Origin: Pseudomonadota bacterium
Lineage (GTDB): Bacteria > Tectomicrobia > Entotheonellia > Entotheonellales > Entotheonellaceae
DNA length: 64,000 bases
NCBI GenBank assembly: GCA_005777235.1
Contig: SXND01000083.1
Span: 16,304 to 80,303 of the forward strand
Direction: 5' to 3'
The notes below the pieces were generated by a model. That model saw only the letters and a list, made by a program, of their open reading frames with translations, was not told the DNA's origin and searched no databases. This document shows, one piece after another, positions 1 through 64,000 of the stretch (its first letter is position 1; each line of letters starts with the position of its first letter). A program made the translations under genes and the position numbers.

Positions 1-275
1 ATGGGAAGGCCACAAGCCTGAGGGGGCTCCTGGAAGTCCACACGGGTGCCGCCACGCAGCAGTTTGACTTACAGCTGTGTGGCGGCCAAGTGATTGTGCC
101 CCTCCCCGACGGGGGGTGTTGGATTCAACGTCATCCTGGAACATGCGGCGTAACCCTAGCCGTGTTCAGCGCGCTGCCGTCCGCGCAGGCCGGCACCATA
201 GCGACAGGGCTCTGCAAGCCGTAGTATGATGGGCCGATACTATCAGATTCCCCCATTGACCTCTCACATGATGAG

Positions 276-863
276 GTGATTATGGTCGTACGCTTAGCCG
301 CAGGCCCGTTGCACACACAGTTTGGCACCTTTCTTGAGGTGCTCTATTACGACGGCCATCATGAATGTCTGGCCATCGTGATGGGCGAGGTCCAGGGGCG
401 TGAGGATGTGCTGTGCCGGGTGCACTCGCACTGCGTCACCGGACATTTTTTCAATAGCATTGAATGCGACTGCAGGGAGCAGATGGCCATGGCGCAGGCC
501 ATGGTGGCGCAGGCCGGGGCCGGGGTGATTATCTGGCTCGACCAGGAAGGGCGGGGCCACGGGCACTTGGCGCTGATGCGCAGTCGGGCCCTACGTGACC
601 AGGAAGGGCTGTCGCAGACCGAAGCCTATATGCGCCTAGGCTACGCCGCCGATGGACGCGAGTACAGCAGCGCCGCCGCGATACTGCGCGACCTCGGGCT
701 GGCTTCTGTGGTGCTGATGACCAATAGTCCACATAAGATCCGCAGCTTGCAGGACGCCGGTATCCACGTCAGTGGGACGCGTCCACTGGCCCTGGACGTG
801 GCGGGCCACGCTGAGTTGCAGCGTCTGTATGCCGACAAAATTGCCCAGGGCCATCGCCTGTAG
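276..863 (+). CDS. GTP cyclohydrolase II (RibA)-like protein
   Basis: RibA-like HSHC...ECDC zinc-ligand pattern, DQEGRGHG (cf. EGRGIGL), LGYAADGREY and TNSPHKI blocks. Confidence 0.8.
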   Translation: MIMVVRLAAGPLHTQFGTFLEVLYYDGHHECLAIVMGEVQGREDVLCRVHSHCVTGHFFNSIECDCREQMAMAQAMVAQAGAGVIIWLDQEGRGHGHLALMRSRALRDQEGLSQTEAYMRLGYAADGREYSSAAAILRDLGLASVVLMTNSPHKIRSLQDAGIHVSGTRPLALDVAGHAELQRLYADKIAQGHRL

Positions 864-1048
864 TCCGACGTTCCCAGACCCCCAGGCGCCCGGCGGGCGA
901 TGCCCAGGGAGGTGTCGGGGCCCTTGCTGGCAGGGCCGGGGCATTGCGTCGGCCTCTGGACTCGCGTTATCATGCCCGCCCCTGCTATGCCTGCCACGTG
1001 TACCCTGGCAGGATGATGGTACGGCCCTACACTGAGAGAGGACACACC

Positions 1049-1822
1049 ATGGCACGCTTCGAGGACTATGCCCAGGCGTACGAGACCGTCCGCATGGAAC
1101 GGCGCAACGGCATCTTGCAAATCACCTTGCATACGAACGGCGGTGTCTTGCAGTGGGGCGAAGTCCCACATCGCGAATTACCGCAAGTGTTTCGGGATAT
1201 TGGCAGCGACCCGGAGACCAAAGTGGTGATTCTGACCGGCACGGGTGAGATGTTTTCGGGGCCACGCGCCACCCCGGACCGCAAACTGTCCCGTACAGCC
1301 AGCGAGTGGGATAAGACGTATTGGGAAGGCAAGCATCTACTCTCGAACCTGTTGGACATCGAAGTGCCGATGATCAGCGCCATCAATGGTCCGGCCTGGC
1401 GCCATTCGGAAATTCCCCTGTTGTCGGACATCGTCTTGGCCTCCGACGATACGGCGTTTCAAGACTCGGCCCATTTTCCCAACGGCCTGGTGCCAGGTGA
1501 TGGCATGCACATTATCTATCCGCTCTTGCTCGGGTTGAATCGCGGGCGCTACTTCCTGCTCACCGGGCAGACACTCGATGCCCAGCAGGCCAAGGACCTC
1601 GGCCTCGTCAGCGAAGTCCTGCCCCGCGCGCAACTCCTGCCCCGCGCCTGGGAACTGGCGGAACAGCTGGCCCAACGGCCGCGTCTGGTGCTGCGCTATA
1701 GTCGGGTGCTGCTGACCCAGCATGTCAAACGGCTGTTGCATGACCTGCTGGGCTACGGCTTGGCTCTGGAAGGCATGGGGGTGGCGGCAGACACCCCCAA
1801 TGTCGGGAGTGCAGGAGACTGA
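1049..1822 (+). CDS. Crotonase-family protein resembling 6-oxocamphor hydrolase
   Basis: In-frame ATG at 1049 within the 944 ORF; VVILTGTG, NGPAWRHSEIPLLSDIVLAS, HFPNGLVPGDGMH, NRGRYFLLTGQ motifs. Confidence 0.7.
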   Translation: MARFEDYAQAYETVRMERRNGILQITLHTNGGVLQWGEVPHRELPQVFRDIGSDPETKVVILTGTGEMFSGPRATPDRKLSRTASEWDKTYWEGKHLLSNLLDIEVPMISAINGPAWRHSEIPLLSDIVLASDDTAFQDSAHFPNGLVPGDGMHIIYPLLLGLNRGRYFLLTGQTLDAQQAKDLGLVSEVLPRAQLLPRAWELAEQLAQRPRLVLRYSRVLLTQHVKRLLHDLLGYGLALEGMGVAADTPNVGSAGD

Positions 1823-1843
1823 GCGCCGGCGCGTCGCGGCCCT

Positions 1844-3415
1844 TTATGGCTGCGGCGTGCCGTAGCCGCCCCCACCAGGCGTGGCAATGCGCAGCCGGTC
1901 CCCAGCCTCGACCCGCATATTAAACTTCGAGGGTAGCCGACGGCGGCGCGTGCCATGCTGCAGCGTGTTTTCGCCGCTGCGTGCTGGAGCGCCTCCCGCC
2001 AGCCCGTAGGGTTGCCGTATGCGCCGATCGGAGAGCATGGTCACCTGGGCGTCGCCGAGAAATTCGATCTCGCGGATGATGCCATCCCCACCGGCAAACT
2101 CCCCTGGGCCACCCGAGCCGTGACGCATGGCATACTGCGCAATACGGAACGGGAAGGCGTGTTCTAGCGCTTCGATGGGGGTGTTGAGCGTGTTGGTCAT
2201 ATGGGAATGCGTGGCGTGCATGCCTGGAAGGCCAGGGCGTCCGCCCGTGCCTCCGGCGATGGTTTCATAATAGGTATAATGCTCGCCGCGTCGTGGATCA
2301 AAACCTCCCACTGTGACGTTATTCATGGTGCCGCTACAGGCTGCAGCCACTCGATCCGGACGGGCCTGGTGTAAGGCGCCAAGGACAATATCGACAATGC
2401 GCTGCGAGGTCTCGACGTTGCCCCCGGCGACGGCGCTGGGGAAGACACAGTTGACCACGCTCCCAGCGTCGGCAATGATGTTGACGGGTGCCATGCAGCC
2501 GTAGTTAAAGGGAAATTGCGTCGTGGCTAGCGTACGAATGCAGTAATACACCGCCGACATGGTGACGGCCAGGTTGGCATTGACGCTGCCGCGCACTTGC
2601 GGATCAGAGCCGCGAAAGTCAATGTCAATGTCCTGCCCGCGTACCCGCACCGTGACGCAGAGTTTGACCGGCGTGTTGCTGATGCCATCGTCGTCCATGT
2701 AATCTTCGCAGGAGTAATCACCGTCGGGGATGTCGGCAATGACCTGGCGGGTCATACGCTCGGCATAGCGTTGCAGGGCGTCGCTGTAGCGCACCACCTC
2801 AACCATGCCATATTTGGCGATGACGTCTCGCAGACGGCGTTCGCCGGTACGATTGGCGGCAATCTGGGCGGTGAGATCGCCCTCGCGTTCGCGTGGGGTA
2901 CGCACGTTGGCCAGGATCAGGCGCAGCAGATCGTGGTGAATCCGGCCATCGACGAGAATTTTCACAGGCGGAATGCGAATACCTTCCTGAAAAACCTCGG
3001 TGGACAGCGGCATGGAGCCCGGCGTCATGCCCCCGACATCAGAGTGATGCGCCCGGTTGGCGGCAAAGAAGGCCGGGCGACTGAGGCCATCGACAAAGAT
3101 CGGCGTCACCAGGGTAATATCGGGCAGATGCGTACCACCGCCGTAGGGGTCGTTGACCAGCACGCCATCGCCTGGTTGCATGTCTACCTGCTCAATGGCA
3201 TGCAGGACGGACATGGGCATAGCGCCGAGGTGCACCGGAATGTGCTCGGCCTGGGCGATCATGTGGCCAGCGCTATCAAACAGGGCACAGGAAAAATCCT
3301 TGCGCTCCTTAATGTTGGGGGAAAAGGCGGTGCGACACAGCGTCACGCCCATTTCTTCGGCAATACCACTGAGCAGATTTTTGAACACTTCGAGGCGTAT
3401 GGGATCGTAGTCCAT
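1844..3415 (-). CDS. Hydantoinase B / oxoprolinase family protein
   Basis: MDYDPIRLEVFKNLLSGIAEEMG... ERKDFSCALFD...; C-terminal RLRIATPGGGGYG; next to HyuA-like gene. Confidence 0.9.
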   Translation of the reverse strand: MDYDPIRLEVFKNLLSGIAEEMGVTLCRTAFSPNIKERKDFSCALFDSAGHMIAQAEHIPVHLGAMPMSVLHAIEQVDMQPGDGVLVNDPYGGGTHLPDITLVTPIFVDGLSRPAFFAANRAHHSDVGGMTPGSMPLSTEVFQEGIRIPPVKILVDGRIHHDLLRLILANVRTPREREGDLTAQIAANRTGERRLRDVIAKYGMVEVVRYSDALQRYAERMTRQVIADIPDGDYSCEDYMDDDGISNTPVKLCVTVRVRGQDIDIDFRGSDPQVRGSVNANLAVTMSAVYYCIRTLATTQFPFNYGCMAPVNIIADAGSVVNCVFPSAVAGGNVETSQRIVDIVLGALHQARPDRVAAACSGTMNNVTVGGFDPRRGEHYTYYETIAGGTGGRPGLPGMHATHSHMTNTLNTPIEALEHAFPFRIAQYAMRHGSGGPGEFAGGDGIIREIEFLGDAQVTMLSDRRIRQPYGLAGGAPARSGENTLQHGTRRRRLPSKFNMRVEAGDRLRIATPGGGGYGTPQP

Positions 3416-3468
3416 GGCATACATTCCTGACCAGATTGGGGGTGTGCCAGCCCTGCTGCCTGGCATCG

Positions 3469-3600
3469 CTAGTGCCTCAACCGAGCGCATGTGCGACGTC
3501 TCCTGGGAGCGCCACGCTCCAGCGTGGCTTTGGGAGCCGGGCTAGAGCCCGGCGATCCCAGGGGGCCGCACCTGGCACAACAGCTCGGTGAAGGCACTAG
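3469..3600. mobile_element. 132-bp MITE-like element, copy 1
   Basis: Ends CTAGTGCCTCAACCGAGC / GCTCGGTGAAGGCACTAG are imperfect inverted repeats (2 mismatches); near-identical 132-bp copy at 8253-8384. Confidence 0.75.
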
Positions 3601-5579
3601 GCGCTCGCAAGGCGTAACACAAGATTGTGCTGCGGATCGACGTGCACCACAGCGGTGGCCGGTACAACCGTCGTGGCACTGTATTCCGTAATGAGGGCCG
3701 GGCCCGGAACCCGGTACCCAGGCGACAAACGCTGCCGCGCATACACGGGGGCCTGCCGCCAGGCGCCCTCGACGTACATCCGCAGCGTGTCCACCTGCGC
3801 TGCCTGCGGATCGGCGCCCTGCGTCTGGGCGGATGGCATATGATAGGCCGCGCCCGAACCGCCGACCACCCGCATGCGGACGTTCACCACCTGCGTTGGG
3901 CGGCTACTATCGGCATAGCCGTAGCGCCGCTCATGACGCTCGTGGAAGTCGTCAATATACCGTGGCGTGTACGGCACCTGCAGTTCAAACGATTGCCCCA
4001 CGTAGCACATGTCCAGCAGACGGCTGATCTGCACATCCTGCGGTGCCACCCCCTCATCCCGCATGGTTTGGAGTCCACGCGTCTCCAGTTCACGAAAGGC
4101 CTGTGTCGCCCGCTCGGTGGGAAACTCGGCAGATGGCACCAGGACCGTCTGGGCATACTCCTGCACATAGTCGGTAATCAGCATGCCAAAGGCCGACAAA
4201 ATCCCCGGATGGGCTGGGACGAGCACCGTCGGGATCGATAAACGGCGTGCCAGGTCTGCCGCGTGCATACTGCCAGCCCCGCCAAAGGCTACCAGGGCAA
4301 ACTCCCGCGGGTCGTGACCACGCTCGACAGAAATGACGCGGATGGCGCCTTCCATGTTGGCATTTACCACTTCTAAAATCCCTTCACAGGTGGCCTCGGG
4401 CGTCAGGCGCAGCTGGCGGGCAAAGTCCTCCACCGCCTCCTGCGTGCGGGCCACGTCCAGGCGCATCTCGCCGCCCAGGAACCACTCAGGATGGAGACGT
4501 CCGAGGTAGAGGTTGGCATCTGTCACGGTCATGCCGGTGCCTGTGCCATAGCATGCCGGTCCAGGGTCGGCCCCGGCGCTCTGCGGCCCAACGCGCAAGG
4601 CCCCGCCAGCGTCCAGATAGGCCAGCGAGCCACCCCCGGCGCCGACGGTATGGATGTCCAGCACCGGCACTTTGACCGGGCAGCCCGCGACAATGGTCTC
4701 GCTGGTGGTGCGCAGCTGCTCGTCACACAGCGCCACATCCGTGGACGTGCCTCCCATATCGAAGGTGATTGCCCGCTTGTAGCCCGCGGCACAGGCGACG
4801 TGAAACGCCCCGACCACGCCACCGGCGGGGCCGGAGAGCACCGTGTGCACGGCTTCCTGATGCGCCCGGGCTGCCGACATGACGCCGCCATTGGAACGCA
4901 TGACGCTCAAACGCGCCCCACGCAGTTCGGTGGCGAGCGTCGCCAGATAGCGCTGCATGATGGGACGCAAGTAGGCGTTGACCACCGTGGTGCTGCAACG
5001 TTCGTATTCGCGGAATTCCGGCAGAATCTGGTGGGAAGCGGAGATGGGGATACCCAACTGCGTCGCAGCGTCCAGCAGCATGATTTCGTGTTGCGGATTG
5101 GCATAGGCGTGCAGTAAGCAAATCGCCAGCGATTGCGCCCCGGAGCGCCGGACACGGGCCAGCACCCGCTCGATCTCCGCCATGCTCAGGGGCGTGAGCA
5201 CCTCGCCGTTGTACGCCAGGCGTTCCACCACGCCAAAGCGCCAGCGCGCTGGCACGAGCGGTGGCGGTTTCTGCACAAACGGGTCATACAGATGCGGACG
5301 TGTCTGACGGCCAATCTCCAAAATATCCTCAAAACCGTGGGTCGTAATGAGCGCGGTGGGTGCCCCTTTGCGTTCGAGTAAGGCGTTGGTGGCCACGGTG
5401 GAGCCATGCACGACCTCCGCGCCGGCGAGGTCGGACTGCAGATGCCGCAAGCCCTGCAGCACGGCTCGTGCCGGGTTGTCGGGCGTGGAGAGGACTTTGT
5501 GAATGACCAGCCTATCGCCATCCATGCGCATGAAATCGCTAAACGTGCCGCCGGTATCGACCCCGATTTTGATGGCCAT
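3597..5579 (-). CDS. Hydantoinase A / oxoprolinase family protein
   Basis: MAIKIGVDTGGTFSDF..., HGSTVATNALLERKGA, TFDMGGTSTDVAL, HTVGAGGGS; start set to in-frame ATG at 5579. Confidence 0.92.
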   Translation of the reverse strand: MAIKIGVDTGGTFSDFMRMDGDRLVIHKVLSTPDNPARAVLQGLRHLQSDLAGAEVVHGSTVATNALLERKGAPTALITTHGFEDILEIGRQTRPHLYDPFVQKPPPLVPARWRFGVVERLAYNGEVLTPLSMAEIERVLARVRRSGAQSLAICLLHAYANPQHEIMLLDAATQLGIPISASHQILPEFREYERCSTTVVNAYLRPIMQRYLATLATELRGARLSVMRSNGGVMSAARAHQEAVHTVLSGPAGGVVGAFHVACAAGYKRAITFDMGGTSTDVALCDEQLRTTSETIVAGCPVKVPVLDIHTVGAGGGSLAYLDAGGALRVGPQSAGADPGPACYGTGTGMTVTDANLYLGRLHPEWFLGGEMRLDVARTQEAVEDFARQLRLTPEATCEGILEVVNANMEGAIRVISVERGHDPREFALVAFGGAGSMHAADLARRLSIPTVLVPAHPGILSAFGMLITDYVQEYAQTVLVPSAEFPTERATQAFRELETRGLQTMRDEGVAPQDVQISRLLDMCYVGQSFELQVPYTPRYIDDFHERHERRYGYADSSRPTQVVNVRMRVVGGSGAAYHMPSAQTQGADPQAAQVDTLRMYVEGAWRQAPVYARQRLSPGYRVPGPALITEYSATTVVPATAVVHVDPQHNLVLRLASA

Positions 5580-5768
5580 AACTGGTATGTTGTCGCCTCC
5601 ATGGCGCGCGTGCCACACGACCGCAAGCCTCTGGCAATACCGGGCGCTCACCCGACGCTCCCAGCACTAATAAACCACCACGGCTGATTGTAACACAGCA
5701 CCGCCTCGGCTAGAATCTCTGCAAGCCAGTCTTGCCCATCCTTCCCTCACACCTGCGGAGGCCGTCAC

Positions 5769-6557
5769 ATGAGTACCACACTGGTGGAGTACCGTGTCGA
5801 ACACGGCATCGCCATCATGGCGTTGCATAATCCCCCCGCTAATACCTATACCTATGAGATGATGCGGGCGCTCGACGAGTGCATTTTGCAGGCGCGTTTC
5901 GATCCCACCGTCTCCGTCTTAGTGCTGCGTGGCCACGGCGAGCGCTTTTTTTCTGCCGGGGCGGATATCTCGATGCTACGTACCGTCGATCCCGCCTTCA
6001 AATATTACTTTTGCCTGCATGCCAACGAAACGTTGCTGCGTCTGGAACAGACGCCGAAACTGGTGATCGCGGCCCTCAATGGCGCCACGGTGGGCGGTGG
6101 TCTGGAGATTGCCATGGCCTGCGACTTACGTATTGCCAAACGCGATGCTGGCCGCATTGGTCTCCCCGAAGTGGCGTTAGGGGTGCTCCCAGGCACCGGC
6201 GGCACGCAGCGCTTGCCGCGTTTGGTCGGCCGCGCCCGCGCCATTGAGCTGATGGCCACGGGACGGGTGTTTGCCTTTGAAGAAGCGCTCGAGATTGGGC
6301 TCATTGACCACATTTTTGAGGCCGAGGATTTTTTTGAGGCGGTGCTGGACTACGCGCGGCAATTTACGCCACCCAATAAAGCCAGCAAGGCCGTGGGCCG
6401 GATCAAGCGGGCGGTGTGCTCGGGTCTGGAGTTGCCACTGCCCGCGGGTTTGGCACTCGAGCGTGAGTTCCAACAACAGTTGTTTGAGAGTGCCGATGCG
6501 GCGGAAGGTTTGGGGGCCTACGTCGAGAAACGCATGCCGCGCTTTCAAGGGGCATAA
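5769..6557 (+). CDS. Enoyl-CoA hydratase/isomerase (crotonase)
   Basis: AGADISML, ALNGATVGGGLEIAMACDLRIA, GLPEVALGVLPGTGGTQRL motifs. Confidence 0.92.
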   Translation: MSTTLVEYRVEHGIAIMALHNPPANTYTYEMMRALDECILQARFDPTVSVLVLRGHGERFFSAGADISMLRTVDPAFKYYFCLHANETLLRLEQTPKLVIAALNGATVGGGLEIAMACDLRIAKRDAGRIGLPEVALGVLPGTGGTQRLPRLVGRARAIELMATGRVFAFEEALEIGLIDHIFEAEDFFEAVLDYARQFTPPNKASKAVGRIKRAVCSGLELPLPAGLALEREFQQQLFESADAAEGLGAYVEKRMPRFQGA

Positions 6558-6578
6558 CGCGCGCCCGGGAGACACATC

Positions 6579-7691
6579 ATGAGTACACACCTTGCCACGT
6601 TTGATGACTGGGTGGCGGCGTTTCGGTCCTGGCAGGAGGATATTGGCCTCGACCGCCGCCATCTGGAGCGCTTCACTTTTGACACGAAGTATGGCGACCT
6701 GGCGAGTGACGAAATCGCCTTTGGGGATTTTACGGGAGCGCGGCGCTGGGAGTCGGTGCGGCAGATCCCGGACCAGCGCATGCGCGATGCCGTGCTCAAT
6801 TACATCGTCTATCAAGGCGATACCGAGTTCGCCTCGGTGGAGCAACAGCACCACCTGTACGACATCGCACCTAGCACGTACGACTTCCAATGTCTGACAC
6901 GGGTCATGGCGGAAGAAATGCGCCACGGCTATCAGATGTGCCATCTGCTGGTGACACATTTTGGCCATGCCGGGCGCTTAGAGGCGGACAAGCTCCTGCA
7001 GCGACGAGCCTATCATCACCAGCGGCTGCTGGGCTCCTTTAACGAGGACATCACCACTTGGCTGGACTTTTTTACCTTTACGCAATTTGTCGATCGTGAC
7101 GGCAAATACCAGCTGCGTATGCTCAGCCACTCGGCCTTTGCCCCGCTGGCGCGCAGTATGGGGCCGATGCTCAAGGAAGAGTCGTTCCATCTGGGGGTGG
7201 GCTACGATGGCCTCCGTCGTGTGATCCAGGCGGGGCGGGTGCCTATAGCGCTGATGCAAAAGTTTTTCAACAAATGGGTGCCAACGGCCTACGATTTATT
7301 TGGCTCTGATCACTCCGGCTCGGCGCATTGGGGGTATGTGTGGGGTTTGAAGGGACGCTATGATGAGGAGACCTGCGCCGCGCCAGCGGATCGCGAGCGG
7401 CTCAATGAAACAGCCCGTGAGCTGTACATGGTAGAAATTCGCGCCTTGACCGCACGTTTGAATCGCCTCATCCCCGCAGAGCAACCCAGGTTGTATCTGC
7501 CGGATATGACGTTCCATCGTCGGATTGGCGCCTATGCTGGGGAACCCTATAGTGTCACGGGTGAACGGTTACAGCCGGAGGCGTATGCCGCCTACTTGAC
7601 CGACGTCCTGCCACAGCCGGCGGATCTGGCCTGCCTAGCGGCCCTGACGCAAACCCCAGATTGGCTTACCCCCAAGCAAGCGATGGCCTGA
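6579..7691 (+). CDS. BoxB/PaaA-like di-iron acyl-CoA epoxidase family protein
   Basis: Carboxylate-bridged di-iron pattern: E, EEMRHGYQ (ExxH), NEDITTWLDF (D), KEESFHLGVG (ExxH); follows a crotonase gene. Confidence 0.75.
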   Translation: MSTHLATFDDWVAAFRSWQEDIGLDRRHLERFTFDTKYGDLASDEIAFGDFTGARRWESVRQIPDQRMRDAVLNYIVYQGDTEFASVEQQHHLYDIAPSTYDFQCLTRVMAEEMRHGYQMCHLLVTHFGHAGRLEADKLLQRRAYHHQRLLGSFNEDITTWLDFFTFTQFVDRDGKYQLRMLSHSAFAPLARSMGPMLKEESFHLGVGYDGLRRVIQAGRVPIALMQKFFNKWVPTAYDLFGSDHSGSAHWGYVWGLKGRYDEETCAAPADRERLNETARELYMVEIRALTARLNRLIPAEQPRLYLPDMTFHRRIGAYAGEPYSVTGERLQPEAYAAYLTDVLPQPADLACLAALTQTPDWLTPKQAMA

Positions 7692-7713
7692 TGCGTAACA
7701 AGAAGGTGCTCGT

Positions 7714-8169
7714 ATGCGGTATGTCTGTGCGCTCCTGGTGGTCATGCTCCTCAGTGAGTACAGTTGGAGTGCCCCCAAAGCAGGGCCAGAGTTACCCGCG
7801 CCGCCTGGGCAGGATGAGGTGGGCGAGGTTGCGCCACCACCGGGTATTGCCCCACTGCGCCCGGTGTTTGATTACCTGCGGTTTTATGAGTCGCAACCGG
7901 CGCGGGTGCTGCCCTATATCACCGAACACTTCCGCCATGGCCTGGAGCCGCGGGTCTGGGTAGACCAGATCCGCGCACTGCTGTCTGCCCAAGGTTACAC
8001 CCGGCTGTCGTGGCTGGTGTACCACCTAGAAGTGCACCCAACAGGCGGGTTGGTGCATGTGAAGACGCGGGCCCGCCTTGATGGCCAGGAACTCCTCCAG
8101 AAAGAGATTTTTGTGCTCGTGCGCACGCCCGAGGGGGAATGGCTGATTGATGATTGGCACCTCGAGTGA
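7714..8169 (+). CDS. Hypothetical secreted protein
   Basis: Short ORF with signal-peptide-like N-terminus (MRYVCALLVVMLLSEYSWSA). Confidence 0.55.
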   Translation: MRYVCALLVVMLLSEYSWSAPKAGPELPAPPGQDEVGEVAPPPGIAPLRPVFDYLRFYESQPARVLPYITEHFRHGLEPRVWVDQIRALLSAQGYTRLSWLVYHLEVHPTGGLVHVKTRARLDGQELLQKEIFVLVRTPEGEWLIDDWHLE

Positions 8170-8252
8170 GGGAGCCGCGGGCCATGGCCAGACCCTCGTA
8201 CAGACCACAGAGGACTCTGGCCATGCTCTCCTGACGAGAAACAGTTGGGCCT

Positions 8253-8384
8253 CTAGTGCCTCAACCGAGCGCCTGTGCGACGTCTCCTGGGAGCGCCACG
8301 CTCCAGCGTGGCTTTGGGAGCCGGGTGGGAGCCCGGCGATCCCACGGGGCAGCAACTAGCACAATAGCTCGGTGAAGGCACTAG
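8253..8384. mobile_element. 132-bp MITE-like element, copy 2
   Basis: Same length, ends and internal palindromes as 3469-3600. Confidence 0.75.
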
Positions 8385-9088
8385 GCCGTAATGCCAAGAC
8401 GGGCCTTCATGGCCTGCAACTGATCTTGGGTTTTCGAGATGGATGCTCCAGCCAGGGCTTTGTTAATCTCCGCATCAACCGACGTGTCCACCTGGCCGAC
8501 TTCGCCATAGGCTTGTGCCAGGGCTTCATCTTCCTCCACCTTCCGTTTCATGCGCTCCAACATGGCAATCGTGCTGGAGGAATCGACTTGCGCCAGGTGC
8601 TGGTTAATTTTCTTGGTGGATTCAGCCGTCTTGGCCCGCGCCCGTAGCGTCACCAGCTCATTTTCATACGTCGAGATGGCCGATTTGAGCTGCTGAACTT
8701 TGTCTTGCAGTTGTGAGGCCATGCGTTGTTGCTGTTCGGTATCCTGCGACAGTCTGGCCGCCCGTTGCGCCGCCAGTTCCTTCTGATTCAAGGCTTCAGT
8801 CGCCAGACGATCGGCCTGCGCTTGGTCAAGCTGACCCTCTTGAAAGCGTTGCAGGAGCAACACGGCCTTGCGCTCATACTCGTTGGCCTGGCGTTTGGCG
8901 TCGTCGGCTTCTTTACCCAAACGGATGGAGACGCCTTTGACTTCCGCCAAGCCGTTCATGGCGTTTTGCAGATCGCTTTTGAGATCACGGATGCCCTGTT
9001 CGGTGATCTTGATGGGATCTTCGAATTTGTCGACAATAGCATGGGCCTCGGCCTGCCCCACTTTGAACAGTCGTGTAAAAATACCCAT
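8381..9088 (-). CDS. PspA/IM30 family protein
   Basis: MGIFTRLFKVGQAEAHAIVDKFEDPIKITEQGIRDLKSDLQNAMNGLAEVKG plus long coiled coil. Confidence 0.88.
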   Translation of the reverse strand: MGIFTRLFKVGQAEAHAIVDKFEDPIKITEQGIRDLKSDLQNAMNGLAEVKGVSIRLGKEADDAKRQANEYERKAVLLLQRFQEGQLDQAQADRLATEALNQKELAAQRAARLSQDTEQQQRMASQLQDKVQQLKSAISTYENELVTLRARAKTAESTKKINQHLAQVDSSSTIAMLERMKRKVEEDEALAQAYGEVGQVDTSVDAEINKALAGASISKTQDQLQAMKARLGITA

Positions 9089-9116
9089 GGACGATGCCTC
9101 CTTGCTAGCCAACCAC

Positions 9117-9509
9117 TTATGACTTATTGAACATGATGAATTCACCGGCGTATTCGGCAAGGGCCAGACTCAGTGCCTCAATAGTCCCTTGCAGCTCGTT
9201 GAGATCGAGATGCTCGATGCGTAAGGTATCACGGAACAACACGCGCTTGCCGTCGTCGGTCAGGACAAACGCCCCATGCACCAGCGTACGATTCATCTGT
9301 AATAAACGGCTGAACAGGTTGCCCGGCATGGCCGGAACCTCCATAATCACCTGTTCGAGTACGAGGATGGGATCCTCCACGTCGATCACTAGGCGGCTAA
9401 TCCCGCGTTCTTCATCATCGACCACGAGCAGCCCTTGGGCGGCATCTTCGTGTACGATGGCGAGTTGCAATTCCTGCACATAGCTTTTAACGGTCTGAAA
9501 ATCTGCCAT
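9117..9509 (-). CDS. YbjN / CesT-like domain protein
   Basis: About 130 aa alpha/beta protein (VKSYVQELQLAIVHEDAAQGLLVVDDEERGISRLVIDVEDPILVLEQVI) directly upstream of pspA. Confidence 0.6.
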   Translation of the reverse strand: MADFQTVKSYVQELQLAIVHEDAAQGLLVVDDEERGISRLVIDVEDPILVLEQVIMEVPAMPGNLFSRLLQMNRTLVHGAFVLTDDGKRVLFRDTLRIEHLDLNELQGTIEALSLALAEYAGEFIMFNKS

Positions 9510-9772
9510 GCAAGTCTCCTTCAGGCCGTGAGAGTCATGACGTCTTTGCTACCCGCTGGAAGGGCCGCCACCACAAGAATCTCTCCTCGGCGTGTATGCT
9601 GAGAAGAGTGTAGCAGAAAATGTCAGCGTCTGCTGCCGAGCGCTGGCCGGAAGGATAGCTGGTCACGCCTTGCTGCCATGTCCAGCGGATGGCATAATAA
9701 CCGGCGACGCCAGGAGAGCTACGGCATCCTGGCGTTTGTCTTCGGGGGATATCCCAGCGGAGGAGTGTCGCG

Positions 9773-10243
9773 ATGCCTAGCATCCCCATACACAATGAGA
9801 CCGATTACGCCTTGACGGACGATATTGCCAAACTGATCATCCGGGATGCTCAAGAGCATTTCGGGGAAGAGGTCAGCGCCATCCGGGTGCAATACGGCAT
9901 TCCGCGCCATGCTTTTAATGCCAGGACGCATGAGGTGCGTTATGCCTTTTCCCCTAATGACTTTGGCTTAGTGGATACGACGACGACTTTCCCCGACACC
10001 TACTATAGTGCCGCAGACATCCCAACCATTGACGACGACACCGAGGAAGGGGGCAGCTCGGCCACCTTTGGAGACACGGAGACCGACGAAGAGGATACGC
10101 GGCGCGAAACGTCTCTCGAAAGTCTGGAAGAAGAGACCGATGAGGAGGAAGAGGAGGAGGACGAATTCTCCGAGTTAGATGACCATTTTGAGGATCCCGA
10201 AGAGGCCGAAGGGTTCATGTACGACGAAGATGACTACAATTAA
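9773..10243 (+). CDS. Hypothetical protein with highly acidic C-terminus
   Basis: ORF with Asp/Glu-rich tail (EEETDEEEEEEDEFSELDDHFEDPEEAE). Confidence 0.6.
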   Translation: MPSIPIHNETDYALTDDIAKLIIRDAQEHFGEEVSAIRVQYGIPRHAFNARTHEVRYAFSPNDFGLVDTTTTFPDTYYSAADIPTIDDDTEEGGSSATFGDTETDEEDTRRETSLESLEEETDEEEEEEDEFSELDDHFEDPEEAEGFMYDEDDYN

Positions 10244-10302
10244 GCCTCGCCTGTGAGGCACGGCAGGGGGAGCGGCCTCCCCCTGGACGCCCGTCGAACA
10301 CG

Positions 10303-13197
10303 TTAGCGACGCCCCACCTGCTCGCGCTGCTGCGGCGCCACCGCGTCCCACAGCACTTCCACCAGATGGCGCGCCTGCCGCCCAGTCGCATGCTGAATCT
10401 GCTGCCGGCAGGAAATCCCATCCGCCACAATTTCGACCGTGCTTGCCGCCCCCTGCACCGCCGGGAAGAGACGCTGCTGGCCGATTTGCATGGAAATCTC
10501 GTAGTGCTCCGCTTCATAGCCGAACGAACCAGCCATGCCGCAGCATCCCGACGGAATCTCCTGCACGGTGTAGCCTGTAGGCAGGCGTAAGACCTCCAGC
10601 GTAGGGGAGATGCCTACCAGGGCTTTTTGATGACAGTGGCCGTGCACTAAGATCTGCTTCGGCGCGCTGGTAAACTCCAGATCCAGCTCGCCGCGCTGGT
10701 GTAATTGCTGCAAAAACTCGTCAATAGTGCACACCTGTTGCGCCACCAGCGTGGCATCGGCTCCAGGCACGAGATCGAGATAGTCTTCGCGCAGTGTCAG
10801 GATACAACTGGGCTCAATCCCGACAATCGGCACACTGCGGCGCGCATAGGGCAGCAGCGTCTGGATATTGTGCCGGGCAAAGGCGCGCCCTTGCTCGATC
10901 TGGCCCTTGGACACCGCCGGACGACCACAACACTGGCGATCCACCAGCACGACCTCAAAACCGGCGGCTTCGAGCAAGTGCGTCGCAGCCTGGCCAACTT
11001 CCGGGTAGTTGTACTCCAGGAACGTATCGTGAAACAGCACCACCTCCCCGCGTGTGGCGGGCTGCATGCGGCGTGGACGCTGGGTAAACCAGGCGCTAAA
11101 CGTCTGCCGGGCAAAGGCCGGCAAGGTGCGCTGCGGCGCAATGCCAAGGCGCGCCTGGGCCCATTTGCCGAGCGGGCTGCGCGCCAACCAGTTCGACAGC
11201 GGGGCGACCATCTGGCCAAAGCGACTCAGCGTGCCAATATGCGCAAACAGCTTGGCGCGCAGTGGTGTGCCGTGCTTGGCGTAATAATGGCTGAGAAATT
11301 CGTACTTGAGCTTGGCCATGTCCACATTGGAAGGACATTCGGTTTTACACGCCTTGCATTCGAGGCACAGGTCGAGCACATCGTGCAGGCCCTTGCCGGT
11401 GAACTCGTCCTCGGGTACGCGCCCGGCTAAAATGGCCCGCAGCGCATTCGCCCGACCACGCGTGGAATGCTGCTCATCGCGCGTCGCCATGTACGATGGA
11501 CACATGGTAGCGCCGGTGAGCTTGCGGCACTCGCCGTTGCCGTTACACATGTCGATGGCCGTCTCAAAACCACCCTCACGGCTGAAGTCGAGATGCGTAT
11601 GCACGTGAATCGGCTTATAGGTTGCCCCATGACGTAGATTTTCACGTGGTGAAGGGCCGTCTACCACTTTGCCGGGATTCATGCGGTTGTCGGGGTCAAA
11701 GGCGTGCTTCACGTCTTTGAAGGCTTTGTAGAGCACTGGGCCAAAGTGCTTTTCGTTGAGCCAACTGCGCGCTAAGCCATCACCGTGCTCGCCGCTCATA
11801 CAGCCGCCGTACTCGATGACCAGGTCACTGATCTCATGCATCATGGCCATCATCTTATCGACTTCGGCCGGTTCTTTGAGATTGATCCCGGGTCGGATAT
11901 GCATACAGCCAACGCTGGCATGGCCGTAATAGCCCGCGGTGGTATCATGCGAGGCAACAATCTCCCGAAAACGCCGCAGGAAGTCCGGGAGCTTGGCCGG
12001 ATCAACGGCGGTATCTTCGACAAAGGCAATGGGCTTGCGATCATCGCGGCGGCTCATGAGCAGGCCGAGGCCAGCCTTACGCACTTTCCAGACATTGGCT
12101 TGCGCCGCGGTGGTGAGCGCCTGGGTATAGGCATAGCCCCATTTTTCGCGGCGCAGTTGCGCTTCGAGCTTTTGCACCTTGTCGGCGGCTTCTTCGGCGG
12201 AGTCGCCGTAAAATTCTACCACCAGCAGCGCGTCCGGCTGTCCCTCGACAAAGGGCATACTCCCGGAAAATTCTTTGGAGGCGCGGGCTGCCTCAATAAT
12301 CTGGCGGTCGATCATTTCAATGGCTGACGGTTCCGAGGGCAGCATGGCGTTGGTGGCTTCGACGGCGGCAATCATGTCGTCAAAATGCACGGCGAGCACG
12401 GAGGTGGCTTTGGGCATGGGCATAATGCGCATCTTGGCTGCCACGACCGCGGCCAGGGTGCCCTCGGAGCCGACGATCATTTTGGCGATGTTGAACGGCC
12501 CCGCGCCGAGAAACTCGTCCAGGTTATAGCCGCTCACCCGCCGCAGGATTTTCGGATAACGCTCTGCGATGGCCTCTTTATTGTCACGCGCCAGGTGCAC
12601 CACCTCGCGGTAGATCTGCGCTTCCAGCGTTTGCCCGCGCATCTTCTGTTCCAGCATGCTGTGATCCACCGGCTTGAACAGCACCCGACTGCCGTCGGAG
12701 AGCACGGCGTCAACTTCCAGCACGTGATCGATGGTCTTGCCATAGATCACCGAGCGCGCCCCGGCGGAGTTGTTGCCGATCATGCCGCCAATAGTGGCGC
12801 GGCTGCTGGTCGAGGTGTCGGGACCAAATAAAAAGCCGTGCGGCCGCAGATAGGCGTTGAACTGATCCTGCACCACACCAGGCTGCACCCAGGCCCAGTG
12901 CTCTGCGGTGTTGAGATTGGAGATGTCGTGCATATAGTTCGACATATCCATGATGATGGCTTTGCCGATGGTCTGTCCAGCCAGCCCGGTGCCGCCGCCA
13001 CGTGGGAGGACGGGCACGCCGTGCTGGCGGGCCACTTCCAACGTAGCCACCACGTCATCGGCATGGCGCGGAATCACCACCCCGAGGGGCTCAATCTGAT
13101 AAATACTGGCATCTGTGCTGTACAGCATCCGACTAAAGGCGTCGAAGCGGACTTCACCGGCAATACGCTTCTGCAGACTTTGCAGCAGGCCATCCAT
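10303..13197 (-). CDS. FAD-binding / Fe-S oxidoreductase fusion (D-lactate or glycolate dehydrogenase type, YdiJ-like)
   Basis: PRGGGTGLAGQTIG FAD domain, CLECKACKTECPSNVDMAKLK Fe-S motif, C-terminal CCGMAGSFGYE cysteine-rich domain. Confidence 0.9.
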   Translation of the reverse strand: MDGLLQSLQKRIAGEVRFDAFSRMLYSTDASIYQIEPLGVVIPRHADDVVATLEVARQHGVPVLPRGGGTGLAGQTIGKAIIMDMSNYMHDISNLNTAEHWAWVQPGVVQDQFNAYLRPHGFLFGPDTSTSSRATIGGMIGNNSAGARSVIYGKTIDHVLEVDAVLSDGSRVLFKPVDHSMLEQKMRGQTLEAQIYREVVHLARDNKEAIAERYPKILRRVSGYNLDEFLGAGPFNIAKMIVGSEGTLAAVVAAKMRIMPMPKATSVLAVHFDDMIAAVEATNAMLPSEPSAIEMIDRQIIEAARASKEFSGSMPFVEGQPDALLVVEFYGDSAEEAADKVQKLEAQLRREKWGYAYTQALTTAAQANVWKVRKAGLGLLMSRRDDRKPIAFVEDTAVDPAKLPDFLRRFREIVASHDTTAGYYGHASVGCMHIRPGINLKEPAEVDKMMAMMHEISDLVIEYGGCMSGEHGDGLARSWLNEKHFGPVLYKAFKDVKHAFDPDNRMNPGKVVDGPSPRENLRHGATYKPIHVHTHLDFSREGGFETAIDMCNGNGECRKLTGATMCPSYMATRDEQHSTRGRANALRAILAGRVPEDEFTGKGLHDVLDLCLECKACKTECPSNVDMAKLKYEFLSHYYAKHGTPLRAKLFAHIGTLSRFGQMVAPLSNWLARSPLGKWAQARLGIAPQRTLPAFARQTFSAWFTQRPRRMQPATRGEVVLFHDTFLEYNYPEVGQAATHLLEAAGFEVVLVDRQCCGRPAVSKGQIEQGRAFARHNIQTLLPYARRSVPIVGIEPSCILTLREDYLDLVPGADATLVAQQVCTIDEFLQQLHQRGELDLEFTSAPKQILVHGHCHQKALVGISPTLEVLRLPTGYTVQEIPSGCCGMAGSFGYEAEHYEISMQIGQQRLFPAVQGAASTVEIVADGISCRQQIQHATGRQARHLVEVLWDAVAPQQREQVGRR

Positions 13198-13338
13198 AGC
13201 TCAACTCCACACATTCCGCAACCATTGTTCACCCCCTCGCCACGTGGGAGAGGGCCTAGAGGGCGACTCCTGCTATCGCTTGCGAGAGAGTGCAGGGGGA
13301 GATGTCTGTTGCAGAGAAACCCCTCAACCCCCCCTCTG

Positions 13339-13409
13339 CGCGGGCACGGCCCGCTCCTACAGTATACAGAGCGTCTGCGGTCTCCCTGTAGGAGCGGGCC
13401 GTGCCCGCG
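13339..13409. repeat. REP-like inverted repeat
   Basis: Perfect 24-bp arms CGCGGGCACGGCCCGCTCCTACAG ... CTGTAGGAGCGGGCCGTGCCCGCG. Confidence 0.85.
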
Positions 13410-13491
13410 AGGTCTCCGCTGGCGTAGAACTGACGCGACAGACATCGAGCCATATGCCGGGCATGATAGCGCCGTTGGCGCCGAGGGTCAA

Positions 13492-14700
13492 TCACCGCGG
13501 CTCTGCCGGGCCTGCCAACCAGGAGGCTGCCAGGCTGGCCGCAGCGGCGTAGACCAGGCGCACGGGCACGCCCTGCTCGCGGGCCAGACGTTTGCAGGCG
13601 TCGTACTCGGGCGCCGCCTGCACGATGCGGCCTTCTAACACGCCACATTTGACCGGGACGCTGCCATAGTGCGTCTCTACCGGTCGGTGGAAGCGGTCGA
13701 GCTTATGGCGCCAGACTTCATGCACGCGCACCCCAAAGGTTGAGGTCTCCTGGAGCATGGCCTGGGCCAGACGTGACACCGCTGGCAGCGGGGCGAGCAC
13801 CGTCAAGGTGGTAGCCGGGCGATTCTTTTTCATGTACAACGGGGTTAGCGTCACATCCAGCGCCCCGTGGGCAAACAGACGCTCGGCAATACTTTCATAG
13901 AACTCGGGATTCATGTCGTCGATGTTGGCTTCCATCACCGCAATGCGTTCTGCCGCTGCTGGACCAACGGTGTCGCCGAGCAGCACTTGCAGATGGCGCG
14001 GCGCTGTGGTAGGAGCACCGACCTCCTGCCCATAGCCCGCGCCCACCAGGGTCATGTCTGGCGGCGGTCCAAAGTGGCTGGCGAAGGCGGTGAGCAGCGC
14101 CGCCCCCGCTACCGTGGTACGTTCCTCATGTGGCGGCACGCCGGTGCTGTAAATGGGCACACCACGGCACAGGGCGGCGGTGTAAGGATGCGGCACTGGC
14201 CGCCGCCCTGCCGCGTCGTCGATCCAGCCAGTCCCCAGCGGCACGGGGGCCGCCACGAGCTGGTCGATGGCCAGTTCGTCGAGCGCACAGGCCACGGCGC
14301 TGCCCAGGTAGAGAATTTCCGGTAGCCACGGCGAAGACATGGCCTCGACGCTGGCAGGCTCTCTCCCATGCGCATAGGCCACAGCGTTGGTGAAGTGTTC
14401 CAACATGTGTAGGACGCGCTGTTGCAGCGATGTGGGTGCTGTGCTGGCCAGGAGGCGGCGGAAGAGGTCGTGCGCACCACCCTGGGACATTGTCCAAGCC
14501 CTCTCCGGGGGCGTCCAGGTGACCTGCGTTGCCGTCATCTCCTTGTCTGGGACCGGTGTGCCGTTCAGCTCCACTGGCGGCAGCTGCAAGAGCTGCCAGC
14601 TTGCCACGATCTTGGCGGGCGAGGCGCCCAGTGCGAGCAACGCCCCCAGGAACAACGGGGCGGTGATGCCGTCGTAGCCATGGACATACGCGATACGCAT
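13492..14700 (-). CDS. larC: Nickel pincer cofactor biosynthesis protein LarC
   Basis: MEANIDDMNPEFYESIAERLFAHGALDVTLTPLYMKKNRPATTLTVL is LarC-typical; start set to ATG at 14700. Confidence 0.85.
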   Translation of the reverse strand: MRIAYVHGYDGITAPLFLGALLALGASPAKIVASWQLLQLPPVELNGTPVPDKEMTATQVTWTPPERAWTMSQGGAHDLFRRLLASTAPTSLQQRVLHMLEHFTNAVAYAHGREPASVEAMSSPWLPEILYLGSAVACALDELAIDQLVAAPVPLGTGWIDDAAGRRPVPHPYTAALCRGVPIYSTGVPPHEERTTVAGAALLTAFASHFGPPPDMTLVGAGYGQEVGAPTTAPRHLQVLLGDTVGPAAAERIAVMEANIDDMNPEFYESIAERLFAHGALDVTLTPLYMKKNRPATTLTVLAPLPAVSRLAQAMLQETSTFGVRVHEVWRHKLDRFHRPVETHYGSVPVKCGVLEGRIVQAAPEYDACKRLAREQGVPVRLVYAAAASLAASWLAGPAEPR

Positions 14701-14792
14701 CCTTGCCTCTCCTTCAGAGTCCACACGGCGCATGCTGCGGGCAGTTTGTCTTTTTGACAGACTCCCCACCGTAAACGGCGGGGAGTCTGGGA

Positions 14793-15376
14793 TCAACAAT
14801 CAACGCCAGCCGAGGCTTGGCTAACATGATTTCCCCCATGAGCAGATGCCCCTTCTCGGAAAATGTTGACCGCAGCGTTGGGGTCTCGCTGATGGGTTAT
14901 CCCACAATCGGGGCATATCCACACGCGGTCTCGCAGAGTGATCGCCTGGTTGACGCAGCCGCAAGCCGAGCACAGCTTCGTGGACGGAAACCACTTCCCA
15001 ATGTGCTGGACAATCGTGCCTGTTGTGCTGGCGACAGAGTGCAACGTCTCAACAAACGTGGCAAAGCCCAGGGCAGACACCTTGCGTCCCCACAGGGCTT
15101 TCATGCCAGACAGGCTGAGCGTCTCCAGGGCGATGACGTCGTAGGTTTTACAGAGTGCGTGCGCCAATTCCCCATGAAACGCCTGCCGTTGATTGGCGAT
15201 GGGCGTATGCACACGGGCAAGGTTCGCCAACGCGGGCTTGCGGTTGTGAGCACCTTTCTTCTTGCCGGCAAGCCGACGATTGACCTGGGCGAGCGCGTTG
15301 AGACTGTGCTGGAGCGGCTGTGGCGCCTGGTGTGCTGTGCCATCGCTGCCGGTGAGATAGGTCGTCAACCCACCGG
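14793..15376 (-). pseudogene. TnpB, C-terminal half (exon after group II intron)
   Basis: LTTYLTGSDGTAHQAPQ...GKKKGAHNR..., VIALETLSLSGM, CSACGCVNQ...WICPDCG...RDPNAAVNI. Confidence 0.8.
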
Positions 15377-17740
15377 GTAGCCGGAGGGTGTTACCACCCT
15401 CCAGCCCCCTAAGAACCGGACATGAGAGTTGCCCCTCATCCGGCTCAAGCCCTTGGCCGTTGTTGCCCGTCCTTTTGATGGCGTTGCCGATGGCACCAGG
15501 GGTGTACAAGGCGTTTGTGACTGGGTTCATCTGTTCCGCCTTGGCTTGTGAGGATGATATGGTCCGTCTCTATGGCTTCTCCTGCTCTAAACTGGATGTG
15601 ACACAGGGCGCACCGATATTCCTGTTGCTGGAGCAGCCTCAGCCGCTGTTGCTCGTAGGTTGCCCTTCCCACGTGTCGCTTCTTGCGCTCTACCCAGTAC
15701 TGGCGCAGGGCTGGGTCCTAAGGCGAACTTTTTCCTTGGACCTTGATGACGCGGGTGAGTGGGGTTGCATCAGGCTGCACCACTGCCGCCTTTCCCTCGA
15801 AGAATGTCCAGGAGCCATCGTCCCGAACGTCGCGTGCTTTCCCCCAGTGTTTCCCTTGGTTCGGGTGTCGGCGTGTCGCCCAATTCCCGAGCATGTGCCC
15901 TTGTACATGTCGAGCTTTGTGGCAGCCGTGTTTGGCGACACTGTGCCGGTAAGAATGCGCCCAACCCCGGAGAACGGGATGGCGTTTTTTGATTACCTGC
16001 CCCGCAGGGGCCTGCTGATGTGCGTCCAGGGAGGATCGTCTACCCCTCACGTGTGTGAGGACCTTTGCCTTGTGTGGGACGGTCAGCCGTTTGCCCTGTT
16101 GCCCGCATTGCCTGAGGTGCAACCCAAGGAAGTTCAACCCGTCTTTGAGGTGCACTCTCCGGGTTTTGGCTTCGTTCCGTGCCAGTCCTCGTGCCTTGAG
16201 GAACGTTTCTCCCCGTGGTCTGGCCTAGGTTTCCCATACTGCCCGTGTAGGAGCCGTGATCACCAAGTCGTCGGCCTATCGCATACTGGCTCTGCCTGTG
16301 TTGAGTCCTCTGCGATGGACGGGGGATGTGGGTCGCCCCTCCGCGTATGCTGCGTCGAACACCCTTTCCATCCCCTCCAGTGCCCCATGCGCCAGCCCTG
16401 GGGACATGACCCCGCCTTGTGGCGTGCCCGTGTCCGTGGGCGAGACGAAGCCGACGTCGACTCCTCCTGCTTTGAGCCACTGGCGCAACGTGGTGGTGCA
16501 TACGGGCACATGGGCCACCAAAGGGTTATGGTCAATGTGGTCAAAGCCGCCGCTCATCTCCGCGTCGAGCACCCCTGGACGACCGTCCTGACGACTCGTC
16601 GCCTTGAACATGGCCTCCATCGCCTCCCTCGTGCCGCGCCCTGGTCGCAAGCCAGAGGAGTTTGCTGCACAGCGTGCCTCCCCTTCTGGCTCCAGAGCCG
16701 CCTTGCCGATGGCCTGCATGACCCGGTCCTTGCCGGTCGGTATGCCCAAGGGTCTGTGTTTCCCGTGGTCTTGCGGGATGTCCACCCGTCTGACAGGTTG
16801 GGGTGTATACCCTTGCAGGCTCAGGTCCTCTTGCAACACCTTCCCGCGGGCTTCGGGAGTGTCGTACACCCCTCCATCCATCCCTGCCGTGTGTCTGCCC
16901 TGGTTTTCCTGGGTCATACGTCGGATCGCCAGGAGTGTGTTGGACGGAGCTCGCACAAGCACCTGCTGGAGATTTTTCCCTTTTCTCCCTGCTTGGTTCC
17001 TCGTGGCGCGGTAGAGACGTTCTTGCACGCGTCGTACATTCCCTTCCCCCTTGTGCCATTGGATGTCCGCCCATGTGGTGTAGGGGTGTTCTTTGGTCCG
17101 TTCCGTGAACATCCCTGTCGAACATCTCCAAGGATGCGGACGTTGCTTGCGTGCTCTCTCGTAAGGCCCCAACGGCAGTCTGCACCCTTTCGGGTGGGGT
17201 ATCCCCACCTGTGTGGCCCTATCCGTCCTGCTACCGAACGGCGTTCGCTTTTTCCGTCATCTTCTCCCCTCTGTTCCATCCCCCTTCCTTGCGGTCAGGC
17301 TCCCACGTCTGTGGGGAGCAGAGGGCTTACCCAGTTGTCGGTGCAGGAGCATGTGGCTCGGCTCGGTTGGCGTCTGTTCCCCGGTGAGCCTTCTTGGATG
17401 TCGTCGCCCCCGCTTTCGTTGAGACGATCCTGCTCACCCATCATGTTGGTTCTGGCCTGTCAGCCTCTTTGGCCCTGGAGGCTTCACGAGGTTTTCGCAT
17501 GACTCTTCCCTTGCGTTCACCCTTACCGTCCTTCCCTCGTCCCCCTCCGCGTCGAGGCTGGCAGAGGTCAGGCCCTTGTTCCCAGAGCTTCGTACCTCAG
17601 ATTACTCGTCAGCACGTCTGGGGAGGGACACCCGGACATCGCGGGGCTCGCAGTGGTTCCTCGCCTCCTTCTTCGATACTCCTTCATCGACCTTATGAGG
17701 CTTTACAAGGGTACGCTTGTTTCACCTCCTGGTCGCAAAC
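15377..17740 (-). mobile_element. Group II intron with degraded RT-maturase-HNH ORF
   Basis: Domain V-like 34-nt hairpin GAGCCGGATGAGGGGCAACTCTCATGTCCGGTTC (15413-15446, minus strand), DVI-like stem after it, RT/X/HNH fragments in different frames; boundaries approximate. Confidence 0.8.
15445..17208 (-). pseudogene. Group II intron RT-maturase with HNH domain, frameshifted
   Basis: 16276-17208: GIPTGKDRVMQ, DAEMSGGFDHIDH, GTPQGGVMSP. 15718-16155: maturase-like HMLGNWATRRHPNQGKHWGKARDV. 15445-15672: HNH YRCALCHIQFRAGEAIETDHIILTSQGG. Confidence 0.8.
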
Positions 17741-18320
17741 AGGCAAAGCCTGCGCTGTGACCTGTCATGACTCGGTAGATGGGTTGTTGGTCATCAAGGA
17801 TGCACGAGAAATACACGTACACATCGCCAAGGGGATCACGCTTGATAGTGACCGTTTTGATGGTGCCGTCAATCTCCTGAGACTTGGCGAATCTGTAGAG
17901 GGTGGCGCCGATCTTCAGGCGATTACCGTCGCGCAGCTTCCAGCCCGCTTGCGACAGCGTGAAGGACTTGGCGTTGCGGACCTTGCGAAAGGTCGGCGGC
18001 CCGACACGGCGCGTGATCTTCCCCGCTTGGCGCGCTTTCACGTGCGCAAAGAACGCCTTGGAGCCCTTGTCGATGCGTGCGGCAATGCCTTGGATGGCGT
18101 GGGAGCCCAGCTGCGTCCACCAGGCGTATTTGGGCAGCTTCTTCAGCTTGGTGAGGTGATTGTTGAGCGTAAAACACGACAAAGACTTCTTGTACAAACG
18201 GTCGTAGCGTCGATGCAGCGCGATGCAGGGGTTGTGGATCGCACCGCCGACGTGGATCTGGCGATGCAGCTTCCCGTTGCGCTTCCTGCGATAGAGTTTG
18301 TACTTGAACGTCTTGGGCAT
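17741..18320 (-). pseudogene. TnpB, N-terminal half (exon before group II intron)
   Basis: MPKTFKYKLYRRKRNGKLHRQIHVGGAIHNPCIALHRRYDRLYKK...YVYFSCILDD...; collinear with the C-half at 14793-15376. Confidence 0.78.
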
Positions 18321-18323
18321 GGC

Positions 18324-18470
18324 TACTGCACACCCTCACGCTTGGCTTGTTCACGGATGATGGTTTCGAGCTTAGCAGACATGCCGATACCAGACTTGTC
18401 AGCAAGTGCCCATAGCAAGCGTTTGGCTTTACGGGTGAGTGTCATGCTGGTAGAGAGTTTCTTTTCCATA
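18324..18470 (-). CDS. Small (48 aa) ribbon-helix-helix-like protein upstream of tnpB
   Basis: Minus-strand reading MEKKLSTSMTLTRKAKRLLWALADKSGIGMSAKLETIIREQAKREGVQ*, stop 2 nt before tnpB ATG; homologous to the ORF at 40482. Confidence 0.65.
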
Positions 18471-18664
18471 CCGTTGTTCTACCATGAGATACGGTAGAAT
18501 GCAATGGTGCACGCTTTTATGCTGACTTATGCCAGCACTAGGAATTGCCCAGAAGACTGGGCAAGCGCCTTATATCCCCGGCCTGAACGCCGGGGTTTTA
18601 CGGCGCCTTTGATAATAGCGGGGTCATACCGTTTGTCGTCTCTTAATCCGACTACCTGGGAGCA

Positions 18665-19900
18665 GTGCTGATGCGTGTGCAGACGATGCGAACTGTCGAT
18701 TATTTTGTGGGTATCCCGTTGTGTTGGTGCGCGTCGCTGCTCCAGCGCGTGCTCAACCTGTTCCACAGTGTACACGACACGCCACCGCAGCACGTGTTAT
18801 TCATTGAGCTGTCGGAAATGGGCAGCACCATTTTAGCAGAGCCCGCCATGCAGAAACTGCAACACGCAACGGGAGCCACGCTGTATTTCTTAATTTTTGC
18901 CCGCTGTCAGGACAGTCTGAAACTTTTGCATACGATTCCCGAGCACCGGGTGTGCACCCTGCGCGACACCAACGTGTGGACACTGGCGGTGGATGTAGTG
19001 CGCTATGTGCTGTGGACGAGGCGACATGGGATCGATACGGTCATTGACTTGGAGCTGTTTTCGCGTTTTACGGCGTTGCTGACCTTTCTCGCCGGCGCGC
19101 CTCATCGGGTCGGGTTTTATGCCTATCATCACGAAGGCCTCTATCGGGGGACACTGCTCACGCATCAGGTGAGCTACAATCCCCACATCCACATCGCCAA
19201 GAACTTTCTGGCCCTGGTGGCGGCCCTCCTCTCAGCCACTCGGGAAGTACCGTACACCAAAATCTCGATCCGCGACGACGATATACGTATCCGTCAACGA
19301 CAGTTTACGTTGGCTGAACAACAGCACATGCACACCCGTCTACGGCATTATTACCCAGCCTATCATCCTGATGATCATGACCTGGTGTTGATCAACCCCA
19401 ACGCCAGCGAATTCCTGCCGCAGCGCCGCTGGATGCCAGACAACTACGTTGCCCTTATCCAGCAGATCCTGCGCCAACATCCCCGCGTGCTGATCGTGAT
19501 CACTGGCTCCCCGAGTGAACGGGATGAGGCGGAGGTGATGACCCAGCACGTGGCACATGAACGCTGCATCAATTTTGCCGGAGCCGTGCCTCTGATTGAA
19601 TTGCCCGTACTGTATAGCATTTCCCAGTGTATGATCACCAATGATTCGGGGCCAGCGCACTTCGCCAGCATCACCGCCATGCCAACGTTTGTATTTTTCG
19701 GTCCCGAGACGCCCGCCCTCTACGGTCCGCTTGGCCACACCACACCCATCTATGCTGGCCTGGCGTGCTCGCCGTGCGTCGCGGCGACGAACCACCGCAA
19801 GACGCCCTGCCGCGATAATGTCTGTCTCCAGGTCATTGACCCGGCACAGGTGTACGCACTCGTCAAACCGACCCTGGACCGCAGAGGGGTCCACGCCTGA
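18665..19900 (+). CDS. Glycosyltransferase family 9 (heptosyltransferase-like)
   Basis: VLFIELSEMGSTILAEP, INPNASEFLPQRRWMPDNYVALI, ITNDSGPAHFASITAMPTFVFFGPETPALYGPLG. Confidence 0.85.
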   Translation: MLMRVQTMRTVDYFVGIPLCWCASLLQRVLNLFHSVHDTPPQHVLFIELSEMGSTILAEPAMQKLQHATGATLYFLIFARCQDSLKLLHTIPEHRVCTLRDTNVWTLAVDVVRYVLWTRRHGIDTVIDLELFSRFTALLTFLAGAPHRVGFYAYHHEGLYRGTLLTHQVSYNPHIHIAKNFLALVAALLSATREVPYTKISIRDDDIRIRQRQFTLAEQQHMHTRLRHYYPAYHPDDHDLVLINPNASEFLPQRRWMPDNYVALIQQILRQHPRVLIVITGSPSERDEAEVMTQHVAHERCINFAGAVPLIELPVLYSISQCMITNDSGPAHFASITAMPTFVFFGPETPALYGPLGHTTPIYAGLACSPCVAATNHRKTPCRDNVCLQVIDPAQVYALVKPTLDRRGVHA

Positions 19901-20444
19901 CGTGTAGTGGTATACATGCGTGCTGGGTGCAGGCGTTCCGTACGCACAGCGGTGCAGGGTGTGCGAAGGCTCAGGTGCTGTGCCATGGCTATCGAGCACA
20001 TACAACGCATTACTGTTACTGTTACCAGTGGGCTCTACGTCTCGGGCACGCCGATGACAACGCGGGGTGGTGGGCGGGCATCCTCCACGGCATGCACCAG
20101 AGGCAGGAAACCTATGTGTCCCCGCAGACCATCCGCGCCCCGGGGTTTCTGGCATTCTCTGGCGCGTTGGCCTGCAAAAGCCTGCTGATGCTGGCGTCTA
20201 CAGGTCTGCGCGCAGGATCGAGGGACGGCTGCTCGGGGAACGCGTGAATAGACTGTGCCGCCCGCCACGGGCGGAAGCCTTCCGAGGCTGGAGCGCGAGG
20301 ACGGCGCCCTTCCTGCCGCACAGCGCTGCCCAGCGGGGGTGTATGTGGGGGCTCGGCCCCTGCATGAGCAAGCGGGGATCGCACGGCTGTTGCAGCCGTG
20401 GACGTCCTTACTCCATCGGCAGGGTCTATCTCCCGAGGGCCCTG

Positions 20445-20876
20445 CTAGCCGATCTCGGCGACCAATTGTTCCACCTGGCGTTGCACTTGGCGAAAGATGT
20501 CGTAGGCAAAAGCCTCTGTGCGGTCTGCGGCGTCTGGGATATCCCAAAACATCACCTTGCCATGTTCCTGCAGGTAGTGCGGCCACCGCTCCTTCTCTGC
20601 GATGACGATGACCAGATCCGCCGTATCGAGCATTGCAGGGTTGAGCTGTTGTCTTTCTTTCTCTGCGATGTCTATCCCGAGTTCTCGTCTGAGGTACGTC
20701 ACAGAGCGTTGGATGGGCAGGTCTTTGAGTTTTTTGCTGGGGAGTTTTTCCTGTGCGACCAGCGCATTGACGGCGATGCCAGCACTCGCAGAGTCATGCC
20801 GGGATAGGGTACTGAAATAGGTTTGTGCTACCTGACTTCTCCCGATATTGCCATAACACACAAAGAGCAATTGCAT
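20445..20876 (-). CDS. Low-molecular-weight protein-tyrosine phosphatase-like
   Basis: N-terminal CX5R loop MQLLFVCYGNIGRSQVAQ; start set to ATG at 20876. Confidence 0.7.
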   Translation of the reverse strand: MQLLFVCYGNIGRSQVAQTYFSTLSRHDSASAGIAVNALVAQEKLPSKKLKDLPIQRSVTYLRRELGIDIAEKERQQLNPAMLDTADLVIVIAEKERWPHYLQEHGKVMFWDIPDAADRTEAFAYDIFRQVQRQVEQLVAEIG

Positions 20877-20969
20877 AATAATATCACCCCATTGAGGCAC
20901 TTAGCTGTGCCTTCATGACGCCTAACCATAGGAAGACGGCTCGATTCCATGGCAGCCTTAGGGAATGTT

Positions 20970-21455
20970 CTAGACATATCGCAACAGTGATTGCATGATC
21001 TGTGCCGATTTTTTCTCTATAGAGATTTTGCTTTCCATCATCTTGAGAAGAAAATACTGATGTTTCTCACTGTATGCTTCTCGTACAGCGTGATCTACCG
21101 TACCATTGTGCGAGGCAGTCATGTGGCTTTCTCCTTCGCTTCTCCAGACATTGTAATGCTCTGCCGTCTTGACAAGATCCCTTACGGCATCCTGCATTTC
21201 TGGGAAATAGATTCGGATGATCGTATTGATGTGATTGACGGTACTTGGGCTTCCACTGGCACATGTTCTCGCCAGAGTCGCGCTGCGTTCCTTCGCCAAC
21301 CATTGCTCGAACTCATGCGTGAGCGCTGCAAGGTGTTCCAGCTTGTTGAGTCGTAGAGATTGTTTGCCATGCGACGTCGTGAGTTTATACGTGAGAAAGT
21401 TTCCTGCAAGGCCGCCCACAATGGCTATCAGACCACTAATACCCATGGCATGCAC
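20970..21455 (-). CDS. Hypothetical membrane-anchored protein
   Basis: ORF with one N-terminal hydrophobic segment (GISGLIAIVGGLAGNFLTYKL). Confidence 0.5.
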   Translation of the reverse strand: MHAMGISGLIAIVGGLAGNFLTYKLTTSHGKQSLRLNKLEHLAALTHEFEQWLAKERSATLARTCASGSPSTVNHINTIIRIYFPEMQDAVRDLVKTAEHYNVWRSEGESHMTASHNGTVDHAVREAYSEKHQYFLLKMMESKISIEKKSAQIMQSLLRYV

Positions 21456-21764
21456 CTATGGTTTCTACTCCCTCCAGCGGGAGAGCCGAGCCCTTTCTCT
21501 CATACTCCAGATACGCTGTCTCTGGAGCACACCCAGAGCTGGGATGCAACTGCGCAGAGAGTAGCCTACACATTTGAGGCGAAGATGAATCGTACACGCA
21601 GACAGTATGAAGGCAGCCATCATGCTGTCTGCCAGCCTGCACAATGGAGGCTAGAGTTCCAGCGCTTGCCAGGAGCGCGCCGACACTTCAGTACAATAAG
21701 TATCCACAGGTGCCAGACAAGAGACGGTCCGGGCACGGCGCAACCGACACGGAGAATGGGACAC

Positions 21765-22034
21765 ATGGACTTTTACGCGGTGCTGGATCAGATTCTCGCG
21801 TTTCTGCGCCAGTGCAGTCGTGTCTCGTATCGCGCCCTCACACGCCAATTCGACCTGGATGACCTGGCAGTTGAAATCATTGACGTGCACCAGTGTGCGG
21901 TGGATGAGGGGGGCAGTATACTGGTGTGGACGGGCGCGGGCACCGTGACCGCCGTGCCCGAGCCCGTACCAGTGCAGACTCCGCTGACTCATATGGGCAG
22001 CTCCACCGTAATAACCCACGCTCCACAGGTCTGA
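21765..22034 (+). pseudogene. Remnant of the N-terminal region of a large adenylate/guanylate-cyclase-type regulatory protein
   Basis: MDFYAVLDQILAFLRQCSRVSYRALTRQFDLDDLAVEIIDVHQCAVDEGGSILVWTG resembles the N-terminal module of such proteins; ends at about 90 aa. Confidence 0.4.
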
Positions 22035-22140
22035 TAATCGGCCTCGATTCTTGGGAACCAAATCTCGGATTTGCCTCCAAAAATGAGCGAACCGTGCGGG
22101 CTCAATCTGAGATTTCCGCTTCTGAGGGTATTGTTGTAGT

Positions 22141-22365
22141 ATGAGAATTCTGAGTACAGAACCGACACAACAGGAAGATTTTGTGAGCCTTTACCGGCGC
22201 GCACTCAGAGACTTCGGGGCCGCGGCTTTGTGGAGCAGCTGCGCCGTGCCCGAACCGAGACATGAAGATGCCTTAGCCATTACGCACAGTCTGCGAGTTG
22301 AAGGCAACTTGGAGGCGCGTCGTCTGGCGGAGCAGATTGAGCAGGCGTGCTGTGCCGCTCTCTAA
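22141..22365 (+). CDS. Small hypothetical protein upstream of a nucleotidyltransferase
   Basis: 74-aa ORF immediately 5' of the nucleotidyltransferase reading frame. Confidence 0.45.
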   Translation: MRILSTEPTQQEDFVSLYRRALRDFGAAALWSSCAVPEPRHEDALAITHSLRVEGNLEARRLAEQIEQACCAAL

Positions 22366-23187
22366 AATTCAAACCGACATACTCCGGCTGCTCGCCGCGC
22401 ATCGTGACCCGGAAAGTTATGTCGCGAGGAATACGCCTTTGAACCGTGATGCCCCACAATATTCGAGGGACATTGACGTGTTCCACGACCGCGAGGAACG
22501 TGTGGCACAGGCGGCTGAACAGGATAGCACGGTCTTGCAACAGCATGGGTATGCGCTACAATGGCTGCGGCGTGAGTCAACCTTTTATGCGGTGCTTGCC
22601 CAGCACGACGGCGAAACCACGAAACTGGAATGGGTGCTGGACAGCGACTGCCGGTTTTTCCGACGATACGGGATGAAGCCTTTGGCTATATCCTCCATCC
22701 GATTGACCTTGCCATCAACAAAATCATGGCCGCCGCGGGGCGGCGGGAGCCGCGCGACGTGGTGGATCTGTTGACGATCCACGACCGGATTCTTCCACTT
22801 GGCGCTGTGATGTGGGCTGCTGTCGGCAAGTCGATTGGTTTCACGCCAGAAGGACTCATTAATGAAGTGCGTCGCCTTGCTCGTTACACGGAAGCGGATT
22901 TCCGGTGCGTGGCGAGCGAGCCGCCGGTAAACCCTGCCGCGGTTATGACGTATCTGAGGCAGCTCCTTGACGAGGCGGAAGCCTTTGTTCTACGGATGCC
23001 GACCGACAAGGTTGGACTGCTGTTTCTGTAGGGCGGAAATATAGTATAACATGATCTATACAACCTGGAGGCGTACACGACCCATGCCGGGCAACGGCTC
23101 GGCCAATGGCTCGGCCAATGGCCCACCAGCCCCGACATCGCGGCTGCGATGTTTGAGTATTACCAGCAGTCGCCCAACCCTGCCTAA
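22349..23187 (+). pseudogene. Nucleotidyltransferase (AbiEii-like) gene, frameshifted and with a premature stop
   Basis: Frame 1 NRDAPQYSRDIDVFHDREERV...TTKLEWVLDSDCRFF; frame 2 PTIRDEAFGYILHPIDLAINKIMAAAGRREPRDVVDLLTI; detached in-register tail AYTTHAGQRLGQWLGQWPTSPDIAAAMFEYYQQSPNPA after the stop. Confidence 0.6.
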
Positions 23188-23224
23188 CGTCGCACACCCC
23201 GTTTCTTGCGACGTGCGTCACAAT

Positions 23225-23998
23225 TTACGACCCCTGCGGTGCTGATTCACCTAAGAGATTAATGGTGTGCGCCATGTACCCCGCCCCGAAGCCATTATCG
23301 ATATTCACTACGGCAATCCCCGAGGCACAACTATTGAGCATGGCCAGCAGTGGCGCCAGGCCGTGAAAATGCGCCCCATACCCCACGCTGGTTGGCACGG
23401 CAATAATCGGCTTGTCCACCAGTCCGCCGACCACGCTGGGGAGCGCGCCTTCCATCCCAGCCACCACCACAATGACACGGGCGGCGGTGAACACGGCATG
23501 CTGGTCCAGCAGGCGGTGCAACCCGGCCACCCCCACGTCGTACACGGTCTGCACCGTACTGCCCAAGGCCCGGGCTGTGACCACCGCTTCTTCCGCCACG
23601 GGCAGGTCAGACGTACCCGCCGCTGCCACCAAGACGATACCCTGCGTCCCGGCCTGCTGCGGGTGCTGGCGTACCGCCACCGTACGCGCTATGGCGTTGT
23701 ATTCCGCCTGCGGGGCCAGGGTGAGCAGAGCTTCTGCCGCCTGCGGGGCGAGACGAGTCGCCAAAAGATCGCTGCCATGCTGTAACATGCGCTCGCCGAT
23801 GGCCCGTATCTGGTCCACCGTTTTGCCCTCACCGTAGATCACTTCCGGCACGCCCTGGCGGAGACTGCGGTGATGGTCGATGCGGGCGAACCCCAGGTCT
23901 TCGTAGGGCATAAAGCGTAAGTGCTCGAGCCCAGCCTCGGGGGACACCGTGCCGTCAGCAATATGCTGTAATAGTTGAGCGACTTGTGTGCGATTCAT
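23225..23998 (-). CDS. larB: Nickel pincer cofactor biosynthesis protein LarB
   Basis: AAAGTSDLPVAEEA, VYDVGVAGLHRLL, VVAGMEGALPSVVGGL, AVPTSVGYGA, NIDNGFGAGYMAHTIN; start at ATG 23998. Confidence 0.92.
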   Translation of the reverse strand: MNRTQVAQLLQHIADGTVSPEAGLEHLRFMPYEDLGFARIDHHRSLRQGVPEVIYGEGKTVDQIRAIGERMLQHGSDLLATRLAPQAAEALLTLAPQAEYNAIARTVAVRQHPQQAGTQGIVLVAAAGTSDLPVAEEAVVTARALGSTVQTVYDVGVAGLHRLLDQHAVFTAARVIVVVAGMEGALPSVVGGLVDKPIIAVPTSVGYGAHFHGLAPLLAMLNSCASGIAVVNIDNGFGAGYMAHTINLLGESAPQGS

Positions 23999-25053
23999 CC
24001 TCTGGCCTCTTGCTGATCTTCGTGCTTTAAGGTGCGCTGCATCAGTGCTGTGACCGCTTCTCGTGGTCTCACCTGTCCCTGGAGGACGGCATAGACTTGC
24101 TCGGCAATTGGCATCTCCACTTGCCAACGCTGCCCCAGGGCCACCGCGGCACTGGTGGTGGTCACCCCTTCGGCCACCATCTGCATGTGTGACAAAATAT
24201 CCGCCAAGGTCTGCCCCTGGCCCAGTTGTTTCCCGACGGCGTAATTGCGGCTGAGATGCCCGGTGCAGGTCAGCACCAGGTCCCCCATGCCCGAGAGTCC
24301 GGCAAAGGTCTGCGCCTGCGCGCCCATAGCGACCCCAAGCTGGGTCATCTCGGCTAAACCGCGTGTAATCAGGGCGGCGCGGGTATTGTAGCCCAGCCGT
24401 AAACCGTCGCAGACGCCGGCGGCAAGCGCCATGACATTTTTGAGGGCGCCACCAAGCTCCACCCCCAGCACATCGGTGTTGGTATACACGCGAAAAGTCG
24501 CCGTGCTGTACAGCTGCTGCACGCTTTCCGCAACCGCGCGCTGTTGGGACGCGACAACGGCTACGGCTGGCAAGCCCTGACTCACTTCTTGGGCGAAAGT
24601 GGGGCCCGACAACACCGCCAGGCGTAAGCCTGGGCATGACGCGAGTGTCGCCTGCAAGACCTGCGACATGGTGCACAGCGAGCCGGCTTCGATACCTTTG
24701 GTGGCGCTGATCAGCAGCGCGTTCTGGGGCACGTGTGGTGCCAGCATGGCCCACACGGTGCGGACCGCATGGGAAGGCACGACGGAGACAAACGTCTCGG
24801 TCCCCGCGGTGACTGCGCGCATGTCTGCGGTGCACGTCAAGCGTGGATGGAACAGCACGCCGGGTAAATACACGGCATTCTCGCGCTCACGTGTGAGACG
24901 CTGGGCCAGATGCGGGGATCGGACCCAGAGCCTGACTTCGTGCCCTTGTGTCGCCAGGAGTTGGGCCAAGGCCGTGCCCCATGACCCCGCGCCAATGACG
25001 GCGACCCGTGTGGTGTGTCTCTGCTCTGCCATCTCGGCCCTCACCTCCAGCAC
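23995..25053 (-). CDS. gpsA: Glycerol-3-phosphate dehydrogenase [NAD(P)+]
   Basis: VAVIGAGSWGTALAQLLATQGHEVRLW, SATKGIE, LSGPTFAQEV, GALKNVMALAAGVCDGLRLGYNTRAALITRGLAEM; 4-nt overlap with larB. Confidence 0.96.
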   Translation of the reverse strand: MLEVRAEMAEQRHTTRVAVIGAGSWGTALAQLLATQGHEVRLWVRSPHLAQRLTRERENAVYLPGVLFHPRLTCTADMRAVTAGTETFVSVVPSHAVRTVWAMLAPHVPQNALLISATKGIEAGSLCTMSQVLQATLASCPGLRLAVLSGPTFAQEVSQGLPAVAVVASQQRAVAESVQQLYSTATFRVYTNTDVLGVELGGALKNVMALAAGVCDGLRLGYNTRAALITRGLAEMTQLGVAMGAQAQTFAGLSGMGDLVLTCTGHLSRNYAVGKQLGQGQTLADILSHMQMVAEGVTTTSAAVALGQRWQVEMPIAEQVYAVLQGQVRPREAVTALMQRTLKHEDQQEARG

Positions 25054-25211
25054 GGCACCGTGTGCCCAGTCGAGACCACGCCTCTCTGCTCACAACGGCC
25101 CACGCGCCTCCATGCCCCTTGGCTGCCGTTCGGGGCTCCTCACGTACTTTGGGTGGATAGTGTACAGCATTATATGCGCCACAGCAGTCTGCCACGCCAT
25201 AGGCGCCTCAA

Positions 25212-26816
25212 CTAGGAAATAGACGCATAGATACGGATGCTCAGTTCTTGATCCGGCATGTCATGGGGGAACGGCGTATACGGGGCGGCCCGACGCACGG
25301 CCTTGATAAGGGCCTGATCCACAGCCGGATAACCTGACGAGCGCAGGAGCACGGCTTCGGCTAATTCGCCACTGCGGCGGACCGTAAAACCGACAATCGG
25401 CACACCGAGAGCCCCATGATCCTGCTGCATGGCGGGCACGCTGAAGACGAGCTCAATTTTTCGCTGCATGCCGAGTAAATAGGACGCGTGTTTTAAGCCA
25501 AACGAGGCGATGGAACGATACTTACCGCCTTGGCCGTCACCTCGCCCTTCCCCAGCGCGTTCCGGGCCACGTTGGAATGTCCCTGGGGTATTGGCTGTCG
25601 GCAAGGGCAGACGCTTCTCCAGGCGTGCGAAATGCTCATCCAGGCTTTGCGTGCCACTGCCCGAGCCCTTCCCCGCTCCGGCGCGCTCTTGGGGACTGCG
25701 CTGCATCATGGCCAGTTCTTCTGCCGCACTTAAGCGCCGTCGCCGCTGTTCCTCTGCTGGAGAGGAGCGTGGTGCTGGGGAGGACGGCGCGGCTGGAGCA
25801 GCCTCACTCGGGGGCAGCGTTGCCCGCCGCCTGCTCTCCAGTGGAGGTGGAGAGGCGGCAGGTGGTGTGGGGGTCGACCGTGCCGGTGGCACACGCACAC
25901 TGGGAGGCACGGCGGCCTGGCGCGACTCTTCAGCCGGAGGCTGGGGTGGCGCCAGCGGCCGCGGGGGGACTGGTGCCTGGGCCACCGGGGGACTGGGCGG
26001 CGTGTCAGGGCGCCGCTTCGTTTCGACAGGCGCTCGTGGCGGCGTCGGTGGCACCAGACGCGGTGGCGGCGCGGGCTTTGATCGTGGGACGGGTACCGGC
26101 GGTGTCGGCGGCGACGGGGCTTCATACCGAGCCACCGGGGGCGCGGGCTTTGGTGGTGCGGTGTCCGCCGCTGCTGGCGGTAGGCTCGCCTGCGGCGGCG
26201 CAGCGGGTGTCGCCTGAGCCGGTGCCGCAGGCTCGGAGGCCTCCGGGGCTGGCATGGCGGCGGTCTCCTCGGCCTCAGGTGACGGCGGTTGACGCACGCT
26301 GTAGCGTTCTGGGACCGGAATGTCCAGCGGCATGGCGCGTGGCTGTTCCCCAGACGGCTTGTGTGTCCCACCGTCGCCAGGGCCGATGTCCTGGGCTTTA
26401 CTGTTATAGCGCGAGAGTAGTTGCGCATCGTCAGGAGACTCTTCACGCACAGGCTTCGGCAAATCGACAATCGTGCCGCCCCTGGCCGGTGGCTTGGTCA
26501 GCTTGGGCGTGGTGGATTCAGGCACCCGTGGGGCTGGCGGTGGCTTGGGCGCTTCCGGCACGCTCTGCCGTGGCGGGGCCTCTGGAAGCCTCGCCACGGA
26601 TTCCGGTCGTTGGGTGACCTGTGGGCGAGGCTGCGCTGGCTCCTGAGCTGGGAGGCTCGGTGGCACTTCGAGCATGCGCACCGCAATAGGCGTCTCCGGC
26701 ATGACAGGCGTTGGGCGTGTCGCTCCAGTCGGCGGGTGCAAACGCCACACGCTGAGCACGACAAAGTGCACGAGCACGGAGAGCACGAGAGAGCGCCGGA
26801 GGTGAGAGCGATTCAT
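25212..26816 (-). CDS. TonB-family energy transducer with long proline-rich linker
   Basis: N-terminal TM segment, Pro/Ala-rich middle, C-terminal VRRSGELAEAVLLRSSGYPAVDQALIKAVRRAAPYTPFP. Confidence 0.85.
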   Translation of the reverse strand: MNRSHLRRSLVLSVLVHFVVLSVWRLHPPTGATRPTPVMPETPIAVRMLEVPPSLPAQEPAQPRPQVTQRPESVARLPEAPPRQSVPEAPKPPPAPRVPESTTPKLTKPPARGGTIVDLPKPVREESPDDAQLLSRYNSKAQDIGPGDGGTHKPSGEQPRAMPLDIPVPERYSVRQPPSPEAEETAAMPAPEASEPAAPAQATPAAPPQASLPPAAADTAPPKPAPPVARYEAPSPPTPPVPVPRSKPAPPPRLVPPTPPRAPVETKRRPDTPPSPPVAQAPVPPRPLAPPQPPAEESRQAAVPPSVRVPPARSTPTPPAASPPPLESRRRATLPPSEAAPAAPSSPAPRSSPAEEQRRRRLSAAEELAMMQRSPQERAGAGKGSGSGTQSLDEHFARLEKRLPLPTANTPGTFQRGPERAGEGRGDGQGGKYRSIASFGLKHASYLLGMQRKIELVFSVPAMQQDHGALGVPIVGFTVRRSGELAEAVLLRSSGYPAVDQALIKAVRRAAPYTPFPHDMPDQELSIRIYASIS

Positions 26817-26893
26817 GCGTATCTCAGCAGTCAAAGGGCCGGTCTATGCGACAGAGACGCAGGCTAGACAACGTTGGGGGAAGTCCAGAAGGC

Positions 26894-27271
<378 letters not shown>

Positions 27272-28552
27272 TCATGCTGAGACGCGTTGTAGAGCCCGAT
27301 ACCCAATGTCACGTCGGTAATGCACACCTGGCCACCGCAGGGACGCCGCCGCTTCGTAGGCCCGCGCAATCGCCGTGCCTAACGTCGCGGCGCGTGTCGT
27401 CACCCCAAGCACCCGGCCACCGTTGGTGACCAGCTGCCCGGCCCGCGCCGCTGTCCCGGCGTGGAAGACCCAGGTGTCTTCCAGATGCGCCGCCTCTTCC
27501 AGACCGGTGATGGAGGCGCCGGTGGCATAGGACGCAGGGTAGCCCTCGGTAGCCATGACGACGCACACGGCCGCATCGTCACGGTACTCGGCCTGCAAGT
27601 TGCCTAACGTGCCACGGGCCGCCCCGACGAGCAAAGGCAAGAGATCGTTGTGAAGCCGCACGAGGAGCGGCTGTGTCTCTGGGTCGCCAAAGCGCACGTT
27701 AAATTCGATCACGTACGGACGCCCGTCCACAATCATCAATCCAGCATAGAGTAGCCCGCGATAGGGCGTGCCACGCGCCGCCATGCCACGGACTGTCGGC
27801 GTCATAATTTCCGTCATGATCCGCTGATGCAAGGCCGCCGTGATCACTGGCGCTGGTGAGTACGCCCCCATACCCCCAGTATTCGGCCCGCGATCACCAT
27901 CATAGAGGCGTTTGTGATCTTGCGCTGGAGCCAGCGGTAGAATCGTCTCCCCATCGACCAACACCTGGAAGGAGGCTTCCTCACCCTCCAAAAACTCTTC
28001 TAACACGACCCGACAACCGGCCTCGCCAAAGATGCGCAGGTGCATCGCCTCGTACACCGCCTGGAGGGCTTCCGCCTGCGTCTGACAGACGGTCACCCCT
28101 TTGCCGGCGGCGAGACCATCGGCCTTCACCACCAACGGGGCCTCATGGGCACGAATATAGGCCTGCGCTGGCGCCAGGTCGTCAAAAATCGCCGCCTCCG
28201 AGGTCGGGATACCCTCGGCCCACATAAAGCGTTTGGCAAAGGATTTACTGGCTTCGAGTTGCGCCGCCGCCTGGGTCGGGCCAAAGACATGGAGGTGATG
28301 CGCCGCCAAGGCGTCGGTGAGCCCCAGGGCGAGCGGCAGTTCTGGACCAACGACGGTGAGATCAATGCCCTCCGCCACGGCAAAACGTTGCAGGCCCGCG
28401 ATATCGTCCACGGCCAGTGGGATATTTTCGGCCTGCTGACCCGTGCCGGCATTGCCCGGAGCGCAGTAGAGTTGCTGGACGTGCGGGCTCTGGGCCAATT
28501 TCCACACCAGGGCATGCTCACGGCCCCCGCTACCGACCACCAGTACTTTCAC
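27272..28552 (-). CDS. purD: Phosphoribosylamine--glycine ligase
   Basis: MKVLVVGSGGREHALVWKLAQSP, KADGLAAGKGVTVC, VIEFNVRFGDPETQ. Confidence 0.97.
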   Translation of the reverse strand: MKVLVVGSGGREHALVWKLAQSPHVQQLYCAPGNAGTGQQAENIPLAVDDIAGLQRFAVAEGIDLTVVGPELPLALGLTDALAAHHLHVFGPTQAAAQLEASKSFAKRFMWAEGIPTSEAAIFDDLAPAQAYIRAHEAPLVVKADGLAAGKGVTVCQTQAEALQAVYEAMHLRIFGEAGCRVVLEEFLEGEEASFQVLVDGETILPLAPAQDHKRLYDGDRGPNTGGMGAYSPAPVITAALHQRIMTEIMTPTVRGMAARGTPYRGLLYAGLMIVDGRPYVIEFNVRFGDPETQPLLVRLHNDLLPLLVGAARGTLGNLQAEYRDDAAVCVVMATEGYPASYATGASITGLEEAAHLEDTWVFHAGTAARAGQLVTNGGRVLGVTTRAATLGTAIARAYEAAASLRWPGVHYRRDIGYRALQRVSA

Positions 28553-29331
28553 CGGCTCCCCTCCCTTGCCGTAGCGTCCTCGACGGGCTCAAGCGCGCCT
28601 AGACTGTAACGGATAATGCCCGTGAGCACAATTGCCGCTGTTTCGGTGCGGAGCCGCTGCGCTCCCAGGCTAACGGTCGTAAAACCGTGTACCCGCGCCA
28701 CTGCCACTTCTTGACTCGTCAGGCCACCTTCCGGCCCGACGACGACCACCACAGGACTCTGCCCGGCATGATGCGTCAACACGTCTCGTAAGCCGGTACG
28801 TTGCTCTTCCTCCCAGCAGACGATTTTGACGGGCGCACTGGTGTAGCGTTGACAGAAGTCCGCCAACGTCATGGGTGCCTGCACGCCGAGGAGCGTGCGC
28901 CGCCCACATTGCCGGGCTGCTGCCGCCGCGATCCGTTGCCAGCGCCCCATCTTGCCGCCGAGGCGCTCTGGGGCTTCACGCACGACCGTGCGGTCGGTAT
29001 AGAGTGGCACCAGAGTCGTCAAGCCCACTTCGGAGCATTTTTCGACAATGAGATCCATCTTGGAGCCCTTGGGGAAGCCTTGTCCGAGGATCACGGGCGG
29101 TGCGGCCTGATGGGATGCGCCGAGGAAGGCGAGCCGTTCCCCCTGGACGTGTGTGGCCGAGAGGGTCGTCAAACGGAGGAGGCATTCTTGCCCGCTGCCG
29201 TCAAAGGCCGTCAACGTATCCCCGACCCGCAGCCGCAGGACATGCGTCACATAGTGGGCCACAGCGTCAGGGAAGATGAGTGTGGTCTGGTTGAGCGCCC
29301 CCGGCGGCACGCAGACACGATGCACCTCCAT
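28549..29331 (-). CDS. rsmE: 16S rRNA (uracil-1498-N3)-methyltransferase
   Basis: KMDLIVEKCSEVGLTTLVPLYTDR, VVGPEGGLTSQEV, LGAQRLRTETAAIV. Confidence 0.93.
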   Translation of the reverse strand: MEVHRVCVPPGALNQTTLIFPDAVAHYVTHVLRLRVGDTLTAFDGSGQECLLRLTTLSATHVQGERLAFLGASHQAAPPVILGQGFPKGSKMDLIVEKCSEVGLTTLVPLYTDRTVVREAPERLGGKMGRWQRIAAAAARQCGRRTLLGVQAPMTLADFCQRYTSAPVKIVCWEEEQRTGLRDVLTHHAGQSPVVVVVGPEGGLTSQEVAVARVHGFTTVSLGAQRLRTETAAIVLTGIIRYSLGALEPVEDATAREGSR

Positions 29332-29336
29332 AGGGT

Positions 29337-30278
29337 TCACGTCAGAGGGGTGGGGGGCACGCCGTCTCCAGCACGCCGTAACGCCAAGGCGACCCAGCCG
29401 TCTTCCTCCACGCGGTGCTGCACGGCAAAGCCTGCCTGCTCCACCGCTAGGAGCATGGTCGGCTCTTGGGCGGTGATGATGCCCGAGAGCAACAGCAGGC
29501 CACCGGGCGTCAGCATGGGCGCCAACGATGGCAGCATCTCGACCAGTGGCCCCAGGTAGATATTCGCCACAATGCACGGAAACTGGCCCGTGACCTGCGG
29601 CCAGGAGCCCTGGAGAAACCGCACGCGCTCTTGCAAGCCATTCAGCGCCGCGTTTTCCAGCGCCACCGGCAGGGCCTGGCTATCCATATCCACGCCGACA
29701 GCCTGGGACCAACCAAGTTGCAACGCCGCCAGACTCAAAATCCCGGAGCCACAGCCGACATCGAGCACGGTGCTCCCCTGATACGCCGCCGCGTAGGCAA
29801 TCAGTAGCAGGAGACAGAGATGCGTACTGGGATGCGTCCCTGTGCCAAACGCTGGGCCCGGATTCAGCGTCAGACAGGTGAGATGCGCGGGGACGGGTGC
29901 GGTCTCCCAGGGTGGGCGGATGAGCAGACGTTCTCCGAGGCACAGCGGCTGGAAGAACTGTTGCCAGCGCGTGAGATAATCGTCGTTGGGGACTGGGCGG
30001 GTGTGGAGCTGCGCCCCCACGCCATCCTCCCCCAGGCCCGTGAGCCAGTCCTGGAGGGCGGTGAGATGCTGCGGCAGGAGCGCATCACACGGGAGCGCCC
30101 CGTGCACGACCGTCCATATGGCCGCGGAGGGGTCAGTGACGAGACAGGGGTCGCGCTGGGGATCGAGCCTTGTCTGCTCATAGAAGACCACCGCCGTGGA
30201 GCCCAGTTCCTGCAGAGAGGCGCTGGCAGCATCACTCACGCTCTCAGGTACTTGCAGATAAATATCCCACCATTGCAT
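29337..30278 (-). CDS. prmA: Ribosomal protein L11 methyltransferase
   Basis: LTLNPGPAFGTGTHPSTHLCL, VLDVGCGSGILSLAAL, CIVANIYLGPLVEMLPSLAPMLTPGGLLLLSGI. Confidence 0.93.
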   Translation of the reverse strand: MQWWDIYLQVPESVSDAASASLQELGSTAVVFYEQTRLDPQRDPCLVTDPSAAIWTVVHGALPCDALLPQHLTALQDWLTGLGEDGVGAQLHTRPVPNDDYLTRWQQFFQPLCLGERLLIRPPWETAPVPAHLTCLTLNPGPAFGTGTHPSTHLCLLLLIAYAAAYQGSTVLDVGCGSGILSLAALQLGWSQAVGVDMDSQALPVALENAALNGLQERVRFLQGSWPQVTGQFPCIVANIYLGPLVEMLPSLAPMLTPGGLLLLSGIITAQEPTMLLAVEQAGFAVQHRVEEDGWVALALRRAGDGVPPTPLT

Positions 30279-30312
30279 ATATTGCCATACGCTGCACTAC
30301 CGTGGGCAGCCC

Positions 30313-31377
30313 TTAGCCTTGTGAGAGTATTTGACTGACGATCGTGGCGGTGTGATCGACGAGGGCCATGATCCGTGGGTAGACCATGCGTTTGGGGCCC
30401 ACCACCCCCAGGACACCGAGCGTATGATTGTCGTAGCTATAGGTATGCGTGACAAAGCTACACTCACGCATATCTTTGAACGGTGTCTCAGAGCCGAGAA
30501 TGACATGCACGCCCGAGGCATCCAAACATTTATCGAGGAGGCTGATGAGACGATTCTTCTCTTCAAACGCTTTGAACAGCTCTTTCATCTGCTCAAGATT
30601 CGCGACGAATTCTGGCTGATCCATAATGTTCGCCGTCCCGCCCAGGTAAATATCACTTTCCCCTTCGGCAGTCTCGGCAAAGGTTTTGGCACCCACGCTC
30701 AGGGCTTGTTGCTCCAGATGCGCGTACTGGGCTTTTTCCTCGGTGATACGGTCTAGGACATACTGCCGGATCGTGTGCAACGGTTGCCCAGAGAATTCTT
30801 GATTTAGATAATTGGCAATTTGATGCAACTCATCCTGTGATATCTCTTCCTCAAGCATGATCAGCTTATTATGTACCATGCCAGATTCCATCACGAAAAT
30901 CGCCAGTACCTGTCGACCACGAATGATCACAAATTCAACGCGCTTGAACAGCGTGATAGAAAAAATATATAAGACAATGCCTGCATAGCGTGAAATCTCC
31001 GACAGCAGCCGGGAGGTCGCGGCCATCACCTCATCCACTTCGCCATGATAGGGGGCGTAATGCTGCGAGATGCGGAGAAAGTCTTCCTGGCTGAGCGCAT
31101 CAATCTCGCGGAGATTATCGACATAAAAACGATAGCCCTGATCCGTCGGCATCCGTCCCGCTGAGGTGTGCGGATGTTCGAGAAACCCCAGCTCTTCCAA
31201 GTCCGACATGATATTGCGAATGGTGGCCGGACTCAGACCAAAATCAAAGCGTTTCGAGATCGTACGTGAACCGACCGGCTCTCCGGTATGGATAAAGCTA
31301 TGAATGACAGCCATCAAGATCTTTCGCGTACGCTCATCCAGTTCTTCAGGAGCTAGACGTTCTCGCATACACGCCAT
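30313..31377 (-). CDS. hrcA: Heat-inducible transcription repressor HrcA
   Basis: PEELDERTRKILMAVIHSFIHTGEPVGSRTISKRFDFGLSPATIRNIMSDLEELGFLEHPHTSAGRMPTDQGYRFYVD. Confidence 0.96.
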   Translation of the reverse strand: MACMRERLAPEELDERTRKILMAVIHSFIHTGEPVGSRTISKRFDFGLSPATIRNIMSDLEELGFLEHPHTSAGRMPTDQGYRFYVDNLREIDALSQEDFLRISQHYAPYHGEVDEVMAATSRLLSEISRYAGIVLYIFSITLFKRVEFVIIRGRQVLAIFVMESGMVHNKLIMLEEEISQDELHQIANYLNQEFSGQPLHTIRQYVLDRITEEKAQYAHLEQQALSVGAKTFAETAEGESDIYLGGTANIMDQPEFVANLEQMKELFKAFEEKNRLISLLDKCLDASGVHVILGSETPFKDMRECSFVTHTYSYDNHTLGVLGVVGPKRMVYPRIMALVDHTATIVSQILSQG

Positions 31378-32427
31378 CCTTCCGCGCGTCCAGCGCTCAA
31401 CGTATCGACCGCTTTATCAGTATTCCCACAGAAAGCCGGGCAAGGGGGCTGCCGTCTTTAGGCGGCAGGAGAATGGCCCGTGGGCCGGTAGGCCCAGGGC
31501 TTTTTCTTGCCCGTGCAATGTTGGTCCATGGTTACTGGCCCTCTGTCCACCGTGTGTGCAGGGTCTCTACTAGGCATGCTATGCGATACTTACCCCGCCT
31601 GATATTCCAGCCGAGCGTACGGAGCCTGCCCCCGCAGGATTCCTCTGACGTCGGGGCGTCCTCTCGCGGTACAGAGCCAGCCCCAGGCTGACGGACCGGC
31701 ATGCACGGTCGGTACAGTGCGCAGCAATACGCCCAGCCTGCAACTGCGGATGGGCTGTCTGGCTCGCAGCGGGTCGCAGACACACCTATGCTGCACAGGC
31801 AGCCAACCGGCCCTCGGTGGGAATGCGCTACGAGGAGACAGGCTGCACGAGAGGTCGTTTTGGAAAGTTCGGCGGTTCGGAAGTGAGTCGCTCCGCCTGT
31901 ACGATGATGCCTCCGCACGAACAAGCCGCCTGCTTGAGCTAGCGGCTTGTTGACCCTCACAGGACTATTCTTCCTGCGTTGCTCAGTGTAGCATTTGAAC
32001 CTCCCCATGCCTCAAGGCAGGGGATTCCAGACGCCGGATCACTCCGGATTTCGTGGGCTATTCCAGCCCCATGGGGGACAGATCTCGCCACCACACTCGT
32101 GGCACCCACCCCCCACTTACCAGCCCGCTTCCCTCGCGACCTCGCCTGTCAAAGCACCAGGATGCGGTGCCGTTCGGCGTGTTGACCGCGAGTATACCCG
32201 TTCTTGCTCCGCTCGCCAAGGGTCGCGGGGGCTTGCCGCCCCACGCAGCCTTGGTGCGGTGCCCCAACGACCGCTTGACCCCATGTCTCAAGCCAGGAGG
32301 TTGCGCGGTCGCTTTGCTCATCCCTGACAATACGACTAGTTTCTGAGTCGTAGGCGCGGTATGCTCAAGGCTCTGCCCTGGGGGATACCCCGACTATGCA
32401 CGCTGATGTTCATTCCAAGGAGCCTCC

Positions 32428-33414
32428 GTGGCTTTCTGCACCATTCTTGGCCAAGAACACGCCATCGCGTTGTTGCAGCAGGTGTTGCAGAGCACTCGTC
32501 TCGGCCATGCCTACCTCTTCTACGGTCCCAGCGGGGTGGGGAAACGACTGACCGCCTTGGAGTTTGCCAAAGCGCTCACGTGCCCGACACCGCTCCCCGA
32601 TGCCTGTGATGCCTGCCCCGCTTGCCATAAAATCACGGCCGGCAATCATCCCGATGTCGTCTGCGTCGGCCCGGAGGGCACGTCCCTGCGTATCGAACAC
32701 ATTCGCGCCGTGCAGCATCGTCTGAGCTACCAACCCTACGAGAGTCAACGCACGATCATCGTCCTCGATGGGTGTGAGAGCTTAACACCCCCGGCGGCCA
32801 ATGCGCTGCTCAAAACCTTAGAGGAGCCACCCGAGAGCGCCCTCCTGCTACTGGTCACGGGGAAGAAAGACGCGCTCCCCTTAACGATACTCTCACGCTG
32901 CCAGCCCATTGCGTTTCGCCCCCTGGCGCCCGCCCATATGCGCACCATCTTACGCCAGCAAGGCGTGGAGCCGCACACGGCCGACCTCGCGGCCACGCTG
33001 GCGGAAGGCCGCCTCGACACCTGGCTCCAGGCGGATATGGCGCAGAGGCTGGCGCGGCGACAGGACGCCTACCTCTTGCTCCGTGATCACGGGCATCCCA
33101 ACGAGACCCCGCTCTTTCTCCTCGCCCGCCAATGGGCCGGCTCACGGGAACAATGCGAAGCCATGCTCCATTGGCTCGTGCTCTTTTGCCGTGATCTCGT
33201 GCTGCTGCAAGTCACCCCGACCCCGGCGCTCTACAATGCCGATCTCCGCGACGAACTCGTCACCTTAGCCCACACGCTTACCGTCGAACCGCTCCTCAGC
33301 TTCTTTACCCTGCTGAGCCAGCTCCAACAGTATCTGGCGCAAAATGTCAACCCGCAGTTGATCTTTGAACAACTGGTCTTACACCTCCAGCAGTTGTTCC
33401 CCCCACGGGTCTGA
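32428..33414 (+). CDS. holB: DNA polymerase III delta-prime subunit
   Basis: ILGQEHAIALLQQ, YGPSGVGKRLTALEFAKAL, CDACPACHKITAGNHPD, ANALLKTLEEPP. Confidence 0.9.
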   Translation: MAFCTILGQEHAIALLQQVLQSTRLGHAYLFYGPSGVGKRLTALEFAKALTCPTPLPDACDACPACHKITAGNHPDVVCVGPEGTSLRIEHIRAVQHRLSYQPYESQRTIIVLDGCESLTPPAANALLKTLEEPPESALLLLVTGKKDALPLTILSRCQPIAFRPLAPAHMRTILRQQGVEPHTADLAATLAEGRLDTWLQADMAQRLARRQDAYLLLRDHGHPNETPLFLLARQWAGSREQCEAMLHWLVLFCRDLVLLQVTPTPALYNADLRDELVTLAHTLTVEPLLSFFTLLSQLQQYLAQNVNPQLIFEQLVLHLQQLFPPRV

Positions 33415-33422
33415 ATGGTGTC

Positions 33423-34988
33423 TTAGCGTGCATAATCGGTCGCCCGGGTCTCACGCAGTACTGTCACCCGAATTTGTCCCGGATACACCATGTCTTGCTC
33501 AATCCGTTTCGCCACATCACGGGCCAGCAACAGGGCCTCCGCGTCGTTCACCTGCTCGGGCTGTACTATGATGCGGATTTCCCGTCCGGCCTGGATGGCA
33601 TACGTTTTTTCCACACCAGCAAAGGAGTCGCCAATCTCTTCGAGCTTCCGCAGGCGTTTGACATAGCCTTCCAGCATTTCCCGTCGTGCGCCGGGACGCG
33701 CTGCCGACAAGGCATCCGCCGCCGCCACCAGGATGGCCTCGACATAGCGCGGTTCCTCATCTTCATGGTGGCAGCCAATCGCGTTGAGGACGATGTCAGG
33801 TTCGTTGTACTTCCGGGCAATGTCCTGGCCAATCTGCACATGCGTGCCCTGCGTCATGTGATCTGCGGCTTTCCCGATGTCATGCAGGAGCCCGGCCCGG
33901 CGGGCCATGCGCTCATCAGCGCCGAGCTCGGCCGCCATCATGCCGGCGAGAAAGGCCGTTTCCTTGACGTGTTGCAGGACATTTTGCGAGTAACTCGTCC
34001 GATATTTTAAACGTCCTAACATCGTGACAATGTCTGGGTGGAGGTCTTCCACGCCGACCTCGAAGGCTGCAGCCTCCCCGGCTTCCTTCAGGGTAGTGGC
34101 CATCTCGTGCTTCACCTTTTCCACCACGTCCTCAATCCGTCCAGGGTGGATGCGTCCGTCGGCCAGGAGGCGCTCCAGGGCAAGCCGGGCAACCTCGCGG
34201 CGAATGGGGTCAAAGCCCGAGATAACCACCGCTTCGGGGGTATCATCAATAATGAGATCGACCCCGGTGGCGGTTTCAAAGGCACGAATGTTGCGCCCTT
34301 CCCGCCCAATAATGCGCCCTTTCATCTCCTCGCTGGGCAGGGCCACGACCGACACGGAACTCTCCACCACGTGGTCAGCCGCAAAACGTTGGATCGCCAG
34401 ACTGGTATAAAAACTCGCCCGTTTGCGTGCCAGTTCCTTGGCTTCTTCGTCGGTGCGCCGCATCTTTTCGGCGGCCTCTGTCCGGGCTTCTGCCAGCATG
34501 CGATCGATGAGCTGTTGCTTGGCTTCCGCCGCGGTGAGTCGCGCAATCTGTTCCAGCGTGTGCTGCTGCGTCGCAAGCAAGGTCGCCAGTTCTTGCTCTT
34601 TGCGCTCATACAACGCCTCGCGTTCCACGCAGTGCTGCACACGGAGCTGGAGCGCCTGGTCTTGTGCCTCCAGGTGTGCGACTTGACGGTCGAGGTGCTC
34701 CGCACGGAGCTGCACGTCTTGCTGGAGCTGCTGGATGGCGAGCCGGGCGGCTGTGGCTTCCTGTTCTGCCTGCGCTTTGGCCTGAAACCACGAGGCCTGT
34801 GCCGCGAGCGCGGCTTCGCGTTTCTGGCCTTCCGCCTCTTTTTCGGCGTCATGTACAATCTGGCGCGCCTGGGCGTCGGCTTCACGACGCACCCGTTGCG
34901 CGATACGATATCCCTGGTACCCAAGACACAGTCCTATCCCCGTCGCCATGACGAGAATCACCACGCTGAGAACGATAGAAGCGGACAC
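33423..34988 (-). CDS. rny: Ribonuclease Y
   Basis: N-terminal TM plus coiled coil; [17 protein letters not shown] motif; [20 protein letters not shown] domain. Confidence 0.96.
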
Positions 34989-35000
34989 GCCTGCTCTCCT

Positions 35001-35624
35001 CTATGTATTGACGCCACCACAGGCCTCTGGACGGCCTGCAGGTGGCGGAATGTCCACACAGGGGCGATACCCCTGTTCTGTGACCAGACCATGCATACGG
35101 ACATCGTGCGCCTCCTGCGGCAGGCAGGAGACCACTTGGATGCTGAAGGCCACACCACACCGATAGGTGGTGGTTGGCAGTTGCCCGAGGAAACGGTCGT
35201 AATACCCTTTGCCAAAGCCGAGACGGCCTCCAGCCAGGTCAAAAGCCACCCCGGGAACCAGGACACAGTCGAGTTCCTGGGGGGGAATGATGGTATACGG
35301 CGCCGCCGGCTCCAGCATCCCGAGCGGACTGCGCTGTAGCGCGGTGTGCTCCCCCAGCCACTCGACAGCGAGAAGGCGCGATCCGCACACCACGGGGACG
35401 GCGACTCGTTTCCGCAGTTGACGGGCTCGCCCCAGCAGCGGACGAGTCTGCACTTCTGTGGCCAGGGCGATATACATCATGACCGTTCGGCTGGCACAGA
35501 AAGCTGGTAGCGCACACACATGATCGAGAATACAGGCACTCTTGTGCGCAACCTCTGCTGGTGTGAGGCCCATCCTCTGGGTCAACAGACGCTGACGCCA
35601 CACCTGTTTGGTAGTCATAAGCAT
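35001..35624 (-). CDS. 5-formyltetrahydrofolate cyclo-ligase
   Basis: CVLVPGVAFDLAGGRLGFGKGYYDRFL signature. Confidence 0.92.
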   Translation of the reverse strand: MLMTTKQVWRQRLLTQRMGLTPAEVAHKSACILDHVCALPAFCASRTVMMYIALATEVQTRPLLGRARQLRKRVAVPVVCGSRLLAVEWLGEHTALQRSPLGMLEPAAPYTIIPPQELDCVLVPGVAFDLAGGRLGFGKGYYDRFLGQLPTTTYRCGVAFSIQVVSCLPQEAHDVRMHGLVTEQGYRPCVDIPPPAGRPEACGGVNT

Positions 35625-36240
35625 TAAATGGGTAGAGAGAACCCTACCATGAAGCGGTCATCGATGAGGAGGGGATACACTGCAGATATTGCGGCAAAGC
35701 CAGACGACACACAACGCGCGTTGAACACGCTCGACACGCTGGAGACGGACACGTTTGTCCTCAGTCAGTCTGCCGCTCAAAGGCCTCACGCCCTCATGCA
35801 GGGCGTGACGTTTTTTCTATAAGTTTCACCATGCCGTGCCGATACATCAGACATTGGGTCATGAGACCGTATGCTCTTGCCATGGCGATGACTCACATGT
35901 GCGGTCTTCCCTCTGACTCGTCTTGGCTCGCGCCATTTCGTCATCAGTAAGCGTAAAGCTGATAGGGCCTTGTGCTCGCTAGTGCTCTCTCCCTCAGAGC
36001 TTAGTGTCGCTAAGTTCTCTGGTGTGCCTGCGTGCTACGGTACGTCTCTCTGCCCAGCTATGCAAAGCCGCCCTCTGCCCAACCCCAGTCTCCATGCCCT
36101 CATGCAGACCCTGCTAGCCCCCAGACTGCAGTCGGAGGAATCCGTCAACATCGAAAAAAAGTCCAATCGATACTTTACCAGATGTATGTCCTAGGTGCAA
36201 GGGACACACGCGGTGTCCCTTGCGAGAGTGCAGTCAGGGG

Positions 36241-37239
36241 TTAATACTCCGTAAACATGCGTGTAATCTCCGCCGGCTCTCGCGTCAGCGTGAGGCCCAG
36301 GGCGAGTAAGAGACGCGCCTTTTGTGGATTCAGGTTGTCGGCAATCAACACCCCATGACGCGCCAAACGGGTGTTTTGAAACGTGCGGCCACTGCCCGCG
36401 CGGGTCGATTGCACCACCAGAATGCCCTGGCGGACGGCCTCGGCCAGCGGTTCGAGGTCTCCAGGCCCACAAAAACCCGGCGCAAAGCCGGCGGACACGA
36501 TGCCTTGCGCGCCCGCGGCGATGAACGCGCGCACTGCCGTTCCATCCGAGCCGGCATAAGCATAGGCAATATCCACCCGCGGCAACACCTCCAGCGTGCG
36601 GATGTCAAATTCGGTATCGGGCGCCCTCCGGCGTATGGGCCGCCGGTAATAGGCGATGGCATCGCCGTCGGTATGGCCCAGCACGCCAAAATCTGGGGTG
36701 CGAAACGTGTGCAAACGATATGTCGATGTTTTTGTTACCTCTCGTGCCGCATGAATCTCATCGTTGAGTACCACTAGCACCCCCAGGCCCCGGGACGCTG
36801 GGGCAGCGGCAGTACGGACGGCATTGAACAGGTTCATCCCGGCATCCGTCGAGAGCGCACTGGCAGGACGCTGCGAGCCTACCAGCACCACGGGGAGGTC
36901 GACATGGAGGGTGAGATTGAGAAAATAGGCGGTTTCTTCCAGTGTGGCCGTCCCGTGTGTGACGACGATACCCGCGAGGGTGGGGTGGGCGTGGACCAGC
37001 GCTTCGATACGCAGGACTAAAGCTTTCCACTCGCGGAAAAACACGTTCGGGCTGGGAATCGCCTCAAAGCGCACTGGGAGAATCTCGGCGACGTCGTGCA
37101 CGGCCGGGAAACGCGCCACGAGCTCGTCCGCATGCATCATGGTCTCGTTGGCCCCGTAATCTTGGAGATCCAAGGGCCCGGTACCGAGGGACGCGATGGT
37201 CCCTCCCGTGCCAATGATGGCGACATGGGGTTTGGACAT
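36241..37239 (-). CDS. L-asparaginase
   Basis: VAIIGTGGTIASLG, VVTHGTATLEETAYFL, GSQRPASALSTDAGMNLFNAV. Confidence 0.92.
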   Translation of the reverse strand: MSKPHVAIIGTGGTIASLGTGPLDLQDYGANETMMHADELVARFPAVHDVAEILPVRFEAIPSPNVFFREWKALVLRIEALVHAHPTLAGIVVTHGTATLEETAYFLNLTLHVDLPVVLVGSQRPASALSTDAGMNLFNAVRTAAAPASRGLGVLVVLNDEIHAAREVTKTSTYRLHTFRTPDFGVLGHTDGDAIAYYRRPIRRRAPDTEFDIRTLEVLPRVDIAYAYAGSDGTAVRAFIAAGAQGIVSAGFAPGFCGPGDLEPLAEAVRQGILVVQSTRAGSGRTFQNTRLARHGVLIADNLNPQKARLLLALGLTLTREPAEITRMFTEY

Positions 37240-37647
37240 GTTACACTCCTTCACCAAAATGATGCTGGATACCCCGCGCTGCAGCGGGGATGGGAGATAA
37301 CGCCGTGCCTTGGCAGCGCACCAGGGGTGCAATATGCGGCCCCGTGGTATACACTGTGTATAGGTATCGACACACGACCCGCACGCGCACGATGTTATCA
37401 CTAACGTAGCACACCCTCACTGCCTATGCGCCGTCGTAGACGTGAGACGCCTGCGGCAATTCCCTGACTGCAGTGAGGGGATGACGGCAATGATGCAGGA
37501 TCTAGGGATACGTCACAGAAACAGGGCTTTAGCCCGTGCAAGCCTCGGGGATTCATCCCCAGAGGAGGACACGCTTTGCAGGCTTGAGCCGACTTTTCTT
37601 CATGGCGTGCTTGTACATGAGATGCGGTTATGTGAATATCTCTCCCA

Positions 37648-38826
37648 TGGAACTGACCTTGCAACTCAAACTGCTGCCCACAGCAGACCAAGCCATGGCC
37701 TTGCATGCCGTGATGACGCGCTTTAATGAGGCGTAACTGGCTGGCAGCGCGGGCTTTTGCCCAACAATGCACGAACAAATTGACGTTGCAACGGCTGTAT
37801 TACCATGAGCTGCGTACACACTTCGCTTTGCCGTCTCAGATGGTGGTCCGCTGTCTGGCGCGCGTGGCAGGGACGTACCGGAGAGACAAGACGATCTGTC
37901 CTACCTTTCGCCCAGACGCGGCCATGCCCTACGACCAACGCCTTATGCGCTTCGCTGGGTTGGACCATGTCAGCCTGACCACCCAGCAAGGCCGGGTGCT
38001 GGTCGCGTTCCTCATCGGCCCCTACCATCGACAGCGCTTTGATGACTATGAGCCACGACAGTGCCACCTGGTGGTACGCGCAGATGGCCAGTGGTATCTG
38101 CTGGTGGTGGTCCAGGTGCCGGACGGCACGCCCATGCCCCCAACAGACTTTCTTGGTGTGGATCTCGGCGTGGTCAATCTGGCAACCGCCTCGGATGGCA
38201 CGCCCCACAGTGGCGAGCAGATTGAAGCCTGCCGTGCACGGTATCTGCAATACCGTAGGCGGCTCCAACGGGCGGCCACGGTGGCCCAGATGGATGGCAA
38301 GCGGCCGAAGAACATCCGGCGTGCCCTGAAGCGGACTGCCAAGAGAGAAGCGGGCTTCAGGCGCGATACGAACCACTGTATCAGCAAGACACTCGTTGCG
38401 GCGGCCACAGGCAACGAGACGGGTATCGCCCTCGAAGATTTGACGCATATCCGTACTCGGACTCGGTTCAGGAAGCCGCAACGTGCCCGCATGGCAGGAT
38501 GGGCGTTTACCCAACTGCGTGACTTTGTCGAGTACAAGGCACGGCTCGCTGGCGTCCGTGTGGTGCTCGTCGACCCTCGGTACACCAGTCAAGAGTGTAG
38601 TGCCTGTGGGCATATCGCGAAAGCCAACCGACAGAGTCAAGCGCGGTTCTCCTGTCAGCACTGTGGCTATACCGCCAATGCCGACTTCAATGCGGCGGTG
38701 AACATTCGCTCAAGGGCGCACGTCAATGCGCCTCTGGTTGCGGGTCGCGTCCCCCAGCAGCTCTGGCTGCTGGCTGGCGTCGGCGCCAGCGACAAGCTGC
38801 GGCACTTCAGTGCCAGCAGTCATTGA
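37648..38826 (+). pseudogene. TnpB (IS200/IS605-like accessory nuclease), N-terminal frameshift
   Basis: MELTLQLKLLPTADQAMALHAVMTRFNEA* then NWLAARAFAQQ... in the next frame; RuvC-I FLGVDLGVVNLATASDG, RuvC-II GIALEDLTHI, CSACGHIAKANRQSQARFSCQHCGYTANADFNAAVNI. Confidence 0.8.
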
Positions 38827-38904
38827 CACCTTCCCGGTATAATGTCCCTGTAGCTTCCGAGACCCTGGCGATGTGCCACGGACTTCCTAGCCGAGAGGAC
38901 GCCC

Positions 38905-40257
38905 ATGCGTATTAGCGCTTCTGGACAGACGGACGTCGGTTGCGAGCGTGATCACAACGAAGACACCTGCCTCATGGATGCCGAACTGGGGCTCTATATT
39001 GTCTGTGATGGCATGGGTGGCCATGCCGCCGGCGAGATCGCCAGCCAAGAAACGGCACGCTTGGTACAAGCCAAGATCCGTGAGCAACGCGCGCTCCTGG
39101 CGGCTTATGATACGACCCCGACCTTTGAACAGCGTGCGCAGGTGGTACGCATGGTCTCAGAGGCCATCCAGGAAGCCTGTGCGCATATTTATGCGATGGG
39201 ACAGCGCGATATTACCAAGCGCGGGATGGGGACGACCATTGTCTTGTTGCTGACCCTGGGCGAAGGCGCGATTGTGGCCCATGTCGGCGATTCACGAGTG
39301 TATCTCATTCGTGACCGTCAGGCGCATCAGCTCACGGAAGATCACAGCATGGCCTGGTACATGGTGAAATCGGGGAAGCTCAGCAAGGCCGATGTCGCCA
39401 CGTGGCCGTATAGTAATGTCATCACAAGAAGTATCGGCACCAAGGCCACAGTCGAGGTCGATACCCTGTTCGTCGAATGTCTCACCCATGATCGCTTCTT
39501 GCTGTGTTCCGATGGTTTCCACAACTACCTAGAAGACGACGCTGAGCTAGTGCACATGAGTACAAAGTTCCCTTTGGAGGCACTTGTACCAGCCTGTATT
39601 GACCGAGCCCATACTGGTGGGGCCAGTGACAATGTGACGGTCGTGGTGGTGCAAGTGGACTCCGTGCCGCGCACGGGCGGAGAGTCGGGCGTCTCCGCGA
39701 TGCGTAAAGTCGAAGCCCTCAAGCGTATTCGCCTGTTCAGCACGTGCGAAACGCACGAACTGGTACGCATCCTGAATATCGTGCATGTGCGTTCCCATGA
39801 GCCTGGAGAGGTGATCATCGCCGAGGACACGGTGGGCGATGATTTTTTCATCGTGGTGAGCGGACGCGTGGAAGTGCTCACCAAAGGGCAGCACTTGCAC
39901 ACCCTAGGCCCTGGGGCGCCTTTTGGCGAGACCGCGCTTTTGGATCACGTCACCCGTGCGGCCACCGTGCGAGCGCTGGAGGCCACGAAGACCATGTTCC
40001 TCCACGGCAAGGACTTCTATGCCATGCTCGAACAAGAACCCACCATGGCCGTGAAACTATTTCGGAGTTTCGTGGCCACCCTCCACCAGCGCCTGCGGAC
40101 TTCCACTACGGATCTCCTCGCGGCGCGTGGGGCCCTCGCCTCATTCGCCCAGCAAGTGCACGCCCCCAGGCGCCATGACCATACAACGGTTCTTGATGGT
40201 TCTGCCTTGCCACAAGGGAACGAGCTGCCCCCAAAAGCTCCCGAGGAGCCCGGGTAA
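38905..40257 (+). CDS. PP2C-type protein phosphatase with C-terminal cyclic-nucleotide-binding domain
   Basis: QTDVGCERDHNED, VCDGMGGHAAGE, GDSRVYLIRD, ASDNVTVVVV; then EPGEVIIAEDTVGDDFFIVVSGRVEV...PGAPFGETALLDHVTRAATVRA. Confidence 0.92.
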   Translation: MRISASGQTDVGCERDHNEDTCLMDAELGLYIVCDGMGGHAAGEIASQETARLVQAKIREQRALLAAYDTTPTFEQRAQVVRMVSEAIQEACAHIYAMGQRDITKRGMGTTIVLLLTLGEGAIVAHVGDSRVYLIRDRQAHQLTEDHSMAWYMVKSGKLSKADVATWPYSNVITRSIGTKATVEVDTLFVECLTHDRFLLCSDGFHNYLEDDAELVHMSTKFPLEALVPACIDRAHTGGASDNVTVVVVQVDSVPRTGGESGVSAMRKVEALKRIRLFSTCETHELVRILNIVHVRSHEPGEVIIAEDTVGDDFFIVVSGRVEVLTKGQHLHTLGPGAPFGETALLDHVTRAATVRALEATKTMFLHGKDFYAMLEQEPTMAVKLFRSFVATLHQRLRTSTTDLLAARGALASFAQQVHAPRRHDHTTVLDGSALPQGNELPPKAPEEPG

Positions 40258-40380
40258 GCGCTGCCTGTCTGCGTCCTGCTGGATGCCCCAGCCTCCCTCA
40301 CGCGCTGCGCCTCCGTCCTGCTTCCATGGTGTCGTGTCTTTCCTCGCGGCCTGCTCACGGCCTGCCACCACCAAGATTGT

Positions 40381-41698
40381 GCGGACTTTCCTCTCCGTCC
40401 TTCAGGGCGGAGAGGAAAGTCCGCTTGCTCCCTAGGAGTAACAGGGTTGCCTTGTGACGCAAGATCATGTACCGTTGCCTCATGGAAACTCAACAGGCGA
40501 GCAGCATGCGTCTGACCGTAGAAGCCAAGCGCCTCGTGCGAGCCCTAGCGACGCAGTCCGGTATGAGCATGACAGCGGTCCTCGCAATCATTGATCCGCG
40601 AGCAAGCTCAGCGGAAAGGCGTCCCAGAGTGTCCATCCTGACGTATCGCTACCGCATCAAAGACGCGACCTCCGGGACGCACCTGCGGCAAATGGCCGGG
40701 GCGATTAACTATGCCTGGAACTATTGCAACGAAGTGAGCCTGTTGGCGTTCCGTCGCGACAAGACCTTTCTGTCTGCCTACGACTTGCATAAACTCACCG
40801 CAGGGACATCGAAAGACTTGCGCTTGTCGGCGGATACGATTCAGCAAGTGTGCACCGAATATGTCACCAGACGGCGCCAGTTCAAGAAGGTCAAGCTGGC
40901 GTGGCGCAGTCGCAAGCGCTCGCTGGGGTGGATACCCTTCAAGGCGGCGTATATCAGGCTCCAAGGCGACACCGTCACGTACTGTGGCCAGCGGTTCCGC
41001 CTGTGGCTGTCTCGCCCTGTGGAAGGCGTTGTCAAAACCGGCAGCTTCACGCAAGACGCACGGGGCCGCTGGTCTGTCAACTTCCAGTGCGAGGTGTTGG
41101 ACGCGACCGAGCCGCTTGGCCGTCTCGATCTCGGCATTGACCTGGGGCTGAAAAGCCAAATCGCTTGTTCCGATGGCGTCATCTATCGTCGTGAGAATCT
41201 GACACGTCAGCATGCCATGGCCCTCGCCATGGCCCAACGGGCGCACAAGACACGGCGCGTCAAGGCCATCCAGGCCAAGATAGCCAACGTCCGTAGCGAC
41301 TGGACACACAAGGCGACGACGGCCATTGCCCGTCGAGGCAAGCTGATCGTTATCGGGGATGTGTCAAGCGCCCAGCTCATCCACACACCCTTCGCCACAT
41401 CAACCTATGATGCGGCCTGGCACCGCGTGAGAACCCAGTTGGCCTACAAAGCCATCAGGCTTGCTGGGGTCTGTGTGTCAGGACGTGAAACCTTCTCCAG
41501 TGTGACTTGCTCGGACTGTGGCGCCCGCTCCGGTCCGCGTGGACTGAGTGGCCTGGGGGTAAGAGCGTGGGGATGCCCTTGCTGCGGAGTCATGCACGAA
41601 CGTGATGTCAACGCGGCACGCAACATTCTCGCTTTCCGTAGCGGACGTGCTACGCCAATCAAGGGAATCCCCGTCCTGTAGGGCGGGGAGGACGTCAA
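40381..41698 (+). mobile_element. IS200/IS605-like element with RHH-like ORF and tnpB
   Basis: Left-end perfect 17-bp-stem hairpin GCGGACTTTCCTCTCCG...CGGAGAGGAAAGTCCGC; right-end CCCCGTCCTGTAGGGCGGGGAGGACGTCAA; TnpB inside. Confidence 0.7.
40482..41681 (+). CDS. RHH-like N-terminal segment in one frame with TnpB (TnpB alone probably from GTG 40629)
   Basis: METQQASSMRLTVEAKRLVRALATQSGMSMTAVL... then VSILTYRYRIKD...GIDLGLKSQIACSDG, IVIGDVSSAQL, CSDCGARSGPRG...CPCCGVMHERDVNAARNIL. Confidence 0.75.
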   Translation: METQQASSMRLTVEAKRLVRALATQSGMSMTAVLAIIDPRASSAERRPRVSILTYRYRIKDATSGTHLRQMAGAINYAWNYCNEVSLLAFRRDKTFLSAYDLHKLTAGTSKDLRLSADTIQQVCTEYVTRRRQFKKVKLAWRSRKRSLGWIPFKAAYIRLQGDTVTYCGQRFRLWLSRPVEGVVKTGSFTQDARGRWSVNFQCEVLDATEPLGRLDLGIDLGLKSQIACSDGVIYRRENLTRQHAMALAMAQRAHKTRRVKAIQAKIANVRSDWTHKATTAIARRGKLIVIGDVSSAQLIHTPFATSTYDAAWHRVRTQLAYKAIRLAGVCVSGRETFSSVTCSDCGARSGPRGLSGLGVRAWGCPCCGVMHERDVNAARNILAFRSGRATPIKGIPVL

Positions 41699-41787
41699 AT
41701 TTTGCTTGCCTGTGGCAAGCCGAGAGGTACAATCCGCCAGTAGAAGAACTCTCACCCCCTGTCTGTCCAGCGTGCGGAGGTGCAAGG

Positions 41788-43329
41788 TTGATTGGGAAAC
41801 AGGTAAGCGTCACCGATGATCTGGCTTTACTACTCGACGTGCTGCCCCCCACGATACGGGGCATGCTGGAGGCGAACCCCCAATGTGAGGCGCTGCTTGA
41901 AGTGGTGCTAGACCTCGGGCGACTGCCGCAGGCGCGGTTTTTCACGCAGACGGAGGATTTGCCCGCCACGCCGGTGTCGCGTGCGGACATTGACTACGTG
42001 GTGGCGCATGTCAGCGTGTTCGGCAAGGACAACCGCGCGGGGATCGAGCGCACGTTACATCGCATTTCCGCCATCCGCAATCGTGCCGGCAGTGTCATCG
42101 GCCTGACCTGCCGTGTGGGGCGGGCGCTCTTTGGCACGGTGGACATCCTCCGCGATGTCATCGAGCAAGGCAAATCGTTGCTGTTACTCGGGCGTCCCGG
42201 GGTGGGTAAAACCACCTTGTTACGCGAAGCGGCCCGTCTGCTGGCCGACGCGATGCACAAACGCGTGGTCATTGTCGACACCTCGAACGAAATCGCCGGC
42301 GATGGCGATATTCCCCACCCTGGCATTGGCGGTGCGCGGCGTATGCAAGTGCCCACGCCCAGCGAGCAGCATGCCGTGATGATCGAGGCTGTGGAAAACC
42401 ACATGCCCGAAGTGATTGTCATTGACGAGATTGGCACCGAGGCAGAAGCCCTCGCCGCCCGGACCATTGCCGAGCGCGGTGTCCAGTTGATCGCCACGGC
42501 GCACGGCAATACGCTCGATAATCTGCTGCGCAATCCCATCCTGTCGGACCTGGTCGGCGGCATCCAAACGGTGACCCTGTCCGACGAAGAAGCCCGGCGC
42601 CGCCGCACGCAGAAGACCGTCCTGGAACGCAAGGCGCCGCCGACGTTTGATGTGCTGATTGAGATCCAAGATCGCGTCAGCCTGGCGGTGCACCATAATG
42701 TGGCTCTCGTCGTGGACGGCCTGCTGCGTGGTCGCAGCCTCCGCCCCGAGGTGCGTGTGCGTACGGCAGATGGCGGGTTCGAGATCCAGCAGCCAGCCCT
42801 GGCAGAGCCCTCTATGGAGTCGGAGCCTGAGGGAGAATCGTACCGCGAGCGCCCCTCCCGCCGCTCACGTCGGGCCAGCGTGCGCATCTTTCCGTATGGG
42901 GTGGATCGTAGCCGGCTCGACCAGGCCATGCAGCATGGCCGCATCCCGGCGACGTTAGTGGACGATCTGGAAGCTGCCGACCTCATCTTGACGCTCAAAT
43001 CGCAGGAAAAACATCAGTCCCGTCGGCTCCGTGAGGCCCAGGCGCGTGGTGTGCCGGTGTATAGTATCCGCCACAACACCATTACGCAAATTGAGCAGAC
43101 CCTGCGGCAGATCTTTGAGCGCAGTGAGCGCCGCCCTGGCGATCATGAAGCCATCAGCGAAGCTGAGGAGGCTGCCCGTACGGTGATGGAGCAGTCGCAG
43201 CCCGTGGCCTTGGCGCCGCAAAACAACTATCTCCGGCGTCTCCAGCATCAGATTGCCGAACAGCACGGCTTGTCCACCGAGAGTACCGGCGTGGAGCCAC
43301 ACCGCCGGGTGGTGATTTACCCGGCGTAG
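41788..43329 (+). CDS. AAA ATPase of the SpoIIIAA/Ycf45-like type
   Basis: TTG start with GGAGG upstream; LLLLGRPGVGKTTLLREAARLLAD, VIVDTSNEIAGDGD, EVIVIDEIGTEAEALAARTIAERGVQLIATAHG. Confidence 0.8.
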   Translation: MIGKQVSVTDDLALLLDVLPPTIRGMLEANPQCEALLEVVLDLGRLPQARFFTQTEDLPATPVSRADIDYVVAHVSVFGKDNRAGIERTLHRISAIRNRAGSVIGLTCRVGRALFGTVDILRDVIEQGKSLLLLGRPGVGKTTLLREAARLLADAMHKRVVIVDTSNEIAGDGDIPHPGIGGARRMQVPTPSEQHAVMIEAVENHMPEVIVIDEIGTEAEALAARTIAERGVQLIATAHGNTLDNLLRNPILSDLVGGIQTVTLSDEEARRRRTQKTVLERKAPPTFDVLIEIQDRVSLAVHHNVALVVDGLLRGRSLRPEVRVRTADGGFEIQQPALAEPSMESEPEGESYRERPSRRSRRASVRIFPYGVDRSRLDQAMQHGRIPATLVDDLEAADLILTLKSQEKHQSRRLREAQARGVPVYSIRHNTITQIEQTLRQIFERSERRPGDHEAISEAEEAARTVMEQSQPVALAPQNNYLRRLQHQIAEQHGLSTESTGVEPHRRVVIYPA

Positions 43330-43401
43330 CCCTCTTGGCAGGCGCGGAGACCAGACCCTCCGCGCCCAGGCTGCTACGGCACCCGCTGGAGGCCCCCGAC
43401 C

Positions 43402-44418
43402 ATGGCATACAGCCTACGCTGGCTCGCCCGTACCGCCCGCTGGCTGGACCGCCAACCCCTGCCACTGGTGGTGGTTCTGGGCCTGACGCTCGGTCTGGGG
43501 CTGGGCCTGCCCGGCTTTTTCGCCCTGCACGCCCCAGCCTGGGCCCTGGCCTGGCTCTTGCTGTTCGGCCTCCTGTGGCGTCTCGGGCAGCGCGCTGAGC
43601 CGGTCTTTCCAGAGACACCGCCGGCCCGCACCACGCCCCGGCGCGTCCGTGACGGGCGGCTGGTGATGCTCGATCTCCCCGGTGGCAGCTTTTTGATGGG
43701 CTCACCGGCCAGCGATGACATGGCGTATGACGACGAGAGACCACAGCACCGGGTGACGCTGGCGGGATTGCGCATTGCGGTGACGCCGGTGACGGCTGGC
43801 CTGTACCACGCGGTGATGCAAGGGCAGGCGCCAACAGCAGGCCGTGAGCAGGTACCCGTGGTCAACGTGAGCTGGGAAGACGCCCTGCGGTTCTGTAACC
43901 GACTCTCTGAGCGGGAGGGCTATCGCCCCTGTTACCGTCAGCGCTTTGGACGCTGGCGCTGTGACTGGCGTGCCGATGGCTACCGTTTGCCCACCGAAGC
44001 GGAGTGGGAATACGCCTGCCGCGCCGGGACTATCACACGCTATGCTTTCGGGGATAACCCGGCCCGGCTGGAGCGCTATGCCTGGTATGGCGAGGGTTTC
44101 TCAAGGGGCGCCCATGAGGTGGCCCAGAAATTGCCCAATGCCTGGGGGCTGTACGACATGCACGGCAATGTCTGGGAATGGTGCTGGGACCTCTACGGAG
44201 CCTATGCAGCCAGAGCAGTCACAAATTCGCGCGGTCCGTCAAAATATAGATCTAAAAGTGCCTGGAGGCGGGTGATTCGTGGCGGCTCGTTCTTCAATCC
44301 GCCCGTGCACCTGCGCTCCGCGTACCGGGGCTTCGTCCCGCCCGTGGACCTGAGCGACGACCTCGGGTTCCGGTGTGTCCGTGTCCCGCCCCAGCATTTT
44401 GAGCCCTTGTCCCCTTGA
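43402..44418 (+). CDS. DGR target protein 1: membrane-anchored FGE-sulfatase/C-type-lectin-fold protein
   Basis: Two N-terminal hydrophobic helices; LPGGSFLMGSP, YRLPTEAEWEYACRAG, GLYDMHGNVWEWCWDLYG; C-terminal VR1. Confidence 0.85.
   Translation: MAYSLRWLARTARWLDRQPLPLVVVLGLTLGLGLGLPGFFALHAPAWALAWLLLFGLLWRLGQRAEPVFPETPPARTTPRRVRDGRLVMLDLPGGSFLMGSPASDDMAYDDERPQHRVTLAGLRIAVTPVTAGLYHAVMQGQAPTAGREQVPVVNVSWEDALRFCNRLSEREGYRPCYRQRFGRWRCDWRADGYRLPTEAEWEYACRAGTITRYAFGDNPARLERYAWYGEGFSRGAHEVAQKLPNAWGLYDMHGNVWEWCWDLYGAYAARAVTNSRGPSKYRSKSAWRRVIRGGSFFNPPVHLRSAYRGFVPPVDLSDDLGFRCVRVPPQHFEPLSP
44259..44395 (+). repeat. DGR variable repeat VR1
   Basis: 137 bp aligns gap-free to TR 45722-45858; core substitutions are all at TR adenines. 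Confidence 0.93.
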
Positions 44419-44431
44419 TTCTTTTGCCTTT

Positions 44432-44455
44432 ACCGGCGCGTTAGCGCCGGTTTTT
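44432..44455 (+). terminator. GC hairpin with T-run after VR1 (terminator and/or DGR target hairpin)
   Basis: ACCGGCGC-GTTA-GCGCCGGT followed by TTTTT; begins 36 nt after VR1 end. Confidence 0.75.
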
Positions 44456-44542
44456 GTTTGTCTGCACACAGACAATATGTGCACAATAAACAATCATTTG
44501 TACGCATATTGTCTGTTTGTGTCCATACATCCGCCCGCCCGG

Positions 44543-45547
44543 TCACGGAAACACCAGTAGCCCTTGATATGACTTGATGGTGCGGGACAGTGCCTCCTCG
44601 CCTCGGCTCGCGGCACTCTGCAGCCGCTGCTGCAAACGGCGCCGTAGTTTGCGGCTCGGGCTGATCCCCGCTCGGCTGATGCGATAGCCCAGAAAGACGG
44701 CTGGGGTGGTCGCAGGCTCCACCGCCAGACGTTTGGGATTGAGGGAGAGCCCGCGTGCCTCAGCCAGCCAGGTCGTCAGGGCTGCACGGGCTTCCAGCAA
44801 CGGCGCTTTGGTATCGGCAAACAGCACGAAATCATCCATATAGCGCTGGTAGCCAGGGATGTGCAACTGACGTTTGACAAAGTGATCCAGGCCATCCAGA
44901 AAAAAGTTCCCGCACCACTGGCTGAACCATGAGCCCAGAGGCAGCCCATACCCGGCAGTTGGACAACGCTCGCCCAGTGTCGTCGCGGCCAGGGGGCTAC
45001 GGTACACCTCGTCGCTAGAGGTAATGATGGTGCGCACCAGGGCCAGCGTGTCTGCATCCACCACACGTGTGGGGAACAAAACCAGCAGGCGGGCGTGCTG
45101 AATGCTCAAAAAGTAGGCGTGAATGTCGAGGTGGAGACGCCAGGCATAGCGGCGCATACAGGCCAGGAAATACAGCACGGCCCGATGGGGACCGCGTTGG
45201 TGGCCAGCGGCAAACGATTGTTCCAGGTAGCGACGCTCAAACACCGGGCCGATTTCGTTGAGTACGGCGTGGTGCAACACCCGGTCGCGCACGGCTGGGG
45301 CCGCAATCAGGCGGGTTTTCGGATCGGCAATGCTGTGCAGCCGCCAGGGCGATGGCCGGTAGCGCTGCGCCAGCAACTCCTGGTGCAGCGCCAACAGGTG
45401 GTAATCGCAGTCGATCTCAAAGCGCGCCACGCTCGGATGACGGCGTTTGCCACGGCGACACGCCCGCCAGGCGCGCCAGAGTGCTTCCTGGCTGGCCAGG
45501 CGTTGGTAACTGCCGGCAGCAAGGGTGTACATGGAGTCTCCAGCCAT
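44543..45547 (-). CDS. Diversity-generating retroelement reverse transcriptase
   Basis: LHLDIHAYFLSI, GYGLPLGSWFSQWCGNFFLDGLDHFVKRQL (DGR-type SQ motif), GYQRYMDDFVLF. Confidence 0.93.
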   Translation of the reverse strand: MAGDSMYTLAAGSYQRLASQEALWRAWRACRRGKRRHPSVARFEIDCDYHLLALHQELLAQRYRPSPWRLHSIADPKTRLIAAPAVRDRVLHHAVLNEIGPVFERRYLEQSFAAGHQRGPHRAVLYFLACMRRYAWRLHLDIHAYFLSIQHARLLVLFPTRVVDADTLALVRTIITSSDEVYRSPLAATTLGERCPTAGYGLPLGSWFSQWCGNFFLDGLDHFVKRQLHIPGYQRYMDDFVLFADTKAPLLEARAALTTWLAEARGLSLNPKRLAVEPATTPAVFLGYRISRAGISPSRKLRRRLQQRLQSAASRGEEALSRTIKSYQGLLVFP

Positions 45548-45721
45548 GTCGGGCTGAAGCCCGACCTACCGGGAAGCCCGACAACGCGACTGGCACCGGA
45601 CTTACGCAAGGGATATTGAGATGGCCCACCCGGACAGTCGCAGCGCTACTGGAACAGGCGGACCAGGAGAGAGGGCCGCTGGCCCTCGGCAGGCGCTGCA
45701 TGGCGTGTGCAAGAACGGCAT

Positions 45722-45858
45722 GTTGGGGCGGGACACGGACACACCGGAACCCGAGGTTGTCGTTCTGGTCCTCGGGTTGGTCGTTGTCCCGGTTCGCGGA
45801 GCGCAGGTTCTCGGGCGGATTGTTGAACGAGCCGCCACGAATCACCCGCCTCCAGGCA
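45722..45858 (-). repeat. DGR template repeat (TR)
   Basis: Adenine-rich AAC/GAC codon run TTCAACAATCCGCCCGAGAACCTGCGCTCCGCGAACCGGGACAACGACCAACCCGAGGACCAGAACGACAACCTC between avd and RT; matches VR1 and VR2. Confidence 0.93.
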
Positions 45859-45966
45859 TTACGCGCCTGCTTGAGGCGCAGTATGGCACATCCCGCCGCC
45901 AGCGCCAAGGGTGTGGTCCAGGGCCATGGAGTGTTCGGTTGTTGGCCTGCGTTACCCTGGGTGTGG

Positions 45967-46329
45967 TCAGGACGTTGGTTCCGCGCGGGCGGCGAGATGC
46001 TTGTGCCAGCCGCCAAGCTGGCGTCCAATGTCGTCGGCCAGGCGCAAGGCGTATTGCCCCTGGCGGTCGTCGAGGAAGGTCGTCTCCACCGCCAGGCGCA
46101 GCCGCAGGCGCAGGCGGATGAGCAGGAGATCTGCTTCCGCCAGAGCCGTGTCACGGTCGATGTTTTTTAACGCCAACGTCACCGTATCGAGGCGGTGTAA
46201 GATCTCGGCGGCAAGAGAACAGGCCAGCACATCGTGGGGCTGCGTGCGAGTCTTGTTGAGCAGCCACACGCAGAGATCCCAGGTCACGGTAAAAATTGGC
46301 GCCTGCAGGTCGCGTTGCGTCGGGCTCAT
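45967..46329 (-). CDS. avd: Avd-like DGR accessory protein (four-helix bundle)
   Basis: About 120 aa, all-helical, WDLCVWLLNKTRTQP...ADLLLIRLRLRLRLAVETTFLDDRQGQYALRLADDIGRQLGGWHKHL; located upstream of TR and RT. Confidence 0.8.
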   Translation of the reverse strand: MSPTQRDLQAPIFTVTWDLCVWLLNKTRTQPHDVLACSLAAEILHRLDTVTLALKNIDRDTALAEADLLLIRLRLRLRLAVETTFLDDRQGQYALRLADDIGRQLGGWHKHLAARAEPTS

Positions 46330-46889
46330 GCGCTGCCCACACGGCGTTCACTGCGCCGCAGCAGCCCGGCAAAGGCGGGCATCACGTCCTGCTCCAGCGC
46401 GGCCAGCAGCGGCGTGGCCTGCTCCGCCGTGGCACAGAGCAGCAGTTCCATGGCGGCGAGGCTGGCCGCATCACGGGCGGCGCGATAGGACACGGTCTTT
46501 TCCTGACGGTCATAGCGATAACAGCCCACGGCCAGGTGATCGAGGCACTGACGCATGTGCGCCGTGGCTTTGTCCAACGCGCCGCCGCCCGCGGCAAGTT
46601 GCTGGTAGATGGACATGGCGAGCTGCACGGCTTTGAGATCGCGCAGGGTGTAGCGCCGCTCTTTACCTGGTAGCAGAGCCTCTTCGATGACGGCCTTGAA
46701 ACGCGCCTGTTGCTGGCTGGCGCGCTGCTGGATGTCAGCGTCAATGTGCAGGTCATCGCGCTCGATGACCCAGCGGCCACCGACTTTTTGGGCTGGCAGA
46801 CGCTTGTGTTCGATCATGTACAACACCTGACGGCGGGTTTTCCCCAGCAGAGCCGTCGCTTGTTCGAGTGAAAGTTGCATAATAGACAT
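46326..46889 (-). CDS. HTH (excisionase/MerR-like) protein of the DGR cassette
   Basis: LSLEQATALLGKTRRQVLYMIEHKRLPAQKVGGRWVIERDDL; 4-nt overlap with avd; helical C-terminus. Confidence 0.7.
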   Translation of the reverse strand: MSIMQLSLEQATALLGKTRRQVLYMIEHKRLPAQKVGGRWVIERDDLHIDADIQQRASQQQARFKAVIEEALLPGKERRYTLRDLKAVQLAMSIYQQLAAGGGALDKATAHMRQCLDHLAVGCYRYDRQEKTVSYRAARDAASLAAMELLLCATAEQATPLLAALEQDVMPAFAGLLRRSERRVGSA

Positions 46890-46943
46890 TCTCGGGCATA
46901 GAAGATGGGCTCATGCAGGAGCTTTCTCGGCCACGCTGCCCCC

Positions 46944-47073
46944 TCCTGGGAGCTGGCACCTCCCCCCAGCGGGGGGAGGCAGGAGGGGGGACACGACGGG
47001 GGGTGAGGAGACGGGGAACGCCTGGCCGCCCTGTGCCCCCCTCCCAACTTCCCCCCGCTGGGGGGAGGAGTGT
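46944..47073. repeat. GC-rich palindromic elements CTCCCCCCAGCGGGGGGAG and TTCCCCCCGCTGGGGGGAG
   Basis: Two C6/G6 palindromes with opposite-sense centres (AGCG / GCTG) between target 2 and the HTH gene. Confidence 0.7.
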
Positions 47074-47210
47074 CGGCAAGCATCACGTTTCTTATGCCCG
47101 ATAATGTCTAATGTGCAGCACCAATGGACACAAGGATAGACAAAAGGACAAAGAGACAGGCTTTGTAGCACAAAAGGACAGACAAATACACAAATAAACA
47201 ATTTGTACGG

Positions 47211-47228
47211 TCCGCGCTGCGCGCAGGA
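47211..47228 (-). promoter_or_regulatory. GC hairpin downstream of VR2
   Basis: Minus strand TCC(T)GCGC-GCA-GCGC-GGA; begins 34 nt after VR2 end, similar spacing to the hairpin after VR1. Confidence 0.5.
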
Positions 47229-47257
47229 GAAAGCAAAGGATCAATAAAATCAATGGG

Positions 47258-50200
47258 TCAAGGCTGGGGCGGGACACGGACACACCGGAACCCGAGGAGG
47301 ACGTGCTGGAACTCGGGAGGGTCGTTGGCCCGGAACGCGGAGCGCAGGTTCACGGGCGGATTGAAGAACGAGCCGCCACGAATCACCCGACAAGAACGAT
47401 CCTTGAAGGCATAGCACGTCCCATCAGCAGGCCCCAAGGGATCAACCCACACCCCGGCACCATAGTCGTTATACCAGTCCCGCGTCCACTCCCAGACATT
47501 GCCGTGCATATCATACAGCCCGAGAGGGTTCGGCTGCTTCTGCCGCACCGCTTGCGCTCCTTTGGCGTTCTCCGCAAACCAGGCATAGTCGCCTAGGCGC
47601 GCAGCATCCGCGCCAAACGACCACGGGAAGCAACTACCCGCACGCGCCGCGTACTCCCACTGTGCTTCGGTCGGCAGATCACCGCCGAGTTGTTGACACA
47701 CCGCTCGCGCTTGTGCCCAGTCCACGTTGACTGCCGGCAGGTTCCCCCTCTGCCCCGCCTGCTGCTGCGTTGTTTCCGTCTGCGCCATCTGCAAGGCGGA
47801 GAGCACCACGATACGCGGCTTCTGCTCAGGCAGTATTTTATCATCATACGCCATAGCGTCTTCACCCTTGTCGATGGTCCCCATGGTGAACGTCCCAGGG
47901 CACACCTGCACCCACACCAGACCGTCCGGGCCGGGCTGCTGCTGCGGTCCGCCAGTGAGCCACACCTGGCCCTGCTGACGCTGCACCTGTAGGCGGGGCG
48001 ACACGGCCTCGACGCCCTTCTTCCCAGCAAAGGCCAGCTCCCGCGCCAGCCCGGCGACATCCGCGCTGGTGGCCACGGCCCACGGCCCGGTGTGGGTGGC
48101 CAGGCGGGCGGCGGCAGGCTCGGCCTCAGCGGCATCCGGCAGCAGCACCAGGATCTGCGTGTGGCGATTGAGCGTTGGACTGGGCCCGAGCCAGGCGTCC
48201 AGGTGCTGGGCCCAGTCCTCACCCAGCCACACCTGATCAGCGCTGCCCTTATCCAGCAGGTGCATGGCCAGTTGCCGCACAGCAGGTTGCTCCTCGGCTC
48301 CCGGCATGGCCAGGATCACCAGCGCACGCAGCGGCCAGTCCGCGCTACAGGCGCGGATGGGTTGCGCCAGACGCCCGGCGCGCAGCACCACACTACGGCT
48401 GCCTGGCAGGCTGATAGCATTGAACTCCTGGTGCCAGGTCCAGGTCACCGGGAGCTGCGCCCCGGCCGGCACCGCGGGCAGCCAGGTAATCTGGGAGTCG
48501 CGGGCGCTACCCAGCGTCACCTGATACGTGCCACGCGCTGTCTGTTGGCGCTGTTGCACGGTCTGCGCCAGCATGGCCGGGTGGGTGCACGGTGTGTCGG
48601 GGCACAGGAAACGCGGTGGGTCGGGGGCCAGCCAGCGCTGCACCGCGGCGGCGCCGGCGCTCAGAGCCAGGGCGAGCAAGATGGTACAGGCCAGCACCAG
48701 GCGCGGCGCGTCTTTTAACGGCGGGGGCGTAGGCTCGGGGTAGAGTGGGGTGGCAAAACCAAGCTGGCGCAGACGGTGCTGTGTCACCGGGGTAAGATCG
48801 CGCCAGTGCCAGGGGAGGTAGATCATGGGCGGGGTCTGCCGGCCAGCCTGTTGCCGCTGCGCCTCATCGGCGTACTCAGCCAGGCGTTGCTGGACGTCCG
48901 TGCGCAGTGTCTCGTCAGCCAGATGCGCCAGTTGCTGCGCGGCGCCCTCGGGGTCGCGATACAGCCGCAGCACGGCCAGCTCCATCTGCCAGCGCTGGTG
49001 CGCCAGGGAGTGCTCCCAGGGCAGGAGCGGGTTTTCCTGCGCCCGCAGGCGCTGCGCCGCCTCCAGGTAACGCTGCTGCCACCAGTCGAGGGCCTGCTGC
49101 GCCAGACTCTGCGGCTGTAGCTTCCCCCCATCGTCGAGCGGGTCGCGGTGCAGCAGCCAGGTGATCAGGCGTTGACGCTCCCCTGGCTGCTGCGCCAGGT
49201 CCAACACCTGATCCACGGCCCATGGGCTGACGTCGAGGTTGAGGGCCACGCGCAGACTCTGCGTACTGGCGGTGTCGGCCTGCGCCCCCCCGAGCGCCAC
49301 GGCGGCAGCCCAGAGCCGCGCGGCGCCATACAGCCCCGGGTCAGGCGCGCTGTCTTCCGGTGCCGGTCGCACCACGCCACCCAGCCAGGCGGGCAAGTCC
49401 TCCAGGGTAATGGTGTCCAGGCCATAGGGCTCCAGCACTGCGGCCAGGCGTCCCCCAGGCGTGCCACAATCCACAAAGCACAGCCGTGGCCAGCGTTGCA
49501 GGCTGCGCAAGAGGCGCTCGGTGTCCCGCCGGGAGCGCTGCAGTGTCAGGCGCTGCTCCAGCCCCACACCATCAGTGCAAATCACCACCAGGGCCTGGCG
49601 CCCGGCGCCCTCTTCGTGCCCTGGCTGGTAGCCCGGCTGCTCTGGCCAGTCCAGGCGGTCCGGCACATCGGTGAACAATCCCTGACGCGCTTGCAGACCT
49701 GCAGCCGCCAGGGTAGTCAGGAGTTGCTGTACGGCGGTGCGCGGCGTGGAGCGTTGTAGCTGGCGATCGAGCCAGAACCAGACGTCGCGTTCGTACACGG
49801 TAGGTTGGAAGTGCAAGTGTACAAAACCACCGGCACGGGCCGTGGCGTTGACCGTCTGCGGCAGATCGAGCCGATGGGTAGTCTCCTCCGCGACGAATTG
49901 CTCGATCTGCCACACCAGTTGGCGCCGTTCGCGTGCCGCCAGCAAAGCACTGTCGTCCCGCGCCGGTGGCGGTAGTGGCTGCCAGCGGGCCCCGACATAG
50001 CGCCGTGGTGGCGCGACAATGGGGCGATAGTCCCGGCGATAGCGCCACCAGAGCACCACGGCCAGGGTCAGACCAGCCAGCCCGAGCAGCGCCAGTGCCA
50101 GGGCCCCAAGGCGCCGGGGTACGTGGATGGGCTGGGGTTTGACCTCTGCACGCCAGAACCACACCTGCTCTACTGGCGTGGTGGCGTCTGCCGTGGCGGT

Positions 50201-50665
50201 GAAACGATGCGGCACCGGGCCATCCGGCGTCCTGGGTAGCCCCATCTCGCTCATGCTGCGCGGCCAGAGTAGCACAGCGCCCAGCAGGAGCAGCGCCCAG
50301 CCCGCGCCGCGGCGTGGCGTGGGAGGGTCGGAGGGCGGGGCTAGCACGTCAGGCGCCGGGGGGACAGGCAGTGTCTGCTGGACGGCGTGTGTTGGGGTAG
50401 TTGACACGCTCTCGGCGGGCCAGTCGGCCTCGTGGTCCGGGCACCAGTCGGCGAACAGGGCCGCAAAGACGTCGTGCTGGGCTGGGGTTTTCACGAGCAG
50501 GGCACTGAGCAGGTGGTGCAGATCCTGGCGTTGCAGGTGTGGCTGCCGGGCAAACAGGTGCTGCAGGCGGGCGAGCTCGCCTGGACCCACCGGCACGCCG
50601 CTCAGGCGTAGGGCGGCCAGAAAGTCGCTGAGTTCGGCCAGTTGATGTGATGTGGTGTTGGGCAT
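47258..50665 (-). CDS. DGR target protein 2: large membrane protein with CoxE/vWA-associated-like N-terminus and C-terminal FGE-sulfatase/C-type-lectin domain
   Basis: N-term FLAALRLSGVPVGPGELARLQHLF...LSALLVKTPAQHDVFAALFADW; three hydrophobic segments; CPGTFTMGT, GDLPTEAQWEYAARAG, GLYDMHGNVWEWTRDWY; ends in VR2. Confidence 0.8.
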   Translation of the reverse strand: MPNTTSHQLAELSDFLAALRLSGVPVGPGELARLQHLFARQPHLQRQDLHHLLSALLVKTPAQHDVFAALFADWCPDHEADWPAESVSTTPTHAVQQTLPVPPAPDVLAPPSDPPTPRRGAGWALLLLGAVLLWPRSMSEMGLPRTPDGPVPHRFTATADATTPVEQVWFWRAEVKPQPIHVPRRLGALALALLGLAGLTLAVVLWWRYRRDYRPIVAPPRRYVGARWQPLPPPARDDSALLAARERRQLVWQIEQFVAEETTHRLDLPQTVNATARAGGFVHLHFQPTVYERDVWFWLDRQLQRSTPRTAVQQLLTTLAAAGLQARQGLFTDVPDRLDWPEQPGYQPGHEEGAGRQALVVICTDGVGLEQRLTLQRSRRDTERLLRSLQRWPRLCFVDCGTPGGRLAAVLEPYGLDTITLEDLPAWLGGVVRPAPEDSAPDPGLYGAARLWAAAVALGGAQADTASTQSLRVALNLDVSPWAVDQVLDLAQQPGERQRLITWLLHRDPLDDGGKLQPQSLAQQALDWWQQRYLEAAQRLRAQENPLLPWEHSLAHQRWQMELAVLRLYRDPEGAAQQLAHLADETLRTDVQQRLAEYADEAQRQQAGRQTPPMIYLPWHWRDLTPVTQHRLRQLGFATPLYPEPTPPPLKDAPRLVLACTILLALALSAGAAAVQRWLAPDPPRFLCPDTPCTHPAMLAQTVQQRQQTARGTYQVTLGSARDSQITWLPAVPAGAQLPVTWTWHQEFNAISLPGSRSVVLRAGRLAQPIRACSADWPLRALVILAMPGAEEQPAVRQLAMHLLDKGSADQVWLGEDWAQHLDAWLGPSPTLNRHTQILVLLPDAAEAEPAAARLATHTGPWAVATSADVAGLARELAFAGKKGVEAVSPRLQVQRQQGQVWLTGGPQQQPGPDGLVWVQVCPGTFTMGTIDKGEDAMAYDDKILPEQKPRIVVLSALQMAQTETTQQQAGQRGNLPAVNVDWAQARAVCQQLGGDLPTEAQWEYAARAGSCFPWSFGADAARLGDYAWFAENAKGAQAVRQKQPNPLGLYDMHGNVWEWTRDWYNDYGAGVWVDPLGPADGTCYAFKDRSCRVIRGGSFFNPPVNLRSAFRANDPPEFQHVLLGFRCVRVPPQP
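47263..47389 (-). repeat. DGR variable repeat VR2
   Basis: 127 bp aligns gap-free to TR; 13 of 14 core substitutions at TR adenines. Confidence 0.92.
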
Positions 50666-50683
50666 GCCCCTCCCCTTGCCTTG

Positions 50684-50756
50684 CCCTGGGAGCGCCACGC
50701 TCCAGCGTGGCTTCCGGCGCCGGGCTGGAGCGTGGCGCCCCCAGGGATCACAGGAC
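50684..50756. repeat. Palindromic REP-like repeat
   Basis: CCCTGGGAGCGCCACGCTCCAGCGTGG...GGCTGGAGCGTGGCGCCCCCAGGG. Confidence 0.75.
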
Positions 50757-50758
50757 CT

Positions 50759-51778
50759 CTACCCCAGGCGCTGTAAGTCGCCGTAGTCCTTGATCAGCAC
50801 TGCGATGCCGGGTAACTCCCGCAGACTGCCCTGCATGAGCCGCTCCGCCGTGATACGCAGGGCACTGAGGACACACAGCCAGGTGAGCAGCTCGGCAGTT
50901 GAGGGTTTTTTATCAATGCCTGGGAGATCGCGGATTTCCCAGAAACGCGTCCGCGCGGCCTGTCGCGCCTCCGGGGTGAGGTTGGGAAAGGCCGCCTGGC
51001 CCGTCTCCCCGTCCCCAGTGCCAGCGCGCGCCATGCTCTCCACCGCGGCGGCGACCAGGTCTGCGGTGAGCTCAATGCGGTGGAAGATGCAGCGGCGTAA
51101 AAACGCGTCTGGTAAACGGCGCTCCTCGTTGCTGGTGATGATCACGATAGGAGGGCGACCGGAGCGCGGTCGTACCATCTGACGCGGCGCAAAGGGATGC
51201 GGGAAGCTGTGCTGGTCCAGCTCATGTAGCAGATCGTTCGGGAAATCGCGCGGTGCTTTATCGATCTCGTCGATCAGCACCACCGCATCGCCCGCCGTGC
51301 CGTAGGCTTCCCACAGGGCGCGCTTATGGAGAAAGCCCTGGCGCACGGCCTGCGTCTCCTCTGTGATCGCGTCAGGCGAGAGTGCCGGGGTAGATTGATG
51401 CCTGGCGGCCTGGGCCCAGTGCAGATAGCCCACAGCATCAAACTCGTATAGCAGATCCTGGGCCGTGGAGGTGGATTTCACCAGAAACTTGTAGACCGGA
51501 ATGCCAAAGTACGCCCCGACAAAATCCGCCGTCTGCGTCTTGCCGGTGCCGGACTCGCCGGTGAGCAGCAGGGGGCTTCCCGTGTGCAAAGCCATATTGA
51601 TGGCTAGCAGCAGCGCCTCCGAGGGCTGGTAACGCAGCGCGGCGTGCTGATGGCTGGCTAAAAACTCCGGCAGGCGGCGCTGCGCCAGCAGTTGCTGTGG
51701 TCCCAGGTGGCGATGTTGCGTTGGGTCCGCCGGCGGGCGTGCGATCAGCACAAATGGCAGGTCATCAGCGTCCATCAC
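50759..51778 (-). CDS. MoxR-family AAA+ ATPase
   Basis: LLLTGESGTGKTQTADFVG Walker A, VVLIDEIDKAPRDFPNDLLHELD Walker B, ITSNEERRLPDAFLRRC. Confidence 0.9.
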   Translation of the reverse strand: MMDADDLPFVLIARPPADPTQHRHLGPQQLLAQRRLPEFLASHQHAALRYQPSEALLLAINMALHTGSPLLLTGESGTGKTQTADFVGAYFGIPVYKFLVKSTSTAQDLLYEFDAVGYLHWAQAARHQSTPALSPDAITEETQAVRQGFLHKRALWEAYGTAGDAVVLIDEIDKAPRDFPNDLLHELDQHSFPHPFAPRQMVRPRSGRPPIVIITSNEERRLPDAFLRRCIFHRIELTADLVAAAVESMARAGTGDGETGQAAFPNLTPEARQAARTRFWEIRDLPGIDKKPSTAELLTWLCVLSALRITAERLMQGSLRELPGIAVLIKDYGDLQRLG

Positions 51779-54138
51779 GCACCTCCCAGAAATCGGGCGT
51801 AGACGCCGTCGGTGGCCATTCTCCAGCGTCGCGCATGGTGCTCAACTCCACGAACAGATTCCCCCAGTTATCAGGCGTGCCGCGGCGCAGCGTGGCCACC
51901 GCTTCATCGAACGGCATGTCGCGGCGTCCAGCGAGCAGGAGCGCCGGGAACGTGCCCCGGTCGCGGTCATCGCAGTTGCAGAGTTCATGATCTTGGAAAT
52001 ACTTGACGAGATCCTGACGGTGCACCCCGGCGAGCTGTTCGAGATCCCCCCAATGAAACGTGGCGTCATCGTTGCACTCGTCCATGAGGTCAGCAATCGC
52101 CTCTACGAGGCCCATGGCGTCCTCCTCCGTAGGGGTTTCCACCGCCACCACTGACAGCACCCGCACGTTGACTTCCTGGCCCTTGCTGAGCAGCTCTTGG
52201 AGCAAGTGCGCGCGGCACCACTCGGCAATAATCCGCAGCAGTGTCACGGTGTCCGCCGTCGTGCGCCACGGCGTCTGGATGATCCAGCCCAGCACCAGGA
52301 ACCAGGCCTCATGGCCACTGCGGTACTCTGACGGTAGCAAGGCTTCGAGCACGGTCTGGCGCGGGCTGAGGCGTAGCTGCTGCCGGACCAAATCATCAAG
52401 CTGATGCAGCGGAGCGGGGATGGTGAACTTGTGATAGATGATGACCTCGCGCTCGCGCTGGGTGTGCCGGAGATGCTGGCTGGCCGTTTCCGGGAACTCG
52501 GCAACGCGGCAGCCTGCGGTGCCCAGCGCCACGGCGTGATAGATGCGGCGCGTTTTATAGGTCGCAAAATCCTCTTTGGCCTGTAAAACGGCGGCGCGCT
52601 GCTTCCAGCGATCCAGCAGCAGATTGATCAGATCCGGCATGTCCAGCCAGCGTGGTGCGATGGTCTGCCAGGACGAATAGGCAGTCCAGGCGGCCAGTTG
52701 CCCATATCCGTGCTGGTGTAGAGCCAGCACAGGATCGAGCCGCGTACTGGCCGCAAACACGTGCTGCAACCAGTCCCGCGCTGCCCGCGCCGCCTGGGGC
52801 GCATTGGCGCGCGGATTGTACTGCAGCAGCACGGCTTTTGCCCCGACCAGGAGCTGCTGTGCCGGCGCGATGGCCTCCAGGCTGGTTTCCCCCAGCAGAT
52901 TCAACAGGACCACGGAGACCGAACGGGCCCGCTGCAGCACATCCGCCAGTGCTGACCAGGGGACACAGCCCGTACTGCCATCCAACAGCAGGCCGTCCCG
53001 TGAGGCCGGGCCGTAATAATAGAACAGCCGGGGCGAGCCTGTGCCCAGGGCGCTGTGTAGCTCTTCCGGCGTGCGAGCCAGCACTGGCGCCTGGGACCGC
53101 GGCCAGGCACGCTGAAAAAAGCCCTGCAGATCACGGCTATGCGCTGCGGCTTGCGGCCCGGCATCGTGGGCGCTGCCGAGCACGACTTTGCCAGGGAAAA
53201 AACATATGTGCGGCGACAAAGCTGGGAACCCGCGCTCGTCCGCCGCGTGCAACTCCACGGTCCACCCACCCTCGGCCAGGCGCGTGCCCTTATAGGAGAT
53301 CTTGTTCCAAGGTAGGGCGCAGAGGCGCGCATCGTCGGTCCGCAGGTGCACCCGGAGCTTGTGGCTGGTAGGACCTGCACTGGGCCGCCCACCAAAGGTG
53401 GCACCCATGATGGCCTGGCTAGTCGGTACGTCACTGCCGAAGAGGAGATCGAAGAGGTCTTCGCCCTCGATCAGGTCTGGAGGAGAGCCAAACAGCAGCT
53501 CGGGGCTGGGACAGCGCAACGCTGGGCGGATAAAATCCGGGTCTTGTGGCAGAGAAAAGCGGTGCTCCCACTGCCCGCGCTGCTCCCGCAGGGTGATGGC
53601 CAGCTCAAAGCGTTCTCCCGCAGGACGGGACGGCGCCGCGGGGCGGGCCGCGCTGGCAGTGAGCTGCTGTCCGACCCAATCGGCAAGTTTGACATAGAAC
53701 GTACTCTGCTGGGCTGGCGTGCATCTATCCAAGGACTCGTTGGGGGCATTGATTGACGCGTAGCCACTCAGGTCAATGCAATGTTGCTGCGGACTGTCGC
53801 GGTCGATGGTGACCTGTAAGGCTTCGTGCGATACCGGGGTCAGATACAGGAGGCCCAGTTTGAGCGCGTGGTGCTCAGCCTGGCGTAGCAGATACGGCAG
53901 TTCATGCTGTTGGATATAGCGTGAGGTGAAGAAGTGGTTGCTGATGAGCACAATGCCGATACAGGTGGTGTCCAGAGCCGCCAGGATATCCGGGTGGAAC
54001 TTCTCGCCGATGTCGATGTCCTGGGTATCGTACCACAGACGTTCCCTGATGCGCGGGACGGCCTGGAGCGCCGGGAGCACCGCCTGCAGGCTCGCGGCAT
54101 CCTTGCGGCTGTAACTGATGAAGACCTTGCGTCGGGTC
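51765..54138 (-). CDS. TIR-domain protein with CHAT-like region and C-terminal extension
   Basis: MTRRKVFISYSRKDAASLQ...LWYDTQDIDIGEKFHPDI...IGIVLISNHFFTSRYIQQHELPYLL; SPRLFYYYGPASRDGLLLDGS...VSVVLLNLLGETSLEAIAPAQQLLVGAKAVLLQYNP; start set to ATG at 54138. Confidence 0.8.
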
Positions 54139-54331
54139 ATGCTTGCCTCCGTACCGAGCCCAGACGGATCGACTGTATGCGCTGCCTGAGACCTGTTTGC
54201 CCGATTGTCTAATGCCCACCGGGGTTTGTCAAGACAGGAGTACTCCACAGATGCCTGGCTCTTGCAACGTGCCGTGGGCCTGGTTATGCTCTGCCAGGCA
54301 CCCGTATGAACCGCCGTCTCGGAGAGGCACT

Positions 54332-54958
54332 ATGAGCGTTGTTGCAGCACCCGTCATACTGAAACTCACGCCAGAATTGGCTGGTATCCTGCTGTCGCCG
54401 GAGGAATTCGACGCCGTCGAGGCATGTGACGAGTTTTACAATTACGAACTTGTGCATGGAGTCCTTGTTGTCGCACCACCCCCTGACCCCGGAGAACGTC
54501 GACCAAACGATCGCTTAGGTTATCTGTTACAATCTTACCAAAACCATCATCCCCAGGGAGCAGCCCTCGACCTCACCTTGCCTGAACACCGCATCCTCGA
54601 TCTCGATAGTCGCCGCCGAGCTGATCGTGTGATCTGGACAGGATTCGGGGGCATCCCGAACACCCGCCGCGACCAACCCACTATCGTGATCGAGTTTGTG
54701 TCGGCCAGTAAGCGCGACTTTCAGCGCGATTATGTCACCAAGCGTGACGAATACTTGCAGGCTGGTGTTCTGGAATACTGGATTATTGACCGCTTTCGGC
54801 CTCGCATGACGGTCGTGCGGGGTGGGACGGAGCCGGTAACGGAGATCATCATCAACGAGCAGGACACCTACACCACGCCCCTGCTGCCCGGGTTTGTGCT
54901 GCCGCTGGCCCAACTCCTGGCCGTGGCCGATGCCGTCAAAGCCGCCGAGCACGCATAG
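54332..54958 (+). CDS. Uma2-family (restriction-endonuclease-like) protein
   Basis: LSPEEFDAVEACDEFYNYELVHGVLVV, VIEFVSASKRDFQRDYVTKRDEYLQAGVLEYWIID. Confidence 0.9.
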   Translation: MSVVAAPVILKLTPELAGILLSPEEFDAVEACDEFYNYELVHGVLVVAPPPDPGERRPNDRLGYLLQSYQNHHPQGAALDLTLPEHRILDLDSRRRADRVIWTGFGGIPNTRRDQPTIVIEFVSASKRDFQRDYVTKRDEYLQAGVLEYWIIDRFRPRMTVVRGGTEPVTEIIINEQDTYTTPLLPGFVLPLAQLLAVADAVKAAEHA

Positions 54959-54997
54959 CCGGGTAGTGGGCTATTGTGGCGCACCCCGCGCCCCATC

Positions 54998-55056
54998 CCT
55001 GGGAGCGCGGGCGTCTCGCCCGCTCGGGAAGCGGCCAAGATGGCCGCGCTCCCAGG
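54998..55056. repeat. REP-like palindromic repeat
   Basis: CCTGGGAGCGCGGGCGTCTCGCCCGC...GCGGCCAAGATGGCCGCGCTCCCAGG. Confidence 0.75.
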
Positions 55057-55204
55057 CTCATGCCACCTCTAGCGTAAACATAGCCCACTCCCCATAGCCG
55101 CCCCGGCTTGACATCCCCACCGGGCTCCTGTAGAGAATAGAGCGCCTGCGGCACGTTGTAGACCCCGGCGCTGATGTCCACCAGCTACCACAGAGGAGCG
55201 CTCC

Positions 55205-56560
55205 ATGGCACTGCCAAACGCGGCAGAGAGAACGCAAGCAGATTTGGCTCATCTCATCCATCCCCTGTCTCATCCCACGGACCATCAAGAGCCCCGCATC
55301 TGGGTCGAAGGCCATGGGGCCATGCTCAAAGACCTCAACGGCGTCGAGGTCATTGACGGTCTCGGCGGCTTGTGGAACGTCAATATCGGCCATGGCCGGC
55401 GCGAACTCGGCGCCGCGGCCATGCAGCAGATGGATACCCTGGCGTATTGCTCCTCCTACATCGGCGCCTCCAACCTGCCGGCCATTGCGCTGGCGGAACG
55501 GTTGAGCGGTCTGGTCTACCCGTCCATCAACACCTTTTTCTTCACCAGCGGCGGGGCGGAATCCACCGAGAGCTCTTTTAAGACGGCCCGCTTCTACTGG
55601 AAAACGCAGGGCAAGCCGGACAAAATCAAGATCATCTCGCGCATGCTGGGGTATCACGGCGTCACCATGGCGGCCATGAGCGCCACGGGCATCCCCGAGT
55701 ACTGGAAGATGTTTGAGCCGCGTGTGCCCGGCTTTGTGCATATTGCCTCCCCGTATCCGTATCGCTTCAACGGCGGCGATGCGCACACCAGCCAGGGCGT
55801 GGCGGCGGCAAATTTGCTCGAAGAGGCCATTTTGCAAGAAGGCCCGGACACCGTGGCGGCGTTCATTGCCGAGCCGATACAGGGGGCTGGCGGCGTTATC
55901 GTACCGCAGGATGACTATTTTCCGCGTATCCGCGCGATCTGCGATCAATATGACGTGCTGTTCATCAGCGATGAGGTGATCACCGGCTTTGGGCGCACCG
56001 GCACCTGGTTTGGCCTCGAACACTGGGGCGTTGAGCCGGACATCATGCAGTTTGCCAAGGGCATTACCAGCGGCTATATCCCCATGGGCGGTATTGGCGT
56101 GTCCGACACGATCAAAGCGGCCATGGACAACACGCCGCCGGACCAGCGCTGGATGCATGCCTACACCTATTCCGGGCATCCCACCTGTTGTGCGGTGGCG
56201 CTGGCCAATCTCGACATTATTGAGGGCGAAGGGCTAGTGCAGCGGGCGGCGGAGATGGGTAATCGGCTGCTGGAGGGACTGCATACGCTGGATGATCTGC
56301 CGGCAGTGGGCGAAGTGCGCGGGCTCGGCATGATGGCGGCAGTGGAGCTGGTGGCAGATAAAGCCACCAAGCAAGCGTTTCCCACGACCGCCAAGATGGG
56401 GGCGCAGATCCAGCGCGAGATGAATGCCCGTGGGCTGTATACGCGGGCGCGCGGCGAGGTCATCTGTCTGGCGCCACCGCTGGTCACCACGGCAGAGCAG
56501 ATTGACCGCATTGTCGACATCCTGCGTGAGGCGATTCCGGCGGCCACACAGGGGGCGTAA
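55205..56560 (+). CDS. Class III (omega) aminotransferase
   Basis: FFFTSGGAESTESSFKTARFYW, AEPIQGAGGVIVPQDDYFP, LFISDEVITGFGRTGTWFG, FAKGITSGYIPMGG. Confidence 0.93.
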   Translation: MALPNAAERTQADLAHLIHPLSHPTDHQEPRIWVEGHGAMLKDLNGVEVIDGLGGLWNVNIGHGRRELGAAAMQQMDTLAYCSSYIGASNLPAIALAERLSGLVYPSINTFFFTSGGAESTESSFKTARFYWKTQGKPDKIKIISRMLGYHGVTMAAMSATGIPEYWKMFEPRVPGFVHIASPYPYRFNGGDAHTSQGVAAANLLEEAILQEGPDTVAAFIAEPIQGAGGVIVPQDDYFPRIRAICDQYDVLFISDEVITGFGRTGTWFGLEHWGVEPDIMQFAKGITSGYIPMGGIGVSDTIKAAMDNTPPDQRWMHAYTYSGHPTCCAVALANLDIIEGEGLVQRAAEMGNRLLEGLHTLDDLPAVGEVRGLGMMAAVELVADKATKQAFPTTAKMGAQIQREMNARGLYTRARGEVICLAPPLVTTAEQIDRIVDILREAIPAATQGA

Positions 56561-56603
56561 TTGTGGCTAGATATCCATGTCGTAAGTCCTACGCCAGTGC
56601 CCC

Positions 56604-56664
56604 CCTGGGACCGCCGGGCTCCAGCCCGGCTCCGGAAGCCACGCTGGAGCGTGGCGGTCCCAGG
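56604..56664. repeat. REP-like palindromic repeat
   Basis: CCTGGGACCGCCGGGCTCCAGCCCGGCTCCGGAAGCCACGCTGGAGCGTGGCGGTCCCAGG. Confidence 0.75.
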
Positions 56665-56706
56665 AAACACCCTGGAGAACTGGCAGCGTATTGATGAAAC
56701 AGACAT

Positions 56707-57444
56707 CTAGCTCCCCGATGCTTGGCCGTCTTGCACGTCGACATCCGTGATCCGAAACGTCAACGTATACGGCGTCAGGCCAGACTCGGTGAGCAGCGTC
56801 AAAATGAAGCGAAATTCTCGGCCCTTGTAGGCCTGCCCCAGCGTTGGAGTGTTGCCACTCGTGGGCAGGAGAGGTTGCGGAGCGGTCGAGGTCGCCACTT
56901 CCCCGCCGGTGGAGCGCGACACGGTCAACGGGTTGAGCGACACACGCTCTACTGGCCGTCCAGAAGGCTGATACGCCGGATCAGGGGGCAGTCGTATATC
57001 CGGCTGCCCGGCATACGGCGAGAGCCTCGGCTGGCGTGCGGTGCGGAAGCCACCGGGGCGGACGCGGCCCTGAAACGCTTCGCTGGGCACAATGCGGGTG
57101 CCTTCCGCCGGCCATTCCGGTGTGCTAAACCAACCCGTGGCACTGGCATCAAGCACCGGACGGGTCTGGCCTAGCGGATCAATATAGCGCGTGCGCGCCC
57201 AGACAATGGTCACCGGTTGGGTGCCGATATTCATGACCGAGAGCTGCAAGACGCCGACTTCACTCGTGGGGGTGACACGCATGCGCACCCGAGCATCCTC
57301 GATGCCGTCGCTGCTGCCCCCTGCGGTAGGCAGCATGGTGTACTGATAACGAAAGTGATAGGCTGTGCCACAGCCACACAGGCTCACGCTGAGGAGGACA
57401 CCCCAGAGCCAGCGGAGACGCAAGACACAACCTGGAGCGAGCAG
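56707..57444 (-). CDS. Putative lipoprotein of unknown function
   Basis: Signal peptide with lipobox-like LLSVSLCGCG near the N-terminus. Confidence 0.6.
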   Translation of the reverse strand: MLAPGCVLRLRWLWGVLLSVSLCGCGTAYHFRYQYTMLPTAGGSSDGIEDARVRMRVTPTSEVGVLQLSVMNIGTQPVTIVWARTRYIDPLGQTRPVLDASATGWFSTPEWPAEGTRIVPSEAFQGRVRPGGFRTARQPRLSPYAGQPDIRLPPDPAYQPSGRPVERVSLNPLTVSRSTGGEVATSTAPQPLLPTSGNTPTLGQAYKGREFRFILTLLTESGLTPYTLTFRITDVDVQDGQASGS

Positions 57445-57547
57445 CATAGCTTCCCTTTCATGCGCTAAAGGCGTGCGCAGATAGTAGCACACGGCGCCGG
57501 CCCGAGCCGTAGTACTGACATATTTTTCCCACAGGAGGACGTGACGT

Positions 57548-59224
57548 ATGAGCGATCCGCTAAAACGCGAGAGTTACCGCATCACCGACGGCCCTGACCG
57601 GGCGCCCGCCCGGGCCATGCTCAAAGCCGTCGGCTTTACCAACGAAGACCTGGCCCGACCCCTAGTCGGCGTGGCGCATTCCTGGATTGAAGTGATGCCC
57701 TGCACGCTCAGCGCCCGCGATCTGGCCCAGCATGTCAAGGCCGGCATCCGCGCCGCTGGCGGCACGCCGATTGAGTACAACACCATCGCGGTCTCCGATG
57801 GCGTGTCCATGGGCACCGAGGGCATGAAAGCCTCCTTGATTAGCCGCGAACTGATTGCCGATTCGATTGAGCTGGTGGCCCGCGGTCATCTCTTCGACGC
57901 CGTGGTGGCGATTTCCGGCTGCGATAAAACCATCCCGGCCTCGGTGATGGGCCTGGCGCGTCTTAACTTGCCCTCCCTAATGCTGTACGGCGGCTCGATT
58001 ATGCCCGGACGCTTTCAGGGTAAAGACGTCACCATCCAGGACGTGTTTGAGGGCGTGGGGGCTTTTGCAGCAGGCACCATGACCGCCGCGGAACTTGACG
58101 ATCTGGAGAGCCATGCCTGCCCTGGCGCCGGAGCCTGCGGTGGACAATTTACCGCCAATACGATGGCGATTGCCTTTGAAATGCTCGGTATTTCCCCCAT
58201 GGGTAGCGCCGGCGTGCCGGCCATTGATCCGAAGAAAAACGAGGTGGCGTACGAGTGCGGTCGCTTGGTGATGGACTTGCTGCGTCGCGACCTCCGCCCA
58301 CGCCAGATCATCACGCGCCAGTCCATGGAAAACGCCATTACCTCAGTGATGGCCACGGGCGGTTCAACCAACGCCGTGCTGCACCTGCTCGCCGTAGCGC
58401 GTGAGGCGGGGGTGCCACTCAGTATCGACGATTTTGACCACATCAGTGCCCATACGCCCCTGCTGGCCGACCTCAAACCGAGCGGACGGTTTATGGCCTA
58501 CGATATGTACAAAGCCGGTGGCACTGCCGTGGTGGCACAGCGTCTGTTGCAAGCTGGCTTGCTGCACGGTGACGCGCTGACCGTCACGGGTCGGACCATG
58601 GCCGTAGAGGCCAATGCGGCCCAGGAAACGCCGGCCCAGGAAGTGGTGCGGCCTCTGGCCAACCCGCTCAAAACCACCGGGGGCCTGGTGATCCTCCGCG
58701 GCAACCTGGCACCGGACGGCTGCGTGCTCAAAGTCTCGGGCTATGCCAAAACCTCGCACTGCGGGCCAGCGCGGGTGTTTGCTTGCGAAGAGGACGCCTT
58801 CGCCGCGGTCCAGCATGGCCAGATCAACAAGAACGACGTCATTGTCATCCGCTACGAAGGGCCACAGGGTGGGCCGGGCATGCGCGAGATGCTCGGGGTC
58901 ACGGGGGCTCTGGTGGGCGCTGGCCTGTCTGATACCGTGGCGCTGATTACCGATGGGCGCTTCTCCGGGGCGTCACACGGCTTCATCGTCGGGCACATGG
59001 CCCCGGAAGCCTTCGTGGGCGGCCCCATTGCCCTGGTGCACGAGGGCGATATGATCACACTCGATGTGCCGACCCGACGCATTGCGATGGACGTCACGGA
59101 GCAGGAGTTGCAGGCCCGTCGGCAGCAGTGGCAGCAGCCCGCGCCTCGGTATACCTGGGGGGTGATGGCCAAATACGCCCGGCTGGTGTCATCCGCCTCG
59201 GAGGGTGCGTGTACCGCTCCGTGA
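57548..59224 (+). CDS. ilvD: Dihydroxy-acid dehydratase
   Basis: [78 protein letters not shown]. Confidence 0.97.
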
Positions 59225-59229
59225 TACTC

Positions 59230-61131
59230 ATGGGCCTCCTGGCCCTGTGGCTCGCGGGTTTCCCTGGGCAGGCGCTGGCGCAGATCACGATGGAAGCCCG
59301 CCTCGGCCTCCAAGGAACGCTGCGGCTGGGCAAGTGGAATGTCGTCACCGTCCAGGTGCACAACACCGGGGCACCTGTGATGGGGACGCTGGGCATCCGC
59401 ACCTGGCTCGGCAGCGAGGCACGTGGCGATTTGCATAGCATGACCTTGTCCCGAGCCATTGACCTGCCGTCTGGGGCGCGCAAGCGCCTCACCTTCGCGG
59501 TGCCGATCACCAGCATCGCCGATCTAGTCGACGTCAGCCTCCATGCCGGGGCGCAGGTGTTAGCTACCCAACGTCTGGACTTGCGTGAGGCTCTCCATGC
59601 CGAACAGGTGATTGTCGGTCTCACGCAGGATGTCAGCCTCGATTTTCTGGCCACGGTCTTTCGCCAGACGGCCACCCGAGTTGTCTATCTCCCACCCGCA
59701 GATATGCCACCGCACTGGAGTGCCTACGACAGCATCACCACCGTCGTCGTCAAGGGGCTGTCGCTGCAAGCCCTGAGCGAGGCGCAGCACACTGCCCTGT
59801 GTGCCTGGCTGGCCAACGGCGGCACCCTACTCGTCGCCGCTGACGCGCAGTACACCCTCCTCATGGAACCCCGCATGCGGGCCTTGTTACCCGTCGAGGT
59901 CACGGGCGTGCAGCAGGTCGCAGGCTTACCAGCCCTCGCCGCGGCCTACGACGCCCCCTTCCCTGAGACGCCCATCAGCATGGCACGCGCGCGTCTGACC
60001 CACGGTGAGATCCTCCTTGGCACACCCGAGGCGCCCCTGCTAGCGCAACGACGTTTTGGCACCGGGCGTGTGCTGTTTCTAGGGGTTGATTATGCCACGC
60101 CCCCCTTTGCCGCCTGGCCAGGACGCGCGGCCCTCTGGCGGACAATCCTCAGCACCCCGGATGCGGTAGATTTTGGCCGCATGTTTGCCGAACTTGGCAT
60201 GCTCGACGACAGCCACCCGATTGTCAAGCTGCTCGGGCGTCCCGTACTGGCGTTGCCCTCGCACCTTAAGCTCGGCGGCTATGTCCTGGCCTACTGCAGC
60301 CTGCTTGCCCTGCTATTCTGGCGCATGAGTCGCCACCCGGCCCGCGTCTGGCGCTATTGGGGCGGCGTGGCGCTGCTCATTGTGGCCCTAAGCGTGTATG
60401 CCGTTGGTCCCTGGCTGGAACAGGGCCTACAGCAGGAGGCCTTGTTCTTTGACGGCACCATTCTGGAAGTCCTGCCGGAGACTGACTACACCCATATGTC
60501 CGGGCACCTCGGCGTGTTTTCCGTGCGCGGGGGACAATTCGCCTTGCCCATGCAGCCACCGGACACCATCCTGCGGCATACCTTTACCCGTGGTGTGGGC
60601 CAGGCGGGCCAGCACCTGGAGGCCCACCTGGCGCCGGGCTTCACCCTGGACAACATTGTCCTGGCGCCGTGGGCCCTGCGGGTGTTCAGCACTGAGAGTA
60701 TGGTGCCGACCCCGCTCCGCATCGCCGCCCAGCGCCATGCCGGCGGTCTCACCGTGCAGGTGAGCAACCGTGGTACCGCAGCACTACACGGCGCCATAGT
60801 GGTGTCGCAGGGCAAGCTTTTCACGCTGGGACTGATCGCGCCCGGTGAGGTACTGTCGGACGAGATCTACCCCGCCCTGCATCACGCCGACAGTGCCCAG
60901 GAGTTGGCCTGGCGTGTGCTCCTCAAACTCCGTCCCGCCGCGACGGGCACCCGTGTGGCCTCTCTCCAGGAAGTCCTCTTGCAGCACTACTTCGGCGACA
61001 AGCGCCTGGCAGAAGCAAGCGCCATGCCCTTTCTCGCCGGGTGGTTCCTGGGGCCGTCGACGGTAGCGCCAAGCCCCGCGGTGGCACCCATGCAAGGGGT
61101 CACGCTCGTCGTCAGCCGTCTGACTCCGTGA
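59230..61131 (+). CDS. Hypothetical exported/membrane protein
   Basis: Signal-like N-terminus MGLLALWLAGFPGQALAQ, TM segments near residues 350-400; start may be GTG 59221. Confidence 0.65.
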   Translation: MGLLALWLAGFPGQALAQITMEARLGLQGTLRLGKWNVVTVQVHNTGAPVMGTLGIRTWLGSEARGDLHSMTLSRAIDLPSGARKRLTFAVPITSIADLVDVSLHAGAQVLATQRLDLREALHAEQVIVGLTQDVSLDFLATVFRQTATRVVYLPPADMPPHWSAYDSITTVVVKGLSLQALSEAQHTALCAWLANGGTLLVAADAQYTLLMEPRMRALLPVEVTGVQQVAGLPALAAAYDAPFPETPISMARARLTHGEILLGTPEAPLLAQRRFGTGRVLFLGVDYATPPFAAWPGRAALWRTILSTPDAVDFGRMFAELGMLDDSHPIVKLLGRPVLALPSHLKLGGYVLAYCSLLALLFWRMSRHPARVWRYWGGVALLIVALSVYAVGPWLEQGLQQEALFFDGTILEVLPETDYTHMSGHLGVFSVRGGQFALPMQPPDTILRHTFTRGVGQAGQHLEAHLAPGFTLDNIVLAPWALRVFSTESMVPTPLRIAAQRHAGGLTVQVSNRGTAALHGAIVVSQGKLFTLGLIAPGEVLSDEIYPALHHADSAQELAWRVLLKLRPAATGTRVASLQEVLLQHYFGDKRLAEASAMPFLAGWFLGPSTVAPSPAVAPMQGVTLVVSRLTP

Positions 61132-61200
61132 GCCAAGCTCCCACGGGTTGACACTATGGGCGCTGCGTTGTATGTTTTACTTCGTGTCTAAAGTACACAA

Positions 61201-63297
<2,097 letters not shown>

Positions 63298-63367
63298 AGG
63301 CGGGCAGAGCGATGGCCTGTGTGCCCAGTCGTTTTGCACCGTGCTGTAGGGCACTTGATGCCAATTA

Positions 63368-63770
63368 GTCGTCAAGCACGCCGTCTGGTAACTCTTGACG
63401 ACTACTCGTAGGGACAGTCGTCTCTAGCTGATGCTTGACGACATGATGTCAGAAAAACCCGCGGATAGACGTGCTCGACGACATACTATCACAAAGCATG
63501 GTGTTGAGTGGTACCTGACGACGGTCGGTCGTCATCGTGCCGCAAGAGCGATGCTCGACGACATACTGTCACAAAGCATAGGCGTTGAGTGATGCTTGAT
63601 GACAAGAGCAGGGAGATCCGCAGTGCGGCACGCCTGCACGGGTGTCGTCTAGCCTGGTAAAACATTGGGCTTGACAACCTCCTGTCGCATTCTGCATCAT
63701 AGGACAGTACTTCATGACTCCACAGCATAAAGCCAGGCCGTAGGTGGATGCTTGACGACTGGTGGACGTC
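63368..63770. repeat. Intergenic region with many copies of a TGCTTGACGAC-like motif
   Basis: About ten direct or inverted copies of YTGACGAC / GTCGTCAAG; near-identical units CTCGACGACATACTRTCACAAAGCAT at about 63474 and 63556. Confidence 0.7.
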
Positions 63771-63924
63771 GAGTGTCGGGATCCGAGGTGCCCGACGTCT
63801 CCCGGTCGTAAAAGCCCGCTGCTGATGGTGCCGGATGATGCGGAGTCGTCGAATACAGAGTTCGGCGCCTGAAGGCGCGGGGGAGCACCCCCAAGACAGG
63901 AGGAGAGACCATCCCGCGACGCGC

Positions 63925-64000
63925 AGGCCAAGACCGGGGACCGCCAAGACCGGGAGATCCCCAAGACCGGGGCACCCCCAAGACCGGGGCACCCCCAAGA
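63925..64000. repeat. Tandem repeat based on CCCCAAGACCGGGGCAC
   Basis: Consecutive AAGACCGGGR units reaching the window edge. Confidence 0.85.

What the first reader, a model, noticed from the sequence alone, without database searches (positions are those of the whole stretch)
14754..18600. Group II intron inserted in a tnpB gene at the RuvC-I motif
The N-half ends ...IYRVMTGHSAGF and the C-half begins GLTTYLTGSDG, so the intron sits where RuvC-I (GFDFGLxTY) should be. A domain V hairpin and RT/X/HNH pieces identify the intron. With boundaries GTTTGCG...CTAC the spliced frame is open (GHSAGF-ASG-GLTTYLTGSDG). The usual RuvC-I Asp is then visible on neither side, so either the host TnpB was already catalytically dead or my boundaries are off by a few nt. 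The intron RT is frameshifted, so any splicing would need a maturase in trans.
Basis: partly seen in the sequence, partly recalled or inferred. Interest (0 to 1): 0.72.

Follow-up and report, generated by a model that had tools for sequence, protein, structure and literature searches.

The report
Decayed group II intron splitting tnpB
A broken self-splicing (group II) intron sits precisely inside the catalytic-site codons of a transposon nuclease gene (tnpB), and both intron and gene are decaying relics marked by an unusual excess of A-to-C and T-to-G mutations; it is an ordinary kind of insertion with an odd mutational scar.

Summary
In detail: a 2,367-nt group II intron (minus strand, 17738..15372) interrupts an IS200/IS605-type tnpB. 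Domains V-VI, a bulged branch-point A and an RT-X-HNH reading frame are recognisable. Eleven uninterrupted paralogues in the same genome fix the spliced product exactly: GGC TTT GCC TGT|GGG TTG = G-F-A-C-G-L, an open 386-codon TnpB. Correct boundaries do not restore DFG: the RuvC-I Asp is Ala (GAC>GCC) and Phe is Cys (TTT>TGT). Two other copies (L012 and relic L081) carry the same GCCTGT; the tree requires at least two origins. The intron ORF is not frameshifted: it is one frame with three nonsense codons, one replacing the Tyr of YADD. Differences in the intron ORF are dominated by A:T>C:G transversions, as are the two RuvC-I changes and, extremely, L081 (about 29% of conserved A/T sites). 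The only maturase domain found in the genome is this broken one; intron nucleotide 1 is U, not G. Best reading: a typical group II intron insertion into a transposon gene, now a dead relic. New member of a known kind. The A:T>C:G-biased decay of mobile elements is the unexplained, more interesting part.

The parts
14754..18615 (-). whole IS200/IS605-type tnpB element, with intron
   Evidence: blastn to uninterrupted copies in the same genome starts and stops at these ends
17739..18320 (-). tnpB exon 1 (194 codons, ends GGC TTT GCC TGT)
   Evidence: NCBIfam guided_TnpB N-half
17739..17744 (-). RuvC-I codons GCC TGT (Ala-Cys) where 10 of 11 uninterrupted copies read GAY TTY (Asp-Phe); changes A>C at 17743 and T>G at 17740
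15372..17738 (-). group II intron, 2367 nt, TTGCGACC...CTACCCGGT
   Evidence: empty-site comparison, Rfam RF00029, related intron L052 boundaries
17539..17645 (-). weak match to domain I (group-II-D1D4-7), below gathering score
   Evidence: 23.6 bits vs 34
15445..17208 (-). intron-encoded protein pseudogene: RVT_N, RVT_1, GIIM, HNH in one frame with TAG at 16278..16276 (Tyr of YADD), 16227..16225 and 15720..15718
15372..15448 (-). domains V and VI, bulged branch-point A at 15378
   Evidence: RF00029 60.8 bits; fold z=-6.2, 0 of 200 shuffles as stable
14793..15371 (-). tnpB exon 2 (GGG TTG ACG ACC ... stop); RuvC-II Glu, zinc ribbon and RuvC-III Asp retained
   Evidence: OrfB_IS605 and Cas12f1-like_TNB; translation

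Best explanation
A group II intron of the RT-X-HNH type inserted, in the sense orientation, between the Phe and Gly codons of the G-F-D-F|G-L RuvC-I motif of one copy of a multi-copy tnpB element (insertion shown by the empty sites; mechanism inferred: retrohoming by reverse splicing into DNA). While functional it would have spliced out, leaving an intact tnpB message. It has since decayed: the maturase has three nonsense codons including one in YADD, the 5' intron nucleotide is U, domain I is barely recognisable, and the TnpB exons lost the catalytic Asp through A:T>C:G transversions of the kind that also pervade the intron ORF and two paralogues. It now most likely neither splices nor moves, and even if spliced would give a nuclease-dead TnpB.
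For: D5-D6 at 60.8 bits and stable fold with bulged A. Eleven uninterrupted paralogues join exactly at the predicted junction, with no gain or loss of bases. The spliced frame is open for 386 codons and matches OrfB_IS605/TNB and guided_TnpB above cut-off. The ORF is colinear with the intact intron protein of a same-family genome, 203/549 identical, with 3 TAG codons. At columns invariant in three relatives, 22 of 31 one-step changes are A:T>C:G, against 12 of 78 in the relatives themselves, Fisher p=5e-8. TnpB exons: 20 of 69 changes A:T>C:G vs 165 of 1037 in reference copies, p=0.006. Only one GIIM domain in the genome, this one. Closely related introns elsewhere in the genome are 5'-truncated fragments (L021, L022).
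Against: D5-D6 are well preserved, so the ribozyme core has not fully decayed and splicing with an unseen maturase cannot be excluded; the genome is an incomplete MAG. Domain I and EBS1/EBS2 could not be assigned with confidence. A 6-mer ACAGGC in the intron is complementary to GCCTGT, which could mean that the intron entered an already mutated site, but it is not in a recognisable EBS1 loop, and such a match is expected by chance in about 1 of 8 cases over 500 nt.
Confidence: 0.85

Rival explanations
1. The intron inserted into a TnpB that was already nuclease-dead (GCCTGT), i.e. the AC allele is older than the insertion and was shared with L012/L081 by descent or gene conversion. (This rival concerns only the order of events and can be true together with the best explanation.)
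For: L012 is uninterrupted, otherwise open for about 385 codons and reads GFACGL; L081 reads GCACGV; the intron holds a 6-mer ACAGGC that pairs with GCCTGT (sequence).
Against: The tree puts the window copy with DFG copies and L012/L081 with DFG copy L016; supported branches force at least two origins of AC. Window and L012 share 3 of 25 A:T>C:G sites, about the chance expectation of 2.1. The same bias occurs inside the intron, so decay continued after insertion.
Confidence: 0.3
2. Still active: the intron splices in vivo with a maturase supplied in trans, and the spliced GFAC TnpB works as a nuclease-dead, guide-RNA-directed repressor (TldR-like).
For: Spliced frame fully open; Glu, third Asp and zinc ribbon kept; D5-D6 intact; an ORF-less group II intron on C184 suggests that trans maturases existed.
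Against: No other GIIM domain in the genome; U at intron position 1 and G at the penultimate position; degraded domain I; A:T>C:G hits mostly at codon positions 1 and 2; no evidence of a conserved regulatory context.
Confidence: 0.05
3. A base-calling or assembly artefact explains the A>C/T>G changes (loss of one channel in two-colour sequencing would give exactly A>C and T>G).
For: The substitution class is the one such chemistry errors would produce (own knowledge, not tested).
Against: About 29% of conserved A/T sites over a 1.4-kb element in L081, next to an intact open reading frame; errors would have to recur at the same sites in most reads; the pattern is restricted to certain mobile-element copies and partly shared by inheritance between L012 and L081 (25 of 39 sites).
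Confidence: 0.07

Closest known systems
Group II introns residing at fixed positions of IS transposase genes (e.g. E.c.I4 in IS3-like transposases IS629, IS911, ISEc16, ISEc31; PMC3522654)
   Same: Group II intron inserted at a precise site of a multicopy transposon gene; other copies are empty sites
   Different: Host is tnpB (RNA-guided nuclease gene) of an IS200/IS605-type element, site is RuvC-I; single full copy found, degenerate
[quoted passage not shown] PMC4227781)
   Same: Self-splicing intron together with an IS200/IS605-type element
   Different: Group I not group II; in IStrons intron and IS form one composite mobile unit, here the intron interrupts tnpB internally
TldR, nuclease-dead TnpB-like RNA-guided transcription factors (named in PMC13418256)
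   Same: Loss of a RuvC catalytic residue in an otherwise recognisable TnpB
   Different: No evidence of domestication; gene is split and decaying
Group II intron in a dnaN-like gene of a same-family genome (L052)
   Same: About 37-41% identical RT-X-HNH protein, same end type (GTGCGACC...CCCGAC)
   Different: Different host gene, intact ORF, recognisable domain I

Membership tests
Group II intron | Domains V and VI with bulged branch-point A | tested here: met
   RF00029 60.8 bits; fold with single bulged A at 15378, z=-6.2
Group II intron | 5' GUGYG and 3' AY ends | tested here: not met
   UUGCG... and ...CGGU; the related intron has GUGCG...GAC; read as decay, not as a different kind of element
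Group II intron | Domain I with EBS1 complementary to IBS1 | tested here: inconclusive
   RF02012 only 23.6 bits, below 34; candidate EBS1 hairpin not stable
Group II intron | Intron-encoded RT-maturase | tested here: met
   RVT_N, RVT_1, GIIM, HNH present, but as pseudogene with 3 TAG codons
Group II intron | Precise insertion relative to empty sites | tested here: met
   11 uninterrupted copies, no base gained or lost
Group II intron | Splicing activity | not testable with these tools
   needs RNA
TnpB (RNA-guided nuclease) | OrfB_IS605/RuvC and TNB zinc domains | tested here: met
   (guided_TnpB 180 bits, cut-off 100)
TnpB (RNA-guided nuclease) | RuvC catalytic Asp-Glu-Asp | tested here: not met
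   First Asp is Ala (GCC); Glu and third Asp present
TldR (nuclease-dead TnpB repressor) | Loss of RuvC catalytic residue(s) | tested here: met
   D>A
TldR (nuclease-dead TnpB repressor) | Intact gene with conserved guide and regulated partner gene | not tested
   gene split by intron; partner and guide not examined
IStron | Group I intron associated with the IS as one unit | tested here: not met
   only a group II match in the window at gathering thresholds; intron lies within tnpB

The most novel reading that the evidence does not exclude
Copies of mobile elements in this bacterium undergo a transversion-specific (A:T>C:G, both strands) hypermutation, extreme in tnpB relic L081 and marked in the window's intron and in L012; if it is a directed process rather than a past mutator state, it would be a bacterial analogue of repeat-targeted mutation that kills tnpB and group II introns.
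Probability: 0.08. Interest if true: 0.8.

Novelty: new member of a known kind. Interest (0 to 1): 0.38.

Why it matters
It shows a group II intron using the conserved RuvC-I codons of tnpB as an insertion site, comparable to introns parked in other transposase genes; I found no report of this combination in the papers searched. The wider interest is the mutational pattern: A:T>C:G transversions that repeatedly remove the catalytic Asp of tnpB copies in one genome. If confirmed by reads, it would make the mutational fate of mobile elements in this lineage testable.

Tried and rejected
Other tnpB copies with introns at the same site: none; Rfam hits elsewhere in the genome are not followed by tnpB exon 2. 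Close relatives of the intron RT in genome contigs (one genome for each of 85,462 species): none by pattern scan. The GFAC motif in 143 other genomes: none; only L012 in its own genome. EBS1 = ACAGGC pairing with GCCTGT: not in a supported loop; an alternative loop CAGGGC could derive from AAGGUC (which would pair with GACTTT) but its hairpin is not stable; left open. Exon co-conversion by intron homing to explain the shared GCCTGT: considered because L012 has an upstream tract like the window copy, but that tract is conserved in several DFG copies and the sharing is near chance. Regional hypermutation of contig C39: not supported, a repeat at window 40638-41698 has 4 of 27 such changes. Diversity-generating retroelement as cause: DGRs mutate template adenines on one strand (own knowledge), whereas here A>C and T>G are about equal.

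Full report
What is there. On the minus strand an IS200/IS605-type tnpB element spans about 18615..14754. It is interrupted by a group II intron. Rfam finds domains V-VI at 15448..15372 with 60.8 bits. The fold is far more stable than shuffles (z -6.2) and has the single bulged A of domain VI at 15378, the seventh base from the intron end, as in the related intron L052. The intron carries RVT_N, RVT_1, GIIM and HNH domains.

Junction. The genome holds eleven uninterrupted relatives of this element, 68-79% identical over the whole element. All read straight through with six bases between the codons before the site and GGG. Applying this to the window gives exon 1 ending GGC TTT GCC TGT and exon 2 starting GGG TTG, a 386-codon open frame with motif GHSAGFACGLTTYLTGSDG. 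Because 'GT' stands at both sides, the cut could be up to two bases further left with the same product. The related intron in a dnaN-like gene of a same-family genome starts GTGCGACC and ends CCCGAC, which favours 17738..15372; the window intron then begins with U instead of G and ends GGU.

The missing Asp. Ten of the eleven empty copies read GAY TTY (DF). One, L012 (contig C43, 71-72% identical, uninterrupted, otherwise open), reads GCCTGT like the window. A further relic, L081, 20 kb away on the same contig, reads GGC TGT GCC TGT GGG. A tree with strong support separates the window copy from the L012/L016/L081 clade, so the AC state needs at least two origins. The other catalytic residues and the zinc ribbon are retained in the window copy.

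The intron ORF. It is one frame from 17208 to 15445, colinear with the intact 570-residue protein of L052 (203/549 identical), interrupted by three TAG codons. The first replaces Tyr of YADD. It is therefore nonsense-mutated, not frameshifted.

A mutational signature. Both RuvC-I changes are A:T>C:G transversions. In L081, 98 of 128 private changes are A>C or T>G in nearly equal numbers, on about 29% of conserved A/T sites, without strong sequence context. In the intron ORF, 22 of 31 one-step changes at invariant columns are of this class versus 12 of 78 in three relatives (p=5e-8). The window exons and L012 show a milder excess (p=0.006 and 0.0004). Most reference tnpB copies and another tnpB family do not show the extreme pattern. 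An IS200 tnpA family shows a moderate excess in some copies. A mutT-type defect gives this class of mutation (established knowledge), but I could not test that. An artefact seems unlikely for L081, but only reads can exclude it.

Function. Steps shown: precise insertion, intron identity, loss of an open maturase frame, loss of the Asp. Steps inferred: insertion by retrohoming, former splicing, present inactivity. No other maturase domain was found in the assembled genome. Six other RVT_1 matches exist and the two examined lack the group II maturase cut-off score. Two related introns persist only as 5'-truncated 3' ends.

Comparison. Group II introns prefer mobile DNA, and some sit at fixed sites of IS3-like transposase genes (PMC3522654). 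This is the same kind of arrangement in tnpB. Searches of the held library for group II introns with tnpB gave no such report, which is not proof of absence. It is not an IStron (group I, PMC4227781), and there is no evidence for a TldR-like role.

Noticed in passing
L088:10925-12387 (contig C39, about 20 kb left of the window copy; also L081): tnpB relic with massive A>C/T>G hypermutation (98 of 128 private changes; GC 0.69 against about 0.56), motif GCACGV.
   Followed up: partly
L012 / L089:8780-10243 (contig C43): Uninterrupted, otherwise open tnpB with the same RuvC-I change GAC TTT > GCC TGT as the window copy.
   Followed up: yes
L086, around 2025 (contig C135): A tnpB of another subfamily also lost the RuvC-I Asp, by an apparent A>C change (GAT>GCT, motif GIAVGL).
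   Followed up: no
L021:3813-3991 and L022:3508-3637: 5'-truncated 3' ends (84-87% identical) of the same intron family; the first lies just behind a decayed tnpB.
   Followed up: partly
L039, about 2360-3168 (contig C184): ORF-less group II intron of about 806 nt with a domain I related to the window intron.
   Followed up: partly
window 44678-45319 minus: Open reverse transcriptase (RVT_1, 340 aa) of another kind, with an LPLGSWFSQ motif reminiscent of diversity-generating retroelement RTs; two similar RTs on contigs C147 and C219.
   Followed up: no
own genome (G000), copies listed: This tnpB subfamily is expanded in this genome; nearest relatives found outside are about 39-47% identical (cyanobacteria, and one other genome).
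   Followed up: partly
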